Source: Ensifer sp. LC11 | GTDB lineage: Bacteria; Pseudomonadota; Alphaproteobacteria; Rhizobiales; Rhizobiaceae | Assembly: GCF_001695835.1 (NCBI RefSeq) | Contig: NZ_MBSO01000012.1 | Location: forward strand, 248,001 to 312,000 | Direction: 5' to 3' | DNA: 64,000 bases | Shown here: positions 1 through 64,000 of the stretch, piece after piece | Numbering within the stretch: the stretch's first letter is position 1 | How the letters are laid out: each line of letters opens with the position of its first letter | Made by a program: the position numbers and the translations under genes | The notes under the pieces: generated by a model | What the model was told of the DNA's origin: nothing | Seen by the model: only the letters and a program-made list of their open reading frames with translations | The model's database searches: none

Positions 1-2
1 AT

Positions 3-134
3 CTCAAGGACCGGCCGCTCTCGAAGGAGATCGAGGCGCTGCAGGATGCCTTCACTTGCCACGACCTGTTGCGATCCTTCGTCGCGACGGCGCCGATGCC
101 GGAGTTCGACGACTTCTTTGCACTCGGCAAGTGA
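3..134 (+). CDS. C-terminal end of a lyase-like protein (possible ergothionase / aromatic amino acid lyase family), truncated by window edge
   Basis: An open frame enters from the left edge and stops at 132-134, giving 43 residues. The piece DRPLSKEIEAL resembles the pattern near the C-terminus of histidine ammonia-lyase relatives (Asp-Arg-x-Leu-x-x-Asp/Glu-Ile-Glu-Ala). Ergothionase, which removes trimethylamine from ergothioneine to give thiourocanate, is known to belong to that superfamily. The four genes that follow fit the later steps of that route, so an ergothionase is the natural reading. The match rests on about a dozen residues, and an unrelated protein cannot be excluded. The next gene starts 18 bases later, so this is probably the first visible gene of the same operon. 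Confidence 0.35.
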   Translation, partial: LKDRPLSKEIEALQDAFTCHDLLRSFVATAPMPEFDDFFALGK

Positions 135-152
135 CACAACGAGGAGAGCAGC

Positions 153-1529
153 ATGTCCGATTTCGATCTCGTTCTGAAAGGCACCGTTGTTCTCCCGCAC
201 CGGATCGTCGAGGGCGGCCATGTGGCGGTTCGCGACGGCAAGGTGGTGCATGTCGGGCAGGGCGCTGCACCGGCTGCGCGTGAACGGCATGATCTCGGCA
301 ATGCGCTGATCCTGCCCGGCGCTGTCGATGCGCAGGTGCATTCGCTGTCGCAGAAAAACCAGGAGGATTTCATCTGGTCGACGCGCTCGGCGGCCGCCGG
401 CGGCGTCACCACCATCGTCGACATGCCCTATGACGAGGGCAATCTCGTCTGCTCGGCCGAGGCGCTGCGCCGCAAGATCGACCATGCGGGGCCGCAGGCG
501 CGCGTCGATTTCGCGCTCTACGGCACCGTCGATCCCGAGGAGGGGCCGGCGCGCATCGGCGAGATGGTCGAGGCCGGTGTCGCCGCCTTCAAGTTCTCCA
601 CCTTCGGCACCGATCCGAAGCGCTTTCCCCGCATTCCGGCGGCCCTTCTCGAAGACTGTTTCCGCGCGATCGCACTGAGCGGGCTTACAGCCGGCGTCCA
701 CAATGAGGACGATGAGGCGGTGCGCGCCGCGATCGACAAGGTGAAGGCCGCAGGGATCACCGACTACCGCGCCCACGGGCTGTCGCGCCCGCCGCTGACG
801 GAGCTGCTGGCCACCAACCAGATCTACGAGACGGGCGCTGCCACAGGCTGCCCGGCACATGTGGTGCACTGCTCGCTCGGGCGCGGTTACGAGATTGCTG
901 CCGCCTACCGCGCCCAAGGGCACGCCGCGACCATCGAGTGCTGCATCCACTATCTGACGCTCGACGAGGAAAACGACGTCCGCCGGCTCGGCGGCAAGGC
1001 GAAGATCAACCCGCCGATCCGGCCGCGCGCCGAGGTGGAAAAGCTCTGGCGCCATGTGGCCGACGGCACGGTAACGATGGTTTCGACCGATCATGTGAGC
1101 TGGTCGGAGGACCGCAAGACCAATCCTGATATGCTGGCCAATGCCTCGGGCGTGCCGGGGCTCGAAGTCATGGTGCCGCTCTTCGTCAAGGGCGCGCTGG
1201 AGCGCGGCATCCCATTGACGCGAGCTGCCGAACTGATGACGCTGAACCCGGCCCGGCATTTCCGCCTCGACCACCAGAAGGGCGCGCTGGAAGTCGGCAA
1301 GGATGCCGACATCATCGTCATGACGCCGGAGCCCTATGTTTATGATGCGGCCGCCAGCGGTCACAACGTTGTCGGCTGGTCGCCCTATAACGGTATCAGG
1401 CTGCCCTGGCGGGTGTCCGCTACCTATTTGCGTGGCAGGCTTGCCTTTGATGGTCGCACGGTGCTGGCTGAACCGGGTGTCGGCCAGTTCGTCCGACCGC
1501 TTCCGACCCTGGCGCTGCGGGAGGCGTGA
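153..1529 (+). CDS. Hydantoinase/dihydroorotase-family amidohydrolase, probable hydantoin-5-propionate amidohydrolase
   Basis: A 458-residue cyclic amidohydrolase that should open a hydantoin ring to an N-carbamoyl amino acid. Family landmarks are visible: the carbamylated lysine candidate K147 (AFKFST), metal histidines H183 (GVHNED) and H239 (VVHCS), and the catalytic aspartate D313 (VSTDH). The first metal motif is unusual: the family HxH reads Q61-V-H63 (DAQVHS), so its first histidine is replaced by glutamine. The ATG follows a good GAGGAG Shine-Dalgarno. Its stop overlaps the start of the carbamoyl-hydrolase gene, which implies translational coupling. Placed with DUF917 and a urocanase paralogue, it most likely converts hydantoin-5-propionate to N-carbamoyl-glutamate. 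A general dihydropyrimidinase or allantoinase role is the alternative. Confidence 0.8.
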   Translation: MSDFDLVLKGTVVLPHRIVEGGHVAVRDGKVVHVGQGAAPAARERHDLGNALILPGAVDAQVHSLSQKNQEDFIWSTRSAAAGGVTTIVDMPYDEGNLVCSAEALRRKIDHAGPQARVDFALYGTVDPEEGPARIGEMVEAGVAAFKFSTFGTDPKRFPRIPAALLEDCFRAIALSGLTAGVHNEDDEAVRAAIDKVKAAGITDYRAHGLSRPPLTELLATNQIYETGAATGCPAHVVHCSLGRGYEIAAAYRAQGHAATIECCIHYLTLDEENDVRRLGGKAKINPPIRPRAEVEKLWRHVADGTVTMVSTDHVSWSEDRKTNPDMLANASGVPGLEVMVPLFVKGALERGIPLTRAAELMTLNPARHFRLDHQKGALEVGKDADIIVMTPEPYVYDAAASGHNVVGWSPYNGIRLPWRVSATYLRGRLAFDGRTVLAEPGVGQFVRPLPTLALREA

Positions 1530-2809
1530 TGAGCAAGACCGCACACAAGGTTCCGGCCAATCTGCCCGTGAACGCCAGCCGCATCGCCGGCATCGTCAAC
1601 GGTTTGGGGGGCATTACCGAGCCCGACCGGCCTTACACGCGGCGCGCTTTCACGCCGCTCTTCCTCGAAGGGCGCGCCTTTCTCGACCGGCGCTTTCGTG
1701 CCGCAGGGCTTGAGACCCGGATCGACGCCGCCGGCAATCTGATCGGCCGTCGTAAGGGACGGAAATCGGCGCTCGGCACGATCATGCTCGGTTCCCACTC
1801 CGACACGGTGCCCGATGGCGGCCGTTTCGATGGTATCGCCGGCGTAGCGGCGGCGCTCGAAGTGGCGCGGGCGCTTTCCGACAACGGCATCGAGCTCGAC
1901 CATGATCTGGAAATCGTCGATTTCCTCGCCGAGGAAGTGTCGATCTTCGGCGTTTCCTGCGTCGGCAGCCGTGGCATGGCGGGCGTGCTGCCGGATGGCT
2001 GGCTGAACCGCACGCAGGGCGAGCTGAGTTTGCGGCAGGGCATCGTCGAAGTGGGCGGTGACCCCTCGCGGCTTTCGGGGTCGAAGCGCTCCGACATCAA
2101 GGCCTTCCTGGAACTGCACATCGAGCAGGGGCCGGTGCTGGAGACGGGGCGGCTCGACGTCGGCGTCGTCACCGCCATCGCCGGCATCACCCGCATCGAG
2201 ATCATCGTCGAGGGACAGGCCGATCACGCCGGTACGACGCCGATGGGGCATCGGCGTGATGCTCTGGTCGCAGCCTCCCGGCTGGTGTTGGAAATTGAGC
2301 GGCTGGCAACGGAATTTTCACGCGGCGACGGGCACTTCACTGCGACCGTCGGCGAGTTCTCGATCGAGCCGAACGCGGCCAATGTGGTGCCATCGCGCGT
2401 GCGGCTGCTGATTGACGCGCGCGCCGAACTGCGGCCGCAGATGGAGCGGTTTCTCGCGACGCTCGCGTCGCTTTGTCAGGGCCTCGCCGAGGCATCTGGC
2501 GTGACGATTGCGCCCGCCAATGTGCTCTCGGACAACCACCCGACGCCGGGAGATACGCTGCTGCTTTCGACGCTGGAAGAAAGCTGCGACGCTATCGGCG
2601 CCAAGCACCGGCGCATGGCGTCCGGCGCCGGCCACGACACCGCCTGGATGGGGCGCATCACCCGCTCGGCGATGGTCTTCATTCCCTGCCTCGGCGGGCG
2701 TTCGCATGCGCCCGAGGAATGGGCCGACAACGACGATATCGCGCTCGGCGCTGCCGTTCTCTTCGATGCGGTGAAGCGGCTCGACAAAAAATTGCAGGAG
2801 AAAGTGTGA
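1529..2809 (+). CDS. M20-family Zn-dependent N-carbamoyl-L-amino-acid hydrolase (likely N-carbamoyl-glutamate amidohydrolase)
   Basis: A metallo-amidohydrolase of the allantoate amidohydrolase/L-carbamoylase branch of M20, 426 residues from the ATG. A GTG one codon upstream is also possible, and both overlap the preceding TGA. Metal and catalytic motifs read clearly: H90 in GSHSDTVPDGG, D101 in RFDGIAG, E135-E136 in FLAEE, H197 in LELHIEQG, and a final His in GGRSHAPEEW. The reaction is hydrolysis of the N-carbamoyl group to the free amino acid, CO2 and ammonia. Coupled to the hydantoinase, it forms the classic two-step hydantoin-to-amino-acid module. The neighbourhood points to N-carbamoyl-L-glutamate as substrate (inference). 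Confidence 0.85.
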   Translation: MSKTAHKVPANLPVNASRIAGIVNGLGGITEPDRPYTRRAFTPLFLEGRAFLDRRFRAAGLETRIDAAGNLIGRRKGRKSALGTIMLGSHSDTVPDGGRFDGIAGVAAALEVARALSDNGIELDHDLEIVDFLAEEVSIFGVSCVGSRGMAGVLPDGWLNRTQGELSLRQGIVEVGGDPSRLSGSKRSDIKAFLELHIEQGPVLETGRLDVGVVTAIAGITRIEIIVEGQADHAGTTPMGHRRDALVAASRLVLEIERLATEFSRGDGHFTATVGEFSIEPNAANVVPSRVRLLIDARAELRPQMERFLATLASLCQGLAEASGVTIAPANVLSDNHPTPGDTLLLSTLEESCDAIGAKHRRMASGAGHDTAWMGRITRSAMVFIPCLGGRSHAPEEWADNDDIALGAAVLFDAVKRLDKKLQEKV

Positions 2810-2810
2810 G

Positions 2811-3908
2811 ATGGGCCGGATACTGAAGGAAAAGGACGTCGAGGCGGCGGTCAAGGGCGGTTCCGTCTATGCCGCCGGCGGTGGCGGCTGGGCCGATCAT
2901 GGCCGCATGCTCGGCTATGCCGCGGTCTCGATCGGCAAGCCCGAGCTGGTCTCGATCGACGAGCTCGACGCCAATGACTGGGTGGCAACTGCAGCCGCCA
3001 TCGGCGCGCCGGCCTCGACCACGCCCTGGGAGATGCGCGGCGTCGACTACGTCAAGGCCGTGCAACTGTTGCAGGAGGCGCTCGGCGAGAAGCTTTCGGG
3101 GCTGATCATTGGCCAGAACGGCAAGTCCTCGACGCTGAATGGCTGGCTGCCCTCGGCGATCCTCGGCACCAAGGTGGTGGATGCGGTCGGCGACATCCGC
3201 GCGCATCCGACCGGCGACATGGGTTCGATCGGCCTTGCCGGCTCGCCCGAGCCGATGATCCAGACGGCCGTCGGGGGCAATCGCGAGGAAAACCGCTACA
3301 TCGAGCTGGTGGTGCGCGGCGCCACCGCCAAGGTCTCGCCGGTGCTGCGCACCGCGTCGGACATGTCCGGCGGCTTCATTGCCTCCTGCCGCAATCCGGT
3401 GCGCGCATCTTACGTCAAAGCCAATGCGGCGCTTGGCGGCATCTCGCTGGCCTTGGCGCTCGGCGAGGCGATCATCGCGGCCGAAGCCAGGGGCGGCAGC
3501 GCCATCATCGACGCGATCGTCAAGACGACCAATGGCGCGATCCTTGCGGAAGGCACGATCACCGACAAATCGGTCACCTACACCAAGGAAGCCTTCGATA
3601 TCGGCACGGTGACGCTGGGGAAGGGCGCTGACTCAACGGTATTGCATGTGATGAACGAGTACATGGCGGTTGACTCTGCGGAAGGCAGAAGGCTTGCGAC
3701 TTTCCCCGACGTCATCACCACGTTGTCGCCGGAGGGCGAGCCCCTGAGCGTCGGGCAGTTGCAGGTGGGCATGCGGATCTTCGTGCTGCACGTGCCGAAG
3801 ACGGTGATCCCGCTGTCGTCCAGCGTGCTCGACCCGACTGTCTATCCATCCGTTGAAAAGGCGATGGGCATCGAGCTTGCCCGCTACGCGCTTTCGGGGC
3901 GGCAATGA
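2811..3908 (+). CDS. DUF917 family protein, probable thiohydantoin desulfurase
   Basis: A 365-residue protein with DUF917 features: a glycine-rich N-terminus (YAAGGGGWADHG), the segment DANDWVATAAAIGAPAS, and GDMGSIGLAGSP. Members of this family have been described as removing sulfur from thiohydantoins, including 3-(5-oxo-2-thioxoimidazolidin-4-yl)propionate in ergothioneine breakdown (established knowledge, from memory). The gene begins one base after the carbamoylase stop and shares its operon. Placed between a urocanase paralogue that would make the thiohydantoin and a hydantoinase that would use the product, it fits release of sulfide from the ring. DUF917 proteins with hydantoinase A/B homologues elsewhere have other assigned roles, so the exact substrate is inferred. 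Confidence 0.8.
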   Translation: MGRILKEKDVEAAVKGGSVYAAGGGGWADHGRMLGYAAVSIGKPELVSIDELDANDWVATAAAIGAPASTTPWEMRGVDYVKAVQLLQEALGEKLSGLIIGQNGKSSTLNGWLPSAILGTKVVDAVGDIRAHPTGDMGSIGLAGSPEPMIQTAVGGNREENRYIELVVRGATAKVSPVLRTASDMSGGFIASCRNPVRASYVKANAALGGISLALALGEAIIAAEARGGSAIIDAIVKTTNGAILAEGTITDKSVTYTKEAFDIGTVTLGKGADSTVLHVMNEYMAVDSAEGRRLATFPDVITTLSPEGEPLSVGQLQVGMRIFVLHVPKTVIPLSSSVLDPTVYPSVEKAMGIELARYALSGRQ

Positions 3909-3921
3909 CGGGAGCAGGACC

Positions 3922-4251
3922 ATGGCACGCGATGCAGGTCTGGAAGAGCTGATCCGGGAAGAACTCGGCGACCGGGCCGGTCTTTCGGAAAAGGCAATGT
4001 TCGGCGGCTGGGCCTATCTGCTTCACGGCAACCTGCTCCTTGGCGCGCGCGAGGGCTCGCTGCTGGTCAGGCTCGGCAAGGGCAATGACGGCTGGGCGCT
4101 TGCGCTGTCCGATATCGAGCTGATGGTGATGAACGGGCGGGCAATGCATGGCTGGGTTCGCGCCGGAGCGGATGCCTATGGCGACGACGTTTTGCGCCGG
4201 CGGCTGCTCGATGGGGCGATCGCCTTTGTCGAGACGTTGCCGCCGAAGTGA
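3922..4251 (+). CDS. TfoX/Sxy N-terminal domain protein
   Basis: A 109-residue stand-alone TfoX N-terminal domain, with the family core KAMFGGWAYLLHGNLL near residues 23-38. The ATG at 3922 follows GGAGCAGG and is preferred over the upstream in-frame codon at 3853, which lies inside DUF917. It sits 13 bases after DUF917, so it is probably co-transcribed. It has no C-terminal TfoX domain, and a competence role is unlikely to transfer from gammaproteobacteria. A second single-domain homologue with the same FGGWAYL core lies at 33889-34221. Function unknown. Confidence 0.75.
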   Translation: MARDAGLEELIREELGDRAGLSEKAMFGGWAYLLHGNLLLGAREGSLLVRLGKGNDGWALALSDIELMVMNGRAMHGWVRAGADAYGDDVLRRRLLDGAIAFVETLPPK

Positions 4252-4318
4252 GTGAGGCTGGTGGTTTGCGCCGCCGGCGCGAGTTGGTCGGCTGCCCCGC
4301 CAGTCAGTGTCGCAGTTG

Positions 4319-4510
4319 CCCCTCACCCTAACCCTCTCCCCGCAGGCGGGGAGAGGGGACGTGGCCGCTAGCGTCGGCGGAGCGTGTGGCGAGTGGCGCG
4401 GTCCACGCGTGCATCGTGGGCGGAAGCGTTGCGATTGGAATGCGGCCGATGCGGCAGGCACAACGCCATCCCCTCTCTCCGCCTGCGGGGAGAGGGCTAG
4501 GGTGAGGGGC
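4319..4510. repeat. RIME-like intergenic mosaic element
   Basis: The stretch opens with CCCCTCACCCTAACC and a CTCCCCGCAGGCGGGGAG hairpin and closes with the inverted version ending in GGTGAGGGGC. This outer inverted repeat is typical of rhizobial RIME elements. It fills most of the 372-base gap between the TfoX-like gene and the urocanase paralogue. No gene is evident in it. Confidence 0.8.
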
Positions 4511-4623
4511 TGTTCCTCCACCATATTGAATGAGGGAGGGGACCGTTACCTCCCCGCCGAGGTGAATGGAAGAGGAAGAGCGGCTTCGCACCTCCCGCGG
4601 ACACAACAACAAGGAATGAGACG

Positions 4624-6282
4624 ATGCCCAAGGCCAATCCCCGTCACCCGAACTTTCCGATCCCCGGCGGGCCGGAGTTGCGCGCCAAGGGCTGGCGGCA
4701 GGAAGCGCTGCTGCGGCTGCTCGAAAACGTGCTCTCGGTCGGCGAGGATCCGGACAACCTCGTCGTCTATGCCGCCCTCGGCAAGGCGGCGCGCAACTGG
4801 CCGGCGCATCGCGCCATCGTCAAGGCGCTCATCGGGATGGACGAGGACCAGACGCTGATCATCCAGTCCGGCAAGCCTGTGGGTTTGCTCAAGACCCATG
4901 CCAAGGCGCCGCTGGTGATCATGGCCAATTGCAACATCGTCGGCCAATGGGCCAAGGCCGAGGTGTTTTATGAGTTGCAGCGCAAGGGGCTGATCTGCTG
5001 GGGCGGGCTGACGGCCGGGGCCTGGCAATATATCGGCAGCCAGGGCGTGATCCAGGGCACCTACGAGATCTTCATGCGAATCGCCGAGCGCCGGTTCGGC
5101 GGCGATCTCTCCGGCCGCTTCGTGCTGACGGCGGGGCTTGGCGGCATGGGCGGTGCGCAGCCGCTGGCCGGCCGTATGGCGGGCGCGGCGATCCTCTGCG
5201 TCGATATCGATGCGGAACGGGCGAAGAAACGCCGCGAGATCGGCTATCTGCAGGAGATCGCGCCCGACCTTGACGCGGCGCTGGCGATGATCGACGCGGC
5301 GGTGAAGGAAAAGCGCGCGCTTTCGGTCGGCCTCGTCGGCAATGCAGCGGAGATCTATCCGGAGATCGCACGGCGCGGCATCGTGCCCGACGTTGTGACC
5401 GACCAGAGCTCGGCGCATGATCTGGTCTATGGCTACGTGCCGAAGGGCATGAGCCTTGACCAGGTGAAGGCTCTGCGGGACGAGGGCCAGGGGCAACTGA
5501 TGGCGGCAAGCCGCGCCTCGATCGTCGAGCACGTCAAGGCGATGCTCGACTTCCAGGAAAAGGGCGCGGAAGTCTTCGACAACGGCAACCTCATCCGCAC
5601 CCAGGCACGCGAGGGCGGTGTCGCCAATGCCTTCGACATTCCGATCTTTACCGAAGCCTATCTGCGCCCGCTCTTTGCCCGCGCGATCGGCCCCTTCCGC
5701 TGGATGGCCCTTTCGGGCGAGGAGAGCGACATCGCCCGGATCGACGATCTGCTCTTGGATATGTTTCCGGACAACAGGATCGTCACCAACTGGATCAGGC
5801 TCGCGCGTGAGCATATCCCCTTTGAGGGCCTGCCGGCCCGCATCGCCTGGCTCGGCCATGGCGAGCGCACGGCGCTGGCGCGGCGCGTCAATGAGCTCGT
5901 GGCCTCCGGTGAACTCAAGGGACCGATCGCGTTTTCGCGCGACCATCTCGATGCCGGTGCGATGGCGCATCCGAACATCATGACCGAGCGGATGAAGGAC
6001 GGATCGGACGCGATCGCCGATTGGCCGCTGCTCGACGCCATGCTGCTCTGCTCGTCGATGGCCGACCTCGTCGTCGTCCATTCCGGCGGCGGCGGTTACG
6101 CCGGTTACATGACAAGCTGCGGCGTGACGGTCGTTGCCGATGGCACGGTTGAGGCCGACGAACGGCTCGACCATGCGCTCACCAACGACACGTCTCTCGG
6201 CGTCATCCGTTATGCCGATGCCGGCTATGAGGAGAGCTTCGAGGAGATCGCCGCCAAGGGCATCGGGCACGTGACGGTGTGA
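4624..6282 (+). CDS. Urocanase-family hydratase, probable thiourocanate hydratase
   Basis: A 552-residue protein, full length for urocanase. It carries family blocks: LIIQSGKPVG, NCNIVGQWA, the NAD-binding stretch TAGLGGMGGAQPLA, SSAHDLVYGY, and SRDHLDAGAMAHPN. Urocanase adds water to urocanate using tightly bound NAD. This copy departs from canonical HutU at two pocket segments: PARIAWLG, where HutU (as I recall) has an essential Cys (PARICW), and VVHSGGGGYAGY in place of the HutU LHHGGGVGMG. No hutH/hutI/hutG genes adjoin it; instead it lies beside DUF917, hydantoinase and carbamoylase genes. Thiourocanate hydratase is therefore the best call. RBS: AAGGA about 10 bases upstream. Confidence 0.75.
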   Translation: MPKANPRHPNFPIPGGPELRAKGWRQEALLRLLENVLSVGEDPDNLVVYAALGKAARNWPAHRAIVKALIGMDEDQTLIIQSGKPVGLLKTHAKAPLVIMANCNIVGQWAKAEVFYELQRKGLICWGGLTAGAWQYIGSQGVIQGTYEIFMRIAERRFGGDLSGRFVLTAGLGGMGGAQPLAGRMAGAAILCVDIDAERAKKRREIGYLQEIAPDLDAALAMIDAAVKEKRALSVGLVGNAAEIYPEIARRGIVPDVVTDQSSAHDLVYGYVPKGMSLDQVKALRDEGQGQLMAASRASIVEHVKAMLDFQEKGAEVFDNGNLIRTQAREGGVANAFDIPIFTEAYLRPLFARAIGPFRWMALSGEESDIARIDDLLLDMFPDNRIVTNWIRLAREHIPFEGLPARIAWLGHGERTALARRVNELVASGELKGPIAFSRDHLDAGAMAHPNIMTERMKDGSDAIADWPLLDAMLLCSSMADLVVVHSGGGGYAGYMTSCGVTVVADGTVEADERLDHALTNDTSLGVIRYADAGYEESFEEIAAKGIGHVTV

Positions 6283-6307
6283 GGGGCCCGGCGGCTTTGT
6301 CTCTACT

Positions 6308-6440
6308 CTCATCTCTGTGCTTGTCACAGAGATCCAGCCACGGCGCGTCCGCGCCGTGAATAGCGCTGGAAAGTAGCAAGTGAGTCTCTGGCGCTGCGGA
6401 CGCAGCGCCGCTGGATTTCTGTGACAAGCACAGAAATGAG
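6308..6440. repeat. MITE-like inverted-repeat element, copy 1
   Basis: A 133-bp element with imperfect terminal inverted repeats of about 30 bp: CTCATCTCTGTGCTTGTCAC on the left, and ATTTCTGTGACAAGCACAG followed by AAATGAG on the right. The interior carries GC-rich hairpins (GGCGCGTCCGCGCC and GCGCTGCGGACGCAGCGC). A second copy lies at 7363-7501 and a half copy at 60086-60140. It encodes no transposase. Confidence 0.75.
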
Positions 6441-6537
6441 GGAGAGGAGGAACGCTCCGAGTCCGCCCGACATGCAAGCGCCTTGGTGCAGGACACGGCA
6501 AGCGCTAATATGCCGCCTTTACTGCTTGGAGGCGATC

Positions 6538-7344
6538 ATGACGTCGAGCTTCAATGTGCAGAGTGCGACCGGTTACGAGCAACTGATGGGCCGGTGGAGC
6601 CGGCAGCTTGCGCCGCTGTTCATCGATTTTGTTGGCGTTGCCGACGGCGAACGGGTGCTGGACGTCGGCTGCGGCACCGGAAGCCTGACCTTTGCGCTGC
6701 CGCATGCGGCAAATCTCAGCGAGATCGCCGCGATCGACTTTTCACCCGTTTTCGTCGAAGCGGCGATCCGGGCAAACAGCGATCCGAGGATCAGGATCCA
6801 GCAGGCCGATGCCTGTGCGCTACCCTTTGACGATGGTTCGTTCGACCGGGCGCTGGCGCTGCTGGTGCTGCATTTCGTACCGGAATCCGGCAAGGCCGTC
6901 GCTGAAATGCGCCGGGTCACGCGACCGGGCGGGGTCGTTGCCGCCGTCGTCTGGGATCACTTTGGCGGTATGCCGGGGATGCGTATGGTGCTCGATGTGG
7001 CGGCCATGCTCGACGAAAACGCGGTGCAGGTGCGCAGCCGCTATTGTTTCCAGCCGATGATGCGGCCGGGCGAGATGATGCAGAGTTTCGCGGCGAATGG
7101 CCTCGTGGATATCGAGCACACGTCGCTGATGATCCGGATGGACTACCAGTCGTTCGAGGATTTCTGGCAGCCGATCGCGGCGGGCGAGGGACCCTTGGGC
7201 AAATATGTCGCGGCGTTGGATCCCGGGCTGCGGGCGAAGGTCGATGCGGGGGTGCGCGCGGCCTATGAGGCTGGCCAGCCTGATGGTCCTCGCTCCTTTG
7301 CGGCGGTGGCATGGGCCTGCCGGGGCGTGGTTCCCGCCGCCTGA
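6538..7344 (+). CDS. Class I SAM-dependent methyltransferase
   Basis: A 268-residue methyltransferase with the SAM-binding motif I VLDVGCGTGS (about residues 39-48), the acidic motif II AIDFSP, and the post-motif segments ADACALPFDDGSFD and MRRVTRPGGVV. The ATG is set by TTGGAGGCGATC; the frame is open further upstream through the repeat, but no better start exists. The UbiE/Methyltransf_11 fold is clear while the substrate is not. The gene is a lone insertion bracketed by two copies of the same short inverted-repeat element and has no obvious link to either neighbouring operon. Confidence 0.85.
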   Translation: MTSSFNVQSATGYEQLMGRWSRQLAPLFIDFVGVADGERVLDVGCGTGSLTFALPHAANLSEIAAIDFSPVFVEAAIRANSDPRIRIQQADACALPFDDGSFDRALALLVLHFVPESGKAVAEMRRVTRPGGVVAAVVWDHFGGMPGMRMVLDVAAMLDENAVQVRSRYCFQPMMRPGEMMQSFAANGLVDIEHTSLMIRMDYQSFEDFWQPIAAGEGPLGKYVAALDPGLRAKVDAGVRAAYEAGQPDGPRSFAAVAWACRGVVPAA

Positions 7345-7362
7345 TGCGCTTCCACGCGAGCC

Positions 7363-7501
7363 CTCATCTCTGTGCTTGTCACAGAGATCCGGCAGCGCCG
7401 CGTCGGCGGCGCGAGAGGCTTTTTCCTTCCAGAGTCTGGCAGAAGTCATTCACCGCGCGGACGCGCCGTGGCTGGATTTCTGTGACAGGCACAGAAATGA
7501 G
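7363..7501. repeat. MITE-like inverted-repeat element, copy 2
   Basis: A 139-bp relative of the element at 6308-6440, with the same left end (CTCATCTCTGTGCTTGTCAC) and a right end ATTTCTGTGACAGGCACAGA. The middle differs, with hairpins GCGCCGCGTCGGCGGCGC and a diverged spacer. It lies 18 bases past the methyltransferase stop and fills most of the gap to the convergent SDR gene. Confidence 0.75.
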
Positions 7502-7575
7502 GGAGGGAAGGAAACGCTTCAAGTCCTTGTCCAGTGTAGGCACATGGGGCTGTCGGGGTACTGAGCGTCAGCCGA

Positions 7576-8337
7576 TCACACCACCGTCTCGCCGCCATCG
7601 ACCACCAGGATCTGGCCGGTCATATAGGAGGAGCGATCGGAGACGAGGAACAGGATCGACTCGGCAATCTCCTCGACGCTTGCCCAGCGGCCGAGTGGCA
7701 CCTTTTCGCGGATATAGGATTCAATCGCGCCGCGGCCGCCCATTTGCGCGATGAAGGGGTCGTTGAAGGGGGTGTCGACCCAGCCGGGGCAGAGCGCGTT
7801 GACGCGGATGCCATGGCGCGCGTAGTCGCCGGCCATCTGCTTGGTCATGGCGATGACGGCGTGTTTGGTCGTCGTATAGGCGATCATCTCGCGGTCGTAG
7901 AGCACGCCCGACGAGGAGGAGGTGTTGACGATGACGCCGCGGCCGGCGGCGCGCATCGATGGCATGACAAGGCGTGCGGCCATGAAATGGGCGCGGACAT
8001 TGAGGTTCCAGGAGCGGTCGAAGCCTGAAATCTCGACCTCTTCCAGATCACCCGCCACCTGAGCGCCGGCATGGTTGTGCAGGATATCGATACGCCCATG
8101 ACGATAGAGGATATTGGCGATGCCGTCGGAAAGGGCTGCGTCGTCGGTGACGTCGATCGCCAGCGCCTCGGCGCGGCCACCCTTGGCAGCGATCGCCTCG
8201 ACGGCGGCGCTGGCTGCCGCAAGGCTGCGGTCGACGACGACGACATGAGCGCCCTCGCGCGCCATGATGGCCGCCCCCGCCTGACCGATCCCGGAGCCCG
8301 CTCCGGTCACGATCGCGACCCGGTCTTTCAGGATCAT
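7576..8337 (-). CDS. Short-chain dehydrogenase/reductase (SDR)
   Basis: A 253-residue classical SDR with the NAD(P) motif TGAGSGIG (residues 11-18), a D at the end of the second beta strand (VVVVDRS) favouring NAD, an NHAG version of the NNAG motif, the catalytic serines NTSSSSG, and Y-T-T-T-K of the YxxxK pair. It is the last gene of the minus-strand ABC operon, starting 4 bases after the second permease stop. It probably oxidises or reduces the transported compound or a derivative. Substrate unknown. Confidence 0.85.
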   Translation of the reverse strand: MILKDRVAIVTGAGSGIGQAGAAIMAREGAHVVVVDRSLAAASAAVEAIAAKGGRAEALAIDVTDDAALSDGIANILYRHGRIDILHNHAGAQVAGDLEEVEISGFDRSWNLNVRAHFMAARLVMPSMRAAGRGVIVNTSSSSGVLYDREMIAYTTTKHAVIAMTKQMAGDYARHGIRVNALCPGWVDTPFNDPFIAQMGGRGAIESYIREKVPLGRWASVEEIAESILFLVSDRSSYMTGQILVVDGGETVV

Positions 8338-8341
8338 GGTT

Positions 8342-9160
8342 TCACTCCCCGGATTTTGTTTTCTTTTCCCGCATCAGGATGCGGGCGGTCAGGATCAGAA
8401 GCAGCGAAGCGACGAGTACCAGCGTCGCGATCGCGTTGATCTCGGGCGTCACGCCGCGGCGGATCGAGGCAAAGACGTAGATCGGCAGCGTCGTCTTCGA
8501 GCCCGCGACGAAGAAGGCGATGATGAAATCGTCGAAGGAGAAGGTGAAGGCGAGGAGAAAGCCGGCGAGGATCGAGGGCAGGATCTGCGGCAGCACGATC
8601 AGCCGGAAGGTGGTGAGCGGCGTCGCGTAAAGGTCACTCGACGCCTCGACGATGTCGCGACCGAGGCTGGCAATGCGCGCCTTCACGATCATCGTCACCA
8701 GCGCCATCGAGAACAGGCCGTGGGCGGCGATGATCGAGCCATAGCCGAGACCGAGTTGCGGCGGCTGCTCGCCCGGCCAGATGGAGGCCAGCGCCGGATT
8801 GACGAAGGAGAAGACGGCGACGAGCGCCACAAGGGTCGCGATGCCGATGACGACGCCGGGAACGACGATGGCGGCGGCAAAGAGCGCGTCGAAGATCGCC
8901 CGGTTGCGTGGCGCCAGCCGCTCCATGCCGAGTGCTGCCATGGTGCCGAAGATCGCGGCGAGCGTGGCGCTGGTAAAGGCGATCATCAGGCTGTTCTGGA
9001 GGGCAGAGACCAGGAAGGTGTTTCCCAGCGCCTTGCCGTACCAGGCGGTCGAAAAGCCGGTGAACTCGCTCGCATTGCGCCCCGCATTGAAGGAGAACAG
9101 CACGACGAGCGCGATCGGCGCGTAGAGGAAGAGATAGACGGAAGAAATGAAGGCGCGCAT
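8342..9160 (-). CDS. ABC transporter permease, PotC-like
   Basis: A 272-residue inner-membrane permease with about six hydrophobic segments and the EAA cytoplasmic loop (EASSDLYATPLTTFRLIVLP) that docks on the ATPase. By sequence style it belongs to the spermidine/putrescine (Opp/PotC) group. It overlaps the upstream permease by one base, which indicates coupled translation and a heterodimeric channel. Confidence 0.85.
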   Translation of the reverse strand: MRAFISSVYLFLYAPIALVVLFSFNAGRNASEFTGFSTAWYGKALGNTFLVSALQNSLMIAFTSATLAAIFGTMAALGMERLAPRNRAIFDALFAAAIVVPGVVIGIATLVALVAVFSFVNPALASIWPGEQPPQLGLGYGSIIAAHGLFSMALVTMIVKARIASLGRDIVEASSDLYATPLTTFRLIVLPQILPSILAGFLLAFTFSFDDFIIAFFVAGSKTTLPIYVFASIRRGVTPEINAIATLVLVASLLLILTARILMREKKTKSGE

Positions 9161-10026
9161 CAGACGAGATCCACCTGTCTTGTGCCGGCAACGCGGAAGG
9201 CAATGCGCATCGCCACCATCAGGATCACCACGACGACGGCCACCAGTGTGACGGCGATCGCCGAGCCGAAGGGCCAGTTGCGCGATTGCAGGAAGAGATC
9301 GACCAGCGCGTTGCCGATGAAGAACACCTTGCCGCCGCCAAGCAACTGCGGGATCAGATATTCGCCGAGCAGCAGGATCGTCACCAGCGCGACGCCGGTC
9401 ATCACGCCCGGCAGCGACAAGGGCAGGGTGACACCGAAGAAGGTGGAGACCGGTTTGGCGCCGAGATCGGCTGAGGCTTCAAGCAGGCGGCGATCGAGTT
9501 TTTCGAGGCTCACATAGATCGGCATGATCATCAGCGGCAGGTAGCCATAGACGATGCCGAGCAGGACGGCGCCCGGCGTGTTCAGCATCCTGACGTCCTC
9601 GATGCCGATCATCGACAAAAGGTTGGGGATGCCGCGCGAGCCGAGAATGTACATCCAGGCATAGGTGCGCACGAGCAGGCTGGTCCAGAAGGGCACGACG
9701 ACGAGCGACACCAGGATCAGCCGGTAGCGCGGGTTCGCCTTGACCGCGAGATAATAGGCGACCGGATAGGCGATCAGCAGGCAGGCAAGGGCGCCGACCG
9801 GCGCGAGAACGAGCGTGTTCCAGAAGGCCGCCGCCCGCGTCGGCAGGTTGGCGAATTGCGCAAAGGTGAAGGCCGCCTGGTAGCCGCCTTCCGGTGCGCG
9901 TTCGCCGAAGGCGAAGACCAGCATGGCGATGAAGGGCAGCACGAGGAAGATCATCAGCCATGCCGCCGCCGGCGCCACCAGCGCTGCCGTCACCAGGTTT
10001 CTCTTCGTGTTCGTTGCCGCGGTCAT
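9160..10026 (-). CDS. ABC transporter permease, PotB-like
   Basis: A 288-residue permease with an N-terminal membrane anchor (residues about 10-40) and a typical PotB segment, PFWTSLLVRTYAWMYILG. The EAA loop is EASADLGAKPVSTFFGVTLP. It should pair with the PotC-like protein encoded immediately downstream. A RIME element of about 160 bp separates it from the binding-protein gene. Confidence 0.85.
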   Translation of the reverse strand: MTAATNTKRNLVTAALVAPAAAWLMIFLVLPFIAMLVFAFGERAPEGGYQAAFTFAQFANLPTRAAAFWNTLVLAPVGALACLLIAYPVAYYLAVKANPRYRLILVSLVVVPFWTSLLVRTYAWMYILGSRGIPNLLSMIGIEDVRMLNTPGAVLLGIVYGYLPLMIMPIYVSLEKLDRRLLEASADLGAKPVSTFFGVTLPLSLPGVMTGVALVTILLLGEYLIPQLLGGGKVFFIGNALVDLFLQSRNWPFGSAIAVTLVAVVVVILMVAMRIAFRVAGTRQVDLV

Positions 10027-10084
10027 AAAATGGATCCGTTGAGTTTCAGTAGCATTCGGCCCGCATTGGCCGGGTGGGGGATTG

Positions 10085-10247
10085 CCCCCTCATCCGGCCT
10101 GCCGGCCACCTTCTCCCCGCAGGCGGGGCGAAGGGGACTCGTGGCGCCCGCTCGTTCCCACACATGCGAGGGTCGGAGCGGGAGGTTGCCGCTTGTCCCT
10201 TCTCCCCGTCAGAACGGGGAGAAGGTGCCGGCAGGCGGATGAGGGGC
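10085..10247. repeat. RIME-like intergenic mosaic element
   Basis: Runs from CCCCTCATCCGGCCTGCCGG through two CTCCCC/GGGGAG hairpins to the inverse GGCGGATGAGGGGC. It sits between the binding-protein and permease genes of the PotABCD-like operon, where its stem-loops may influence relative expression. No coding sequence is evident in it. Confidence 0.8.
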
Positions 10248-10294
10248 AATCCCTCACCGCGCGGATGAGGGGCATTTTCCTCTCAGAGCTTCGC

Positions 10295-11455
10295 TCAAGC
10301 CGACTTGAAGCGCGCCATCAGCTCGGCGCGGCCGGGGTCGGTCAGCGTCACGGCGGCGCCGAATTCGAGCGGCGTCAGCGATGCCTCGTCCGGATAGACG
10401 ATCTTGTTGCCGGTGACGTCGGCCGGCAGCAGCTTCATGACGCGGCTGTCGGTCGTCGGTGCGCCGTTGGCGATGTGCTCCTTCATGGCGTTTTCCGGCG
10501 CCATCAGATAGTTGAGCAGCGCATAGCCGGCAGCCTTGTTGGCGGCACTCTTCGGGATCGCGTAGAAATCCGACCAGATCTCGCCGCCGTCCTTGCCGAG
10601 CACGAACTGGATCTCCGGCATGTCGCGGTTGAGCTGGGCGCCGTCATTGGTCCAGCACATGGTCATCCAGGCATCGGTCGCGCGCATCGACGGCTGGTAG
10701 TCGCTGTTGATGGCGTAGAGATGCGGCTTCACCTTGATTAGGAGTTCCTCGGCCTTGGCGAGTTCGTCCGGCTTGATCGAGTTGAAGGAGTAGCCGAGCG
10801 AGACCAGCGCGTTGCCGATGGTGGTGAGCTGATAGTCGTGGACCATGGCGCGGCCGTCGGCTTCGGTCATGGCGATCTCGAAGAAGTCCTTCCAGCTCGT
10901 CACCGGCGTCTTGATCTTCCCCGAGTTGAGCGCGATGCCGGTCGTGCCCCAGTTCTTCGGCACGGCATAGGTCTTGCCGTCGACGACGCCTTCGTTGGTG
11001 AAACGCGCGGTTTCGGTGGAGGCGTCGTAGTTCGGAAGCTTCGAAAGATCGAGCTCGTCGATCAGGCCGAGCTTCACATAGGTCGAGATCGTGTAGTTGG
11101 TGGGAACGAAGAGGTCCCAGCCGGTGCCGCCGGCCTGGAGCTTGGCGAGCATCTCCTCGTTCGAACCGAAGACATTGACCTCGACGGCGACGCCGGTTGC
11201 CGCCTGGAAGGCCTCGAAGGTCGCCGGGTCATGGTAGTTCGGCCAGGTGGCGATCGACATCTGCGTGCCGAGATCGCCGGCAAAGGCGGTGGAATTGAAG
11301 AGGCCCGGCTGGCGCGCGAGCACGGCGGTCGCAAGTCCGAGGCCGGTAACGCCGAGGAAGTGGCGGCGGGTGACCGAGCCGCGCTTCAGGCGCATCAGTT
11401 CGTCGCCAAGCTGATCGGCAGTGATAGGGGCATTTTCTCTGTACCATTTGCTCAT
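10295..11455 (-). CDS. Periplasmic substrate-binding protein, PotD-like, Tat-exported
   Basis: A 386-residue binding protein. The ATG at 11455 follows AAGGGAA; the longer reading frame to 11659 runs back into the ATPase gene. The N-terminus has a twin-arginine signal, SVTRRHFLGVTGLGLATAVLA, so it is probably exported folded by the Tat pathway. The mature part (LGTQMSIATWPNYHDPATFEAF onward) follows the spermidine/putrescine-binding fold. Linkage to the neighbouring thiohydantoin-degrading genes makes ergothioneine or a related betaine a candidate ligand, but nothing in the sequence proves it. Confidence 0.85.
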   Translation of the reverse strand: MSKWYRENAPITADQLGDELMRLKRGSVTRRHFLGVTGLGLATAVLARQPGLFNSTAFAGDLGTQMSIATWPNYHDPATFEAFQAATGVAVEVNVFGSNEEMLAKLQAGGTGWDLFVPTNYTISTYVKLGLIDELDLSKLPNYDASTETARFTNEGVVDGKTYAVPKNWGTTGIALNSGKIKTPVTSWKDFFEIAMTEADGRAMVHDYQLTTIGNALVSLGYSFNSIKPDELAKAEELLIKVKPHLYAINSDYQPSMRATDAWMTMCWTNDGAQLNRDMPEIQFVLGKDGGEIWSDFYAIPKSAANKAAGYALLNYLMAPENAMKEHIANGAPTTDSRVMKLLPADVTGNKIVYPDEASLTPLEFGAAVTLTDPGRAELMARFKSA

Positions 11456-11525
11456 GACGCTGTTCCCTTTATCGTTTGACGTACATGCGTAGGCGGCAGA
11501 ACCGGCCCGGTGAGGCCGGGAGAAT

Positions 11526-12653
11526 TCAGGCCGGAAAGACGTGCAGCGCGTTCGGATCGAAGGCGAGGCCGACCTTTTCGCCGGGCTCCACCAGTTCGCT
11601 GTCGCCGAGCGTGCGGCGGTCGGCCGTGACCAGGAAGTCGCCGAGGCCATCGACTGCAACCGAGTATTCGACGGCTGACCCTAGGAAGATCCGGTGGGTG
11701 ACGGTGCCGGCAAGCGCGTCCGCACTCGCAGCGCCGTTGCGCGTCAATCGGATCGCCTCGGGCCGGAGTGCCACCGTTGCCGCACCTTTTGCGCCGTTGA
11801 TTGCGGGGGCGGCGAAGCGCGCGCCATTGGCAAGGACGAGCGACGAGGCGCCGTCGACGGTGGCATTGATGCGGTTGGTCTTGCCGACGAAATCGGCGAC
11901 GAAGAGGCTCGCCGGCCGGTCGTAGATTTCCTCGGGCGGGCCGACCTGGACGATGCGGCCGGCGTTCATGACGCAGACGAAATCGCTCATCGACAGCGCT
12001 TCTTCCTGATCGTGGGTGACGAGCACGAATGTGATGCCGAGCTCGCGTTGCAGCGTCTGCAGCTCGATCTGCATGGCGGTGCGCAGCTTCTTGTCGAGGG
12101 CGGCGAGCGGCTCGTCGAGCAGAAGCACCTTCGGCTTGTTGACGATGGCGCGGGCAAGCGCCACGCGCTGCTGCTGGCCGCCGGACATTTCGTGGATGCG
12201 GCGTTTGCCGAAGCCGCCGAGCCGCACCATTTCCAGCGCCTCCTGGGCGCGGCGGGAAATCTCGGCGCCGGCGATGCGCGGCCGCATCTGCCTCAAGCCG
12301 TAGGAGACGTTGGCTTCGACGTCGAGATGGGGAAACAGCGCGTAGTGCTGGAACACCATGTTGACCGGGCGGCGATAGGCCGCCACGCCGTTCATCGGCT
12401 CGCCGCTGATGAACACCGTGCCCTCGCATGGCTGCTCGAAGCCGCCGATCATGCGCAGACACGTGGTCTTGCCACAGCCGGAAGGCCCCAGCAGCGCCAT
12501 GAAGGCGCCGCGCGGCACCTCAAGATTGATGTCCGATACAGCCGTCACGGCGCCATAGCGTTTGGCGACCGAACGGAATTCGATGTCGTTCGTCGAAGCG
12601 GATGTCACGTCTGTTCCCTGCGGTTGTTTTCGGATGTCGCCATGATCTCCCAT
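11526..12653 (-). CDS. ABC transporter ATP-binding protein, PotA-like
   Basis: A 375-residue ATPase with all motifs intact: Walker A GPSGCGKTT, Q-loop MVFQHYALFPHL, signature MSGGQQQRVALARA, Walker B VLLLDEPLAALD and switch His VTHDQEEA. A TOBE domain fills the C-terminus. It is the promoter-proximal gene of the minus-strand operon. The ATG at 12653 has GGTGGAG upstream. An internal GTG at 12608 with AGGGAA is a credible alternative that would remove 15 residues. Confidence 0.9.
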   Translation of the reverse strand: MGDHGDIRKQPQGTDVTSASTNDIEFRSVAKRYGAVTAVSDINLEVPRGAFMALLGPSGCGKTTCLRMIGGFEQPCEGTVFISGEPMNGVAAYRRPVNMVFQHYALFPHLDVEANVSYGLRQMRPRIAGAEISRRAQEALEMVRLGGFGKRRIHEMSGGQQQRVALARAIVNKPKVLLLDEPLAALDKKLRTAMQIELQTLQRELGITFVLVTHDQEEALSMSDFVCVMNAGRIVQVGPPEEIYDRPASLFVADFVGKTNRINATVDGASSLVLANGARFAAPAINGAKGAATVALRPEAIRLTRNGAASADALAGTVTHRIFLGSAVEYSVAVDGLGDFLVTADRRTLGDSELVEPGEKVGLAFDPNALHVFPA

Positions 12654-12699
12654 CCTGGCACTCCACCGTCATTGACACGCAGCCTAGTCACCGCGCGCC

Positions 12700-12765
12700 C
12701 TGCCGGTATATACCCCGAGAGAGGTATTTCAACGTGGATCAGCTTGTGTGAGGAGTATATCCCGG
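12700..12765. promoter_or_regulatory. Candidate operator between divergent potA-like and luxR-like genes
   Basis: The 140-bp divergent spacer contains the perfect palindrome GGTATATACC (12705-12714). A half-site GGTAT at 12723 gives a second inverted pair with the ATACC at 12710-12714, and a related GTATATCCC lies at 12756-12764. Repeated GGTAT-type half-sites between a regulator and the operon it probably controls suggest binding sites for the LuxR-type protein. This is inference from symmetry alone. Confidence 0.4.
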
Positions 12766-12793
12766 AGCTGCAGGCATCGGCCGGGAGGGCGGT

Positions 12794-13597
12794 TTGAGCG
12801 TCGATCTCGAGGGACTATTTCAGGTCATCGCGCCACTCGTTACAGGGGCCGCGCTGGAGGACGAGGCGGTCGGCACCGCCTATCGGCAGCTGATGTCGAG
12901 GCTGATGACCTTCGACTACGTGGTCGTCTTTGCCTATCGCGGCAAGGAACGGCCGATCGATCTCTACAGCACCTTCAACGCCAGGGATCATGTGCTCTTC
13001 GTCAGCCTCTACCAGGCGGGGCCTTACTTGCTCGACCCGTTCTACCATGCGGCGTCACAGGGCAAGCCAGGCGTGTGGCGGATGCGGGAGCTTGCGCCCG
13101 ACCGGTTCTTTTCCTCGGAATATTACCGTACCTACTATGTGCAGACCGGGCTTGCCGAGGAGGTCGGCTTCTTCGTGCCGGTCGACGAGCAGATCACCGT
13201 CGTGCTGTCCTTGATGCGGCGCGAGGCGACGGGGACGTTCAGCACCGCGGAATTCGCGCTGCTGAAGAAGGTCGAGCCGCTGGTCTCGGCGCTGGTGCGC
13301 CACCATTGGGCAGGCCTCGGTCGCCGCTTCGATGCCGCGCTGGCGAAAACCGGGCGGAGCAAGCGCAAGGCGACGCATCCGCCGGCCGACGGCGTCTGGC
13401 AGCATCTCAATCTGACCGACCGGGAAGCCTCGATCGTCGAGCTGGTGCTGCAGGGGCACTCGTCGGAATCGATCGGCCTGAGACTCGGTATCTCCACCGG
13501 CACCGTCAAGGTTCATCGCCGCAACGTCTATCGCAAGCTCGGCATCTCCTCGCAGACGCAATTGCTGTCGCTTTATCTGAGAAACCTCGGACAATAA
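12794..13597 (+). CDS. LuxR-family transcriptional regulator
   Basis: A 267-residue regulator with a C-terminal LuxR/GerE helix-turn-helix at about residues 207-262 (LTDREASIVELVLQG through GTVKVHRRNVYRKLGI). The N-terminal two thirds resemble no sensor domain I can name confidently and lack a recognisable acyl-homoserine-lactone pocket. An in-frame TGA at 12749 leaves TTG at 12794 (after GGGAGGG) as the only usable start. Divergent orientation from the PotABCD-like operon suggests control of that transporter and perhaps of the upstream catabolic genes. Confidence 0.8.
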   Translation: MSVDLEGLFQVIAPLVTGAALEDEAVGTAYRQLMSRLMTFDYVVVFAYRGKERPIDLYSTFNARDHVLFVSLYQAGPYLLDPFYHAASQGKPGVWRMRELAPDRFFSSEYYRTYYVQTGLAEEVGFFVPVDEQITVVLSLMRREATGTFSTAEFALLKKVEPLVSALVRHHWAGLGRRFDAALAKTGRSKRKATHPPADGVWQHLNLTDREASIVELVLQGHSSESIGLRLGISTGTVKVHRRNVYRKLGISSQTQLLSLYLRNLGQ

Positions 13598-13784
13598 GCC
13601 GCTTCTGAGCGTGTCCCCGTGCTGGCGAATCGTCGCCGGCACATTCGCGCATTCGCGTCGCGGCAGCTCTCTCACTCCGTATGTCTCTCCGCACCAGTGC
13701 CCCGAAAGCGCGCCGCGCTGGCCTGCGTCGGCTCTCCAAACGGTATTCCTCCACAAACGTGATCGATCGCGCGGCTGATCGCTA

Positions 13785-13832
13785 TTGACATTTTTTTCAC
13801 GTCATGAAATTTCTTTCATTAATGGATAAAAA
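13785..13832 (+). promoter_or_regulatory. Candidate promoter/operator of the polyol locus regulator
   Basis: An AT-rich patch in otherwise GC-rich DNA holds a consensus -35 TTGACA at 13785-13790 and, overlapping the expected promoter core, the inverted repeat TTTCACGTCATGAAA (13796-13810). A further TGAAATTTCTTTCA follows at once. The symmetry and position suggest an autoregulatory operator for the SorC-family protein encoded downstream. No clear -10 box can be singled out. Confidence 0.4.
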
Positions 13833-13885
13833 TATCACGCGCTGCAAAATTTATCATGCAGCGCAACAAGAGCCGGGTGGAGACA

Positions 13886-14851
13886 ATGACGATTGGCGGG
13901 ACGGGTATTCGTGACGACGAGACCAGCATGGCGACGCGGGCGGCCTGGCTGCATTATGCCGGCGGCCTGACCCAGGCCGAGGTCGCCAAGCGTCTGGGCC
14001 TCACCTCGCTCAAGGCCCACCGACTGATCATGAAGGCCAACCAGGAAGGGCTGGTGAAGGTCTATATCGACGGCGAAGTCTCTGAATGTGTGGAGCTTGA
14101 GCAGGCGCTTTCAGCCCGCTATGGCCTCGACTACTGCGAAGTTGTGCCGGACTTCGATTCCGATGATCTGCCGCTGAAAGCGCTCGGCATTTCCGGCGCA
14201 CAGTTCTTGAAGCGCGAGATCGAGCGCGGCGAAACCGCGCTGGTCGGCGTCGGCCATGGCCGCACGCTTGCGGCTTGCGTCGAGTATCTGCCGCGGATCG
14301 CCAGCGGCAACACCCGCTTCGTGTCGCTGCTCGGCGGGCTTACCCGCAAGTTTTCGGCCAATCCGCATGACGTAATCCATAGGCTTGCCGAGCGCACCGG
14401 TGCCGAGGCCTATGTCATGCCGGTGCCGTTCTTCGCCAACACGGTCGAAGACCGCGACGTGCTCTTCAGCCAGCGCGGCGTGCGCGAGGTCTTTGATCTC
14501 GCCAAGACTGCCGATCTGCTGATGGTCGGCATCGGTACCGCCGTGCGCGAGGCCTCGCTGGTTTCGACCGGCATGATCGAGACCAGCGAGATCGAGGACA
14601 TCCAGAAGGGCGGGGCGATGGGAGAACTGCTCGGCCACTTCTTCGACAGGGATGGCCGGCCGATCGAGACGACGCTGTCGGACCGCACCTTCACGCTCAG
14701 CCGCGAAGACCTGAAGAACCGCCGCACCGTCGCGGTTGCCGGCGGCAAGATCAAGGTGCCGGCCATCCGCGCCGTGCTCGCCAGCGGGCATTTGAGCGGG
14801 CTGATCACCGATGAGCGGACCGCACGGGCACTTGCTGCCGACGGCGCATGA
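13886..14851 (+). CDS. eryD: SorC/DeoR-type sugar-binding transcriptional regulator, EryD-like
   Basis: A 321-residue SorC-family regulator. An N-terminal helix-turn-helix (GLTQAEVAKRLGLTSLKAHRLIMKA, about residues 30-54) is followed by the sugar-phosphate-binding domain with GVGHGRTL and MVGIGTA motifs. EryD of Brucella represses the erythritol operon and is relieved by erythritol; the same role fits here. The ATG at 13886 has GGTGGAG five bases upstream; an ATG at 13856 is in frame but lacks a ribosome site. The gene precedes the transporter and catabolic genes of the polyol operon on the same strand. Confidence 0.8.
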   Translation: MTIGGTGIRDDETSMATRAAWLHYAGGLTQAEVAKRLGLTSLKAHRLIMKANQEGLVKVYIDGEVSECVELEQALSARYGLDYCEVVPDFDSDDLPLKALGISGAQFLKREIERGETALVGVGHGRTLAACVEYLPRIASGNTRFVSLLGGLTRKFSANPHDVIHRLAERTGAEAYVMPVPFFANTVEDRDVLFSQRGVREVFDLAKTADLLMVGIGTAVREASLVSTGMIETSEIEDIQKGGAMGELLGHFFDRDGRPIETTLSDRTFTLSREDLKNRRTVAVAGGKIKVPAIRAVLASGHLSGLITDERTARALAADGA

Positions 14852-14967
14852 GGCGCCGGGACATTCTGGCCATGGGGGCAGGGAGGATCTGTCCACGGTC
14901 TTAAAGGGAGGAATACCGGTGGGGTAGCCGGCAGTCGCAATCATACCCGCAACGGAGGAGAAGACGG

Positions 14968-16413
14968 ATGTACGAGAAGGAGAAGGACCTCATCAGCGCA
15001 TTCCTGCGTGGGGAGGTGGACCGCCGCGGCATGCTCAAGGGATTGGGCGCTGCAGGCTTGACCGTCGGCACGGCCGGCACGTTGTTCAACATGATGTCGA
15101 CGCAGGCGCTCGCCGCCGACTTCGACTGGAAGGCGCATTCCGGCAAGAAGCTGAAGCTGCTTTTGAACAAGCATCCTTATGCCGATGCGATGATCGCCAA
15201 CCTGCAGACCTTCAAGGATCTGACCGGCATCGACGTCACCTATGACGTGTTCCCGGAAGACGTCTATTTCGACAAGGTGACGGCGGCGCTGTCGTCGGGC
15301 TCGACCGAATACGACGCCTTCATGACCGGCGCCTACATGACCTGGACCTATGGCCCGGCCGGCTGGATCACCGACCTCAAGGAGTGGATCAACGATCCGG
15401 CCAAGACCAATCCGCAATATGCCTGGGACGACTTCCTGCCGGGCGTGAAAAACTCCTGCGCCTGGAACGGCCAGCCGGGCGGGGCGCTCGGCTCCGACGA
15501 CGCCAAGCAATGGTGCATTCCGTGGGGCTATGAGCAGAATAACCTGTCGTTCAACCAGGCCATGTTCGACAAGGCCGGCGTTAGCGTGCCGAAGAACCTC
15601 GACGAACTGTCGGTCGCAGCCGCCAAGCTCACCAAGGATGTCGGTGGCGGTGTCTACGGTATCGGCGTGCGTGGCTCGCGCTCCTGGGCGACGATCCATC
15701 CGGGCTTCCTCTCGGGCTACGCCAATTTCGGCCAGAAGGACCTGAACGTCGGGGCCGACGGCAAGCTCTCGGCGGCGATGAACACCGCCGATTCCAAGGC
15801 CTTCCACGCCAAGTGGGTGTCGATGATCCAGGAAAGCGGCCCGAAGGACTGGTCGACCTATACCTGGTACCAGGTCGGCACCGATCTCGGCGCCGGCGCC
15901 TCCGCCATGATCTACGACGCCGACATCCTCGGCTACTTCATGAACGGCGGCGACAACAAGATGGCTGGCAAGCTCGCCTACGCGCCGTTTGCCGCCAATC
16001 CGGCAGCCTCGGCCCCGACGCCGAACATCTGGATCTGGTCGCTCGCCATGTCCAACTTCTCCAGGGATAAGGACGCGACCTGGTATTTCCTGCAATGGGC
16101 GACCGGTCTCGAACACGCGATCTTCGGCGCGACGAAGATGGACTTCGTCAACCCGGTCCGCGCTTCGGTGTGGAAGGACGAGATCTTCCGCGAGCGGCTG
16201 AACAAGAGCTATCCGGGTTACGTGGAGATGCACGACGTTTCGGCGCCGGGCGCGAAGATCCACTTCACCGCACAGCCTTTGTTCTTCGATGTGACGACCG
16301 AATGGGCAGCGACGCTGCAGAAGATGGTCGCCAAGCAAGTGCCGGTTGATGAAGGTCTCGACCAGCTCGCAGAAAGCATCAACCGCCAGCTCCAGGAGGC
16401 GGGTCTCGGCTGA
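14968..16413 (+). CDS. ABC transporter substrate-binding protein (family 1, polyol-type)
   Basis: A 481-residue periplasmic binding protein, larger than average for CUT1. The N-terminus carries a twin-arginine-like signal (VDRRGMLKGLGAAGLTVGTAG) with cleavage likely after ALAADF. The mature protein has the extracellular solute-binding family 1 pattern (SSGSTEYDAFMTGAYMTWTY). A strong GGAGGAG site precedes the ATG. In S. meliloti the erythritol/adonitol/L-arabitol locus encodes a comparable MptABCDE system, and the R. leguminosarum glycerol transporter (GlpV with GlpPQ and GlpST) has the same gene composition. A nested hairpin separates it from the permeases. Confidence 0.85.
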   Translation: MYEKEKDLISAFLRGEVDRRGMLKGLGAAGLTVGTAGTLFNMMSTQALAADFDWKAHSGKKLKLLLNKHPYADAMIANLQTFKDLTGIDVTYDVFPEDVYFDKVTAALSSGSTEYDAFMTGAYMTWTYGPAGWITDLKEWINDPAKTNPQYAWDDFLPGVKNSCAWNGQPGGALGSDDAKQWCIPWGYEQNNLSFNQAMFDKAGVSVPKNLDELSVAAAKLTKDVGGGVYGIGVRGSRSWATIHPGFLSGYANFGQKDLNVGADGKLSAAMNTADSKAFHAKWVSMIQESGPKDWSTYTWYQVGTDLGAGASAMIYDADILGYFMNGGDNKMAGKLAYAPFAANPAASAPTPNIWIWSLAMSNFSRDKDATWYFLQWATGLEHAIFGATKMDFVNPVRASVWKDEIFRERLNKSYPGYVEMHDVSAPGAKIHFTAQPLFFDVTTEWAATLQKMVAKQVPVDEGLDQLAESINRQLQEAGLG

Positions 16414-16427
16414 TAGGCCTCCCAAGC

Positions 16428-16510
16428 GATGCCCGGCGCCAGAATCAAAATACTAGAGCGTCCTTCGTGCGTTCGTATGAACGCACGGCGCTCTAGTGGC
16501 GCCGGGCATC
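16428..16510. repeat. Nested hairpin: REP-like stem with a rhizobial palindrome in its loop
   Basis: The outer arms GATGCCCGGCGCCA (16428-16441) and TGGCGCCGGGCATC (16497-16510) pair perfectly over 14 bp. Their loop contains a second palindrome: CTAGAGCG (16453-16460) with CGCTCTAG (16489-16496), and an inner 9-bp stem CGTGCGTTC/GAACGCACG. It lies just after the binding-protein stop, where such structures commonly stabilise upstream mRNA so that more binding protein than permease is made. Confidence 0.8.
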
Positions 16511-16651
16511 CCGAGATGCCGGCAGTGGTCGGCCTGTTGCGACCCATTTGAGGTCGCACCGAAATCAACCTGAGATGCCGAGGAACTGGCGCGGCGCCTG
16601 AAGGCCCCGCGTGCCGCGTGCTCTTTTAAGACTTCAGGAACGGAGCTCGAC

Positions 16652-17575
16652 ATGGCTTCAACAGAAACCCTCCGCAGACCGGCCTCCGGTTTCAGGATCA
16701 GCAGGAAGATGCTTCCCTACGTGCTGAGCCTGCCGGCGCTGCTCGTCTGCATCGGCATCCTCATCCCGTTCTTCACGGCGGTCATCTATTCCTTCCAGCG
16801 CTACCGGCTGAGCCAGCCCTGGGCGCGCCAGTTCAACTGGGGCGAAAACTACCTCAACTTCATCACCGATCCGGCCTTCTGGAACACGCTGAAGGTGTCG
16901 CTGCTTTATGCCGGCCTCACCGTGACGCTGGAACTGCTGCTCGGCCTCGGCATTGCGCTCCTCTTGCAGCGGCGCTCGACGGTCAACAACTTCATCTCGA
17001 TCATGCTGCTTCTGCCGCTGATGATCGCGCCGGCGCTGGCCGCGCTGATGTGGAAGCTGATGACCAATCCGAGCTTCGGCATCTTGAGCTACCTCGCCAG
17101 CCTCATCGGGCTGCATGACTTCCGCTGGGCGTCTTCGCCGGATACGGCGCTTCTGACCGTCGTGCTCGTCGATATCTGGGTCTACACGCCCTTCATCATG
17201 ATCCTGCTTCTGGCGGGTCTGCGCTCGCTGCCGACGCAGCCTTTCGAGGCCGCGGCTCTCGACGGCGTGCCGCGCAGCTTCGTCTTCTTCCGCATCACCC
17301 TGCCGATGCTGACGCCCTATATCCTGACGGCGACGCTCTTCCGGCTGCTCGACAGCATCCAGCAGTTCGACATCATCTACGCGATGACCCAAGGCGGGCC
17401 TGGCAACACGCTCACCGTCTTCCAGGTCGAGGCCTATCTCAACTTCTTCCAGTCGACCAATGTCGGCCGTTCGGCAGCGCTTCTGATTATCCTCTGGGCG
17501 ATCACCTACACGCTGTCCAACGTCTTCATCAAGAACTGGCTGCGGCTGCGCGAACGCGCGCGCGGCGAAGCTTAA
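16652..17575 (+). CDS. CUT1 ABC transporter permease (MalF-type)
   Basis: A 307-residue permease with about six membrane helices and the EAA loop EAAALDGVPRSFVFFRITLP at about residues 201-220. This resembles the UgpA/MalF type of sugar and polyol importers. The start is set by GGAACGGAGC. It is followed 11 bases later by its partner permease. Confidence 0.88.
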   Translation: MASTETLRRPASGFRISRKMLPYVLSLPALLVCIGILIPFFTAVIYSFQRYRLSQPWARQFNWGENYLNFITDPAFWNTLKVSLLYAGLTVTLELLLGLGIALLLQRRSTVNNFISIMLLLPLMIAPALAALMWKLMTNPSFGILSYLASLIGLHDFRWASSPDTALLTVVLVDIWVYTPFIMILLLAGLRSLPTQPFEAAALDGVPRSFVFFRITLPMLTPYILTATLFRLLDSIQQFDIIYAMTQGGPGNTLTVFQVEAYLNFFQSTNVGRSAALLIILWAITYTLSNVFIKNWLRLRERARGEA

Positions 17576-17586
17576 AGGAGGGACCA

Positions 17587-18444
17587 ATGGATACCATGTC
17601 TCCGCTCGAACGGACCTTGCGCGGTCTCGCCCTCACGCTCGTCGTCGTCTTCTTCATGTTCCCGATCTTCTGGATCTTCCTGATGTCGTTCCAGACGAAC
17701 GAGACGATCCTCGCGATCCCGCCGTCGATCGTGTTCTCGCCGACCTTGTCGAACTATGCGGCGCTGATCACTGGCAAGCTGCAGACGGCGGCCGGGACGC
17801 TCGACATCGCCTTCATGAGCAATCTCGGCAACTCGATCTTCCTGTCGGTGGCCTCTGTCGCGGTGTCCTTGGTGCTCGGCGTGCCCGCGGCCTATGCCTT
17901 TGCCCGCCACAAGTTCCGGGGTTCGGAAGACATTGCGTTTACGCTGCTCTCCTTCCGCTTCGCGCCGCCGCTGCTGGTCCTCCTGCCGCTGACGCAGTAT
18001 TTCCAGTGGCTCGGCCTTTCCAACACCTATCTCGGGCTGATCTGGGTCTACCAGCTGATCTGCCTGCCGCTCATCCTCTGGATCGTGCGCGGCTATTTCG
18101 AGGATATCTCGGCTGACGTCGAATATGCCTATCGCATCGCCGGTCATTCCTGGTTTGCGACCTTCCGCAAGATCGCGCTCCCGCTTGCCGGCCCCGGTAT
18201 CGCTGCCGCCGGCCTGCTTGCCTTTATCTTCGCCTGGAACAACTTCGTCTTCGCGCTGGTGCTGGCATCCGCCGACAAGCAGCCGGTGACGGTCGGTGCG
18301 CTCGCCTTCGTCACCTCCTCGGGCATCCAATACGGGCAGATCGCCGCCGCCATCGTGCTTTCGGTCACGCCGACGCTCGCACTTGCACTCTACGCCCAGC
18401 GCTACCTCGTCGAAGGCCTGTCGCTCGGCGCGGTGAAGGGATAA
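17587..18444 (+). CDS. CUT1 ABC transporter permease (MalG-type)
   Basis: A 285-residue permease with a short cytoplasmic N-terminus, about six helices and the EAA-like loop EYAYRIAGHSWFATFRKIAL, where E-Y-A replaces the usual E-A-A. It should form the transmembrane heterodimer with the preceding gene product. RBS AAAGGAGGGACC. The first ATPase gene starts 3 bases after its stop. Confidence 0.88.
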   Translation: MDTMSPLERTLRGLALTLVVVFFMFPIFWIFLMSFQTNETILAIPPSIVFSPTLSNYAALITGKLQTAAGTLDIAFMSNLGNSIFLSVASVAVSLVLGVPAAYAFARHKFRGSEDIAFTLLSFRFAPPLLVLLPLTQYFQWLGLSNTYLGLIWVYQLICLPLILWIVRGYFEDISADVEYAYRIAGHSWFATFRKIALPLAGPGIAAAGLLAFIFAWNNFVFALVLASADKQPVTVGALAFVTSSGIQYGQIAAAIVLSVTPTLALALYAQRYLVEGLSLGAVKG

Positions 18445-18447
18445 ACC

Positions 18448-19566
18448 ATGACCACGCTGCAACTGAAGAACATCGTCAAACGCTACAAGAGCCAGACGGT
18501 TCTCGACGACCTCTCGCTCGACGTCGCCGATGGCGAGCGGCTGGTGCTCTTCGGCCCGTCCGGCGCCGGCAAGACCGTGCTTCTACGGCTGGTCGCCGGT
18601 GTCATCGAGCCGGATGAGGGGCGAGTGCTGATCGGCGGTGAGGACATGAGCGATGTCGATGCCGAACATCGCGGTGTCGGCATGGCCTTCCAGAACTTCG
18701 CGCTCTTCCCGCACATGAGCGCCTTCGACAATATCGCCAGCCCCCTGACGGCGACGCGCTCGTCGAAGGAGAAGATCACGGCCGGCGTGCAGAAGGTCGC
18801 GAAGCTGCTCAAGATCGACCATGTCCTGACGCATCACCCGAAGGCGCTTTCGAACGGCCAGAAGCAGAGAACGGCGCTTGCCCGTGCGCTGGTCGGCTCG
18901 CCGCCGCTCTTGCTGCTCGACGATCCCTTGCGCAACGTCGATGCGAAGCTGCGCTTCGAGATGCGGCTGGAACTGCCGCGGCTTTTGGCGGCGCAAGGCG
19001 CGACCGTCGTCTACGTTACCCAGGACTACAAGGAAGCGATGGCGCTCGGTGACCGGATTGCGGTGATGGCGGCCGGCCGCATCCACCAGATCGGCACGCC
19101 GCAGGAGATCTATACGGCGCCCGCCGATATCGAGATCGCGCGGCTCTTTGGCGATCCCACCATCAACCTGCTCGATGTCGCGCCGCAGCGAAGCGGCGAG
19201 GGGGTGTTTGTCGAGCTTTCCAACATCCGAGTGCGGCTTGCGGACTATGGTTCCGATGTCGTCGGCCGGCAGTGTGTCCTTGGTCTCCGGCCGGAGGCGA
19301 TCAGCTTCGTCGACGCTTCTGCACCTGGCGCGATCCCCGTAGCGGTCGAAGCGGAAACGCCGCTCAACGAGAAGACCGTGACGCTCACGCTCACCGCCCG
19401 CGGCCGCGAAATCCTGGTGTCGCGACCGGCCGGAACGCCTGGTCCGACTGTCGGTTCGGCCCATATTTCCGTCAATGGCATGCAGGCATTGCTTTTCGAC
19501 AGGGCGAGCGGCGCGCTGCTGCCGCGCGCCGACATCGCAGCCAAGCGCAATGGAGAAGCGGCATGA
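18448..19566 (+). CDS. ABC transporter ATPase subunit 1, with degenerate catalytic residues
   Basis: A 372-residue ATP-binding subunit with Walker A GPSGAGKTV and Q-loop AFQNFALFPHM. Three catalytic motifs deviate: the signature is LSNGQKQR rather than LSGGQ, Walker B ends DDP rather than DEP (LLLLDDPLRNVD), and the switch histidine is glutamine (YVTQDYKEA). The C-terminal TOBE region is present. It overlaps the second ATPase gene by 4 bases, so the pair probably forms a heterodimer in which this subunit's own nucleotide site hydrolyses ATP poorly. The design resembles GlpS/GlpT of rhizobial glycerol transport. Confidence 0.88.
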   Translation: MTTLQLKNIVKRYKSQTVLDDLSLDVADGERLVLFGPSGAGKTVLLRLVAGVIEPDEGRVLIGGEDMSDVDAEHRGVGMAFQNFALFPHMSAFDNIASPLTATRSSKEKITAGVQKVAKLLKIDHVLTHHPKALSNGQKQRTALARALVGSPPLLLLDDPLRNVDAKLRFEMRLELPRLLAAQGATVVYVTQDYKEAMALGDRIAVMAAGRIHQIGTPQEIYTAPADIEIARLFGDPTINLLDVAPQRSGEGVFVELSNIRVRLADYGSDVVGRQCVLGLRPEAISFVDASAPGAIPVAVEAETPLNEKTVTLTLTARGREILVSRPAGTPGPTVGSAHISVNGMQALLFDRASGALLPRADIAAKRNGEAA

Positions 19567-20687
19567 CCGACACCGCGCTTTTGATCAAGGACGTCGACAA
19601 GTTCTACGGCCCCGTCGACTACGGCGTGCATGCCGTGAAGAAGCTGAACATGGATGTGCGAAAGGGCGAGATCATCGCGCTGCTCGGCTCGTCCGGCTGC
19701 GGCAAGACCTCGACGCTGCGCATGATCGCCGGCTTCGAGGCGGTGTCGCGCGGCACGATTTCGCTTGCCGGCCGTCCGGTGCAGACCCTGCCGCCGGTGC
19801 GCCGCAACGTCGCCATGGCGTTTGAGGGCTATTCGCTCTATCCGCCTTTGACGGTGCGGGAGAATATCGCCTTTGCGCTGAAGGCCTCGAAGCTTTCGCA
19901 GGCTGTTGTCGACGAGAAGGTGGCCGGTATCGCCAAGCTTCTCGAGATCGAGGACGTTCTCGGGCGCTATCCGAGCTCGATCTCCGGCGGCCAGCAGCAG
20001 CGGGCCTCGCTCGGGCGGGCGCTGATCCGTGATGCCAACCTGCATCTGCTCGACGAGCCGATGGGGCAGCTGGAGCCGCAGCTGCGCGCGCTCTTACGCG
20101 GCCGCATCAAGCACTTCATCAAGGAGCGCGGCCTGACCGCGATCCTCGTCACCCACGACCAGACGGAGGCGAATGCGCTTGCCGACCGCATTGCCGTCAT
20201 GGAAGGCGGCGTGCTGCAGCAGTTCGACACGCCGCAGAAGATCAAGGAGCGGCCGGCCAACCTCTTCACCGGCACCTTCGTCGGCGAGCCGCCGATGAAC
20301 GTCTTTGAAGCCAGCGTCACCGGCTCCGAAAGCAAAATGGCTTTTGGGCTGAAGGACGGGGTACGGCTCGAATATGCGGCTTCCGATTTTTCGCATGCGG
20401 TGCGTGACGAACTCATCAAGCGGCAGAAGGTGGTGCTCGGCATCCGGCCCTATTCGGTGCGCCGCAGCGCCGATGGCGTCACCGGTCGCGTTGCCGTCAA
20501 CCAGTGGCTTGGCGACCAGACCCATATCGCCGCCGATTTTGCCGGCGGTACCCTGGTGCTGGTCGAGCACGACCGTACGGAACTGGATGACGGCCAGCCG
20601 ATCGGCATCCATCTCGACCCGTCGAGCCTGCACGTCTTCGATGGCGACAGCGGGCGGGCGATCAGCCATGGACAGGAGCTCGCCTGA
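19563..20687 (+). CDS. ABC transporter ATPase subunit 2 (Q-loop glutamine replaced)
   Basis: A 374-residue ATPase with intact Walker A (GSSGCGKTS), signature (ISGGQQQR), catalytic glutamate (HLLDEPMG) and switch His (VTHDQTEA). The Q-loop glutamine is a glutamate (MAFEGYSLYPPL), and the D-loop reads MGQLEPQ rather than SxLDxx. A TOBE domain follows. ATG overlaps the preceding stop (ATGA). It supplies the probably competent half of an asymmetric ATPase pair driving the polyol importer. Confidence 0.88.
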   Translation: MTDTALLIKDVDKFYGPVDYGVHAVKKLNMDVRKGEIIALLGSSGCGKTSTLRMIAGFEAVSRGTISLAGRPVQTLPPVRRNVAMAFEGYSLYPPLTVRENIAFALKASKLSQAVVDEKVAGIAKLLEIEDVLGRYPSSISGGQQQRASLGRALIRDANLHLLDEPMGQLEPQLRALLRGRIKHFIKERGLTAILVTHDQTEANALADRIAVMEGGVLQQFDTPQKIKERPANLFTGTFVGEPPMNVFEASVTGSESKMAFGLKDGVRLEYAASDFSHAVRDELIKRQKVVLGIRPYSVRRSADGVTGRVAVNQWLGDQTHIAADFAGGTLVLVEHDRTELDDGQPIGIHLDPSSLHVFDGDSGRAISHGQELA

Positions 20688-22264
20688 TGCGGGACATCCT
20701 CATCGGCATCGATGCGGGCACGTCGGTCATCAAGTCGGTGGCCTTCGATCTCCGCGGCCGGCAGATCGCCATGGCCGCCCTGCCGAACGCCTATGAGGCC
20801 GTCGGCCGCGCCGGCAGCGTGCAGGATCTCGACCGCACCTGGGCCGACGCGGCAACGACGCTGAAGCAGCTCTCCGAGAAGATCGAGAACCTTGCCCACC
20901 GGGTCGTTGCGATCGCGGTGACCGGCCAGGGTGACGGCACCTGGATGATCGACAGGGACGGCGCGCCGGTCGGCAAGGGTTGGCTCTGGCTCGATGCGCG
21001 CGCCGGCGAGACGGTCGAGCGGCTGCGCGGCGACAGCGGCGACGTTGCCCGGTTCGAAAGCACCGGCTCAGGCCTTGCCGCCTGCCAGCAGGGGCCGCAG
21101 CTTCGCTGGATGTGCGACCATGCGCCTGAAATGCTCAATGGTGTCGCCACCACCTTCCATTGCAAGGACTGGCTCTATTACAAGCTGACCGGCAAACGGG
21201 CGACCGATCCGTCCGAGGCGAATTTTAGCTTCGGCAATTTCCGTACCCGCAGCTATAGCGACGACGTCATCGCCTTCCTCGGCCTTAACAAGCTGAAACA
21301 TGTGCTGCCCGAGATCGTCGATGGTGCCTCGACCCATCACCAACTCTCAAGCGAAGCCGCGAAGGCAACCGGACTCACCGAGGGTACGCCCATCGTGCTC
21401 GGTTACGTCGATGTCGTCTGCACTGCACTTGGCGCAGGGCTCTATGATCCGGGCACCGATACCGGCTGCTCGATCATCGGCTCGACCGGCATGCACATGC
21501 GCCTTGCCAACGGCGCCGACGATGTGCGGCTCAACCGCGATCTCACCGGCTACACCATGTGCATGCCGATCCCGGGCGCCTACGCGCAGATGCAGTCGAA
21601 CATGGCGGCGACGCTCAACATCGACTGGATCCTGTCGCTTGCCTCAGGGCTGCTGAAGAGCATGGGCGTGGAGAAGTCGAAGAGCGAGCTGCTCGTCCAT
21701 GTCGACGGCTGGCTGGCGGATGCCAAGGACACGCCGCTGATCTTCCAGCCCTATATCTCGGAGGCCGGCGAACGCGGACCATTTGTCGATGCGTCGGCGC
21801 GCGCGTCCTTCGTCGGGCTCTCGGTCAACCATAGCTTCGGCGACATGGTGAAGGCGGTCTTCGACGGGCTCGCCATGGCGGCGCGCGATTGCTACGCCGA
21901 GATGGGGCCGCTGCCGGCTCGCATCCGGCTGACCGGTGGTGCTGCCCGCAGCGCCTCGCTTCGCCGCATCCTCGGTGCAGCCCTTGGTGCCAGCGTCCAG
22001 ACGAGCGAGCGGGAAGAGGCGGGGGCGGCCGGTGCCGCCATGATCGCCGCCGTCTCGCTCGGCATCTATCCCTCGATGGCCGATTGCCTCGGCGATTGGG
22101 TCACATCTTACCAGCGGCCCGCCGAGGCTCCCGACCCGGCGCTTGCCCGCCGGTTTGACGAACTCTTTCCCACCTATCAGCAGTCGCGAACCGCGCTCAG
22201 ACCCGTCTGGCATGCACTCTCCCAAGGCGCGGCCGCGGAAGACCAACAGGAAACATCGAAATGA
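20687..22264 (+). CDS. eryA: FGGY-family carbohydrate kinase, erythritol kinase-like (EryA)
   Basis: A 525-residue sugar kinase with the N-terminal phosphate motif GIDAGTSVIK (residues 7-16), a second phosphate segment IIGSTGMHM and the C-terminal adenosine motif RLTGGAARS. Length and neighbours fit EryA, which phosphorylates erythritol to L-erythritol 4-phosphate. Its start overlaps the ATPase stop. A kinase for another short polyol transported by the same system remains possible. Confidence 0.75.
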   Translation: MRDILIGIDAGTSVIKSVAFDLRGRQIAMAALPNAYEAVGRAGSVQDLDRTWADAATTLKQLSEKIENLAHRVVAIAVTGQGDGTWMIDRDGAPVGKGWLWLDARAGETVERLRGDSGDVARFESTGSGLAACQQGPQLRWMCDHAPEMLNGVATTFHCKDWLYYKLTGKRATDPSEANFSFGNFRTRSYSDDVIAFLGLNKLKHVLPEIVDGASTHHQLSSEAAKATGLTEGTPIVLGYVDVVCTALGAGLYDPGTDTGCSIIGSTGMHMRLANGADDVRLNRDLTGYTMCMPIPGAYAQMQSNMAATLNIDWILSLASGLLKSMGVEKSKSELLVHVDGWLADAKDTPLIFQPYISEAGERGPFVDASARASFVGLSVNHSFGDMVKAVFDGLAMAARDCYAEMGPLPARIRLTGGAARSASLRRILGAALGASVQTSEREEAGAAGAAMIAAVSLGIYPSMADCLGDWVTSYQRPAEAPDPALARRFDELFPTYQQSRTALRPVWHALSQGAAAEDQQETSK

Positions 22265-23298
22265 AGAAGATAGCCATTATCGGCGACCGGTTCATGCTGC
22301 CGGACGTGTTTCGCGACAAGATCGTCGAGGCGACCGGCAACGGCCATGATATCCGCACGCTCGAACTGCCCTGGCCCGATGTGCCGATGGAGCACGGTTA
22401 TGCGGTCGAGGGCATGGACGGGCTGAAGGAGTATCTCGGCAAGCCCGAGGACATCATCGCGTTCATCGGTGACGCGGAAATCCTGGTGACGCAGCTGGCG
22501 CCGCTGTCTCGTGCGATGCTGAAGGCGCTTCCCGGCCTGAAGCTCGTCGCGGTCTCCCGTGGAGGCCCGGTCAATATCGACATGGGTGCAGCAAGAGATG
22601 CCGGCGTTCGCGTTGTCAACACCCCCGGCCGCAATGCGAATGCCGTCGCCGAGTTCACGCTCGGGGCGATTCTCGCGGAAACGCGGCTGATCCGTACCGG
22701 CCATGAGGCGCTACGCAAGGGCGAATGGCGTGGCGATCTCTACCGGGCCGACCGCACCGGCCGCGAGCTTTGCGAAATGACCGTCGGCGTCATCGGCTAC
22801 GGCAATATCGGCACCAAGGTGGTGCGCCTCTTGCGCGCCTTCGGCAGCAAGGTGCTGGTGCATGATCCCTATGTGCAGTTGTCCGCCGACGATCTCAACG
22901 CCGGCGTCGAGCAGGTTTCGCTCGATGCGCTGCTTTCCCGTTCCGACGTCGTGACGCTTCATCCGCGCGTGACCGAGGAAACGCGAAACATGATGAACGC
23001 CGAGACCTTTGCCAGGATGAAGCCGGGCGCGATCTTCGTGAACACGGCGCGTGGGCCCCTCTGCGACTACGATGCACTCTACGAAAACCTGGTGGGCGGT
23101 CACCTCTCGGCGGCGATGCTCGAGACCTTTGCCGTCGAGCCGGTGCCGGAGGACTGGCCGCTGCTGAAACTTCAAAACGTGACGCTGACGCCGCATATCG
23201 CCGGCGCCTCGGTGCGCACCGTCACCTACGCCGCCGAAATGGCCGCCGAGGAAGTGCGCCGCTACATCGCCGGTCTGCCGCCGGTCAATCCGTGCTGA
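22261..23298 (+). CDS. D-isomer-specific 2-hydroxyacid dehydrogenase family protein
   Basis: A 345-residue NAD-dependent dehydrogenase. It has the Rossmann motif VGVIGYGNIG and the catalytic trio of the family: Arg in VNTARGPLCD, Glu in MLETFAVEPVP and His in TPHIAGAS. Automatic annotation would probably call it phosphoglycerate dehydrogenase, but it lacks the regulatory C-terminal domain of SerA. Inside a polyol operon between eryA and eryB, overlapping eryA by 4 bases, oxidation of a sugar acid or reduction of a 2-keto acid from the pathway is more likely. Substrate unknown. Confidence 0.8.
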   Translation: MKKIAIIGDRFMLPDVFRDKIVEATGNGHDIRTLELPWPDVPMEHGYAVEGMDGLKEYLGKPEDIIAFIGDAEILVTQLAPLSRAMLKALPGLKLVAVSRGGPVNIDMGAARDAGVRVVNTPGRNANAVAEFTLGAILAETRLIRTGHEALRKGEWRGDLYRADRTGRELCEMTVGVIGYGNIGTKVVRLLRAFGSKVLVHDPYVQLSADDLNAGVEQVSLDALLSRSDVVTLHPRVTEETRNMMNAETFARMKPGAIFVNTARGPLCDYDALYENLVGGHLSAAMLETFAVEPVPEDWPLLKLQNVTLTPHIAGASVRTVTYAAEMAAEEVRRYIAGLPPVNPC

Positions 23299-23315
23299 TG
23301 ACAGGAGCAACGACG

Positions 23316-24830
23316 GTGAGTTCCGAGACCGGAATATACGATCTGTTCGTCGTCGGCGGCGGCGTCAACGGCGCGGGCATTGCGCGCGATGCCGCCGGGC
23401 GGGGGCTCTCGGTGCTCTTGTGCGAGAAGGACGATCTGGCGCAAGGGACGAGCTCGCGCTCGGGCAAGCTTGTCCATGGCGGCCTGCGCTATCTCGAATA
23501 TTACGAGTTCCGGCTGGTGCGCGAGGCGCTGATCGAACGCGAAGTGCTGCTTTCCTCCGCACCGCACATCATCTGGCCGATGCGTTTCGTGCTGCCGCAC
23601 AATCCTGCGGACCGGCCGGCCTGGCTCGTGCGGCTCGGCCTTTTCCTCTACGACCATCTCGGCGGGCGTAAGCGCTTGCCGGGCACCCGCAGCCTCGACC
23701 TTTCGACCGCGCCCGAGGGTGCGCCGATCAAGAATGAATACCGCAAGGCCTTCGAATATTCCGACTGTTGGGTGGATGACGCGCGCCTCGTGGTTCTGAA
23801 CGCGCTCGACGCCCGCGCCCGTGGCGCGCGGATTTTGACGCGCACCGCCTGCAGCGCGATCCGCCGGCGCGACGGGCTCTGGGTGATCGAGATGACCGAT
23901 ACCCGCACCGGCGTGAAGACCGAGGTGAAGGCGCGCTGCGTCGTCAACACCGCCGGCCCCTGGGTCAACGATGTCATCGGCCGGATCGGTGGGCTGAATT
24001 CCAGCCGCAGCGTGCGGCTGGTCAAGGGCAGCCATATCGTCGTGCCGAAATTCTGGGAAGGGCGGCAGGCCTATCTCGTCCAGAACCCGGACAAGCGGGT
24101 GATCTTCATCAACCCCTACCAGAACGACCTGGCGCTGATCGGCACGACGGATATTCCCTATGAGGGCCGGCCGGAGGATGTGGCGGCCGACGGCAACGAG
24201 ATCAGCTATCTCCTGAAATCGGTGAACCGCTACTTCAAGCAGCAGCTCACATCCGACGATATCGTCTACAGCTTCTCCGGCGTACGCCCGCTCTACGACG
24301 ACAATGCCGAAAACCCGTCAGCCGTTACCCGCGACTATATCTTCGAAGTCGACGCGAGCGATGGCCAGGCACCATTGCTTTCGGTTTTCGGCGGCAAGAT
24401 CACCACTTTCCGCAAGCTTTCCGAACATGCGCTGGAGCGGCTGAAGCCCTTCTTTCCCAAGATGGGGCCGGCCTGGACGGCGCGGGCGCATTTGCCTGGC
24501 GGCGACATGGCGGATGCCGACTTCGAGCAGTTCCTGGGCGATCTGAAGGCGCGCTACCGCTTTCTGCCGGCGGATCTCGCCAAGCACTATGCGCGGCTTT
24601 ACGGCACGCGGACGCATGCGTTGCTCGCCGGTGCCGACGCGGTCGAGGATCTCGGCCCGGCCTTCGGTCCGCACTTTCGCGAGCGCGAGGCGCGCTTCCT
24701 CATCGACAACGAATGGGCGCAGACGGCCGACGACATTCTCGACCGGCGGACCAAGCACGGCCTGCACATGACACCAGCCGAACGGCAGGCCTTCACCCAT
24801 TGGCTGGAACGCCAGCAGCAAGCGGCCTGA
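23316..24830 (+). CDS. eryB: GlpD-like FAD-dependent dehydrogenase, erythritol-4-phosphate dehydrogenase (EryB)
   Basis: A 504-residue flavoprotein of the glycerol-3-phosphate dehydrogenase family: FAD motif DLFVVGGGVNGAGIARDAAG, then SSRSGKLVHGGLRYLEY, and the C-terminal VFGGKITTFRKL. EryB of Brucella (about 500 residues) oxidises L-erythritol 4-phosphate to a tetrulose phosphate, passing electrons to the membrane quinone pool. I chose GTG at 23316, preceded by AGGAG with good spacing; the earlier GTG at 23292 overlaps the upstream stop and has no site. GlpD itself is the alternative, but the context favours EryB. Confidence 0.8.
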   Translation: MSSETGIYDLFVVGGGVNGAGIARDAAGRGLSVLLCEKDDLAQGTSSRSGKLVHGGLRYLEYYEFRLVREALIEREVLLSSAPHIIWPMRFVLPHNPADRPAWLVRLGLFLYDHLGGRKRLPGTRSLDLSTAPEGAPIKNEYRKAFEYSDCWVDDARLVVLNALDARARGARILTRTACSAIRRRDGLWVIEMTDTRTGVKTEVKARCVVNTAGPWVNDVIGRIGGLNSSRSVRLVKGSHIVVPKFWEGRQAYLVQNPDKRVIFINPYQNDLALIGTTDIPYEGRPEDVAADGNEISYLLKSVNRYFKQQLTSDDIVYSFSGVRPLYDDNAENPSAVTRDYIFEVDASDGQAPLLSVFGGKITTFRKLSEHALERLKPFFPKMGPAWTARAHLPGGDMADADFEQFLGDLKARYRFLPADLAKHYARLYGTRTHALLAGADAVEDLGPAFGPHFREREARFLIDNEWAQTADDILDRRTKHGLHMTPAERQAFTHWLERQQQAA

Positions 24831-24840
24831 AGGAGATCGG

Positions 24841-25893
24841 ATGCGAAGTCTGGAATTCGAAGCGCTTCTCGACCTTTCGGCCCGCGTCGGGGCAGACCCG
24901 CTGCTGGTACAGGGGGCGGGCGGCAACATCTCGATCAAGGAGGGCGGCACGCTCTGGATCAAGGCATCGGGTCTTTGGCTTGCGCATGCGCGCCAGCGCG
25001 ACGTGATGGTGCCGGTGGCGCTCGATCCGTTGCTGGAGGCGCTGGAACGCGACGACCCGACGGCGGAGAAAGCGCAGGATTTCGTGATTGCCGCGCAGAA
25101 CGCCTCGGGCCTGCGCCCATCGATCGAAACGACGGTGCATGCGCTGATGCCGCAGAAGGTGGTGGTGCACGTGCACTGCGTCGAGACGATCGCGACGGCG
25201 GTGCAGACCAATGGCGCGGCGATTGCCGCCGAGCGGCTTGCCGGTTACGGCCATGTCTTCGTGCCCTATGCCCGCCCGGGGCTGCCGCTGGCCAAGGCGA
25301 TTGCCGAACGGATGCAGGACAACACCTCTGTGCTGGTCCTCGGCAATCATGGCCTGGTCGTCGCGGCCGAAAGCGTCATCGATGCGGCGATCCTGTTGAC
25401 GGATGTTACGCGCCGCCTGACCGGCACGCGGCGGCATGCGCCGACCGCCGATCTCGTATCGCTCGGTCGCCTTGCCGTTGATAGTGATTATCGCCTGCCG
25501 GAGGATATCAGGCTGCATTCCATTGCTGCCGATCTGGACAGTTGCCGGATCGCGGCCGGTGGCAGCCTCTATCCCGATCATGTGATCTTTCTCGGCAAGG
25601 GCGCTGTCGTTGCCGCACCCGGCGAGACGGCGCTCTCGATCGAGGCGAAGCGGCGCGCGAGTGGCGAGAGCCTGCCGCCGCTCCTGCTTTTCCCCGGCAA
25701 GGGTGTTCTGGTGCAGAAGGAGATTTCCGCCGGCGCCTTCGCGATGGCCCGCTGCCTTGCCGACGTGACGGCCCGCATTCCGGCTGACACGCGCCTGCGC
25801 TACCTGACGGAAGCGGAAAACGCCGAGCTTCTCGGCTGGGACGCGGAAAAGTACCGCCAGCAGCTCAACCGTGCGGGACAGGTGCTGCAATGA
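24841..25893 (+). CDS. Class II aldolase/adducin family protein
   Basis: A 350-residue protein with the class II aldolase fold: GAGGNISIK near residue 28, zinc ligands in VVHVHCVE, and GNHGLVVAAE. Relatives cleave ketose 1-phosphates to DHAP and an aldehyde, or decarboxylate 3-oxo-tetronate 4-phosphate. The length exceeds the roughly 215-residue minimal aldolase by about 130 C-terminal residues, seen also in RhaD-like fusions. It overlaps the following kinase by 4 bases, so the two probably act on linked intermediates. Confidence 0.8.
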   Translation: MRSLEFEALLDLSARVGADPLLVQGAGGNISIKEGGTLWIKASGLWLAHARQRDVMVPVALDPLLEALERDDPTAEKAQDFVIAAQNASGLRPSIETTVHALMPQKVVVHVHCVETIATAVQTNGAAIAAERLAGYGHVFVPYARPGLPLAKAIAERMQDNTSVLVLGNHGLVVAAESVIDAAILLTDVTRRLTGTRRHAPTADLVSLGRLAVDSDYRLPEDIRLHSIAADLDSCRIAAGGSLYPDHVIFLGKGAVVAAPGETALSIEAKRRASGESLPPLLLFPGKGVLVQKEISAGAFAMARCLADVTARIPADTRLRYLTEAENAELLGWDAEKYRQQLNRAGQVLQ

Positions 25894-27176
25894 GCGGCGA
25901 TGATCGCAAGCTGGTTGTCGGCATCGATCTCGGTACCTCAGGTGCGCGTGCGGTGGCCATGGCACCGGATGGTGTCGTCGTTGCATCCGGTGCAGCGAAG
26001 CTCTCATCCTTCTCCGAGGATCATCGTGATCCGGCCGGCTGGTGGAAGGCGGTGCGGGCGGCGCTCAATGAGACGCTCGGCGGCATCGACAGGCGCAGCG
26101 TTTGTGCGCTCGCGATCGACGGCACGTCCGGCACGACGCTGCCGGTCGACAAGGCGGGCGCGCCGTTGGCCGCGCCGATGATGTACAATGATCCGGTTCT
26201 CGACCGCGCGCTTCTCGATGCGATCGCTGCCGATGCGCCGCGCGAAAGTGCTGCCCATGGCGCCACATCCGGTCTCGCCAAGCTTCTCGCCTTTCAGTCG
26301 CTGCCAGGTGTCTTCCGGGTGATCCATCAGGCCGATTGGCTCGCCGGGCACTTTACCGGGCTCTACGACGTCTCTGACGAGAACAATGCGTTGAAGACCG
26401 GCTATGATCCGGTGTCGCGGTCGTGGCCGGACTGGATCGCAATGACGGGTGCGCGCGTCGAGCTTTTGCCCCATGTACTGCCCGCCGGCGCGCCGGTCGC
26501 TTCCATCAGCCCGGCGGCGGCCGAGGCCTTCGGTCTTTCGTCTGATACAGTGATCGTTGCCGGCACCACGGACGGATGCGCCTCGTTTCTCGCAACCGGT
26601 GCCGACCAGCCGGGCGATGGCGTCAGCGCGCTCGGTACGACCTTGACGGTGAAGATGCTCTCGGATCGTCCGCTGTTTGCCCCGGAATACGGGCTCTACA
26701 GCCATCGCATCGGTGACATGTGGCTGGCGGGCGGCGCGTCCAATTCGGGCGGCGTTGTGCTCGCCGAACATTTCTCGTCGGAGCGGATCGCCGTGCTTTC
26801 GGCGGAGATCGATCCGGCCGTCCATACCGGGCTCGACTACTATCCGCTGGTCAAGCCCGGCGAGCGGTTTCCCATCGCCGACCCGGATTTCCCGCCGCGC
26901 ATGAGCCCGCGGCCGGCCGACGAAGCGACCTTCCTGAAGGCGATCTTCGAAGGTATCGCCGGGGTCGAGAGCCTTGCTTATCAGCGGCTGACCGCGCTTG
27001 GCGGGCCAACGCTTCGTTCGCTGCGCAGCGTCGGCGGTGGGGCGAAGAACGCGACCTGGACCGCGATCCGTTCGCGCAGGCTCGGCGTGCCCTTCCTGCC
27101 CGTGCTTTCCGAGGAGGCGGCGGCCGGTACGGCAAGGCTTGCTCTTTCCGGCGCCAGAAAGGCAGGTGTGCTGTGA
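25890..27176 (+). CDS. FGGY-family carbohydrate kinase, short D-ribulose-kinase-like form
   Basis: A 428-residue kinase, about 90 residues shorter than classical FGGY enzymes. Phosphate motif GIDLGTSGARA, catalytic-base region MMYNDP, second phosphate segment SALGTTLTVK, and adenosine motif SVGGGAKNATW. Size and motifs resemble the cyanobacterial/plant D-ribulose kinase group. Some rhizobial erythritol/ribitol loci carry such a kinase beside an HAD protein (recollection), and here the HAD gene overlaps its stop. D-ribulose or another ketose is the likely substrate. Confidence 0.75.
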   Translation: MSGDDRKLVVGIDLGTSGARAVAMAPDGVVVASGAAKLSSFSEDHRDPAGWWKAVRAALNETLGGIDRRSVCALAIDGTSGTTLPVDKAGAPLAAPMMYNDPVLDRALLDAIAADAPRESAAHGATSGLAKLLAFQSLPGVFRVIHQADWLAGHFTGLYDVSDENNALKTGYDPVSRSWPDWIAMTGARVELLPHVLPAGAPVASISPAAAEAFGLSSDTVIVAGTTDGCASFLATGADQPGDGVSALGTTLTVKMLSDRPLFAPEYGLYSHRIGDMWLAGGASNSGGVVLAEHFSSERIAVLSAEIDPAVHTGLDYYPLVKPGERFPIADPDFPPRMSPRPADEATFLKAIFEGIAGVESLAYQRLTALGGPTLRSLRSVGGGAKNATWTAIRSRRLGVPFLPVLSEEAAAGTARLALSGARKAGVL

Positions 27177-28018
27177 TCTCTGTCAAGACCATCGCCGGAC
27201 TTGCCGAAATAGCCGACCGCTACGACGCCTTCCTGATCGACCAGTTCGGCGTGCTGCGCGACGGGCGCGGGCCCTATCCGGGCGCGGCTGAAACGCTCGT
27301 CCGGCTCAAGCAGGCCGGCAAACGCGTCATCATTCTCTCCAACTCGGGCAAACGCTCGGCCGAAAACGACCGCCGCCTTGCCGATCTCGGCTTCGTCGCC
27401 GGCAGCTGGGATTGGTTTTTGACCTCGGGCGAGGTCGCCTGGCAGATCCTCAAGCGGGAGGGCGACGGTACGAACGGCAGTTCGCGCAAATGCCTGCTGA
27501 TCAGCCGAGACGGCGATCTCTCGCCGATCAAAGGGCTCGATCTCGAGCGCACCGAAGATGGGGCGGACGCCGATATCGTGCTGCTTTCGGCGAGCGAGGG
27601 CGATGTCCATCCGCTTTCTTACTATGAGGCGCTGCTGGCGCCGGCGGCCAGACGCGGCGCTCCCTGCCTCTGCACCAATCCGGACAAGGTGATGCTGACG
27701 AAAGCGGGAACGGCGTTTGGCGCCGGTCGTATCGCCGAGCTTTACGAGGAACTCGGCGGAAGCGTGCGCTGGATCGGCAAGCCGTTTGCCGACATCTACG
27801 CCTTCGCGCTCGATTTCCTCGGAAATCCCGATCCCACAAGGGTCTGCGCCATCGGCGACAGCGTCGAACACGACATTGCAGGTGCCGCAAATGCGGGGCT
27901 TCGCTCCGTGTTGGTGACGACCGGGATCCTGGAGCATGCCTCGGACGAGGAGCGCCGCAAGCTCTTTGCCGAATACGGCGCCGCGCCCGATTTCATCCTT
28001 CCGAAATTTCTCTGGTAA
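27173..28018 (+). CDS. HAD superfamily IIA hydrolase (TIGR01459-like)
   Basis: A 281-residue HAD phosphatase. Motif I is degenerate, reading DAFLIDQFGVLRDG where DxDGT/V is usual; motif II is IILSNSGK and the motif III/IV region is CAIGDSVEHDIAGA. The GTG start overlaps the kinase stop by 4 bases. Such proteins dephosphorylate sugar phosphates; here it may relieve toxic accumulation of a polyol or ketose phosphate, a known hazard in erythritol mutants (inference). Confidence 0.78.
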   Translation: MISVKTIAGLAEIADRYDAFLIDQFGVLRDGRGPYPGAAETLVRLKQAGKRVIILSNSGKRSAENDRRLADLGFVAGSWDWFLTSGEVAWQILKREGDGTNGSSRKCLLISRDGDLSPIKGLDLERTEDGADADIVLLSASEGDVHPLSYYEALLAPAARRGAPCLCTNPDKVMLTKAGTAFGAGRIAELYEELGGSVRWIGKPFADIYAFALDFLGNPDPTRVCAIGDSVEHDIAGAANAGLRSVLVTTGILEHASDEERRKLFAEYGAAPDFILPKFLW

Positions 28019-28032
28019 CGGGGAGTAAGGTC

Positions 28033-28971
28033 GTGGCCTTCACGCTGTCGCTCAACACCAATCCGCTGGTCAACCGCTTCGCCGAGCCCGACGACCTGAT
28101 CGACACGATCGCCGAGAAGATCCGCATCGGCTACGTGCAGCTGACCCACGAATTCGCCAATCCCGGCTGGCCGGCGGCAACGATCGCCAAGACCGTTCGG
28201 CAGTTTCGCAAGGCGCTTGATCGCACCGGCGTGAAGATCACCTCGGGCATGACCGGCCCCTATGGCCGGCTCAACCATTTCGGCCATCCGGACCCGGATG
28301 TCAGGCGCTACTATGTCGACTGGTTCAAGACCTTTGCCGATATTTCCGCCGAACTCGGCGCGTCCGGTATGGGCACGCAATTCGCAATCTTCACGCTGAA
28401 GGACTACGACGACCCGGCGCGGCGCGAGGAGATGATGCGGATCGCCATCGACTGCTGGCGCGAGGTTGCCGAACACGGCAAGGCGGCGGGGCTTTCCTAT
28501 GTGTTCTGGGAGCCGATGTCGGTCGGCCGCGAGTTCGGCCATACTATTGCCGAATGCCGGGCGCTCGACCGGCGGCTGGCCGAGGCCGATCTGCCGATCC
28601 CGATGAAGATGATGGTCGATATCGACCACGGCGACGTCACCTCCGACAACCCCGATGACATCGACCCCTATGCCTGGGCCGGCGCTTTCCCCGAGCGCTC
28701 GCCGATCATCCACATCAAGCAGTCGTCGATGAACAAGGGTGGCCATTGGCCGTTTACCGCCGCCTACAACCGGGACGGCCGCATCACGCCGGAAAAGCTG
28801 ATCGGCGCGGTTCAGGCCGGTGGCGGCACCGACAACGAGATCTGCCTGGAGCTTTCCTTCCGCGAGCGCGAGCCGACCGATCACAACGTCGTCGAGATGA
28901 TCCGGGAGTCGGTCGAGTTCTGGGAGCCCTACATCGACACGGGCTTCAATCGTGCACAGAAATCACATTGA
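28033..28971 (+). CDS. eryC: Sugar phosphate isomerase/epimerase, EryC-like
   Basis: A 312-residue TIM-barrel protein of the xylose-isomerase-like superfamily, opening MAFTLSLNTNPLVNRFAEP, with likely metal ligands in WEPMS, DIDHGDV, IHIKQSS and CLELSF. In Brucella, EryC interconverts L- and D-3-tetrulose 4-phosphate (revised assignment), linking EryB to the TpiA2/RpiB isomerases. GTG start after GGGGAGTAAGG. It closes the long plus-strand operon; the regulator gene that follows has its own upstream region. Confidence 0.78.
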   Translation: MAFTLSLNTNPLVNRFAEPDDLIDTIAEKIRIGYVQLTHEFANPGWPAATIAKTVRQFRKALDRTGVKITSGMTGPYGRLNHFGHPDPDVRRYYVDWFKTFADISAELGASGMGTQFAIFTLKDYDDPARREEMMRIAIDCWREVAEHGKAAGLSYVFWEPMSVGREFGHTIAECRALDRRLAEADLPIPMKMMVDIDHGDVTSDNPDDIDPYAWAGAFPERSPIIHIKQSSMNKGGHWPFTAAYNRDGRITPEKLIGAVQAGGGTDNEICLELSFREREPTDHNVVEMIRESVEFWEPYIDTGFNRAQKSH

Positions 28972-29012
28972 AACATCACAAAATCACACAACGGAAATTG
29001 AAATATCACAAA
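28968..29012 (+). promoter_or_regulatory. Tandem direct repeats upstream of eryR (candidate DeoR-type operators)
   Basis: TTGAAACATCACAAA at 28968-28982 and TTGAAATATCACAAA at 28998-29012 differ in one base and start exactly 30 bp apart, about three helical turns. Two further ATCACA copies lie between or beside them. The patch is AT-rich and sits about 60 bases before eryR, as expected for operators of an autoregulated DeoR-family protein. The first copy straddles the eryC stop. Confidence 0.5.
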
Positions 29013-29071
29013 TAGGTGTTATCTTCTCACTGTGAGCGCGGCCACGGCTGCGCGTAGTCGGGGCCGAGACG

Positions 29072-29851
29072 ATGAAGCCGGAAGACAGGCGACAAGCGAT
29101 CATGGATGTGCTGATGGAGGCCGGAACGGCGTCCGTCGAGGACCTGTCCTTACGCTTCGGCGTCAGTAAAATGACGGTGCATCGCGATCTCGACGATCTC
29201 GAGCAGGCGGGGCTCCTGCGCAAGGTGCACGGCGGCGCCTCGATTCAATCAAGCCCACAATTTGAAAGCGACTTCCGCTACCGTGAGAAGATCGCCACGG
29301 CCGAGAAGCGCCGGATCGCCGAACATGCGGCCGGGCTGATCGAGCCGGGCCAAAGCATTCTGATCGACGACAGCTCAACGACGGGCGCGATCGCCGACTG
29401 CATCCGCGACATCCGCCCGCTAACCGTCATCACCAACAATCTCGGCGTGATCACCAGCCTTTCGGGTGCTGCCGGCATCAACGTCATCGCGCTCGGCGGC
29501 CAGTACAGCAAGAAGTTCAACGGCTTCTTCGGCATCGTCACCGACGAAGCGCTGCGTTCGCTGCGCGTCGACATCGCCTTCCTCTCAAGCTCGGCGATCG
29601 AGGGGACCGCGGCCTTCCACCAGGACCAGGAGGTGGTGCAGGCCAAGCGCCTGATGGTGAAGGCGGCCAAGCGCAAATACCTCTTGGTAGACCACGACAA
29701 ATTCGGGCGCTCGGCGCTCCATTTCCTGACCGGGCTCGATGCTTTCGATGCGGTGCTGACCGGCGCCGAAGTTTCGGCCGAGCACGCAGCACCGCTCGAA
29801 GAGGCAGGCATCCGGCTGGTCAGGGTCGACAATCGCAAGGAGAAGGCATGA
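29072..29851 (+). CDS. eryR: DeoR-family transcriptional regulator, EryR-like
   Basis: A 259-residue DeoR/GlpR regulator. N-terminal winged helix (RRQAIMDVLMEAGTASVEDL through VSKMTVHRDLDDLEQAGL) and the sugar-phosphate-binding domain with ILIDDSSTTGAIA and TNNLGVI. Its stop overlaps the tpiB start by 4 bases, giving the eryR-tpiB-rpiB order known from rhizobial and Brucella erythritol loci. Confidence 0.82.
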   Translation: MKPEDRRQAIMDVLMEAGTASVEDLSLRFGVSKMTVHRDLDDLEQAGLLRKVHGGASIQSSPQFESDFRYREKIATAEKRRIAEHAAGLIEPGQSILIDDSSTTGAIADCIRDIRPLTVITNNLGVITSLSGAAGINVIALGGQYSKKFNGFFGIVTDEALRSLRVDIAFLSSSAIEGTAAFHQDQEVVQAKRLMVKAAKRKYLLVDHDKFGRSALHFLTGLDAFDAVLTGAEVSAEHAAPLEEAGIRLVRVDNRKEKA

Positions 29852-30615
29852 GCAAGTCCGGACTCTGGGTCGGCACCAGCTGGAAGATGAACAAGACGCT
29901 GGCCGAGGCGATGGCCTTTGCCGACGGTCTCGCCGCTGCCGACACGTCGCGCGACGAACGCATCCAGCGTTTCGTCATTCCGCCGTTCACGGCGGTGCGC
30001 GAGGTCAAGGCGCGGCTTGCAGAGACCAGTGTCAAGGTCGGCGCGCAGAACATGCATTGGGACGATGCCGGCGCCTGGACTGGCGAGGTCTCGCCGCTGA
30101 TGCTGAGAGACTGCAACCTCGACGTGGTCGAGCTCGGCCACAGCGAGCGGCGTGAGCATTTCGGCGAAACCGACCGCACCGTCGGCCTGAAGACGGCAGC
30201 GGCCATACGCCATGGCCTGGTGCCGCTGATCTGCATCGGCGAGACGCTGGCCGAGCGCGAGGCGGGCGAGGCGGACGCGGTGCTGAAGCGCCAGGTCGAA
30301 GGCGCGCTGGCGCTTCTCGACGGCGAGGCGAAAATGGCGACGATCCTCTTTGCCTACGAGCCGGTCTGGGCGATCGGCGTCAATGGCATTCCGGCGACGT
30401 CAGACTATGCCGACGAGCGCCACAAGCGCATCGCCGAGGCGGCCGAGGCGGCGCTCGGCAGACGCGTGCCGGTGCTCTATGGCGGCAGCGTCAATCCCGG
30501 CAATTGCGAAGAACTGATCACGGAGGCGCATATTGACGGCCTCTTCATCGGCCGCTCCGCCTGGGACGTCACCGGCTATCTCGACATTCTGCAGCGTGTC
30601 GCAAGGGCGATCTGA
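29848..30615 (+). CDS. tpiB: Triose-phosphate isomerase paralogue (TpiB/EryH-like)
   Basis: A 255-residue TIM with the substrate lysine in GTSWKMNK, catalytic His in [12 protein letters not shown], catalytic Glu in AYEPVWAIG and the phosphate loop [11 protein letters not shown]. The Brucella homologue encoded beside RpiB isomerises D-3-tetrulose 4-phosphate to D-erythrose 4-phosphate. The first strand reads GTSWKMN where housekeeping TpiA has GNWKMN, consistent with a specialised paralogue. Confidence 0.85.
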
Positions 30616-30658
30616 GCCTTCCGCAGTTGCAGTTCCTGAAGAATGGAAAGGAACAATC

Positions 30659-31102
30659 ATGAAGATTGCAATCGGGGCGGACAGCGCCGGCAAGCCCCTG
30701 CTGGACGTCATCGCCGCCCATCTCGGCGGCCGGAGCGACGTGGAGGTCGTGGACCTCAGCCAGTCCGGCTACTATGCGGACCTCGCGCAGAAGCTGGCGC
30801 AAGAGGTCGTCGAGGGCAAGCACGAGCGCGGCATCCTCTTCTGTGGCACCGGCATCGGCGTCTGCATCTCTGCCAACAAGGTGCCGGGCATCCGCGCGGC
30901 GCTGACGCACGACACCTATTCGGCCGAGCGGGCCGCGAAGTCGAACAACGCCCAGATTATCACCATGGGCGCCCGCGTCATCGGTTCTGAACTGGCGAAG
31001 GCGATCGTCGATACCTGGCTCGCCTCCGAATTCGACCCGGAAGGCCCTTCGGCCGGCAACGTCCAGGCAATCGATCGCCTCGATGCCGCTAGAGCGGGAT
31101 GA
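30659..31102 (+). CDS. rpiB: RpiB-family sugar-phosphate isomerase (EryI-like)
   Basis: A 147-residue RpiB/LacAB-family isomerase with the catalytic Cys in [15 protein letters not shown] and a [16 protein letters not shown] block. The N-terminal motif reads GADSAG where RpiB enzymes usually have an ADHAG-type sequence, so the normally conserved His is Ser. In Brucella the equivalent enzyme acts on erythrose 4-phosphate. The ATG at 30659 follows GAAAGGAAC. The last codons and the TGA stop lie inside a palindromic repeat (31089 onward). Confidence 0.85.
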
Positions 31103-31146
31103 GGAAAGGCGCGTGCGGTTTTCCGCCCGTATTCCGCTCTCACTAA
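31089..31146. repeat. Rhizobial palindromic element overlapping the rpiB stop
   Basis: CTAGAGCGGGATGAGG on the left and ATTCCGCTCT on the right form an inverted pair around an inner GTGCGG/CCGC stem. Similar AGAGCGGGATG-type palindromes occur at 37128 and, diverged, at 42108. It supplies the TGA that ends rpiB. Confidence 0.65.
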
Positions 31147-31252
31147 GGAATCGATCACGATGACTTGGGTCGTCCCGACGCAAATCATCGTGATCTGAGG
31201 CTTGAACCTGAATCGCGACGCCCGTTGATCCTCCCTCAGGCGTCGTGACGAA

Positions 31253-31281
31253 ACGCCCGGCAGCGATGCCGGGCGTTTTTA
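31253..31281 (+). terminator. Rho-independent terminator after the ery operon
   Basis: A perfect 10-bp stem, ACGCCCGGCA/TGCCGGGCGT, with loop GCGA, followed by TTTTTA. It stands 150 bases after rpiB and ends the eryR-tpiB-rpiB transcript before the LtrA-family gene. Confidence 0.85.
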
Positions 31282-31363
31282 CGTTGAGCGCGCGCCATGC
31301 CTTGACGACGCTTTCGCAAATATTTGAATATGCTTGGAGATCGTCAGTAAGAGGCGTCCCTTC

Positions 31364-32647
31364 ATGAGCGAAAATACCTCGACCGAACCGCATCCGAGCG
31401 CTCACCACCACGTGGCGCGCATGAGCGGCCGCGATACGCACGAGCGCCACAGGGCCGCAACCACGCTCGAACTGCTCTTCGATCTCACCTTCGTCATCGC
31501 TTTCAGTCTTGCCGCCTCGCAGCTCGCGCATCTCTTCGCCGAGGGGCACTTCGCCGCCGGCCTGATCGGTTTCGGTTTTGCCACCTTCGCCATCTGCTGG
31601 GCCTGGATCAACTTCAGCTGGTTCGCGTCCGCCTACGACACCGACGACTGGATTTTCCGCAGCGTCACCATGGTGCAGATGGTCGGCGTGCTGATCCTGG
31701 CGATCGGCCTGCCGCCGATGTTCGAGTCGATCGACAAGGGCGAACATCTCAACAATGGCGTCATGGTGCTTGGCTATGTCGTCATGCGCGTGGCGATGGT
31801 GTTCCAGTGGCTGCGCGCCAGTCGACAGGACCCGGCGCGGCGAGGCGCCTGCATGGCCTATGTGAAGGCGATCGGCGTCGCCCAGCTTGGCTGGATCGTG
31901 CTGATCTTCTTCGACTTCTCGCTTGCCGTGACCTTTTCCATGGTCGTCGTTCTGACGGCGGTCGAGATGCTCGGCCCCTACATCGCCGAGATGCGCCATG
32001 GCGGCACGCCCTGGCATGCGCATCACATCGCCGAGCGCTACGGCCTGCTTGCGATCATCGCGCTTGGGGAAGGGGTGGTCGGCACCGTCGCCTCGATCAC
32101 CGCCGTCGTCGAAGGGCAGGGCTGGAACCTCGATGTCGCGCTCGTCTGCCTGGCTGGCACCGGGCTTACCTTCGGCATGTGGTGGATCTATTTCCTGCTG
32201 CCGAGCGCCGAGGTGCTGCATCATCACCGCCTCAAGCGGTCGTTTGTCTGGGGCTATGGCCACATACCGATCTTTGCCGCGATCGTGGCAACCGGCGCCG
32301 GGCTGCATGTGGCGGCCTACTACATCGAGCACAAGGCGCATATCGGTTCGGTCGCGACCGTGCTGACGGTTGCCGTGCCCGTCGCGTGCTACATCGGCCT
32401 CGTCTATGCGATGTATACCTATCTGCTGCGGCAGACGGACCGGCTGCATCTCTGGCTGCTCTTCGGCACGGCGCTGGTGCTGGCCGCGTCCGTCGTCGCG
32501 GCGATGGCCGGGCTCGATATGGCGATGTGCCTGATCATCCTGATGTTCGCGCCCGTCGTCACCATCGTCGGCTACGAGGCCGGCGGCCACCGTCACCGCA
32601 TGGCGGCGCTGGAGCGCAGCCTGCGCAAGGGCGAAGCGGCGCAGTAG
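31364..32647 (+). CDS. Low temperature requirement A (LtrA) family membrane protein
   Basis: A 427-residue integral membrane protein with 10-12 hydrophobic segments. The LtrA signature lies just after the N-terminus: RAATTLELLFDLTFVIAFSL, and later HIAERYGLLAIIALGEGVVG. A histidine-rich N-terminal stretch precedes it. The family was named for a Listeria low-temperature mutant; biochemical function is unknown. The ATG at 31364 (after TAAGAGG) is preferred over TTG at 31334. It stands alone between the ery terminator and a RIME element. Confidence 0.82.
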   Translation: MSENTSTEPHPSAHHHVARMSGRDTHERHRAATTLELLFDLTFVIAFSLAASQLAHLFAEGHFAAGLIGFGFATFAICWAWINFSWFASAYDTDDWIFRSVTMVQMVGVLILAIGLPPMFESIDKGEHLNNGVMVLGYVVMRVAMVFQWLRASRQDPARRGACMAYVKAIGVAQLGWIVLIFFDFSLAVTFSMVVVLTAVEMLGPYIAEMRHGGTPWHAHHIAERYGLLAIIALGEGVVGTVASITAVVEGQGWNLDVALVCLAGTGLTFGMWWIYFLLPSAEVLHHHRLKRSFVWGYGHIPIFAAIVATGAGLHVAAYYIEHKAHIGSVATVLTVAVPVACYIGLVYAMYTYLLRQTDRLHLWLLFGTALVLAASVVAAMAGLDMAMCLIILMFAPVVTIVGYEAGGHRHRMAALERSLRKGEAAQ

Positions 32648-32778
32648 GCCGGATTTTGCGAGTCGAAACAGGTGGTTGCCGGCTGAGGCTGCCGGATCGA
32701 TTCAGGCAGTTCAGAGGTTGATTCAGGCGCGGCCGGCGATCGAGCAGTTCTGCACATGGAGAGCGGCGGGTGCGGCTT

Positions 32779-32981
32779 GCCCCTCTCCGCGGGTTTAACC
32801 CGAGGACTTGCCCTCTCCCCGCAGGCGGGGAGAGGGAACGGTCGAGCCCAGCAGGCGCCAAAGAGGTGTTGCTGACGAAGGCCGTCACCTGTGGGGCGTT
32901 GAGGTGCGGACGCGAAGTGTGCAACGCGTGTCCTTCTCCCCGCATGCGGGGAGAAGGTGGCCGGCAGGCCGGATGAGGGGC
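32779..32981. repeat. RIME-like intergenic mosaic element
   Basis: Starts GCCCCTCTCCGCGGGTTTAA, contains CTCCCCGCAGGCGGGGAGAG and ends with CTCCCCGCATGCGGGGAG plus GGCCGGATGAGGGGC. It fills most of the 380-base gap between the convergent LtrA-family gene and ribH2. No other feature is evident there. Confidence 0.8.
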
Positions 32982-33027
32982 AGCCGCCCCTAACGTCATC
33001 GAATGGCGCTGCCAGGCAAACGGCAGA

Positions 33028-33735
<708 letters not shown>

Positions 33736-33745
33736 GAACAACGCG

Positions 33746-33773
33746 ACTATATAGGCCGTCCGAGCGGGGTCAA
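33746..33773 (-). promoter_or_regulatory. Promoter for the riboswitch-ribH2 transcript
   Basis: On the minus strand TTGACC (33773-33768) and TATAGT (33751-33746) are separated by 16 bp. The predicted start falls just before the first RFN stem. Confidence 0.6.
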
Positions 33774-33888
33774 ACGCACGGCGCGACGAAAAGAGAGGAA
33801 ATCACGACAGATTTTTTTATCAGGCGCGGGCCCGGAACAAATCCATTCCCGCCTTCACCGGTTGCTTGTACTCGCGAGCCGTGCGCGG

Positions 33889-34221
33889 CTACTCGTCTTG
33901 CGCCGCCAGCGCGCGTTCGGCCCAGTGGACGAGCGCATCCCGGTCGTCGAGGCAATCGGGCGGCGCTTCGTAAAAGCGGTGCACGGTGACGGTCTTGCCG
34001 CCCTTGTCATAGGTGAAAGGCTGGCAGCCGGCGGCGGCCAGCGCCTCTCGCAGCGGCTGGTCGACCCGGAAGTAGAGCCGGTCCTTGATGCTGACGGCAA
34101 AGCGCCTGTCCGCGACCAGATAAGCCCAGCCGCCAAAGAAGCGCTCGATCTGAACGAACCCGATGTCAGCGAGCTCGTCGCGGAGGTGCAGGACGAAGGC
34201 GCTTGGCGCGGCCTTAGCCAT
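33889..34221 (-). CDS. TfoX/Sxy N-terminal domain protein
   Basis: A 110-residue single-domain TfoX-like protein with FFGGWAYLVADRRFA near residue 28. The ATG at 34221 begins MAKAAPS; the longer frame upstream runs antisense into other coding sequence. It lies 115 bases downstream of the minus-strand ABC ATPase and may be the distal gene of that unit. Function unknown. It is the second such protein in the window. Confidence 0.7.
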   Translation of the reverse strand: MAKAAPSAFVLHLRDELADIGFVQIERFFGGWAYLVADRRFAVSIKDRLYFRVDQPLREALAAAGCQPFTYDKGGKTVTVHRFYEAPPDCLDDRDALVHWAERALAAQDE

Positions 34222-34336
34222 GACGGCGAGCCCTCGCGACGTTCCTATGCCGATCGCCCATGCCATCCTCCTCCGCTTGGTTCTGCAGCCACTGCCGGAG
34301 CAGATGCGCCAGCCGCTGCCGACCGCGAGCCCGGCA

Positions 34337-35398
34337 CTACTCGCGAATGACCAGCAGGTCCTTGGCGGCGAAGCGCAGTGTGACGTTGTCGCCGGAAACC
34401 GGCGGGGTGACGCCCGGATTGTTGAACATGTCGAAGGAGATGACATCGCCGCCGACGCGCAGCCGTGTGCGGATGACCGAGCCGAGGAAGCTCGTCGAGA
34501 CGACCTCGCCTGCAAGTGCCGTATCGCCCTTTGCCCCTTCTGCAATCGAGCCTGCTTCCGGGCGCAGCGCCAGCGAGATGCTGTCGCCGCCCTTCATGCC
34601 GGCAATCGGGTCCTTCAGCGCCACCTGCTGGTTGCCGATCGTCACGGCGCCTGCGGCCGGATCCGCGACCTTGCCTTCGATGATGTTCAGCGTGCCGACG
34701 AAAGAGGCGACGAAGCGCGTCGACGGCGTGTTGTAGATCTCGAAGGGGGTGCCGATCTGGTCGGCACGGCCGGCATTCATGACGACGATGCGATCGGAGA
34801 TCGACAGCGCCTCTTCCTGGTCGTGGGTGACGAAGACCGTGGTGATGCCGAGCTGCTGCTGGATCTGCCGGATTTCCTCGCGCAGCGACACGCGGATCTT
34901 GGCGTCGAGCGCCGATAGCGGCTCATCGAGCAGCAGCACCTGCGGCTTGACCGCAATGGCGCGGGCGAGCGCAACGCGCTGCTGCTGGCCGCCGGAGAGC
35001 TGGTAGGGGAAGCGGTCCGCCAGGTGCTCGAGCTTGATCAGCCCGAGCATCTGCTTCACCCTCGAGTCGATCTCCGACTTGTCGACGCCCGCGACCTTGA
35101 GGCCGAAGGCGACGTTGTCCTGCACGTTCATGTTGGGAAACAGCGCATAGGCCTGGAACACCATGCCGATGTTGCGCTGGTTGGGCTTCAGCGAATTCTG
35201 GTCGCGGCCGTTGATGACGATCTTGCCGCTGGTCGGCGTCTCGAAGCCGGCGATCATGCGAAGCACGGTCGTCTTGCCGCAGCCCGAGGGGCCAAGGAAC
35301 GAGACGAACTCGCCCTTTTCGATGTCCATGTTGAAATCATGGACGACCTGAACCGGGCCGAAGGACTTCTTGATGCTGGTGAGTGAAAGAAAACTCAT
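34337..35398 (-). CDS. ABC transporter ATP-binding protein (PotA/FbpC group)
   Basis: A 353-residue ATPase with complete motifs: Walker A GPSGCGKTTVLRM, Q-loop MVFQAYALFPNM, signature LSGGQQQRVALA, Walker B VLLLDEPLSALD and VTHDQEEA. C-terminal TOBE domain. It is the distal transporter gene of the minus-strand operon that starts with the binding protein at 38359. Confidence 0.9.
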   Translation of the reverse strand: MSFLSLTSIKKSFGPVQVVHDFNMDIEKGEFVSFLGPSGCGKTTVLRMIAGFETPTSGKIVINGRDQNSLKPNQRNIGMVFQAYALFPNMNVQDNVAFGLKVAGVDKSEIDSRVKQMLGLIKLEHLADRFPYQLSGGQQQRVALARAIAVKPQVLLLDEPLSALDAKIRVSLREEIRQIQQQLGITTVFVTHDQEEALSISDRIVVMNAGRADQIGTPFEIYNTPSTRFVASFVGTLNIIEGKVADPAAGAVTIGNQQVALKDPIAGMKGGDSISLALRPEAGSIAEGAKGDTALAGEVVSTSFLGSVIRTRLRVGGDVISFDMFNNPGVTPPVSGDNVTLRFAAKDLLVIRE

Positions 35399-35409
35399 GG
35401 GTGCGGTCC

Positions 35410-36192
35410 TCAGGCCTTGGGGGGCGCGCTTTTTTGGAAGCGCGAGACGAGCTGGATGAGGCCGAGGCAGCCCCAGGTGATGCCGAAGGCGATGACGGCG
35501 AGTGCTGCAGGCTCATAGGCGCGGTTGGCGCCAAGGAGCTGCATGTACGGGCCGAAAGCCGGGCGGTTTAGAAGTGCTGCCATGGTGAATTCGCCGATGA
35601 CGATGGCAAAGGTCAGGAAGGCGCCCGACAGCACCGCGACGAGCACATTTGGCAGGATGATCCTGGCGAGGATCGTCGCCCATCCGGCACCGAGGCTCTG
35701 TGCGGCTTCGGTCAGGGTGGCGACGTCAATGGTGCGAAGGCCGGTATCGACGGCGCGGTACATGTAGGGCAAAGCGAGCGTCGCATAGCCGAACATCAGG
35801 AGGATGTTGGTACCGGTCAGCGAACCCGTCAGCGGCAGCCAGCTCGAGGTGTTGTAGAGCCGGATATAGCCGAAGACGATGACGATCGCCGGAATGACCA
35901 GCGGCAGCAGCGTGATGAACTCGATATAGGGACGCAGCCGCGGCAGCTTGAGCCGAACCCAATAGGCGGTGGGCACGACGAGCAGCACGCCGAAGACAAT
36001 GGTGAACAGTGCCTGCAGCACCGAATAGCTGAAGGTCTCCTGGAAACGCGGATCGGCAAAAACCTTGGCATAGGCGTCGAAGGAGTATTCGCCGCGACGC
36101 ATCTTCAAGGAGAAGTTGGTCATGCCGATGAGCGGCAGGGTGAAATAGAGGAGGCCGAAAAGAAGGGCTCCCCAGGCCCAGATCTTTTTCAT
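35410..36192 (-). CDS. ABC transporter permease (PotC-like)
   Basis: A 260-residue permease with about six helices; the EAA loop is EAAQSLGAGWATILARIILP. The ATG at 36192 begins MKKIWAWGALLFG and overlaps the preceding permease stop by 4 bases; the longer open frame upstream runs into that gene. The two permeases should form the channel heterodimer. Confidence 0.86.
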   Translation of the reverse strand: MKKIWAWGALLFGLLYFTLPLIGMTNFSLKMRRGEYSFDAYAKVFADPRFQETFSYSVLQALFTIVFGVLLVVPTAYWVRLKLPRLRPYIEFITLLPLVIPAIVIVFGYIRLYNTSSWLPLTGSLTGTNILLMFGYATLALPYMYRAVDTGLRTIDVATLTEAAQSLGAGWATILARIILPNVLVAVLSGAFLTFAIVIGEFTMAALLNRPAFGPYMQLLGANRAYEPAALAVIAFGITWGCLGLIQLVSRFQKSAPPKA

Positions 36193-37070
36193 TTCAGCCA
36201 CCTTTCGCTGCGGCCGCGCAGCCAGATATAGATCGCGTTGGCAATGCCGGTGACGACGATCATGCCGAAGGCGAGGGCGTAGCCGAGATGCGGATTGCCG
36301 AGCACGTCGCCGCGGATCTGAGCAAAGAGCAGGATCGGCACGATCGACAGCGACGAGCCGGTGAGCGCGATCGCGGTTGCAACCGCGCCGAAGGCGTTGG
36401 CGAAAAGCAGCGCCAGCGTGCCGAGCAGCGAGGGAAGCAGGATCGGGAAGGCGACCATGCGCCAGTATTGCAGGCCCGTGGCGCCGAGGATTTCGGCCGC
36501 TTCGCGCCATTCGCGCTTCAGCCCGTCGAGCGCCGGCGTGATGATCAGGATCATCAGCGGGATCTGGAAGAAGAGATAGGTGACTGTCAGCCCCCAGAAG
36601 GACAGGAGGTTGAAGCCGAGCATCCGGAGGTCGAGACCGAAATTCGAACGCAGGAAGACGGTGACGATGCCAACGGGCCCAAGGGTCGCGAGGAAGGCGA
36701 AGGCGAGCGGCACGCCGGCAAAGTTGGAGGCAACGCCGGAAAAGGTCAGGAGGGGTCCGCGGATCCCCTTCGGCAAGCCGCCGAAGACGATGGCAGCCGC
36801 CATGGCAAAGCCGATCAGGCAGCCGAGAAGCGCCGAGGCGATGCTGATCTTGATGGAGATCCAGTAGGCCGCCAGGATCGAGGGTGTGAACAGGCCTCGG
36901 ATATTCTCGAACGTGAGGCTGCCGTCCGGTGTCTGAAAAGCACCGACCACGATCTTCATCGTCGGCAATATCAGAAACAGCGTCACGAACGCGGCAAAAG
37001 GCAGGATGCCCAGCCAGTGCAGCGGTAGGCGACGCGCCGGCGGGCTACCGTCGGGTTTAGCAGATGACAT
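36189..37070 (-). CDS. ABC transporter permease (PotB-like)
   Basis: A 293-residue permease with the N-terminal helix HWLGILPFAAFVTLFLILP and EAA loop EAAEILGATGLQYWRMVAFP. The ATG at 37070 (MSSAKPDG) is preferred; a TTG at 37124 would add 18 residues. A rhizobial palindrome lies just upstream, between this gene and the binding-protein gene. Confidence 0.86.
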   Translation of the reverse strand: MSSAKPDGSPPARRLPLHWLGILPFAAFVTLFLILPTMKIVVGAFQTPDGSLTFENIRGLFTPSILAAYWISIKISIASALLGCLIGFAMAAAIVFGGLPKGIRGPLLTFSGVASNFAGVPLAFAFLATLGPVGIVTVFLRSNFGLDLRMLGFNLLSFWGLTVTYLFFQIPLMILIITPALDGLKREWREAAEILGATGLQYWRMVAFPILLPSLLGTLALLFANAFGAVATAIALTGSSLSIVPILLFAQIRGDVLGNPHLGYALAFGMIVVTGIANAIYIWLRGRSERWLK

Positions 37071-37127
37071 TCCGTTCGCCCCTGAAGCCGCGTTGTCGAC
37101 GCGGACGTTTATTGATTCTTGCAAGTC

Positions 37128-37178
37128 AGAGCGGGATGCGGCGGAAACCCGCGCACACTTTCCTCATCCCACTCCAAA
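37128..37178. repeat. Rhizobial palindromic element
   Basis: AGAGCGGGATGCGGCGGAAA on the left and CACTTTCCTCATCCCACTCC on the right make an imperfect palindrome of the same family as 31089-31146, in the opposite orientation. It is in the binding-protein/permease spacer of the minus-strand operon. Confidence 0.6.
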
Positions 37179-37252
37179 GAATTGAATTTCTTACGAATAA
37201 CGTATGCGCCCCGGCCGGAAAACCGGTCGGGGCGACATGGTTGTGGAAAGGC

Positions 37253-38359
37253 TTACTGGACGTTCGCGCCGACGACGGAATCCCAGCCGCCGGTGACGGC
37301 AGCCTTGTTGGCTTCAAGCTCTTCGATCGTCGGGAAGTAGGCCTTTTCGTAAGACGCAGCCGGCGGCAGGGCATCGATCAGATCCTGCGGAACCTTGCCG
37401 GCCTTGACCATGGCGTTGAAACGCACCGGGTGGCAGAAGCCCTTCAGCCAGCCGAGCTGACCTTCGTCGGAATAGAGGTGCTCCATCCAGAGCTTCGCTG
37501 CATTCGGGTGCGGCGCGTAGGCCGAGATGCCCTGAACGTAAACGCCGGCGAGGACGTTGCTTGCCGGAACGACGACTTCGGTCGGTGGGTTGCCGGCAAG
37601 GGTCTTCGCCCAGCCGAGCGCGTTGTAGTCCCAGGCAACGATGATCGGGGTCGAGCCCTGGGCGAGCGTACCGGACTTGCCGATAACCGGAACGAAGTTG
37701 CCGGCCTTGTTCAGTTCGGCGAAATAGCCGAGGCCAGCTTCACCGGCTTCCTTGCCCGACTTCGCACCCTTGGCGAGGCCGGCTGCGAGAACGCCGAGGA
37801 TCGCCTGGCTCGAGGCGCGCGGATCGCCGGCAAGAGCGACCTGACCGGCATATTCCGGCTTCAAGAGGTCAGCCCAGTCCTTCGGAGCGTTCTGGACCAG
37901 GTCCTTGTTCACGAGGAAGGACATGACGCCGTAGTAGTCGCCGTACCAGTGGCCGTCGGCATCCTTGAGGTTCTCCGGGATCTCGTCCCAGGTCGAAACC
38001 TTGTAAGGCATGAGCAGACCTTCAGCCTTCATGGACGGACCGAAGGAGAGACCGACGTCGACGACGTCCGGAGCCTGCGGGCCCTTGTTGTCCTTGTTGG
38101 CCTTGACGGCTTCGACTTCGTCAGCGGAGCCGGCATCCGGGTTCAGTTCGTTGACCTGGATTTCCGGATACTTGGCCTTGAAGGAGGCGATGACGTCGCC
38201 ATAACCGCACCAGTCGTGGGGCAGGGCGATCGTGGTCAGCATGCCTTCCTTCTTGGCGGCTTCGATGAGCTCTGCGCTCGGCTCGGCAGCGGCGATCGCC
38301 GTGGTTGCCAGGAATACGGCGGTGGAGAGCGAAAGCAGGCGATGGGTTTTTGAAATCAC
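37253..38359 (-). CDS. ABC transporter substrate-binding protein
   Basis: A 368-residue periplasmic binding protein with a Sec signal peptide (LLSLSTAVFLATTAIAAAEP). The mature part (ELIEAAKKEGMLTTIALPHD) resembles the family 1/iron-type (AfuA-PotD) binding proteins. GTG at 38359 is chosen because AAGGAG precedes it by 7 bases; a TTG at 38386 is in frame but has no site and would place AAGGAG inside the gene. Ligand unknown. Proximity to the RpiR regulator and the gamma-glutamylation genes suggests an amine or amino alcohol (inference). Confidence 0.85.
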   Translation of the reverse strand: MISKTHRLLSLSTAVFLATTAIAAAEPSAELIEAAKKEGMLTTIALPHDWCGYGDVIASFKAKYPEIQVNELNPDAGSADEVEAVKANKDNKGPQAPDVVDVGLSFGPSMKAEGLLMPYKVSTWDEIPENLKDADGHWYGDYYGVMSFLVNKDLVQNAPKDWADLLKPEYAGQVALAGDPRASSQAILGVLAAGLAKGAKSGKEAGEAGLGYFAELNKAGNFVPVIGKSGTLAQGSTPIIVAWDYNALGWAKTLAGNPPTEVVVPASNVLAGVYVQGISAYAPHPNAAKLWMEHLYSDEGQLGWLKGFCHPVRFNAMVKAGKVPQDLIDALPPAASYEKAYFPTIEELEANKAAVTGGWDSVVGANVQ

Positions 38360-38564
38360 TGGTGTTCTCCTTATGGGTTTAGTCAAATTCGTGGGGTTTT
38401 CAGTCTGTTTCGGCTAGGCTGTTAAAGAGATGCGATGAAAGTAATGTGACAGCTGTTTATCCGTTCGCGCCGCGTATGTCGTTGGAAGAACATTTCTTTT
38501 TCCGGCGGAGTGGCTCACTGTCGCATAGCTGTGTGAATTTCCGTGAACGGGCTGGCGACCTCTC

Positions 38565-39443
38565 CTAGACGGGTTTGCGAAAGATGCGGGTGGAATCGAA
38601 AAGTCCCTCGAGCGTCTTCATCCGATCCCGGGTTTCGTCCCAGTTCGAGCTCTGCACGGCCTCGATCAGCGCCTCGATCAAAAACAGGATCACCACCGAG
38701 CTGTCCCAGGCCGACGGCACTTCGATCTGCGACCGGAAGACCCTGGAGGCGGACTTTGCGACCGGCGAACTCCAGCGGTCTGTGAACAGGATGATCTCGA
38801 CACCGCGCTCCCGGACGGACTTGGCGAGCGTCACCATCTCCTGCTCGTAGCGGCGGATGTCGAAGAGAATCAGCACGTCGCCCTGGCGCATGTCGAGCAC
38901 ATAGTGCGGCCAGGCGCTGGCATTGGAGGCGATTTCGGTGACGCCCGGCCGGATGACCTGGAGATGGGTGAAGAGATAATCGGCAAGGGCGTGCGTGATG
39001 CGGCCGCCGAGCAGATAGATGTTGCGCTTGCGGTCGGCGATGAGGGCTGCCGCTTCGTCGAATTCCTGCGGCTCGATCTGCGTCAGCGTCTCGCGCAGGT
39101 TGCTGGTGATCGCATCGGCGAAGCGGTTGAGCGTATGGGTGCCCGGCGCGTTGGCGGCCCAGCGGTCATGCTTGGTGATCGGATTGGAGATCGTCGCTTC
39201 CAGCTCCTGGTGGAGCCGCGCCTGGAAATCCGGAAAACCGCGGAAGCCGAGCTTTTGCACCATGCGGGCGACGGTCGGCGTCGAAACGCCGGCGTTCTCG
39301 GCGACCGTGGTGATCGAACCAAGCCCCGATACGGGATAATTGTCGAGAAGTGTCTCCGCCAGCTGCTTCTCCGCGCGCGTCAGCGCGGTGAAATGGGCAG
39401 TGATCACGTCCGACACCGTCGTGGATGTCGCCTTGCTGCTCAA
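38565..39443 (-). CDS. MurR/RpiR-family transcriptional regulator
   Basis: A 292-residue regulator with an N-terminal RpiR helix-turn-helix (TVAENAGVSTPTVARMVQKL, about residues 45-64) and a C-terminal SIS domain (NIYLLGGRITHALADYL). TTG start with GGGGAG six bases upstream. It lies between the ABC binding-protein gene downstream on the same strand and the divergent N-formylglutamate-amidohydrolase-like gene, so it could control both units. Confidence 0.85.
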   Translation of the reverse strand: MSSKATSTTVSDVITAHFTALTRAEKQLAETLLDNYPVSGLGSITTVAENAGVSTPTVARMVQKLGFRGFPDFQARLHQELEATISNPITKHDRWAANAPGTHTLNRFADAITSNLRETLTQIEPQEFDEAAALIADRKRNIYLLGGRITHALADYLFTHLQVIRPGVTEIASNASAWPHYVLDMRQGDVLILFDIRRYEQEMVTLAKSVRERGVEIILFTDRWSSPVAKSASRVFRSQIEVPSAWDSSVVILFLIEALIEAVQSSNWDETRDRMKTLEGLFDSTRIFRKPV

Positions 39444-39608
39444 ACTGTCTCCCCTGAACCGATCTAGAGCCGGTTTGTGACAGATTAAACATCGCTGTCA
39501 CAATTGGAGTCAATCGCAATTTTGAAGAGATCGTTTCAGATTTTGATTGACACTCGCCATTCTCTGAAGAATTCTTTTCATTAACGAACGTCTAACGGGG
39601 CAGAGGGG

Positions 39609-40391
39609 ATGCCGGTGTTGACGCGACTTTTGACCGAAGCAGATGGCGATCCGGTAGCGATCGAAAACGCCTCAGGCAAGGGCGATATCGTGCTCGTCTG
39701 CGAGCATGCCTCGCGCCGGGTTCCGGAGCGGCTCGGTACGCTCGGGCTTACCGCGCAGGCGCTTGAAAGCCATATCGCCTGGGATCCGGGTGCGCTTGCG
39801 GTTGCAAAGCTCCTTGCGACTAAGCTCGATGCGGCGCTGATCTATCAACGCTTCTCGCGCCTCGCCTATGACTGCAACCGTCCGCCGGAAGCGGATGCGG
39901 CCATGCCTGCGGTCAGCGAGGTCTATGAGATCCCGGGGAACCGCACGATGTCTGCCGACGAGCGCCAGGCGCGGGTCGACGAGATCTACCGGCCGTTCCA
40001 CGATGCGGTCGCCCGCTTCGTCTCGGAGCGCAAGGCCGGCGGAAGGCCGCCGGTTCTCGTCACCATGCACAGCTTCACGCCTGTTTATTTCGGCAAGCCG
40101 CGGGCGGTCGAGGTCGGCGTCCTGCATGACGCCGACAGCCGCCTTGCCGACCATATGCTTGTCGCGGCGACCAAGGGGCAGGTCGCCTACGATATCCGCC
40201 GCAACGAGCCCTATGGGCCGGCCGACGGCGTTACCCATAGCCTGATCGAATACGGCGTCCTCAACGGACTGCCGAACGTGATGATCGAGATCCGCAACGA
40301 TCTCATTCGCAATGACATCGGCCAAAGGGTCATGGCCGATTACCTGGAAGGGTTGCTTCGCCGGGGCGCAGCGGCACTTTCAGCACAATAA
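39609..40391 (+). CDS. N-formylglutamate amidohydrolase family protein, possible gamma-glutamyl-amide hydrolase
   Basis: A 260-residue member of the N-formylglutamate deformylase family: VCEHASRRVPERLG, LAYDCNRPP and TMHSFTP carry the likely zinc and catalytic residues. HutG-type enzymes remove formate from N-formylglutamate, but no histidine-degradation genes are near. The downstream genes add glutamate to an amine and oxidise the product, so a role in releasing glutamate from a gamma-glutamyl intermediate fits better (inference). The ATG follows GGCAGAGGGG. Confidence 0.75.
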   Translation: MPVLTRLLTEADGDPVAIENASGKGDIVLVCEHASRRVPERLGTLGLTAQALESHIAWDPGALAVAKLLATKLDAALIYQRFSRLAYDCNRPPEADAAMPAVSEVYEIPGNRTMSADERQARVDEIYRPFHDAVARFVSERKAGGRPPVLVTMHSFTPVYFGKPRAVEVGVLHDADSRLADHMLVAATKGQVAYDIRRNEPYGPADGVTHSLIEYGVLNGLPNVMIEIRNDLIRNDIGQRVMADYLEGLLRRGAAALSAQ

Positions 40392-40504
40392 AAGACCCTG
40401 GGGAGCGGCCTAGCCGCGGTCCTGTTCCGGCCAGCCGGAGCGGGTGGTTGATGGGACCCTGCCGCAATGGGGCGGTGTGGTCTGAAGAAATCAGGGGAAG
40501 AAAA

Positions 40505-42052
40505 ATGTCAGACTACAGCGATTTGGACAAAAAGCAGGACATGAGTGTCTTGCACTCGATGGGCTACGCCCAGGAGCTCGAGCGGCGCATGAGCCAGTTC
40601 TCGAACTTCGCGGTGTCGTTCTCGATCATCTGCATTCTTTCGGGCGGCATCAACTCGCTCGCCCAGGCGACGGCCGGCGCAGGGGGCGCCGCGATCGGCA
40701 TCGGCTGGCCGCTCGGTTGCTTCATTTCCCTGGTCTTCGCCGTCGCCATGGCACAGATCAGCTCGGCCTATCCGACGGCGGGCGGCCTCTATCACTGGGG
40801 CTCGATCCTCGGCAACCGCTTTACCGGCTGGCTGACGGCCTGGTTCAACCTGCTTGGCCTCGTCACGGTTCTCGGCGCCATCAACGTTGGCACCTATTAC
40901 TTCTTCATGGGTTCCTTCGGCACACCCTATTTCGGGCTGGCGGACACGACGCTGACGCGCATCGTCTTCCTGGTGATCATCACCGGCGGCCAGGCGCTGG
41001 TGAACCACATGGGTATCGGTTTGACTGCCAGGCTCACCGACTTCTCCGGTTACCTGATCTTCGCGACGGCGATCCTGCTCGCGGTCGTTTGCTTGGCGGC
41101 TGCCGACAGCTACGACATCGCCCGTCTCTTCACCTTCTCCAACTATTCCGGTGAAGCAGGCGGCAATGTCTGGCCTGCGACTTCGGGCACCTGGGTTTTC
41201 CTGCTCGGCCTGCTTCTGCCGATCTACACGATTACCGGCTACGACGCCTCGGCGCATACCTCGGAAGAAACGGTGAAGGCCGCTCATTCCGTGCCGCGTG
41301 GCATGGTCTCCTCGGTGCTCTGGTCGGCGCTGTTCGGCTACATCATGCTGTGCTCGTTCGTGCTGATGATCCCGAACATGGACGAAGCCGCCAAGCAAGG
41401 CTGGAACGTGTTCTTCTGGTCGATGGATGCGCAGGTACACCCCATCATCAAGGACATCCTCTATCTCGCCATCCTCGTCAGCCAATGGCTGTGCGGCCTG
41501 GCGACGGTGACCTCGGTGTCGCGCATGATCTTCGCCTTCTCGCGTGACGGCGGCCTGCCGGCCTCCAAGGCGCTTGCCAAGGTGAGCCCCACCTACCGCA
41601 CCCCGGTTGCCGCAATCTGGGTCGGCTCGATCCTCTCGGTCCTGTTCGTCTGGGGTTCGTCGCTGGTCTCGATCGGTGAAACGCCGGTTTATACGATCGT
41701 CGTTTCGTGCACGGTCATCTTCCTGTTCTTCTCCTTCGCGATCCCGATAACGCTCGGCCTCTTCGCCTGGGGAACCTCGAAGTGGGACAAGATGGGTCCG
41801 TGGAACCTCGGCGAGAGCATGTTCAAGCTCTTTGCCGTTCTCTCGATCGTCGCCATGGTGCTGATCTTTGTCCTCGGCGTGCAGCCGCCGAACGACTGGG
41901 CGCTCTACATCACCGTGGGCTTCCTGGTGCTGACCGGTGCGGTCTGGTTCGGCTTTGAGAGCCGCCGCTTCCGCGGCCCGCCGATCGGTGACGAAGTGGC
42001 CCGCCGCCAGGCTGAAATCGCTGCTGCGGAAAAGGCAGTAGGCCAGATCTAA
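40505..42052 (+). CDS. APC-superfamily amino acid/amine permease
   Basis: A 515-residue permease with about 12 membrane helices and the amino acid/choline transporter pattern: FSIICILSGGINSLAQA in the first helix, AQISSAYPTAGGLYHWG, and GYDASAHTSEETVKAA in the loop after helix 6. The ATG at 40505 follows GGGGAAG. It is the second gene of the plus-strand cluster and is followed by a strong terminator. Candidate substrates are GABA, choline, ethanolamine or similar amines; the sequence alone does not decide. Confidence 0.85.
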   Translation: MSDYSDLDKKQDMSVLHSMGYAQELERRMSQFSNFAVSFSIICILSGGINSLAQATAGAGGAAIGIGWPLGCFISLVFAVAMAQISSAYPTAGGLYHWGSILGNRFTGWLTAWFNLLGLVTVLGAINVGTYYFFMGSFGTPYFGLADTTLTRIVFLVIITGGQALVNHMGIGLTARLTDFSGYLIFATAILLAVVCLAAADSYDIARLFTFSNYSGEAGGNVWPATSGTWVFLLGLLLPIYTITGYDASAHTSEETVKAAHSVPRGMVSSVLWSALFGYIMLCSFVLMIPNMDEAAKQGWNVFFWSMDAQVHPIIKDILYLAILVSQWLCGLATVTSVSRMIFAFSRDGGLPASKALAKVSPTYRTPVAAIWVGSILSVLFVWGSSLVSIGETPVYTIVVSCTVIFLFFSFAIPITLGLFAWGTSKWDKMGPWNLGESMFKLFAVLSIVAMVLIFVLGVQPPNDWALYITVGFLVLTGAVWFGFESRRFRGPPIGDEVARRQAEIAAAEKAVGQI

Positions 42053-42060
42053 CCGAGACC

Positions 42061-42100
42061 AAAAGGCGGAAGCGCGACCGCGACTTCCGCCTTTTCTTTT
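42061..42100 (+). terminator. Rho-independent terminator after the APC permease
   Basis: A 12-bp stem, AAAAGGCGGAAG/CTTCCGCCTTTT (42061-42072 and 42084-42095), with an 11-base loop, followed by CTTTTG. It separates the permease transcript from the glutamine-synthetase-like gene, which therefore probably has its own promoter. Confidence 0.85.
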
Positions 42101-42107
42101 GTGGGAA

Positions 42108-42168
42108 CGGGATGAACAAACCTGTGCGCGGATCTCCACGCGCATCCCGCTCCGATCACCTGAACGGA
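42108..42168. repeat. Rhizobial palindromic element (diverged)
   Basis: GAACGGGATGAACAAACC and CGCGCATCCCGCTCC form the arms of a diverged AGCGGGATG-type palindrome directly downstream of the terminator. It occupies much of the 188-base gap before the glutamine-synthetase-like gene. Confidence 0.5.
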
Positions 42169-42240
42169 TCACGTTCACGCGGCCCAATAATATCGTGACC
42201 CAAGGGAACGGCCGCGTGACCAAACATGGGATGGAAGTTG

Positions 42241-43605
42241 ATGAGCTATACGTTTGATGAGTTGAAGGAAGACGTCGCCGCCGGGCGCATCGATACGGTT
42301 CTGGCCTGCCAGGTGGATATGCAGGGCCGACTGATGGGCAAGCGCTTCCATGCGCAGTTCTTCGTCGACGGCGCCTGGAAGGAAACGCATAGCTGCAACT
42401 ACCTGCTGGCGACCGACATGGAGATGGAAACCGTTCCCGGCTACAAGGCGACGAGCTGGGAAAAGGGCTACGGCGACTATACGATGAAGCCTGACCTTTC
42501 GACGCTGCGTCGCATACCCTGGCTCGAAGGCACCGCACTCGTGCTCTGCGACATGCTCGACCATCACACCCATGAGGAAGTGCCGCATTCGCCGCGCGCC
42601 ATCCTGAAGAAGCAGGTGGCGCGGCTCGAGAAGATGGGGCTCAAGGCCTATATGGCGAGCGAGCTCGAATTCTTCCTGTTCGACCAGTCCTATGACGATG
42701 CCCGCCAGTCCGGCTATCGCGACCTGCAACTCGTCAGTGGTTACAATGAGGACTACCACATCTTCCAGACGACCAAGGAAGAGGACGTGATGCGGGCGAT
42801 CCGCAACGGCCTGCAGGGCGCCGACATTCCGGTCGAGAATTCCAAGGGCGAGGCGTCGGCCGGCCAGGAAGAGATCAACGTGCGTTATGCCGACGCGCTG
42901 ACGATGGCCGACCGGCATGCGATCATCAAGAACGGCTGCAAGGAAATCGCCTGGTCGCGCGGCAAGGCCATCACCTTCCTCGCCAAGTGGAACTATCAGG
43001 CCGCAGGATCCTCCTCGCATATCCACCAGTCGCTCTGGAGCGCTGACGGCAAGTCGTCGAAATTCTACGACGAGAGCGGCAAATACGGCATGTCGGAGAT
43101 GATGCGCCACTATGTGGCGGGCCTTCTCACCCACGCGAGCGAGATCACTTATTTCCTCGCACCCTACATCAACTCCTATAAGCGCTTCATGGCCGGCACC
43201 TTCGCGCCGACCAAGGCTGTGTGGAGCAAGGACAACCGCACCGCCGGTTATCGCCTGTGCGGCGAGGACACCAAGGCGATCCGCATCGAGTGCCGCGTCG
43301 GCGGCTCCGATCTCAATCCCTATCTCGCCTTTGCCGCTTTGATCGCCGCCGGTCTTTCCGGTATCGAGAACAGACTGGAACTGGAAGCGCCCTTCGTCGG
43401 CGACGCCTATGGCGGCAAGGATGTGCGCGAGATCCCGCGTACGCTGCGCGATGCGACGGCGGCGCTCACCGAATCCAAGATGCTGCGCGCCGCCTTCGGT
43501 GACGAGGTCATCGAGCATTACGCACGGGCCGGGCGCTGGGAGCAGGAAGAATACGACCGGCGCGTCACCGACTGGGAGGTCGCGCGCGGCTTCGAAAGAG
43601 CGTAA
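42241..43605 (+). CDS. Glutamine synthetase family protein, probable gamma-glutamyl-amine synthetase
   Basis: A 454-residue type I glutamine-synthetase-fold ligase with the metal and glutamate residues in MASELEFFLF, GQEEINVRY, SSSHIHQSL, NSYKRF and IECRVGGSDLNP. Enzymes such as PuuA (putrescine), IpuC (isopropylamine) and Streptomyces GlnA4 (ethanolamine) attach glutamate to an amine using ATP. No adenylylation-site tyrosine motif typical of GlnA is evident. The ATG at 42241 follows GGATGGAAG; an earlier ATG at 42226 is possible. Oxidoreductase genes follow, fitting oxidation of the gamma-glutamyl derivative. Confidence 0.82.
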   Translation: MSYTFDELKEDVAAGRIDTVLACQVDMQGRLMGKRFHAQFFVDGAWKETHSCNYLLATDMEMETVPGYKATSWEKGYGDYTMKPDLSTLRRIPWLEGTALVLCDMLDHHTHEEVPHSPRAILKKQVARLEKMGLKAYMASELEFFLFDQSYDDARQSGYRDLQLVSGYNEDYHIFQTTKEEDVMRAIRNGLQGADIPVENSKGEASAGQEEINVRYADALTMADRHAIIKNGCKEIAWSRGKAITFLAKWNYQAAGSSSHIHQSLWSADGKSSKFYDESGKYGMSEMMRHYVAGLLTHASEITYFLAPYINSYKRFMAGTFAPTKAVWSKDNRTAGYRLCGEDTKAIRIECRVGGSDLNPYLAFAALIAAGLSGIENRLELEAPFVGDAYGGKDVREIPRTLRDATAALTESKMLRAAFGDEVIEHYARAGRWEQEEYDRRVTDWEVARGFERA

Positions 43606-43621
43606 GCAGGGCCCGGGATTT

Positions 43622-43776
43622 GCCCCTCTCCTCGGGTTTAACCCGAGGACTAACCCTCTCCCCGCCTGCGGGGAGAGGGGACTTGCCCAGCAAAGGGTTT
43701 GGCTGGGAGAAACGGTGCGGCATATTCCTTCGCCCCGCTGGCGGGGAGAAGGTGGCCGGCAGGCCGGATGAGGGGC
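43622..43776. repeat. RIME-like intergenic mosaic element
   Basis: Opens GCCCCTCTCCTCGGGTTTAA, with CTCCCCGCCTGCGGGGAG, and closes with GGCCGGCAGGCCGGATGAGG. It has the same architecture as the copy at 32779-32981. It occupies the 220-base spacer between the ligase and aldehyde dehydrogenase genes. Confidence 0.8.
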
Positions 43777-43825
43777 GGCCGCAGCACCGAACGAGAATTC
43801 TGATGGAACAAACAGGAAAACGATC

Positions 43826-45211
43826 ATGAGCATGATCAAGTGCATTTCGCCGGTTAACGGTGAGGTCTACGCAGAACGCCCGGCCATGCCGCTGGAGCTG
43901 GCAAAGCAGGTGGTTTCGCGCGCCCGGCAGGCGCAAAAGGCTTGGGCGCGCCACCCGCTCGACGAGCGCGTCAACCTGGTCCTGTCCGGTGTCGCTCGGC
44001 TGAACGAGATGGTCGACGAGGTGGTGCCGGAGATTGCCTGGCAGATGGGCCGGCCGGTGCGTTACGGCGGCGAGTTCAAGGGTTTCAACGAACGCTCGAA
44101 CTATGTTGCAACGATTGCTGCCGATGCGCTGAAGCCGCTGGTGATCGAAGAAAGCGACCGCTTCGAGCGCCGCATCGCCCGCGAGCCGCATGGCGTCGTC
44201 TTCGTCGTGGCACCTTGGAACTACCCGTACATGACGGCGATCAACACGGTGGCTCCGGCGCTGATGGCCGGCAACACCGTCATCATCAAGCATGCGAGCC
44301 AGACGATCCTCGTCGGCGAGCGCATGGTGCGCGCTTTCGTCGAAGCCGGCGTTCCCGCCGACGTCTTCCAGAACATCTTCCTCGACCATGAAACGACGGC
44401 AGCGCTGATCGCCGCCAAGAGCTTCGACTTCGTCAACTTCACCGGCTCGGTCGAGGGCGGACGGTCGATCGAGCGCGCGGCTGCCGGCACCTTTACCGGC
44501 CTCGGGCTCGAGCTTGGCGGTAAGGATCCGGGCTACGTCATGGAGGATGCGGACCTCGACGCGGCCGTCGACACACTGATGGACGGCGCGACCTACAATT
44601 CCGGCCAGTGCTGCTGCGGCATCGAGCGCATCTACGTGCATGAGACGCTCTATGACGCCTTCGTCGAGAAGTCGGTCGCCTGGGTTTCCAACTACAAGCT
44701 CGGCAATCCGCTCGATCCGGAAACGACACTGGGGCCGATGGCCAACAAGCGCTTCGCCGCGACCGTGCGCGAGCAGATCGCCGATGCCGTCTCGAAAGGT
44801 GCCAAGGCACTGATCGATCCGAAACTGTTCCCGCAGGATGATGGCGGCGCCTATCTCGCGCCGCAGATCCTGACCAATGTCGACCATTCCATGGCCTTCA
44901 TGCGCGAGGAAACCTTCGGGCCGGCCGTCGGCATCATGAAGGTCAAGAGCGACAGCCAGGCGATCGAGCTGATGAACGACAGTCAGTACGGCCTGACGGC
45001 ATCGCTCTGGACCAGGGATGCCGAGCGTGCCGCCCGCATCGGCGCCGACATCGAGACCGGCACGGTGTTCATGAACCGCGCCGACTATCTCGACCCGGCG
45101 CTTTGCTGGACCGGCGTCAAGGAAACCGGCCGCGGCGGCTCGCTGTCGGTCATCGGCTTCCAGAACCTCACCCGTCCGAAATCCTACCATCTGAAGAAAG
45201 TCACCGCATGA
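43826..45211 (+). CDS. NAD(P)-dependent aldehyde dehydrogenase
   Basis: A 461-residue aldehyde dehydrogenase with the cofactor segment VAPWNYPYMTAIN, FTGSVEGG, the general-base glutamate in LELGGKDP and the catalytic cysteine in NSGQCCCGIERI. It should oxidise an aldehyde to the carboxylic acid. Its stop overlaps the start of the alcohol dehydrogenase by 4 bases, so the two probably act in series from alcohol to acid on the gamma-glutamyl intermediate made by the upstream ligase. Confidence 0.88.
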   Translation: MSMIKCISPVNGEVYAERPAMPLELAKQVVSRARQAQKAWARHPLDERVNLVLSGVARLNEMVDEVVPEIAWQMGRPVRYGGEFKGFNERSNYVATIAADALKPLVIEESDRFERRIAREPHGVVFVVAPWNYPYMTAINTVAPALMAGNTVIIKHASQTILVGERMVRAFVEAGVPADVFQNIFLDHETTAALIAAKSFDFVNFTGSVEGGRSIERAAAGTFTGLGLELGGKDPGYVMEDADLDAAVDTLMDGATYNSGQCCCGIERIYVHETLYDAFVEKSVAWVSNYKLGNPLDPETTLGPMANKRFAATVREQIADAVSKGAKALIDPKLFPQDDGGAYLAPQILTNVDHSMAFMREETFGPAVGIMKVKSDSQAIELMNDSQYGLTASLWTRDAERAARIGADIETGTVFMNRADYLDPALCWTGVKETGRGGSLSVIGFQNLTRPKSYHLKKVTA

Positions 45212-46353
45212 CCATCACCGCCAACTGGAGCTATCCGACCGCCATCAAGTTCGGTGCCGGCCGGATCAAGGAGCTTGCCGACCATTGCAAGGCGGCCGGC
45301 ATGAAGAAGCCGCTTCTGATCACCGACCGGGGCCTGGCGCCGATGGCGATCACGCAGAACGCGCTCGACATTCTCTCAGCCGCCGGTCTCGGCCGGGCGA
45401 TCTTCGCTGACGTCGATCCGAACCCGAACGATGTCAATCTGGCGGCGGGTGTCAAGGCGTTCAAGGATGGCGGCCATGACGGCGTCGTCGCCTTCGGCGG
45501 CGGCTCGGGTCTCGACCTCGGCAAGTGCGTTGCCTTCATGGCCGGCCAGAGCCGCCCGGTCTGGGACTTCGAGGATATCGGCGACTGGTGGACGCGCGCG
45601 AGCGTCGAGGGCATCGCGCCGATCGTCGCCGTGCCGACGACAGCAGGCACGGGCTCGGAAGTCGGCCGCGCCAGCGTCATCACGAACTCGGCAAGCCACG
45701 TGAAGAAGGTAATCTTCCATCCGAAGTTTCTGCCGGCAGTGACGATCTGCGATCCGGAACTGACGGTCGGCATGCCGAAGGTGATCACCGCCGGTACCGG
45801 CATGGACGCCTTTGCCCATTGCCTGGAAGCCTATTCCTCGCCCTTCTACCACCCGATGTCGGCCGGCATCGCGCTCGAAGGCATGCGGCTGGTGAAAGAG
45901 TATCTGCCGCGCGCCTACAAGGACGGCGCCGACATCGAGGCCCGCGCCAACATGATGAGTGCGGCTGCGATGGGGGCCGTCGCCTTCCAGAAGGGGCTGG
46001 GCGCCATCCACTCGCTGTCGCATCCGGTGGGCGCGATCTACAACACCCATCACGGCATGACCAACGCGGTGGTGATGCCGCCGGTCTTACGCTTCAACCG
46101 CCCAGCGATCGAGGACAAGATCGTGCGCGCTGCCGCCTATCTCGGCATTTCCGGCGGCTTCGATGGCTTCTACGACTACGTGCTGAAGCTGCGCGAGGAA
46201 CTCGGCGTTCCGGACAAGCTTTCAGCACTTGGCGTTGGCACCGACCGCATCGACGAGATGTCCGAGATGGCGATCGTCGATCCGACCGCCGGCGGCAACC
46301 CGGTCGAACTGACGCTCGACGCCGCAAAGAAGCTCTTCCGCGAGTGCATCTAA
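45208..46353 (+). CDS. Iron-containing alcohol dehydrogenase
   Basis: A 381-residue group III alcohol dehydrogenase with NAD motif FGGGSGLDLGKC, PTTAGTGSEVGRAS, and metal ligands in DAFAHCLEAY, HSLSHPVGA and YNTHHGMTNAV. It would oxidise a primary alcohol to the aldehyde that the overlapping upstream gene product then oxidises. In a gamma-glutamyl-ethanolamide route this would give gamma-glutamyl-aminoacetaldehyde (inference). A hairpin follows the stop. Confidence 0.88.
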   Translation: MTITANWSYPTAIKFGAGRIKELADHCKAAGMKKPLLITDRGLAPMAITQNALDILSAAGLGRAIFADVDPNPNDVNLAAGVKAFKDGGHDGVVAFGGGSGLDLGKCVAFMAGQSRPVWDFEDIGDWWTRASVEGIAPIVAVPTTAGTGSEVGRASVITNSASHVKKVIFHPKFLPAVTICDPELTVGMPKVITAGTGMDAFAHCLEAYSSPFYHPMSAGIALEGMRLVKEYLPRAYKDGADIEARANMMSAAAMGAVAFQKGLGAIHSLSHPVGAIYNTHHGMTNAVVMPPVLRFNRPAIEDKIVRAAAYLGISGGFDGFYDYVLKLREELGVPDKLSALGVGTDRIDEMSEMAIVDPTAGGNPVELTLDAAKKLFRECI

Positions 46354-46359
46354 ACGATT

Positions 46360-46392
46360 GCCGGCGCCTTTGCCCCCGGCAAAGGCGTCGGC
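46360..46392 (+). terminator. Strong hairpin after the alcohol dehydrogenase gene (possible terminator)
   Basis: GCCGGCGCCTTTGCC and GGCAAAGGCGTCGGC pair over 15 bp with one mismatch, around a CCC loop, starting 7 bases after the stop. It lacks a T-run, so it may protect the mRNA end or act with Rho rather than terminate intrinsically. The rest of the spacer up to 46592 shows nothing clear. Confidence 0.5.
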
Positions 46393-46592
46393 CATTCGGT
46401 TTAGCTAACCCGAAATACCATTTGCCATTGCGGCCGATCTGTCACCTAATTGTCATCGAACTGTCACGTTTCGGGCCCAGCGGGGCGTTTCCTTTACGCT
46501 TTGTTTACCGCAGTCTGGAATGCTTGATTTAGGGTGTGCGTATGTACGGGCTCGGGCAATGTCCGGCCCCCGCGCTGAGTTAGGGTCGACCG

Positions 46593-47339
46593 ATGGCGAT
46601 TGTTTCCCTCGCGAATGCGAAGGGGGGAGCCGGCAAGACAACGGCAGCCTTGCTGCTTGCCTGTGAATTCGCCCGGCGTGGCGATCGCGTGGCGGTTCTC
46701 GATTGCGATCCGCTTGCCTGCATGACCGACTGGTTCCGCCACGGCCGCAATGACGACCGCCTCTCCATTACCTCCGGGGTGACCACCAGCACGCTCAGCG
46801 ATCATCTGCGACGGCTGCGCGGCCAGGTCGAGCATGTGGTCATCGACCTCTCCGGTGCGGCCGATGTGCTCGTAGCGCTGGCGATCGGGCTTTCCGACCT
46901 GACGCTGATCCCGGTGCAGGGCTGCGTCATGGATGCGCGCGGCGCCATCCAGGTGCTGGAGCTGATCCGCTACATCGAGAACAATGCGCGCGCCGATATC
47001 AATCACGCTGTGCTCTTGACGCGGGTCAACCCGATCGTGACGACGCGGGCCATGCGCACCGTCAAGCTGCTGCTCGCCGAGAGCCGCATCCGGCTTGTCG
47101 ATACCCCGCTTGTCGAGCGGACGGCCTTCCGCGAACTGTTCGAGCAGGGCGATACGCTCTATTCGCTCGATGCGAACCGGGTCAGCAACCTTGCCAAGGC
47201 GCAGGTGAATGCACAGGCGTTTGCGAATGACGTGCTGAGGCTGCTCAGCCCGACAGGCGAGGCCGTGCGGCACGGGCCGTTCTCGTCGATGTGCTATCGC
47301 GCCGGCAGGACGGTCGAGCCGGTTCCCGTCCGGGTGTGA
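46593..47339 (+). CDS. ParA/VirC1-like ATPase, paralogue 1
   Basis: A 248-residue MinD/ParA-family ATPase with the deviant Walker A KGGAGKTT (residues 10-17), switch I LDCDPLACM and Walker B VVIDLSGA. No ParB, parS cluster or replication gene is adjacent, so plasmid partition is unlikely. The C-terminal half (LTRVNPIVTTRAMRTVK, LVERTAFRELFEQG) follows the VirC1-type group. A close paralogue lies at 48281-49000. The role may be positioning of a cell-pole or envelope component (inference). Confidence 0.82.
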   Translation: MAIVSLANAKGGAGKTTAALLLACEFARRGDRVAVLDCDPLACMTDWFRHGRNDDRLSITSGVTTSTLSDHLRRLRGQVEHVVIDLSGAADVLVALAIGLSDLTLIPVQGCVMDARGAIQVLELIRYIENNARADINHAVLLTRVNPIVTTRAMRTVKLLLAESRIRLVDTPLVERTAFRELFEQGDTLYSLDANRVSNLAKAQVNAQAFANDVLRLLSPTGEAVRHGPFSSMCYRAGRTVEPVPVRV

Positions 47340-47379
47340 CACTTTCTCGCCGTCCGCGCAAATCTCCGCGGTTGTCGCG

Positions 47380-47982
47380 CTACACGTTGTCGAGACGGGC
47401 CAGCCGCCCCAGGTAGCCGCCATGATGGCGCGCTCCATACTCGCTTCGGGTAAAACCTCTGGCTTCCATGACGGCCATCGCAATGGCGTCGCTGACCGCC
47501 AACATGACCGCGATGCTGGAGGTGGGCGTCATGCCGATCGGACATCCCGCCTCTTCGACGTCTCCCATGTTGATGATGATGTCGCAGCTCTCACGCAGAA
47601 GGGAGTCCGGATGCGAGGTTACGCCGATATGCTTCGTGACCCCGAGGTGGGTCGAAAGCTCGATGATCTCCAGCACCTCGCGTGACTTGCCGCTGGTGGA
47701 GAACGCGATCATCACGTCGTTCTTGCCGACCACGCCAAGATCGCCGTGTGCCGCTTCTGCCGGATGCAGGTACACTGCCGGCGTACCCGTCGAACACAAG
47801 GTCGCAGCAAACTTGTTGGCGATGTGGCCGGCCTTGCCGATGCCGGTGGTGAGCACTTTTCCCTGGCATTCCAGGATGACGCGGGCAGCCTGCTCAAAAT
47901 GCTCATCGATCGCGACCGCAAGGATTGCTGAAGCCTCGGCCTCGAGAACCTGTCGCATACGTTGCCTGATATCCACCGACAT
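47380..47982 (-). CDS. SIS-domain protein, KpsF/GutQ-like arabinose-5-phosphate isomerase without CBS domains
   Basis: A 200-residue protein comprising only the SIS domain: TTGIGKAGHIANKFAATLCS, HPAEAAHGDLG, AFSTSGKSREVLEI and MTPTSSIAVMLAVSDA. KpsF/KdsD enzymes convert ribulose 5-phosphate to arabinose 5-phosphate for Kdo synthesis, but usually carry two CBS domains after SIS (about 320 residues). Here the frame stops right after GARHHGGYLGRLA, so the CBS part is absent. Start at 47982 with GAAAGGC. It is transcribed against the two flanking ParA paralogues. Confidence 0.8.
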   Translation of the reverse strand: MSVDIRQRMRQVLEAEASAILAVAIDEHFEQAARVILECQGKVLTTGIGKAGHIANKFAATLCSTGTPAVYLHPAEAAHGDLGVVGKNDVMIAFSTSGKSREVLEIIELSTHLGVTKHIGVTSHPDSLLRESCDIIINMGDVEEAGCPIGMTPTSSIAVMLAVSDAIAMAVMEARGFTRSEYGARHHGGYLGRLARLDNV

Positions 47983-48280
47983 AGCCTTTCGCACGGAAAT
48001 GAATGGAGGAGCCGCCACAAGGAGGGCGCCAAGCTTCCATACAACCTTTCTTTGCAAGAAGGATCAACCACTCCATCTATGGGGCGCAATCGGACATCGC
48101 GGAATGGGGTACGAGGCATGCGGTAGCGTGTCCGCGGGTGGTCGCCGACGGCCCGACTGTCAGGTTTGACGTGCGTTCGTTACCGTTTCGTTAACCATCT
48201 TCTGTAAGGTTTCGTTAAGAAGCGAACCACCGGCCCTGGCTTTGTGGTTCGCGCGGAACATGCAGAGAATGGGGAATATC

Positions 48281-49000
48281 ATGGCGGTCATCACTTTCGC
48301 CAATGCAAAGGGTGGCGCGGGCAAGACGACCGCGGCACTGATCCTGTCGACGGAGCTGGCGCGGCAGGGACACCGGGTGGTCGTCCTCGATGCCGATCCG
48401 CAGCGCTGGATCACCAGCTGGGCCGAGGCCTCGGGCCACATCGCCAATCTCACCGTCATTTCGCACATCACGCCCGGCTCGCTCGAATGTCATATCCGCG
48501 AGATGAAGGACGAGGCGGATTACATCGTCATCGATCTCGCGGGCGCCAAGGACCAGATCGTCGCGCTGGCGCTGGCCATCTCCGACCAGGTGCTGATCCC
48601 GGTGCAGGGCTGTGCCATGGATGCCAAGGGTGCTGCCCAGATCCTCGAACTCATCCGCCACATCCAGGACCGCTCGGGTCTTCGCATCAGCCATTCGGTC
48701 GTTCTCACTCGCGTCAATTCGCTTGTCACCACGCGTGCGCTGCAGACGATCAAGACGATGCTTGCCGAGCGCGGCGTCTCGGTGCTCGACACCCCGATCG
48801 TCGAACGCGCCGCCTATCGCGAGATCTTCGAATGCGGCGGCACGCTGCAGTCAATGGATCCGACCCGCGTCAGCAATCTCGACAAGGCCTGCGAGAATGC
48901 GGCTGCGCTTGCCAAGGAAGTGCAGGCGCTGATGCCGGTGAAGGCCCGCCGCTCCTGGGCTGCGCGCATGCCGTCCTGGGCGTCGCGTCGCGCGGCTTAA
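48281..49000 (+). CDS. ParA/VirC1-like ATPase, paralogue 2
   Basis: A 239-residue paralogue of 46593-47339 with the same blocks: NAKGGAGKTTAALIL, LDADPQRW, VIDLAGAKDQ, LIPVQGCAMDAKGA, LTRVNSLVTTRALQTIK and DTPIVERAAYREIFE. The C-terminus is basic (KARRSWAARMPSWASRRAA). The ATG at 48281 follows ATGGGGAATATC; an upstream in-frame ATG at 48242 lacks spacing. No partner ParB gene nearby. Confidence 0.82.
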   Translation: MAVITFANAKGGAGKTTAALILSTELARQGHRVVVLDADPQRWITSWAEASGHIANLTVISHITPGSLECHIREMKDEADYIVIDLAGAKDQIVALALAISDQVLIPVQGCAMDAKGAAQILELIRHIQDRSGLRISHSVVLTRVNSLVTTRALQTIKTMLAERGVSVLDTPIVERAAYREIFECGGTLQSMDPTRVSNLDKACENAAALAKEVQALMPVKARRSWAARMPSWASRRAA

Positions 49001-49020
49001 GTCTCTCATTCTTTTATGCT

Positions 49021-49054
49021 TCAACCGGAATTGACGTTCGTCAGTTCCGGTTGA
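49021..49054. terminator. Strong hairpin downstream of the second parA-like gene
   Basis: TCAACCGGAA/TTCCGGTTGA enclose an inner TGACG/CGTCA stem with a 2-base loop. It stands 20 bases after the stop. No uridine tract follows on the plus strand, so termination is uncertain. Confidence 0.5.
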
Positions 49055-49353
49055 ATCCCATTTCAGCCTTCGCGAAATAGCTGTCGGCCGTAAGGCTTCC
49101 TTTACCCTGTGCTTCTAACAGTGACCAAGGACACAGCTTGCCCCGGCGATCTTCGCAATCGGGCAATTCGGCCGCCATGACTGCGGCCATGATCACAGAC
49201 GCCTTGCGCCGCCGATCCTGTCTCCATGATCCACTACAGCGCCCGCGCGCCGGACGCGCAAAGGTCGCTGTATCACTTTGAACTGCTGCATGTTTGTCCT
49301 CAAATCGATGCGATTTAAGGAAACGTGCCGTAGAGCATGCAGGGAAGTCGCGC
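49055..49353. other. Intergenic stretch without recognised feature
   Basis: About 300 bases between the second parA-like gene and the chemoreceptor gene. It must hold the chemoreceptor promoter, but I could not single out convincing -35/-10 boxes, small ORFs or repeats. Confidence 0.5.
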
Positions 49354-50874
49354 ATGAAAACGGAACACGCCGCTGCCGGAACGCAAGACATTGCCGGTCG
49401 TCTGAATTTCATGGCGCTCGATGACGCCGCCAGAACGAGCCTGAAGGCGCTGAAGCCGATCCTCGAAAAGGAATTGAAGCCCGCGCTCGACAGGTTCTAT
49501 GGCAGGGTCAAGACGACACCCGAGACGAAGCGCTTCTTTTCCTCCGACGCCCATATCGACCGCGCCAAGGGCGCGCAGGTTGGCCACTGGGCCAATATCG
49601 CCGACGCCAACTTCAATGAAGAGTACAGCGCCAAGGTGCGCACCATCGGCCAGGTGCATGCGCGCATCGGGCTCGAGCCGCGCTGGTACATCGGCGGCTA
49701 TGCGCTGATCGCCGAGCATCTGATCACCGAAATCGTCAGGGCCCATTGGCCGAAGGCCGGCCTGTTTTCGCGTCGTACTGTTTCGGCTGACGAGATGGGC
49801 GCGATGCTGTCGAGCCTGATCAAGGGCGTCTTCCTCGATATGGATCTGTCGATCTCGGTCTATATGGATGCGTCCGACGTCACCAAGCAGCGTGCCGTGC
49901 AGGAAGAGGTGCTTTCGGCCGAACGTGCGCTGATCAGCAAGACCTTCGGCGCGGCGCTGAAGAAGATCGCCGATGGCGACCTGACGGCACGCATCGGCTC
50001 GGATCTGCCGGTCGCCTACCAGGAGCTTGGCGAGAATTTCAATCATGCGATCGGCGAACTCTCGCGCGCCATCGGCGGCATCGAGGCCGGCGCCAGCCAG
50101 ATCCACACCAGCGCCAAGGAAATCGCGGCTGCGGCCGACGATCTCGCCCGGCGCACGGAGCGGCAGGCGGCGAACCTTGAAGAGACGGCGGCCGCCGTCG
50201 AACAGGTGACGCGCACCGTCAAGCAGACGGCCGAAGGCGCCAACCAGGCGAACTCGACCGTGATTGCCGCGCGTGCCAATGCCGAGCAAAGCGGCGAGAT
50301 CGTCAGCCACGCGATCGAGGTGATGCAGGAGATCCAGACCTCGTCTGCCAGCATCGCCCGCATCGTCGACGTGATCGACGAGATCGCCTTCCAGACCAAC
50401 CTTCTGGCGCTCAACGCCGGAATTGAGGCGGCGCGCGCCGGCGAGGCGGGCAGGGGCTTTGCGGTCGTCGCCTCCGAAGTCCGCGCACTGGCCCAGCGCT
50501 GCGCCGATGCGGCCAAGGATATCCAAGGGCTGATCGCCAAGTCGCGCGGCCAGGTGGACGACGGGGTCAATTCGGTCAACCAGGTGGCCCAATCGCTGCA
50601 GCAGATCGTGGCGCAGGTGGTGGAAGTCAGCTCCGTCTTCGGCGCCATCCGCGCCAGCACCGCCGAACAGGCAACCGGCCTGCAGGAGGTCAACACCGCG
50701 ATTACCCAGATGGACCAGATCACCCAGCAGAACGCGGCGATGGTCGAACAGGCCAATGCCGCAAGCCAGGCGCTGACCGGCGAGGCCGAGCACATCGCCA
50801 CGCGGTTGCGGGCGTTCCGGACGTCTGGCCAGGTGCAGGTCAGTGCCGGTTCGGGTTACCGCGCGGCGGCGTGA
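49354..50874 (+). CDS. Globin-coupled methyl-accepting chemotaxis protein
   Basis: A 506-residue soluble chemoreceptor without membrane helices. Residues about 20-185 form a sensor globin (protoglobin/HemAT type) with the probable proximal haem histidine H102 in [23 protein letters not shown]-like linker ([17 protein letters not shown]) follows, then the MCP signalling domain with hairpin tip [20 protein letters not shown]. It should sense oxygen and signal through CheA/CheW. The C-terminus lacks a CheR-docking pentapeptide. The ATG at 49354 follows AGGGAAG. Confidence 0.9.
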
Positions 50875-50898
50875 AGGCGCGCTCAGGTTTGAGATATG

Positions 50899-50932
50899 GC
50901 GCCTCGGGTCAGGGATGATCCGGGGCGTTTTG
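50899..50932 (+). terminator. Terminator after the chemoreceptor gene
   Basis: CGCCTCGGGTCA and TGATCCGGGGCG pair, with two G-U wobbles, around GGGA and are followed by TTTTG, 25 bases after the stop. A related hairpin occurs at 53733-53767. Confidence 0.7.
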
Positions 50933-51150
50933 TTTATCGGCATGCTAGGCCATCGGCTCTTATGAACGCGCGCCTGCCTCCGGAATGGGGGGCAGCGCGG
51001 GGCCTCTTTGCGCCACTTCCGGACCTTTGCTATTGATGGCGCGAAGGTCGCGTCCCGACCCGAACCGGTCATTGCCGCTGCACGGCGGCAACGACGCGAA
51101 AGGCGTGGAGAGGGGGCGTTCGTTGCGGGCAATAACTAGAAGTGACGCGA

Positions 51151-52926
51151 TTATTCTTCGATCAGACGCTTCTCTCCCGGAGGGAGCCCCTGCTCGATCA
51201 ACCTGTCGAGGTAGTCGCAGTAGGGGCTGCCTTCATAGAATGGGTGAGCCGCCTGTCGGACGTATTCCGCATTCAGGTTTGGAAATTTCTTCAAAGCATC
51301 AGAGATCCAGATCCTCACTTCATCGGTATTCCCCGCCCTGAGGGCGAGCAACGCTGCCCCGATGAATGGATAATAGGTTGTGCGTTCGAAGGACGCGCCT
51401 TCCCGTAGATGCATCCGGGCCGTTGAGAGGTCATCGGGCTTGCCTCTCAGCATCAAGCCAATACCGAGTAGTGTCTTGAACGCAAACATAGATGGATCGT
51501 GAGGACTGAGATCGATGGCATTTTGTGCGGCTCTAATCGTCGTATCGGCGTCCCTGAGCCGCACGGCTGCCATGCCATGTGCGAAGTGAAGAAACGCGTA
51601 GTTGGGATTTAATGCAAGGCCCTGTTCGGCGACAGGCATGGCCTCAGCTGCTCGCCCGTCCACCGTAAGAAGGAGCGACATCATCGCGTACGCGATATCG
51701 CTCCGCCTGTCGATTTCCAAGGCTTTCGTGGCGAACGATAGTCCTTCCTTGACAGCGACAGGCCCGTCTGCCGCACGCCCCCAAAGGACGAGTGCATATC
51801 GCTGGCGAGCTAAATAGGCGTAGGGAAGTGCGAAATTCGCATCGTGTTCGAGCGCTTGTCGAAGGAACTTCTCGGCAGTGGCTTGAGAGCCTTCTTCGAA
51901 GGAAAGCAATTCAGCAAGGCCGCGGTGACAAAGTTCCCAAGCAGTAAGGTTATCGGTCGATTTGGCGAGGGCGAGGCCCCGCTCGTGCGCTCCCAGTTCT
52001 GGTTCGATGCCCGCGATAATCCGGCGCGTTATCTCGTCCTGTACATCGAAAAAATCGGCGATCGGACGATCCCACCGCTCGGCCCAGATGTGTGCTCCGG
52101 ACAGCGCGTCGATTAGCTGTACAGTGATCCTCAACCGATCACCCGACCGCCGAACCGATCCCTCCACGACATAGCGCACACCAAGTTCCCGGGCGATCTT
52201 GCGTACGTCCTTGGCTGTTCCCTTGTAGGCGAAAGTCGAGTTGCGAGCGATCACGAACAACCATCGAAAGCGCCCAAGTTCCGTGATGACGTCTTCGACC
52301 AGTCCGTCGACAAAGAAGTCCTGATCGGGCGTAGCCGAAAAATTCTGGAATGGGAGAACTGCGACCGAGGCACGTTCCTGTCCAGAGAGCCGAACCGGGC
52401 TGGGGGCCGTGCCGTCTACCTCGACCTGCCACACGTCAACTGGTTCGGGGATGTTCTTAACGGCCTGTGGCCCGAGCCACGTCATCCCAGCCTCTATCTT
52501 GCCTTTCACATGATCGTAGATTGCACGAGATATGCAGATCCCTCCGGCCGGTGCGATGGTTTCCAAACGCGCAGTGATGTTGACGCAGTCGCCGAGGATG
52601 TCGTCCCCATCGATCACCACATCTCCCAAATGAACTCCGATCCGGAAACGCAGACGTCGCTCCTCCCCTTGAGGAAACTCGCGCGAGATCAAGGTGCGCT
52701 GCATTAGAAGAGCCGCTCTTACCGCCAATACTGGCGATGGGAAATTGACCAGGAGGCCGTCGCCCATCGTTTTGACGATGCGGCCACCGCCTTCCATGAT
52801 CGCGGGGTCAATCACGCAGGTTCGCGCATCGCGCAGCCGCAAAATGGTGCCTTCCTCGTCCGCCGCCATGAGACGAGAATAGCCAACCAAATCAGCAGCC
52901 ATTATTGTGGTAAGGCGACGTTCCAC
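51151..52926 (-). CDS. Class III adenylate/guanylate cyclase with C-terminal TPR region
   Basis: A 591-residue protein. An N-terminal class III nucleotidyl cyclase domain (residues about 5-170) has metal aspartates in MAADLVGYSRL and TMGDGLLVNF and the segment GDCVNITARLE. A middle region (SVAVLPFQNFSATPDQDFF onward) is typical of the rhizobial cyclase-TPR family, and tetratricopeptide repeats fill residues about 340-560. No membrane helix. GTG start with GGAGGGG. Codon use is visibly less GC-biased than in neighbouring genes, suggesting horizontal gain. Rhizobia carry many such cyclases; the stimulus is unknown. Confidence 0.88.
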   Translation of the reverse strand: MERRLTTIMAADLVGYSRLMAADEEGTILRLRDARTCVIDPAIMEGGGRIVKTMGDGLLVNFPSPVLAVRAALLMQRTLISREFPQGEERRLRFRIGVHLGDVVIDGDDILGDCVNITARLETIAPAGGICISRAIYDHVKGKIEAGMTWLGPQAVKNIPEPVDVWQVEVDGTAPSPVRLSGQERASVAVLPFQNFSATPDQDFFVDGLVEDVITELGRFRWLFVIARNSTFAYKGTAKDVRKIARELGVRYVVEGSVRRSGDRLRITVQLIDALSGAHIWAERWDRPIADFFDVQDEITRRIIAGIEPELGAHERGLALAKSTDNLTAWELCHRGLAELLSFEEGSQATAEKFLRQALEHDANFALPYAYLARQRYALVLWGRAADGPVAVKEGLSFATKALEIDRRSDIAYAMMSLLLTVDGRAAEAMPVAEQGLALNPNYAFLHFAHGMAAVRLRDADTTIRAAQNAIDLSPHDPSMFAFKTLLGIGLMLRGKPDDLSTARMHLREGASFERTTYYPFIGAALLALRAGNTDEVRIWISDALKKFPNLNAEYVRQAAHPFYEGSPYCDYLDRLIEQGLPPGEKRLIEE

Positions 52927-53366
52927 GCTTGCCCCTCCGCCGAGAAATTACAGTATCGCCAGATAAACAGATGCGAAAGCGATCTGGAACCGGGCGAATC
53001 AGGATAGGAGCGAAAAAGCCAGAGCGAATGCGCTGATGTCGCACCCAAAGGGATCCGCTTCTCTCTTCGGCTTTCCGACGCCGAGCGGGAATGGTGGCAG
53101 CTAAGAAGGAGCAGCGACTGCGGCGCATCCACGTTCATTTAGGAATATCTGCTGGGTAGCCGAATCCGACACTGCCAATCGGGTGTCTTGAATGTCCGGA
53201 GACGCGCGCCCATTCAGCTCCCGTCGTCTAACTTCCGCATTCCACCCATTGCTGCCGTTCGATTCACCGGGGAACGGCAGCAATGGGCCAAGAGCGGTCA
53301 TAAAAACGCTTTTCGCCCATGCCGGAACCAGCTCCAGATGGTTTTTCGTTGGATGACAGGAGGTGC
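52927..53366. other. Intergenic stretch without recognised feature
   Basis: A 440-base gap upstream of the cyclase gene, ending at the pseudogene fragment. Short ORFs occur on both strands, but none has a ribosome site, recognisable motif or normal codon use. It presumably contains the cyclase promoter. Confidence 0.5.
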
Positions 53367-53702
53367 TCAAAACCGCCGGTCGATGAAATGCTTGGCCTGG
53401 GCGCCTGCGTGGTAGAAGGCGGACTTCACGCCGCGCCAGGTGTCGGGCGTAACCGGCGTTTCCGCCAGCGGGATCGCTGAAGCCTCGCCGGTGACGTGAT
53501 TTGCCAAAGCGCGGCCGAAGACGGTGCCGGGGGCGATGCCGCGGCCGTTGTAGCCGCTGACGGAGGCCACGTCAGGGGCGAGCGTGTGCATCGCCGGCGG
53601 GTTGTTGCTGGTCATGCCGATGCGGCCGTCCCACCAGTATTCGAAGCGGAAGTCGCCGATGAAGGGGAAGAGCTTGCGGACCGAGCGGGCGACAAAGGCG
53701 CT
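53367..53702 (-). pseudogene. 3' fragment of a FAD oxidoreductase gene (diverged duplicate of 55063-55398)
   Basis: About 336 bp match the end of the intact oxidoreductase gene at roughly 92% by eye, ending in the same residues (AKHFIDRRF). The frame is intact through RIGMTSNNPPAMHTLAPDV to the stop, but homology ends abruptly at 53702, so about 75% of the gene is missing. The differences are largely synonymous, implying it derived from a functional relative rather than decaying in place. It is a direct repeat of the intact copy's end; DHFR-like and glyoxalase-like genes lie between. Confidence 0.85.
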
Positions 53703-53732
53703 GCGGCTTGAACAAAGCCCGTCTTGAACAAC

Positions 53733-53767
53733 GACGCCTCGGGTCAGTAATGGCCCGAGGCGTTTTG
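53733..53767 (+). terminator. Hairpin with T-run
   Basis: ACGCCTCGGG/CCCGAGGCGT around a 10-base loop, followed by TTTTGG. It reads as a plus-strand terminator, although no plus-strand gene precedes it closely. It resembles the chemoreceptor terminator at 50899-50932. Confidence 0.6.
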
Positions 53768-53792
53768 GTGTGTTGGGGTAGCGGGTGCAAGA

Positions 53793-54323
53793 CTAAGCGG
53801 GAACGTAGGTCAGCCTGACCACATTCTCGTCAACGCGATCATGCGCGACCAGGCGCAACGGCGGGCGGGGGCCGGCAAAATAGGGATTGCCGCCACCGAT
53901 CACCACCGGATGCAGGTAGATCCGGTACTCGTCGATCAGCCCGAGCTCGGTGAGGCTTTGCGCCAAGACGGGACCGGCCACTTCGATCTCGCCTTCATGG
54001 TCAGCCTTCAGCTTGCGGACAGCACCGCCAAGATCCCCTTCGACGAGCCGGGCGTTGGGGCCGACGGATGGCTGCGAGCGCGAGACGACCCATTTCGGCT
54101 GCTTCCGCCACGCCGCCGCGAAGGCCTGTTCGTCCGGACCCCATTCGGGATGCTCGTCGTCCCAATAGCGCATGATCTCGTAGATGCGGCGACCGTATAG
54201 ACTGCCCGCCTGCTGCTCGGCCTCCTTGATGAAGTGGCGGAAGAGCGTGGGGCTTGGCCCAAAGGACATATGATCGACATAGCCGTCCAGCGACTGGTTC
54301 ATTCCGAACACGAGCTTAGCCAT
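53793..54323 (-). CDS. Dihydrofolate reductase family protein (RibD C-terminal domain)
   Basis: A 176-residue single-domain protein of the RibD-C/DHFR-like family: KLVFGMNQSLDGYVDH at the N-terminus, GRRIYEIMRYW, WVVSRSQPSVG, and EVAGPVLAQSLTELGLIDEYRI with PVVIGGG. Such proteins are widespread and mostly uncharacterised; they are not the essential folate enzyme. The ATG at 54323 follows AAGGAAC. It lies between the two copies of the oxidoreductase 3' end and may have arrived with that rearrangement. Confidence 0.85.
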   Translation of the reverse strand: MAKLVFGMNQSLDGYVDHMSFGPSPTLFRHFIKEAEQQAGSLYGRRIYEIMRYWDDEHPEWGPDEQAFAAAWRKQPKWVVSRSQPSVGPNARLVEGDLGGAVRKLKADHEGEIEVAGPVLAQSLTELGLIDEYRIYLHPVVIGGGNPYFAGPRPPLRLVAHDRVDENVVRLTYVPA

Positions 54324-54503
54324 GGCCAGTTCCTTGTCTCGAATGGCGCCTTCGCCCACAGGTCTGCTTGCGATGTGCAATCGGTTCAGGTTAAGCCGAC
54401 TGATCTCAAATCACAAGCGGTTTTTGAAGCCTCGACATCGAGGACGTCTGCCGTGCGCAGGCCTTCAACGCTCGCCACCGTCGGCAGGAGTGGGCTGGCC
54501 GCG

Positions 54504-54869
54504 CTACTGCGAATTGGCCGCTGTCGGCCTTCTGCGTTTCGTCACGGCCTTTTCAAGGTGATGATCGTACCAACTATCAGGGAACGCGATGCTCCACATC
54601 AGCTGGCGCAGGTTCCCGGCGTCGATGTCCCGATATCCCAGCTCCTCCAGCCGAAGCAGAAGCAACATATGATCGGTAACGACGATCAATCGGGCGTGGC
54701 TGCCGACCTGAAGCAGCGCCGGGCGCAATGCCGCGTAGGATTTGAAGCCGAGCGATGCGGCGATTGCCTCGTCGAAATGCGATGACTTGATGTGAGGGTA
54801 ATGATCCCGGAGGGACTTCTTCAGGGCGGCTATGTTGGACGGCGAGAACCTAACCTGCGGGTGCAGCAT
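54504..54869 (-). CDS. Hypothetical protein, possibly glyoxalase-superfamily/antitoxin-like N-terminal motif
   Basis: A 121-residue protein from ATG 54869 (MLHPQVRFSPSN). The segment SSHFDEAIAASLGFKSYAAL resembles a motif found in small proteins labelled glyoxalase superfamily. The C-terminal tail is basic and low in complexity (KAVTKRRRPTAANSQ). No enzyme motif is recognised. It lies between the two oxidoreductase repeats, with 180 bases separating it from the DHFR-like gene. Confidence 0.5.
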   Translation of the reverse strand: MLHPQVRFSPSNIAALKKSLRDHYPHIKSSHFDEAIAASLGFKSYAALRPALLQVGSHARLIVVTDHMLLLLRLEELGYRDIDAGNLRQLMWSIAFPDSWYDHHLEKAVTKRRRPTAANSQ

Positions 54870-55062
54870 GAGACGATCCGATGCTCCTGGTCGAAGTCTG
54901 CCGATTACGCTTCGACGTTGATGAACATGGTCGTCGAGTAAAGTTCCGCGGCCCTTCAACCCGGCAGCAGGTTTGGATGGGCACCCGCGGTGGACGCTAC
55001 ACCGCGGGAATCCGATATTCAAGATTCAGTCTGAGACTACGCCGTTCCAACGCCGGGAGCCT

Positions 55063-56352
55063 TCAAAACCGCCGGTCGATGAAATGCTTGGCCTGGGCGC
55101 CTGCGTGGTAGAAGGCCGATTTCACCGTGCGCCAGGTGTCCGGCGTAACCGGCGTTTCGGCGAGCGGGATCGCTGAAGCCTCGCCGGTGACGTGGTTGGC
55201 CAGCGCGCGGCCGAAGACGGTGCCCGGCGCGATGCCGCGGCCGTTGTAGCCGCTAACGGAAACGACGTCAGGGGCAAGCGTGTGCATCGCCGGCAGGTTG
55301 TTGGTCGTCATGCCGATGCGACCGTCCCACCAGTATTCGAAGCGGAAATCGCCGATGAAGGGGAAGAGCTTGCGCAGCGAGCGGGCGGAAAAGGCGCGGT
55401 GCGTGCCTTCGGCGATCGCGTCGAGGCGGCCGATGGAGCCGAAGATCAGCCGGTTCTGCTGATCCATGCGGAAGGAGGTCATGACGAGACCGGTGTCCCA
55501 GGCGCCCTGGCGTTCCGGCAGGATGCGGGCGGCCACAGCGTCCGGCAGCGGATTGGTGGCGAACTGGAAGTAAGGCAGGATCGTCAGTTCCTGGGTGTGC
55601 GCCTGCCACGGGCTCTCGGCGAACAGGCCGCCATAGGCGTTGGTGGCAAGGATCACATGTCTGGCGCGGACAACACCGTTTCCGGCCTTCAGCACCCAGT
55701 TGTCGCCCTTTCGCTCGGCGCCGGTGAGCGGGGTGTCGGTGTAGATTTCAGCACCGGCGGCAAGCGCTGCGCGGGCGAGCCCGCGGGCATAGGCGAGCGG
55801 CTGGATGGTGCCGGCGCGGCGATCGAGCAGGGCGCCGGAAAAGCCTTCGGCACCGGTCAGGGCATGCGCGCGTTCGGCGGAGAGGGCCTCGACCGGAGCG
55901 CCGCGCTTCTGCCATTGGGCTTCGCGGTCCTTGATCTCGGTGACACCTTCGTTGCCGACGGCCATGTGCAGCGTGCCGTTGCGCACCGCCTCGCAGGCAA
56001 TGCCGTGTTTTTCGACCAGCGCATAGACCATCGACGGGCCGTCGCCGAGTTCGGTCAGCAGGCGGTTGCCGGCGTCAGGGCCGAGCGTCGAGATCAGGTC
56101 GTCGGGTTTTACCCACATGCCGGCATTGACGAGGCCGACATTGCGGCCCGAACCGCCGAAGCCGATCATCTTCGCTTCGATGACCGTTGCCTTGACACCT
56201 TTTTCCTGGAGGTGGAGGGCGGCCGAGAGGCCGGTGAAGCCGCCGCCGATGATGGCGACATCAGTCGCAATCTCGCGGTTAAGTGGCTTCGTTTCGGGCG
56301 CGGCCGGTGCCGTCGCATGCCAGAGGTTGGGCAGGGTGCGCTCCGTCGCCAT
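55063..56352 (-). CDS. FAD-dependent oxidoreductase (DadA/PuuB-like amine or amino acid oxidase)
   Basis: A 429-residue D-amino-acid-oxidase-fold flavoprotein with FAD motif DVAIIGGGFTGLSAALHLQE (about residues 30-49), GFGGSGRNVGLVN, and the C-terminal GYNGRGIAPGTVFGRAL. Length and style match gamma-glutamylputrescine oxidase PuuB and relatives. The ATG at 56352 follows GAAGGAAT; the longer open frame upstream includes no better start. No polyamine genes adjoin it. The last 336 bp are duplicated at 53367-53702. Confidence 0.85.
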   Translation of the reverse strand: MATERTLPNLWHATAPAAPETKPLNREIATDVAIIGGGFTGLSAALHLQEKGVKATVIEAKMIGFGGSGRNVGLVNAGMWVKPDDLISTLGPDAGNRLLTELGDGPSMVYALVEKHGIACEAVRNGTLHMAVGNEGVTEIKDREAQWQKRGAPVEALSAERAHALTGAEGFSGALLDRRAGTIQPLAYARGLARAALAAGAEIYTDTPLTGAERKGDNWVLKAGNGVVRARHVILATNAYGGLFAESPWQAHTQELTILPYFQFATNPLPDAVAARILPERQGAWDTGLVMTSFRMDQQNRLIFGSIGRLDAIAEGTHRAFSARSLRKLFPFIGDFRFEYWWDGRIGMTTNNLPAMHTLAPDVVSVSGYNGRGIAPGTVFGRALANHVTGEASAIPLAETPVTPDTWRTVKSAFYHAGAQAKHFIDRRF

Positions 56353-56513
56353 CCAGGCAATTCCTTCGTGTGCGGCCGCGATGCCGGCCATTGTCATCGA
56401 TATATCAGGTGATAGCGGATCGCCGGGAAAATTCTCATGACAATGTTTCATGAAGTCATGATGCAAGGGAAGCGTGCGAGGGGACCGTCGCCCAGCATTT
56501 GAACCAGTCATTT

Positions 56514-56550
56514 GAAAAAGAACCGCAGCTGGGTCGTCGGCAGCTGCGGT
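56514..56550 (-). terminator. Terminator of the L,D-transpeptidase transcript
   Basis: On the minus strand a perfect 10-bp stem, ACCGCAGCTG/CAGCTGCGGT, with a 9-base loop is followed by TCTTTTTC. It lies about 190 bases past the L,D-transpeptidase stop, within the 390-base gap before the oxidoreductase gene; the rest of that gap shows nothing else. Confidence 0.8.
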
Positions 56551-56742
56551 CTTCGCAAATGGATACATCTGAAAAGGTTTTGCCGAACGCCAGGCGCCGG
56601 CGCAAAGACATTTAACAAGGGTGCCCGTCGTGGATGGTCGATCAGGCAGCCCCATCATCTATGCTGCAGGCGCGAAGTCACTCACCCAATTGGGGGAAAT
56701 GGCGAAAAAAAGCGCGAAAACAACGCTTGCCCTGGCGTTCTG

Positions 56743-58140
56743 TCAGTCGACGAACTCGACCGTGACGCCGGCGCTCACCATCTTGGCAAGCTCGGTCGCG
56801 TCCCAGTTGGTGAGGCGCACGCAGCCGTGGCTCTGGGTCTTGCCGATCTTGGATGGTTCCGGCGTGCCATGAATGCCGTAGGTGGGCTTCGAGAGCGCGA
56901 TCCACACGGTACCAACCGGGCCGTTCGGCCCCGGCTGCAGGGTGAGGATCTTGTCGTTGTTGCCCTGCTTGAAGTTGATCTTCGGATTGTAGGTATAACC
57001 CGGATTGAGCGCGATGCGCTCGACATTGACGGTGCCTGACGGCGACGGCGTGTCGGAAGAGCCGATCGTTGCCGGATAGGCGGCAATCAGCTTGCCGGCG
57101 TCGTCATAGGCCAGCACCTGCTTGCGCGCCTTGTCGGCGATGATGCGGGCGACCTTGCCGGTCTTGTTCTGACCCGGATTGATGACCTTGATGATGGTGC
57201 CGGGGACGGTGAAGTCGACGCCCGGGTTCAGCTCGCGCAGATAGGCCTCGTCCATATGGAACTTCTCGCCGAGCATTTCCGTCGTCGAGGTGAAGGACAT
57301 GTGCGGCAGCATCGCCTTGTGCGCGTAATCCTCCGGGATCGACGCGACATAGGGGCCGGCGGCATCGGCGGCCGTGATCGTATAGCTGGTGATCGGCATG
57401 CCGCCGCTCATGCGCAGCCGCTCGAGAATGTCGTCGGTGTTGTTGGGGTCGAGCGTTTCGCCGGTCGATTGCTGCCAGGCCTCGATCGCCTTGGTGACGT
57501 TCGAGCCCATCTTGCCGTCGATGACGCCAGGCGAAAAGCCTTCGCGGTCGAGGAAGACCTGCAGTGCGGTGATTTCAGCACGCGACTTGCTCTTGACCGA
57601 CAGCGCCGGCGGCATCGACTGGCGCATCGGGTTGCCGTCGTTCGGATCGATCGACGCCTCCTCGGTGCCGTCGATCAGCCCGGGCAGGCTGTTCGGCAAC
57701 TCGTTGCCGTCGGTCGACGGCGGTACGACATCACGGTAATCGGGAATGGAGCCGGTGACGTCGCCGGGCTCGGAATAGCCATAGCCGCGCTCGCGGTTGC
57801 GTTGGTTCGAGTAGATGTCGACGTCGCCCTGGCGGCGGTAGCCGCCGTAGTCGCCCTGCCGGGCGCGACTGGGCACCACGGTGGCGACCACATTGCCCCA
57901 GCTGTCGATCAGAAGCGTGCGGCCGCGGCTGTCGCGCATGGTCTGCACCTCGTCGGCGCCGGGCACATAATCGAGGATTTCGCCGTCGGGCGTCACCAGC
58001 ATGACGTCGTCGCCATAGCGGTTGGAGCCGCGATAGTCCTGCGCGAAGGCGGCCGTCAGATCCACGGCAAGAAAGCCGGCTGCGGCGAGGAGCGAGAGGC
58101 CAATGCGGGTCGCTGACGTCACGTAAGAACCTGTCTTCAT
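56743..58140 (-). CDS. L,D-transpeptidase (ErfK/YbiS/YkuD) with peptidoglycan-binding region
   Basis: A 465-residue exported protein with signal peptide (IGLSLLAAAGFLAVDLTAAFA, cleavage before QDYRG). A Gly/Tyr/Arg-rich linker (residues about 90-125) precedes a putative peptidoglycan-binding domain (EITALQVFLDREGFSPGVIDGKMG). The YkuD catalytic domain is C-terminal, with YGIHGT and the nucleophile motif SHGCVRLTNWDA. It forms 3-3 cross-links or attaches proteins to the wall. L,D-transpeptidases are numerous in Rhizobiales, where they support polar growth. Monocistronic, with a terminator downstream. Confidence 0.92.
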   Translation of the reverse strand: MKTGSYVTSATRIGLSLLAAAGFLAVDLTAAFAQDYRGSNRYGDDVMLVTPDGEILDYVPGADEVQTMRDSRGRTLLIDSWGNVVATVVPSRARQGDYGGYRRQGDVDIYSNQRNRERGYGYSEPGDVTGSIPDYRDVVPPSTDGNELPNSLPGLIDGTEEASIDPNDGNPMRQSMPPALSVKSKSRAEITALQVFLDREGFSPGVIDGKMGSNVTKAIEAWQQSTGETLDPNNTDDILERLRMSGGMPITSYTITAADAAGPYVASIPEDYAHKAMLPHMSFTSTTEMLGEKFHMDEAYLRELNPGVDFTVPGTIIKVINPGQNKTGKVARIIADKARKQVLAYDDAGKLIAAYPATIGSSDTPSPSGTVNVERIALNPGYTYNPKINFKQGNNDKILTLQPGPNGPVGTVWIALSKPTYGIHGTPEPSKIGKTQSHGCVRLTNWDATELAKMVSAGVTVEFVD

Positions 58141-58328
58141 TATAGTGAATGTGGCGCGGTACATTTCGATTTCGACGTTAATGTGAAAAAAATGAATTCA
58201 TCATGAACAAGCGGTTAAATTCTATCTAGGCGGAGCGATCTCAAGCTTCAACCGATGAAATGGGTCTTTCCTCCGGTATCATCGCTTTGTGATTGCAGTG
58301 ATTCTCGACCTTTTTGAGGAGAAGCGGC

Positions 58329-59174
58329 ATGTTGAAGACACTCGGCGAGCCCAGGGACGACCAAGAGAATCACGTGCTCTTCGACCGGTTGTCGGCGCTC
58401 GACATCGCCGCCTTCGTCGTCGACGGCGTCGATCTTTCGCCGGGTACTGCAATCCCGTCCGACGGGGATCCCCGCATCGACCGGGCACTTGCGGGCTTTC
58501 TTTTCACCTGTGGTCCCGAGCATATCCGCCATCCGGAACCGGTCACGGGCGACGAGCGCGGTGCCAGCTATCCGCTGCACGGCTCGCTTGCCGGGACGGC
58601 AGTCAGCCACACGGAGATGGGAGAGGGTGGCCACGAATGCACAGCGACGATCGACGTTGCGCTCGCTGGTGGCGGGCAGGCGCGGGTCGAGCGGCGCTGG
58701 CGGATCGATGCGGAGCGTGAGCAAGTTTTGCTCGAAGATCGCATCATCAACATCGGGAGCGTCGCCTTTCCGCCGATGATGATGTATCACCTCAACATTG
58801 CCGGCCGGCTGCTCGGGCCCGACACCCGCATCGTCAGTGCCTCGATCGAGAGCGGAGAGCGTAGCTGGTGTTTCGGCGATGGCGAGAGCGCGCATTTCTG
58901 TCTTCCCGCGGCCGTTGATGCTGACGGCTGGTCGCAGGTGACACTGGCCGGACTTGCCGGCCTCGGCGGACGAGACGTTCGGGTGCGCTTTCGGGCCGAC
59001 ACGCTGCCCTTCCTGCAGATGTGGCGCTGCCAGCGCGGCGAGGCCGACGTGATCAGCATCGAGCCGGTGTCGCATCGCATCGCCAAGCGGCCGGTGCTTG
59101 AGACGGCGGGCGAGCTGACGCCGCTCCTGCCGGGTGAGGTGCGGAGCTATGCGATCGCCTTTGCCGTCGTCTGA
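58329..59174 (+). CDS. DUF4432 family protein (aldose 1-epimerase-like)
   Basis: A 281-residue protein with the galactose-mutarotase-like fold of DUF4432: RGASYPLHGSLAGTAV contains the conserved His of the HG motif, and PMMMYHLNIAGRLLG and LPFLQMWR follow. Probable sugar binding or epimerisation; the substrate is unknown. The ATG at 58329 follows GAGGAGAAG. Confidence 0.75.
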   Translation: MLKTLGEPRDDQENHVLFDRLSALDIAAFVVDGVDLSPGTAIPSDGDPRIDRALAGFLFTCGPEHIRHPEPVTGDERGASYPLHGSLAGTAVSHTEMGEGGHECTATIDVALAGGGQARVERRWRIDAEREQVLLEDRIINIGSVAFPPMMMYHLNIAGRLLGPDTRIVSASIESGERSWCFGDGESAHFCLPAAVDADGWSQVTLAGLAGLGGRDVRVRFRADTLPFLQMWRCQRGEADVISIEPVSHRIAKRPVLETAGELTPLLPGEVRSYAIAFAVV

Positions 59175-59252
59175 GCCACGGCTTTTGAATTGACGGGAGA
59201 TGAGGCTGCGCCTACATCAGTGGCCACCACATTTCCTTGAGGGAAGACGACC

Positions 59253-59591
59253 ATGGACATCCGCCAGATCAACGACGAATACTCGGTCACCGGCCAGATC
59301 ACCGTCGAGGATCTCGACCAGATCAAGGCGCTCGGCTTCAAGTCCATCGTCTGCCACCGCCCGGACTTCGAGGCGCCGGACCAGCCGACCTTCGATGCCA
59401 TCGCGGCCCGCGCCGAGGAACTCGGCATCGAAACCAAGCATATCCCCGTCGGCCCGATGGGCGTGACGGCGGATGCCGTGACCAGCATGGTCGACGCGCT
59501 TGACGAGTTCCAGCGCCCGATGCTCGGCTATTGCCGCTCGGGCGCCCGCTCGACGGCCGTCTACCAGCAGACCCAGCATATTCGCGGCTGA
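59253..59591 (+). CDS. TIGR01244/DUF442 family PTP-like protein
   Basis: A 112-residue small protein with the phosphatase-like loop YCRSGARST (Cys-x5-Arg) near residue 92, and ITVEDLDQIKALGFKSIVCH at the N-terminus. This matches the beta-lactamase-hydrolase-like N-domain family (Blh/BigR-linked in rhizobia), associated with sulfur metabolism. No rhodanese or dioxygenase partner is adjacent here. RBS GAGGGAAG. Confidence 0.8.
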   Translation: MDIRQINDEYSVTGQITVEDLDQIKALGFKSIVCHRPDFEAPDQPTFDAIAARAEELGIETKHIPVGPMGVTADAVTSMVDALDEFQRPMLGYCRSGARSTAVYQQTQHIRG

Positions 59592-59606
59592 GCCGGCTCC
59601 AGTTCC

Positions 59607-59655
59607 CTAGATCGCGCTCGGCCGCGTTCGTTTGAACGAACCGCGGAGGATCGGC
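59607..59655. repeat. Rhizobial palindrome carrying the cupin gene's ribosome-binding site
   Basis: CTAGATCGCGCTCGG leads into CCGCGTTCGTT/AACGAACCGCGG, an inverted repeat with one extra base. It continues into GGAGGATCGGC, which serves as the ribosome site of the cupin gene. It resembles the CTAGAGCG-type palindrome at 16453-16496. Confidence 0.6.
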
Positions 59656-60006
59656 ATGGCCGAAGCGCATCTCATTTCGAATGAGCAATGGGCTGATGAG
59701 CCCGGTGTCTGGAAAGGCGAATTCGAGGGCGGCGCCTATGGCGCTGGCCTCTCGGTGATCTTCGTTTCCACAGACGAGATCGGCTACGGGCCGAAACTGC
59801 ACCGCCATCCCTATCCCGAAACCTTCATCGTGCGCGTTGGCCGCGCCCGCTTCACCGTGGGCGACCGGACCATCGATGCCGAGGCTGGCCAGATCGTCGT
59901 GGCGCCGGCCAATGTGCCGCACAAATTCGAGAACCTCGGGCCCGGCCGGCTGGAGACGACCGACCTGCACGCGGCCGGCGCGTTCTCGACCGAGTGGCTG
60001 GAGTAG
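59656..60006 (+). CDS. Small cupin-domain protein
   Basis: A 116-residue single cupin. Metal-ligand motif 1 (HRHPYPETFIVRVG) and motif 2 (VPHKFENLG) are intact, so a metal-bound beta-barrel enzyme or sensor is expected. It stands alone between a palindrome and a repeat. Substrate unknown. Confidence 0.85.
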   Translation: MAEAHLISNEQWADEPGVWKGEFEGGAYGAGLSVIFVSTDEIGYGPKLHRHPYPETFIVRVGRARFTVGDRTIDAEAGQIVVAPANVPHKFENLGPGRLETTDLHAAGAFSTEWLE

Positions 60007-60085
60007 GGGCGGTCGTCGAGTATAGGAAGGTTCATACCCCTGCGCCGTGGACACGGCGCAACTTGTCGCCAGCCCACCCACAACC

Positions 60086-60140
60086 CTCATTCCTGTGCTT
60101 GTCACAGGAATCCAATCACGGCGCGTCTGCGCCATGATTG
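60086..60140. repeat. Half copy of the MITE-like element
   Basis: CTCATTCCTGTGCTTGTCAC followed by AGGAATCC and a GGCGCGTCTGCGCC hairpin repeats the left half of the elements at 6308-6440 and 7363-7501. The right half is missing. A GCGCCGTGGACACGGCGC hairpin sits just upstream (60041-60058). Confidence 0.65.
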
Positions 60141-60163
60141 AACCTCTCTCGAACAAAGCCTGG

Positions 60164-61810
60164 TCAGCCGTTCCTAATGTCGCTCAGCGTGCGCGTCGGC
60201 GTGATCGCTTCGGGATCGAGCTTGATCTCGATGATCGACGGCTTGCCGCTGGCGCGGGCGCGCAGGAACGCGGCGGCGAACTCTTCCGTCTTCTCGACCG
60301 TCTCACCATGGCCGCCATAGGCGCGGGCGAGCGCTGCGAAATCCGGGTTGGTGAGATCGGTGGCGCTGACACGGCCGGGATATTCGCGCTCCTGGTGCAT
60401 GCGGATCGTGCCGTAGATGCCATTGTTGACGACGACGGTGATGATTGGCAGGCGGTAGCGCACGGCGGTCGCGAACTCCTGTCCGTGCATCAGGAAACAG
60501 CCGTCGCCGGCAAAGCAGATGACTTCGCGCTCCGGATGAAGCTGCTTGGCGGCAACTGCGGCCGGCAGGCCGTAGCCCATCGAGCCGGAAGCGGGGGCTG
60601 CCTGCGTGGCAAAGCGGCGGAAGCGGTGGAAGCGATGCACCCAGGTGGCGTAATTGCCGGCGCCGTTGGTGAAGATCGCATCTTCAGGCACGTTCGCCTC
60701 GATCCAGTTCATGATCGGGCCCATCTGCACCGGACCCGGTCCGGTCTCCGGCGGCGTCGACCATTTGCGATAGGCGGCATGCATGGCTTCCGTGCGCGCG
60801 GACCAGGCGGGTTCACTCGCGGGCGTCAGGCCTTCGAGGGCACCGACGAAGTCGCTGGGGCTTGCGGCAATCGCGAGCTCCGGCCGGTAGACGCGACCGA
60901 GCTCGGAGCTGTCGGGATGCACATGCACCAGCGTCTGGTGCGGGTAGGGGCTGTCCATCAGCGTATAACCGGAGGAGGGCATTTCCGAGAAGCGGCCGCC
61001 GAGAAGCAGGACGAGATCGGCCTCCTTGATCTCCTTGGCAAGAGCTGGGTTGATGCCGATGCCGACATCGCCGGCGTAATTCGGATGCAGATGGTCAAAC
61101 AGCATCTGGCGGCGGAAGGAGCAGCCGACCGGCAACTTCCAGCGCTCGGCGAAGCGCTGGAATTCGGCAACGCTTTCCGCCGTCCAGCGGGTGCCGCCGA
61201 GGATGGCGATCGGCCGCTTGGCGCTTTCAAGCATCTCGCCGAGCCGCTTGACCTGCGCCGGACCCGGATGGCCCTCGACCGGCTGGTAGGGCTTGGCGGC
61301 CGGGGCTTCCGCGCTGCGCGTCAGCATGTCCTCGGGCAGCGTCAGCACGACGGGACCAGGGCGACCTGAGGTGGCGACGGCAAAGGCGCGGGTGACGAAT
61401 TCCGGAATGCGGGCGGGATCGTCGATTTCGCCCACCCATTTGGCGACCTCGGTGAAGGCGCGGCGGTACTCGATCTCCTGGAAGGCCTCGCGCTCGCGCG
61501 CCTCGCTCTGTACCTGGCCGATGAAGAGGATCATCGGGATCGAGTCCTGCCTTGCGACATGCAAGCCGGCGGACGCATTGGTGGCGCCGGGACCGCGCGT
61601 GACCATGCAGATGCCGGGCTCGCCCGTCAGCCGTCCCCAGGCGTCCGCCATCATCGCCGCACCGCCCTCCTGCCGGCAGACGAGCACATCGATGTCGGTG
61701 TCGTAGAGCGCGTCCAGCACCGCCAGATAGCTTTCCCCCGGCACGCAGGCGATGCGTTTTACGCCATTGGCGACGAGCGCATCGACGATGAGCTGACCTC
61801 CAGTTTTCAT
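60164..61810 (-). CDS. Thiamine-pyrophosphate-dependent enzyme (acetolactate synthase-like)
   Basis: A 548-residue TPP enzyme with the cofactor-activating glutamate in CRQEGGAAMMADAWGR, a central FAD/NAD-like domain (RPIAILGGTRW), and the TPP motif GDGCFLMHGQEFATAVRY ending TVVVNN. It has the full-length IlvB/benzoylformate-decarboxylase architecture but no adjacent small subunit, so a 2-keto acid decarboxylase or carboligase outside branched-chain synthesis is likely. It is the last gene of a three-gene minus-strand operon. Confidence 0.85.
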   Translation of the reverse strand: MKTGGQLIVDALVANGVKRIACVPGESYLAVLDALYDTDIDVLVCRQEGGAAMMADAWGRLTGEPGICMVTRGPGATNASAGLHVARQDSIPMILFIGQVQSEAREREAFQEIEYRRAFTEVAKWVGEIDDPARIPEFVTRAFAVATSGRPGPVVLTLPEDMLTRSAEAPAAKPYQPVEGHPGPAQVKRLGEMLESAKRPIAILGGTRWTAESVAEFQRFAERWKLPVGCSFRRQMLFDHLHPNYAGDVGIGINPALAKEIKEADLVLLLGGRFSEMPSSGYTLMDSPYPHQTLVHVHPDSSELGRVYRPELAIAASPSDFVGALEGLTPASEPAWSARTEAMHAAYRKWSTPPETGPGPVQMGPIMNWIEANVPEDAIFTNGAGNYATWVHRFHRFRRFATQAAPASGSMGYGLPAAVAAKQLHPEREVICFAGDGCFLMHGQEFATAVRYRLPIITVVVNNGIYGTIRMHQEREYPGRVSATDLTNPDFAALARAYGGHGETVEKTEEFAAAFLRARASGKPSIIEIKLDPEAITPTRTLSDIRNG

Positions 61811-61853
61811 TTCATTCCTCCCGTTGGTCTTTCTTTTGTTTTTGGATCGCCTG

Positions 61854-62807
61854 TCAGATGGCGGGCGACACCGGTGCGACGCTCGTGTCCTTGTGCACGC
61901 GGCGTTCGCGCCAGATGATGTAGAGGCCGGAGCCGATGATGATGGCGATGCCGAGCCACTTCAGGGCATCCGGCAGATCGCCGAAGACGAGCCAGCCGAA
62001 GATCGTCGCCGAGACGATTTCGAGATATTGCAGCGGCGCCAGCACCGAGGCCGGGGCGGCGCGATAGGCATAGACGCCGAGCACGCCCGATATGGTGGCG
62101 GTGACGCCGACGCCGAGCAGGTAGTACCAGGTGACGCCTTCCGGCCAGACCGGATCGAAGACGCTGGAGCCGGTACCTTCGCCGAAATAGAGCAGCACGA
62201 GGCAGAAGAGGCCGCCCCAGATGCCGGCGTGAAACTGCATCGACCAGGGGTCTTCGTTCTGCGCGACCATGCGGGTGACGAGCAGGAACACGGCAAGGCC
62301 GAAGGCGGCGACAACTGGCAGAAGGGCAATCCACCCGACTTCCTGCATGCTCGGCTGGATGACGAGCAGCGCACCGAAAAAGCCGACGCCGCAGGCGGTG
62401 TAGCGGCGCCAGCCGATGGTCTCCTTCAAAAAGATGCTGCCGAGGATCGTCAGGATGATCGGCTCGACGAAGAAGATTGCAATCGCATCGGCGACCTCCA
62501 TCACCTTCAGCGTGGTGATGAAGGAGAGCATGGTGACGACCAGCAAGCCGCCACGCAGCGCGTGCAGCCCGGTCTTCTTCCATGTGAGATCAAAGAGGCT
62601 GCCGCGGAAGAGCACGATCGGCAGGATGAAGACGACCTGCAGCAGAAAGCGGACGGCAGTGATTTCGGCCGAGGGTACAGTGGTGATCGCGAGCTTTGCG
62701 AAAATGTCGATCAATGGCGACGACAGTACCGAGATCACCATCAGCGTCAGGCCGAAGGAGATGCGGTTGTGATCGGCGGCGATCTTAGGGAGGGGCATGT
62801 CAGTCAT
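61854..62807 (-). CDS. EamA/DMT-family transporter
   Basis: A 317-residue membrane protein with ten predicted helices and two EamA repeats, for example SPLIDIFAKLAITTVPSAEI and SATIFGWLVFGDLPDALKWL. It probably exports a metabolite. ATG at 62807; a TTG one codon earlier is possible. It lies between the hydrolase gene (12-base gap) and the TPP enzyme gene (43-base gap), forming a likely operon. Confidence 0.85.
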   Translation of the reverse strand: MTDMPLPKIAADHNRISFGLTLMVISVLSSPLIDIFAKLAITTVPSAEITAVRFLLQVVFILPIVLFRGSLFDLTWKKTGLHALRGGLLVVTMLSFITTLKVMEVADAIAIFFVEPIILTILGSIFLKETIGWRRYTACGVGFFGALLVIQPSMQEVGWIALLPVVAAFGLAVFLLVTRMVAQNEDPWSMQFHAGIWGGLFCLVLLYFGEGTGSSVFDPVWPEGVTWYYLLGVGVTATISGVLGVYAYRAAPASVLAPLQYLEIVSATIFGWLVFGDLPDALKWLGIAIIIGSGLYIIWRERRVHKDTSVAPVSPAI

Positions 62808-62819
62808 CAAGAATTCCGG

Positions 62820-63755
62820 TCAGCGCTTCTTGCCCACGGCGGCCAGGCACCAGGTGGCAAAGTCCGCGGTCGCCTGTTCGCGGCCAAGCTCGTTCAGGGT
62901 CTCGTGGCGCATGCCGTCATAGACGGTAACGGTGACGTCGCTCATGCCGGCCGCTTTCATCTTCTTGCCGAGCCAGCGGACAGCGTTGCCCATCTCGGTG
63001 GACGGATCGGCGCTGCCGCCCACGAGGTGAACCGGTAGATCCTTCCTGAGGCGGGCAAGCTGATCGGGTCGGGCACCGTTGAAGGACAGCCGGAAGAGAT
63101 CGAGCCAGAGCGAGACCGTCGCGTCGAAGCCGCAGAGCGGGTCGGCGGCATATTTTGCGACCTCGGCGTCGTCGCGCGACAGCCAGTCGAGATCGGTCTT
63201 GCGGTTCTTGATCGCGCCGCCCCACATGCCGAAGGTAAGCTTTGTCAGAAGCGGGCTCGGCACATCCGAGCCCTTCAGCGCCTTTTCGATCTTGAGGATC
63301 AGTTGCCCGCCGCGGCCGGCGACGCCCGGACGGAAATTGGAGTTCCAGACCGCCAGCGCGTCATAAAGGCCGGGGTCGGTCTCGGCGGCATTGAGCGCGA
63401 TCAGCCCGCCCATGGAATGACCAAAGAGGATGACCGGAAGGCCCGGATGGGCGGTGGTCGCGATTTCCCTTACGGCCCTGATGTCGGCAAAGACCTTGTC
63501 CAGCCCGTCGCGGCTCGAAAACATGCCGAGCGGCGCGTCGGGTGCGCGTGTTTCACCGTGGCCGCGATGGTCGTGGGCATAGACATGGAAGCCGTGGCCG
63601 GCCATGGCTTCGGCAAAACGCGCGTAACGACCCGAGTGCTCCGCAAGGCCGTGGCTGACAAGCAGGATACCGCGGGCATCGGCAGTCGCCGGAAAGTGGC
63701 GCCAGCTCAAGGTGGAACCGGTCGGGCTCTGATGCGTCTTCACCTGCCCGAACAT
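62820..63755 (-). CDS. Alpha/beta hydrolase (monoacylglycerol lipase/lysophospholipase-like)
   Basis: A 311-residue serine hydrolase with the nucleophile elbow GHSMGGL, oxyanion region LLVSHGLAEHSGRY, HDHRGHGETRAP, the acid in GGSADPS and the catalytic His in GMRHETLNE. This matches the PldB/monoglyceride-lipase type (Hydrolase_4). The ATG at 63755 follows GGGAGAAG; upstream in-frame codons lack such a site. First gene of the minus-strand operon. Confidence 0.87.
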   Translation of the reverse strand: MFGQVKTHQSPTGSTLSWRHFPATADARGILLVSHGLAEHSGRYARFAEAMAGHGFHVYAHDHRGHGETRAPDAPLGMFSSRDGLDKVFADIRAVREIATTAHPGLPVILFGHSMGGLIALNAAETDPGLYDALAVWNSNFRPGVAGRGGQLILKIEKALKGSDVPSPLLTKLTFGMWGGAIKNRKTDLDWLSRDDAEVAKYAADPLCGFDATVSLWLDLFRLSFNGARPDQLARLRKDLPVHLVGGSADPSTEMGNAVRWLGKKMKAAGMSDVTVTVYDGMRHETLNELGREQATADFATWCLAAVGKKR

Positions 63756-63937
63756 GTCTTCTCCCGGCAACAATCGACAGATCACCCGCGATTTCAAATC
63801 GATTTGCACCCTAAAGGCAATCGCCGCTTGTTGCTCGTTGTGCATGAGGTCACAAGCGAATTGGCACCGGCATAATTTTGGGTTGCAATTTTCCCGTTTT
63901 GAGCGATATTTGTTCCTGTTTTGTTTCTGTGGAGGAT

Positions 63938-64000
63938 ATGATGTTCAGTTTCTTTAAAGCGATATCGAGTCCGATGGCAGGTGTTGTAGCGGCGCTGGCG
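63938..64000 (+). CDS. Start of a protein with hydrophobic N-terminus (truncated by window edge)
   Basis: GGAGG at 63931 is followed by tandem ATG codons at 63938 and 63941, and an open frame reaches the edge: MMFSFFKAISSPMAGVVAAL. The hydrophobic start suggests a signal peptide or membrane segment. An AT-rich promoter-like region precedes it. The product cannot be named. Confidence 0.5.
   Translation, partial: MMFSFFKAISSPMAGVVAALA

Follow-up and report, generated by a model that had tools for sequence, protein, structure and literature searches.

The degradation of ergothioneine to glutamate is a pathway already known and modelled by NCBI, and ergothioneine utilization has reportedly been described for Burkholderia sp. 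HME13. A review credits Agrobacterium radiobacter with an ergothionase and states that other bacteria carry the product of this enzyme on to glutamate (PMC7653990). A 2026 survey regards ergothionase as confined to a few genera and finds that BLAST returns only ammonia-lyases; the HME13 ergothionase is cited in that survey (PMC13405746). No account of the ert genes in Ensifer or Sinorhizobium was found in the open literature, a body outside which most subscription papers lie.

Layout of the ert operon

The window considered here (the whole stretch of DNA analysed, 64,000 nucleotides) comes from a soil- and root-dwelling member of the Ensifer adhaerens group, in agreement with the rhizobial host proposed in an earlier note. 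That note had recognized a urocanase paralogue, a DUF917 protein, a hydantoinase, and a carbamoylase together on one strand, and all four lie where it placed them. It had also suspected a lyase tail at 3-134 and advised checking the sequence left of the window; the tail proves to be the 3' end of a full-length ergothionase-like gene, whose complete Lyase_aromatic product has 512 aa. The features are as follows, enzyme names denoting predicted functions.

1 to 134, + strand: 3' part of ertA, for an ergothionase-like trimethylamine lyase (Lyase_aromatic, 6S7J match)
-1404 to 134 of the window (L003:14596-16134; contig C12:246596-248134), + strand: full ertA gene, 512 aa
153 to 1529, + strand: ErtD, hydantoin-5-propionate amidohydrolase, 458 aa (NF058538)
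1526 to 2809, + strand: ErtE, N-carbamyl-L-glutamate amidohydrolase, 427 aa (NF058540)
2811 to 3908, + strand: ErtC, thiohydantoin desulfurase, DUF917/S-Me-THD-like, 365 aa (NF058529)
3922 to 4251, + strand: TfoX-like small protein within the operon, 109 aa (marginal TfoX_N match)
4318 to 4510, no strand: intergenic repeat between the TfoX-like gene and ErtB (inverted arms, nested hairpin)
4624 to 6282, + strand: ErtB, thiourocanate hydratase, HutU paralogue, 552 aa (NF058530)
7576 to 8337, - strand: SDR dehydrogenase (general SDR grouping only)
8342 to 12653, - strand: PotBCDA-type ABC transporter (general polyamine-transporter, potA subfamily, grouping only)

The genes ertA-ertD-ertE-ertC-(tfoX-like)-ertB form a compact operon on the single + strand. 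The reading frames of ErtD and ErtE share 4 bp and the spacing from ErtE to ErtC is 1 bp, a packing that is that of an operon. All five Ert steps are encoded in one cluster when the window and the sequence to its left are taken together, and, by homology and synteny, the operon very probably constitutes a complete ergothioneine-to-glutamate pathway. The earlier assignment of the cluster to ergothioneine is therefore retained, while its description as near-complete gives way to complete, ErtA being present off the left edge. In the reactions that we infer for these genes, ErtA would convert ergothioneine to thiourocanate by eliminating trimethylamine, ErtB would hydrate thiourocanate to thiohydantoin propionate, and ErtC would swap the thiohydantoin sulfur for oxygen, yielding sulfide and hydantoin-5-propionate. 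The ring of the latter would be opened by ErtD to give N-carbamoyl-glutamate, from which ErtE would yield glutamate, ammonia, and CO2.

The Ert enzymes and their relatives

Families were assigned with the equivalog models of NCBIfam release 20, in which ErtB, ErtC, ErtD, and ErtE each score above the cut-off. The expectation that automatic annotation would label these genes as unrelated thus no longer applies to all of them, ErtA alone reaching no named NCBIfam cut-off. ErtD scored 800.7 bits with NF058538 (cut-off 600), and ErtE 603.8 bits with NF058540 (cut-off 520), the general Zn-hydrolase model scoring higher at 690. ErtC reached 605.3 bits with NF058529 (cut-off 440), as opposed to 287 with the S-methyl model NF058532, which is under the cut-off of 450. 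ErtB reached 1056 bits with NF058530 (cut-off 930) and 741 with the S-methyl model NF058531, under the cut-off of 880; it also clears the general hutU cut-off (692 bits versus 375). The DUF917-type domain of ErtC is now represented in Pfam as S-Me-THD_N/_C.

The host possesses a canonical hutIHGU operon on a separate contig (C35), and because the genome holds these genes of its own, the urocanase paralogue ErtB is not the histidine enzyme. ErtA and ErtB have their paralogues there in HutH and HutU, at identities of 26% and 49%, respectively, and HutH carries the ASG tripeptide of the MIO. ErtB forms a clade separate from HutU, with 43 columns splitting 29/29 ErtB from 13/13 HutU rows, and HutU has Cys at the position where ErtB has Ala 408. 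The ert cluster contains neither a HutH with the MIO motif nor a HutU-type urocanase, the marks of a canonical hut operon. An ordinary duplicated histidine-utilization or hydantoin (pyrimidine) cluster with no role in ergothioneine metabolism might be read from the clearance of the hutU cut-off by ErtB and from the placement of ErtD and ErtE in broad hydantoinase/carbamoylase families. Such an origin is nevertheless highly improbable, given the complete hut operon elsewhere in the genome, an ErtA without MIO, specific models that score far above the general ones, and a thiohydantoin desulfurase that is needless for urocanate breakdown. Duplication of hut in itself was ruled out by the separate hutIHGU.

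ErtA matches the Lyase_aromatic profile at 262 bits and thus has the aromatic-lyase fold. Its best PDB sequence match is the ergothionase of Treponema denticola, 6S7J (189 bits, versus 141 bits for the best HAL), and the three top structural matches of its model are all 6S7J, with a TM of 0.87-0.89 to the Treponema ergothionase fold. The MIO tripeptide Ala-Ser-Gly is missing from ErtA, which reads GSMGCADIG, against GASGD in the host HutH. Fourteen alignment columns are common to 18 ErtA and the Treponema ergothionase and are not found in three HAL-type lyases, and Tyr58, Lys68-Asp69, Lys381, and Glu411 of ErtA align with the Treponema enzyme. The lyase tree has long branches and is read solely as an unrooted split. 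ErtA is ergothionase-like and would release trimethylamine from ergothioneine. Lack of the ASG is not peculiar to ErtA, as the C10 lyase is also without it.

A further alternative is that the true physiological substrate is a relative of ergothioneine, either oxidized (ergothioneine sulfonate) or methylated (S-methyl-ergothioneine), with ergothioneine itself secondary. With respect to methylation, 7NED, which we take to be S-methyl thiourocanate hydratase, is 66% identical to ErtB and groups with it against HutU at nearly all of the 43 diagnostic columns. With respect to oxidation, the T. denticola ergothionase reportedly also acts on the sulfonic acid. In the 2026 survey, an ergothioneine sulfonate pathway is cited as reconstituted from A. 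radiobacter, likewise of the Rhizobiaceae, and a rhizobial relative may use the oxidized form (PMC13405746). This alternative is nonetheless unlikely: the scores of ErtB and ErtC clear the cut-offs of the thio models by a wide margin and fall under those of the S-methyl models, and a sulfonate route would give sulfite and need no thiohydantoin desulfurase. The S-methyl variant of the pathway was ruled out by these model scores of ErtB and ErtC.

Proposed regulation and uptake, and neighbouring genes

Within the operon read as an ergothioneine pathway, the TfoX-like gene between ErtC and ErtB, absent from the earlier note, occupies the same position in 54 of 80 named loci. Its product scored 29.9 bits with TfoX_N, marginally below the Pfam gathering cut-off of 30.1, and its predicted structure (pLDDT 90) resembles VP1028, YjbR, and YdhG at E 0.006-0.02, weakly suggesting membership of the wider TfoX/YjbR/YdhG group. 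The repeat at 4318-4510 has 42-nt inverted arms (95% complementary, z = -11) and a nested hairpin; similar repeats are found in the TfoX-like/ErtB gap of about 19 other loci, and it resembles the rhizobial intergenic mosaic elements.

A conserved box, TGGGATAT, lies upstream of ertA and takes a palindromic form, TGGGATATCCCA, in Rhizobium. It has a single occurrence in this genome, before ertA, and is in essence confined to the promoter of that gene; additional exact matches in two genomes were dismissed as chance, lying within a permease gene where they code FTIWDI. Divergent from ertA is the gene of a LysR-type protein that carries HTH domains in tandem, two in number, and would control the operon via this box. 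Linkage of ert to a carnitine cluster is fixed in one clade (Ensifer-Shinella-Pararhizobium). It is tentatively suggested, at somewhat less than an even chance, that rhizobia have dedicated ert parts, comprising a LysR-box circuit, a pathway TfoX/YdhG-like protein, and a carnitine island. The tandem-HTH LysR would then read the TGGGATAT/TGGGATATCCCA box at the ertA promoter, the TfoX/YdhG-like protein may handle, for example, the sulfide of ErtC or a metal, and the island, combining ert with carnitine degradation, would serve trimethylammonium betaines.

EgtD, of ergothioneine synthesis, was not found in the genome, and ergothioneine would therefore have to be imported; recycling of self-made ergothioneine is ruled out on the same ground. 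There is no transporter inside the ert operon of this genome. In other families, an OsmF-type betaine transporter sits between ErtA and ErtD inside the operon, and the OsmF-type system of this genome (C35, 75% identical) is unlinked to ert. Uptake would use a betaine-type ABC transporter, this unlinked system being the best candidate. OsmF is found in 25/29 ert-positive versus 60/368 ert-negative genomes in a phylogenetically confounded order sample, and its occurrence is weakened as evidence for an importer by that confounding, ert-negative genera of the family carrying OsmF too. The SDR and Pot genes (7576-12653) adjoin ert in Ensifer and are mostly missing beside it in Rhizobium and Shinella; their membership of the ert pathway is not supported, and the Pot-type transporter, kept beside ert mainly in Ensifer, was not adopted as the importer. 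A search for trimethylamine use, covering FMO-type Tmm and DUF1989-type Tdm, revealed one weak 32-bit match to a Tmm-type FMO, which is otherwise absent from the genome, and no Tdm. Trimethylamine would be lost as waste.

Distribution and comparison with known systems

ErtB, the operon marker, is present in 16/16 sampled species of the host's genus, ErtA heads the cluster in 80 named rhizobial loci with its key columns kept, and all five ert genes occur together in most of these. The gene order is far beyond chance because it recurs in about 78 of the 80. The ert operon is thus widespread in rhizobia, not rare, and easily misnamed. ErtA diverges faster than ErtB (54% versus 90% identity to Rhizobium), and in some relatives (L043, L046, and L058) ErtB and ErtC are accompanied by an amino-acid-type ABC transporter, with no ErtA nearby, features that would suit a salvage cluster for foreign thiourocanate or free thiohydantoins in which ErtA is vestigial or of other specificity. 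The chance of this is very slight, in view of the conserved ErtA at the head of the 80 loci and of the box and operon start at ertA in this genome.

What is added here to the known pathway is the TfoX-like gene, the two-HTH LysR, the upstream box, the carnitine linkage, and the OsmF inside the operon elsewhere. In nearly all 80 loci, an ergothionase-type lyase with its full downstream pathway is hidden under histidine-lyase names. Ergothioneine, from soil fungi and actinobacteria, becomes open to testing as a supply of nitrogen and sulfur for bacteria that associate with legumes, and tests can now also be directed at a clean promoter element and at candidates for the regulator and the importer.

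The OsmF-type system is of the same OpuAC superfamily as the ergothioneine importers EgtU/EgtV (PMC9732360); in contrast to these, the transporter of ert operons is of the OsmF type, is putative for ergothioneine, and is unlinked here. The T. denticola ergothionase (PDB 6S7J/6S7Q) resembles ErtA in the missing MIO and in columns such as D193, S199, N201, H342, and K381, but is only ~28-30% identical to it and comes from another phylum. Also close is the Ert pathway of NCBIfam (NF058529, NF058530, NF058538, and NF058540), whose equivalog cut-offs ErtB, ErtC, ErtD, and ErtE exceed, and of Burkholderia sp. HME13, with an ergothionase-like lyase leading the operon here. The present locus differs from both in its rhizobial host, in an ErtA under every model cut-off, in having no linked transporter, and in the TfoX-like gene and repeat carried within the operon.

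Gene order and enzyme identities

The ert operon at the left edge of the window (C12:248001-312000, in a genome of 6.2 Mb and 73 contigs) is genuine and complete; it belongs to a known pathway and is well conserved. The earlier note had suspected a lyase tail at this edge, and the flanking sequence of the host locus L003 shows the complete gene; the clustering on one strand that it described was also borne out, the named genes being tightly packed and all on the plus strand.

Features of the ert region (coordinates without prefix are those of the window)
L003:5714-12869, carnitine-type catabolic cluster (CoA ligase, acyl-CoA dehydrogenase, carnitine 3-dehydrogenase, BKACE, GbdR-like regulator)
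L003:13208-14386, minus, LysR-type gene, divergent from ErtA, 209 bp off
L003:14596-16134, ErtA, complete, 512 aa, ending 18 bp before the next gene; 3' end enters the window
153-1529, plus, ErtD, tightly packed ORF
1526-2809, plus, ErtE, tightly packed ORF
2811-3908, plus, ErtC, tightly packed ORF
3922-4251, plus, TfoX-like gene, tightly packed ORF
4318-4510, repeat element between the TfoX-like gene and ErtB, 193 bp, 42-nt inverted arms and nested hairpin
4624-6282, plus, ErtB, separated from the TfoX-like gene by a 372-bp gap

For four of the five enzymes an NCBIfam equivalog model supplies the name: ErtD scores 801 bits against a cut-off of 600, ErtE 604 against 520, ErtC 605 against 440 (thiohydantoin desulfurase), and ErtB 1056 against 930 (thiourocanate hydratase); the S-methyl variant models score under their own cut-offs. 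No NCBIfam model is dedicated to ErtA, which reaches at most 209 bits with the histidine-lyase models (cut-offs above 520). Its nearest PDB relative, both by sequence and by fold (compared using a predicted model, pLDDT 87), is T. denticola ergothionase. The MIO-forming Ala-Ser-Gly is absent from all 18 ErtA proteins compared and from the Treponema enzyme, and is kept in the host's own HutH.

Proposed pathway and its separation from histidine degradation

Based on the enzyme families, whose names dictate the order of steps, ErtA would convert ergothioneine to thiourocanate and trimethylamine, ErtB would yield thiohydantoin propionate, and ErtC would release sulfide to give hydantoin-5-propionate, which ErtD and ErtE would convert via N-carbamoyl-glutamate to glutamate, ammonia and CO2. 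EgtD was not found in the host genome, and ergothioneine is therefore not made by that route in this cell. Neither a convincing match to FMO-type Tmm nor DUF1989 Tdm was found there, so that the trimethylamine is probably lost by the cell.

Histidine degradation as the role of the cluster is made very unlikely by the host's own hutI, hutH, hutG and hutU, which sit on another contig (C35), and by the fully supported split between ErtB (29 rows) and HutU (13 rows). ErtB is 66% identical to 7NED, the PDB enzyme with which it groups, and 49% identical to host HutU; 43 columns are fixed differently between the two sets, including that of Ala 408, where HutU has Cys. Separately, a second histidine ammonia-lyase family member lies beside a HutD-like gene (L198:8689-10275, contig C10), with GSVGYLTHAA at the place of the HutH MIO tripeptide.

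Promoter box and accessory genes

A conserved box, TGGGATAT, lies upstream of ErtA in 76 of the 80 rhizobial loci compared, versus 11 occurrences across the remaining 1.49 Mb. The host copy, TTTGGGATATA (L003:14452-14462, contig C12), stands 144 bp ahead of the start of ErtA. Rhizobium and other families have the box in a palindromic form, TGGGATATCCCA, with GTTC in front of it. The pattern GTTCN4TTTGGGATAT occurs once in the host genome, before ertA. Within one mismatch, 16/16 genomes of the genus have it 6-8 kb ahead of ertB, where ertA lies (the reversed control pattern gave 2 matches across the same genomes). The box is essentially unique to the ertA promoter. The divergent LysR carries two tandem HTH_1 stretches, an architecture shared by ert-linked LysR proteins of other families and by those of L083 and L043. 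Rhizobium has the box and lacks the adjacent LysR, and a LysR-box pairing is therefore not established.

Of the 80 loci, 54 (in Ensifer, Pararhizobium and Rhizobium) have the TfoX-like protein between ErtC and ErtB; it is missing from most Shinella and from Martelella loci and is therefore accessory. Its predicted model has weak likeness to VP1028, YjbR and YdhG. Repeats comparable to that before ertB occupy the same gap in loci of about 19 other species, so that this site seems to be favoured by such elements. The box, the tandem-HTH LysR and the TfoX-like gene are the least explained parts; uptake, regulation and the role of the TfoX-like protein are matters that we infer.

The carnitine cluster directly upstream is a fixed linkage in the Ensifer-Pararhizobium-Shinella clade, with BKACE and the GbdR-like regulator beside ert in 53/53 loci. 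Martelella and other families place an OsmF-type betaine ABC transporter between ErtA and ErtD; the host OsmF (75% identical) is encoded on C35, close to a GcvT-fused FAD oxidoreductase. An SBP56-family 56-kDa selenium-binding protein gene adjoins ErtB in some relatives (L047:5497-7311; L133, L139, L140, L141) and may have a connection with the handling of sulfur or selenium.

Distribution and comparison with known systems

The nearest ErtA is that of Ensifer sp. Root278 (98%), followed by E. adhaerens strains (96%). Thiourocanate hydratase exceeds its cut-off in 16/16 species sampled from the genus and in 29/397 genomes of an order sample, and is found in 6/398 of a phylum sample that leans on near kin. 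Among the 80 named ErtA loci, 79 have ErtC in the neighbourhood, 78 ErtD, 78 ErtE and 77 ErtB, which shows that an ergothionase-type lyase with the full operon is common among rhizobia. Three further loci (L043, L046, L058) hold ErtC and ErtB, with ErtD too in L058, beside an amino-acid-type ABC transporter and LysR and with no ErtA nearby; these are possible thiourocanate salvage clusters.

A search in which most subscription journals were outside reach turned up no open-access publication dealing with ert in Ensifer or Sinorhizobium, and the pathway seems little described in this host group. Ergothionase has been described as confined to few genera (PMC13405746); the same paper refers to work on an ergothioneine sulfonate pathway of A. 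radiobacter. According to work cited in PMC7653990, A. radiobacter has an ergothionase, and bacteria degrade the ergothionase product to glutamate.
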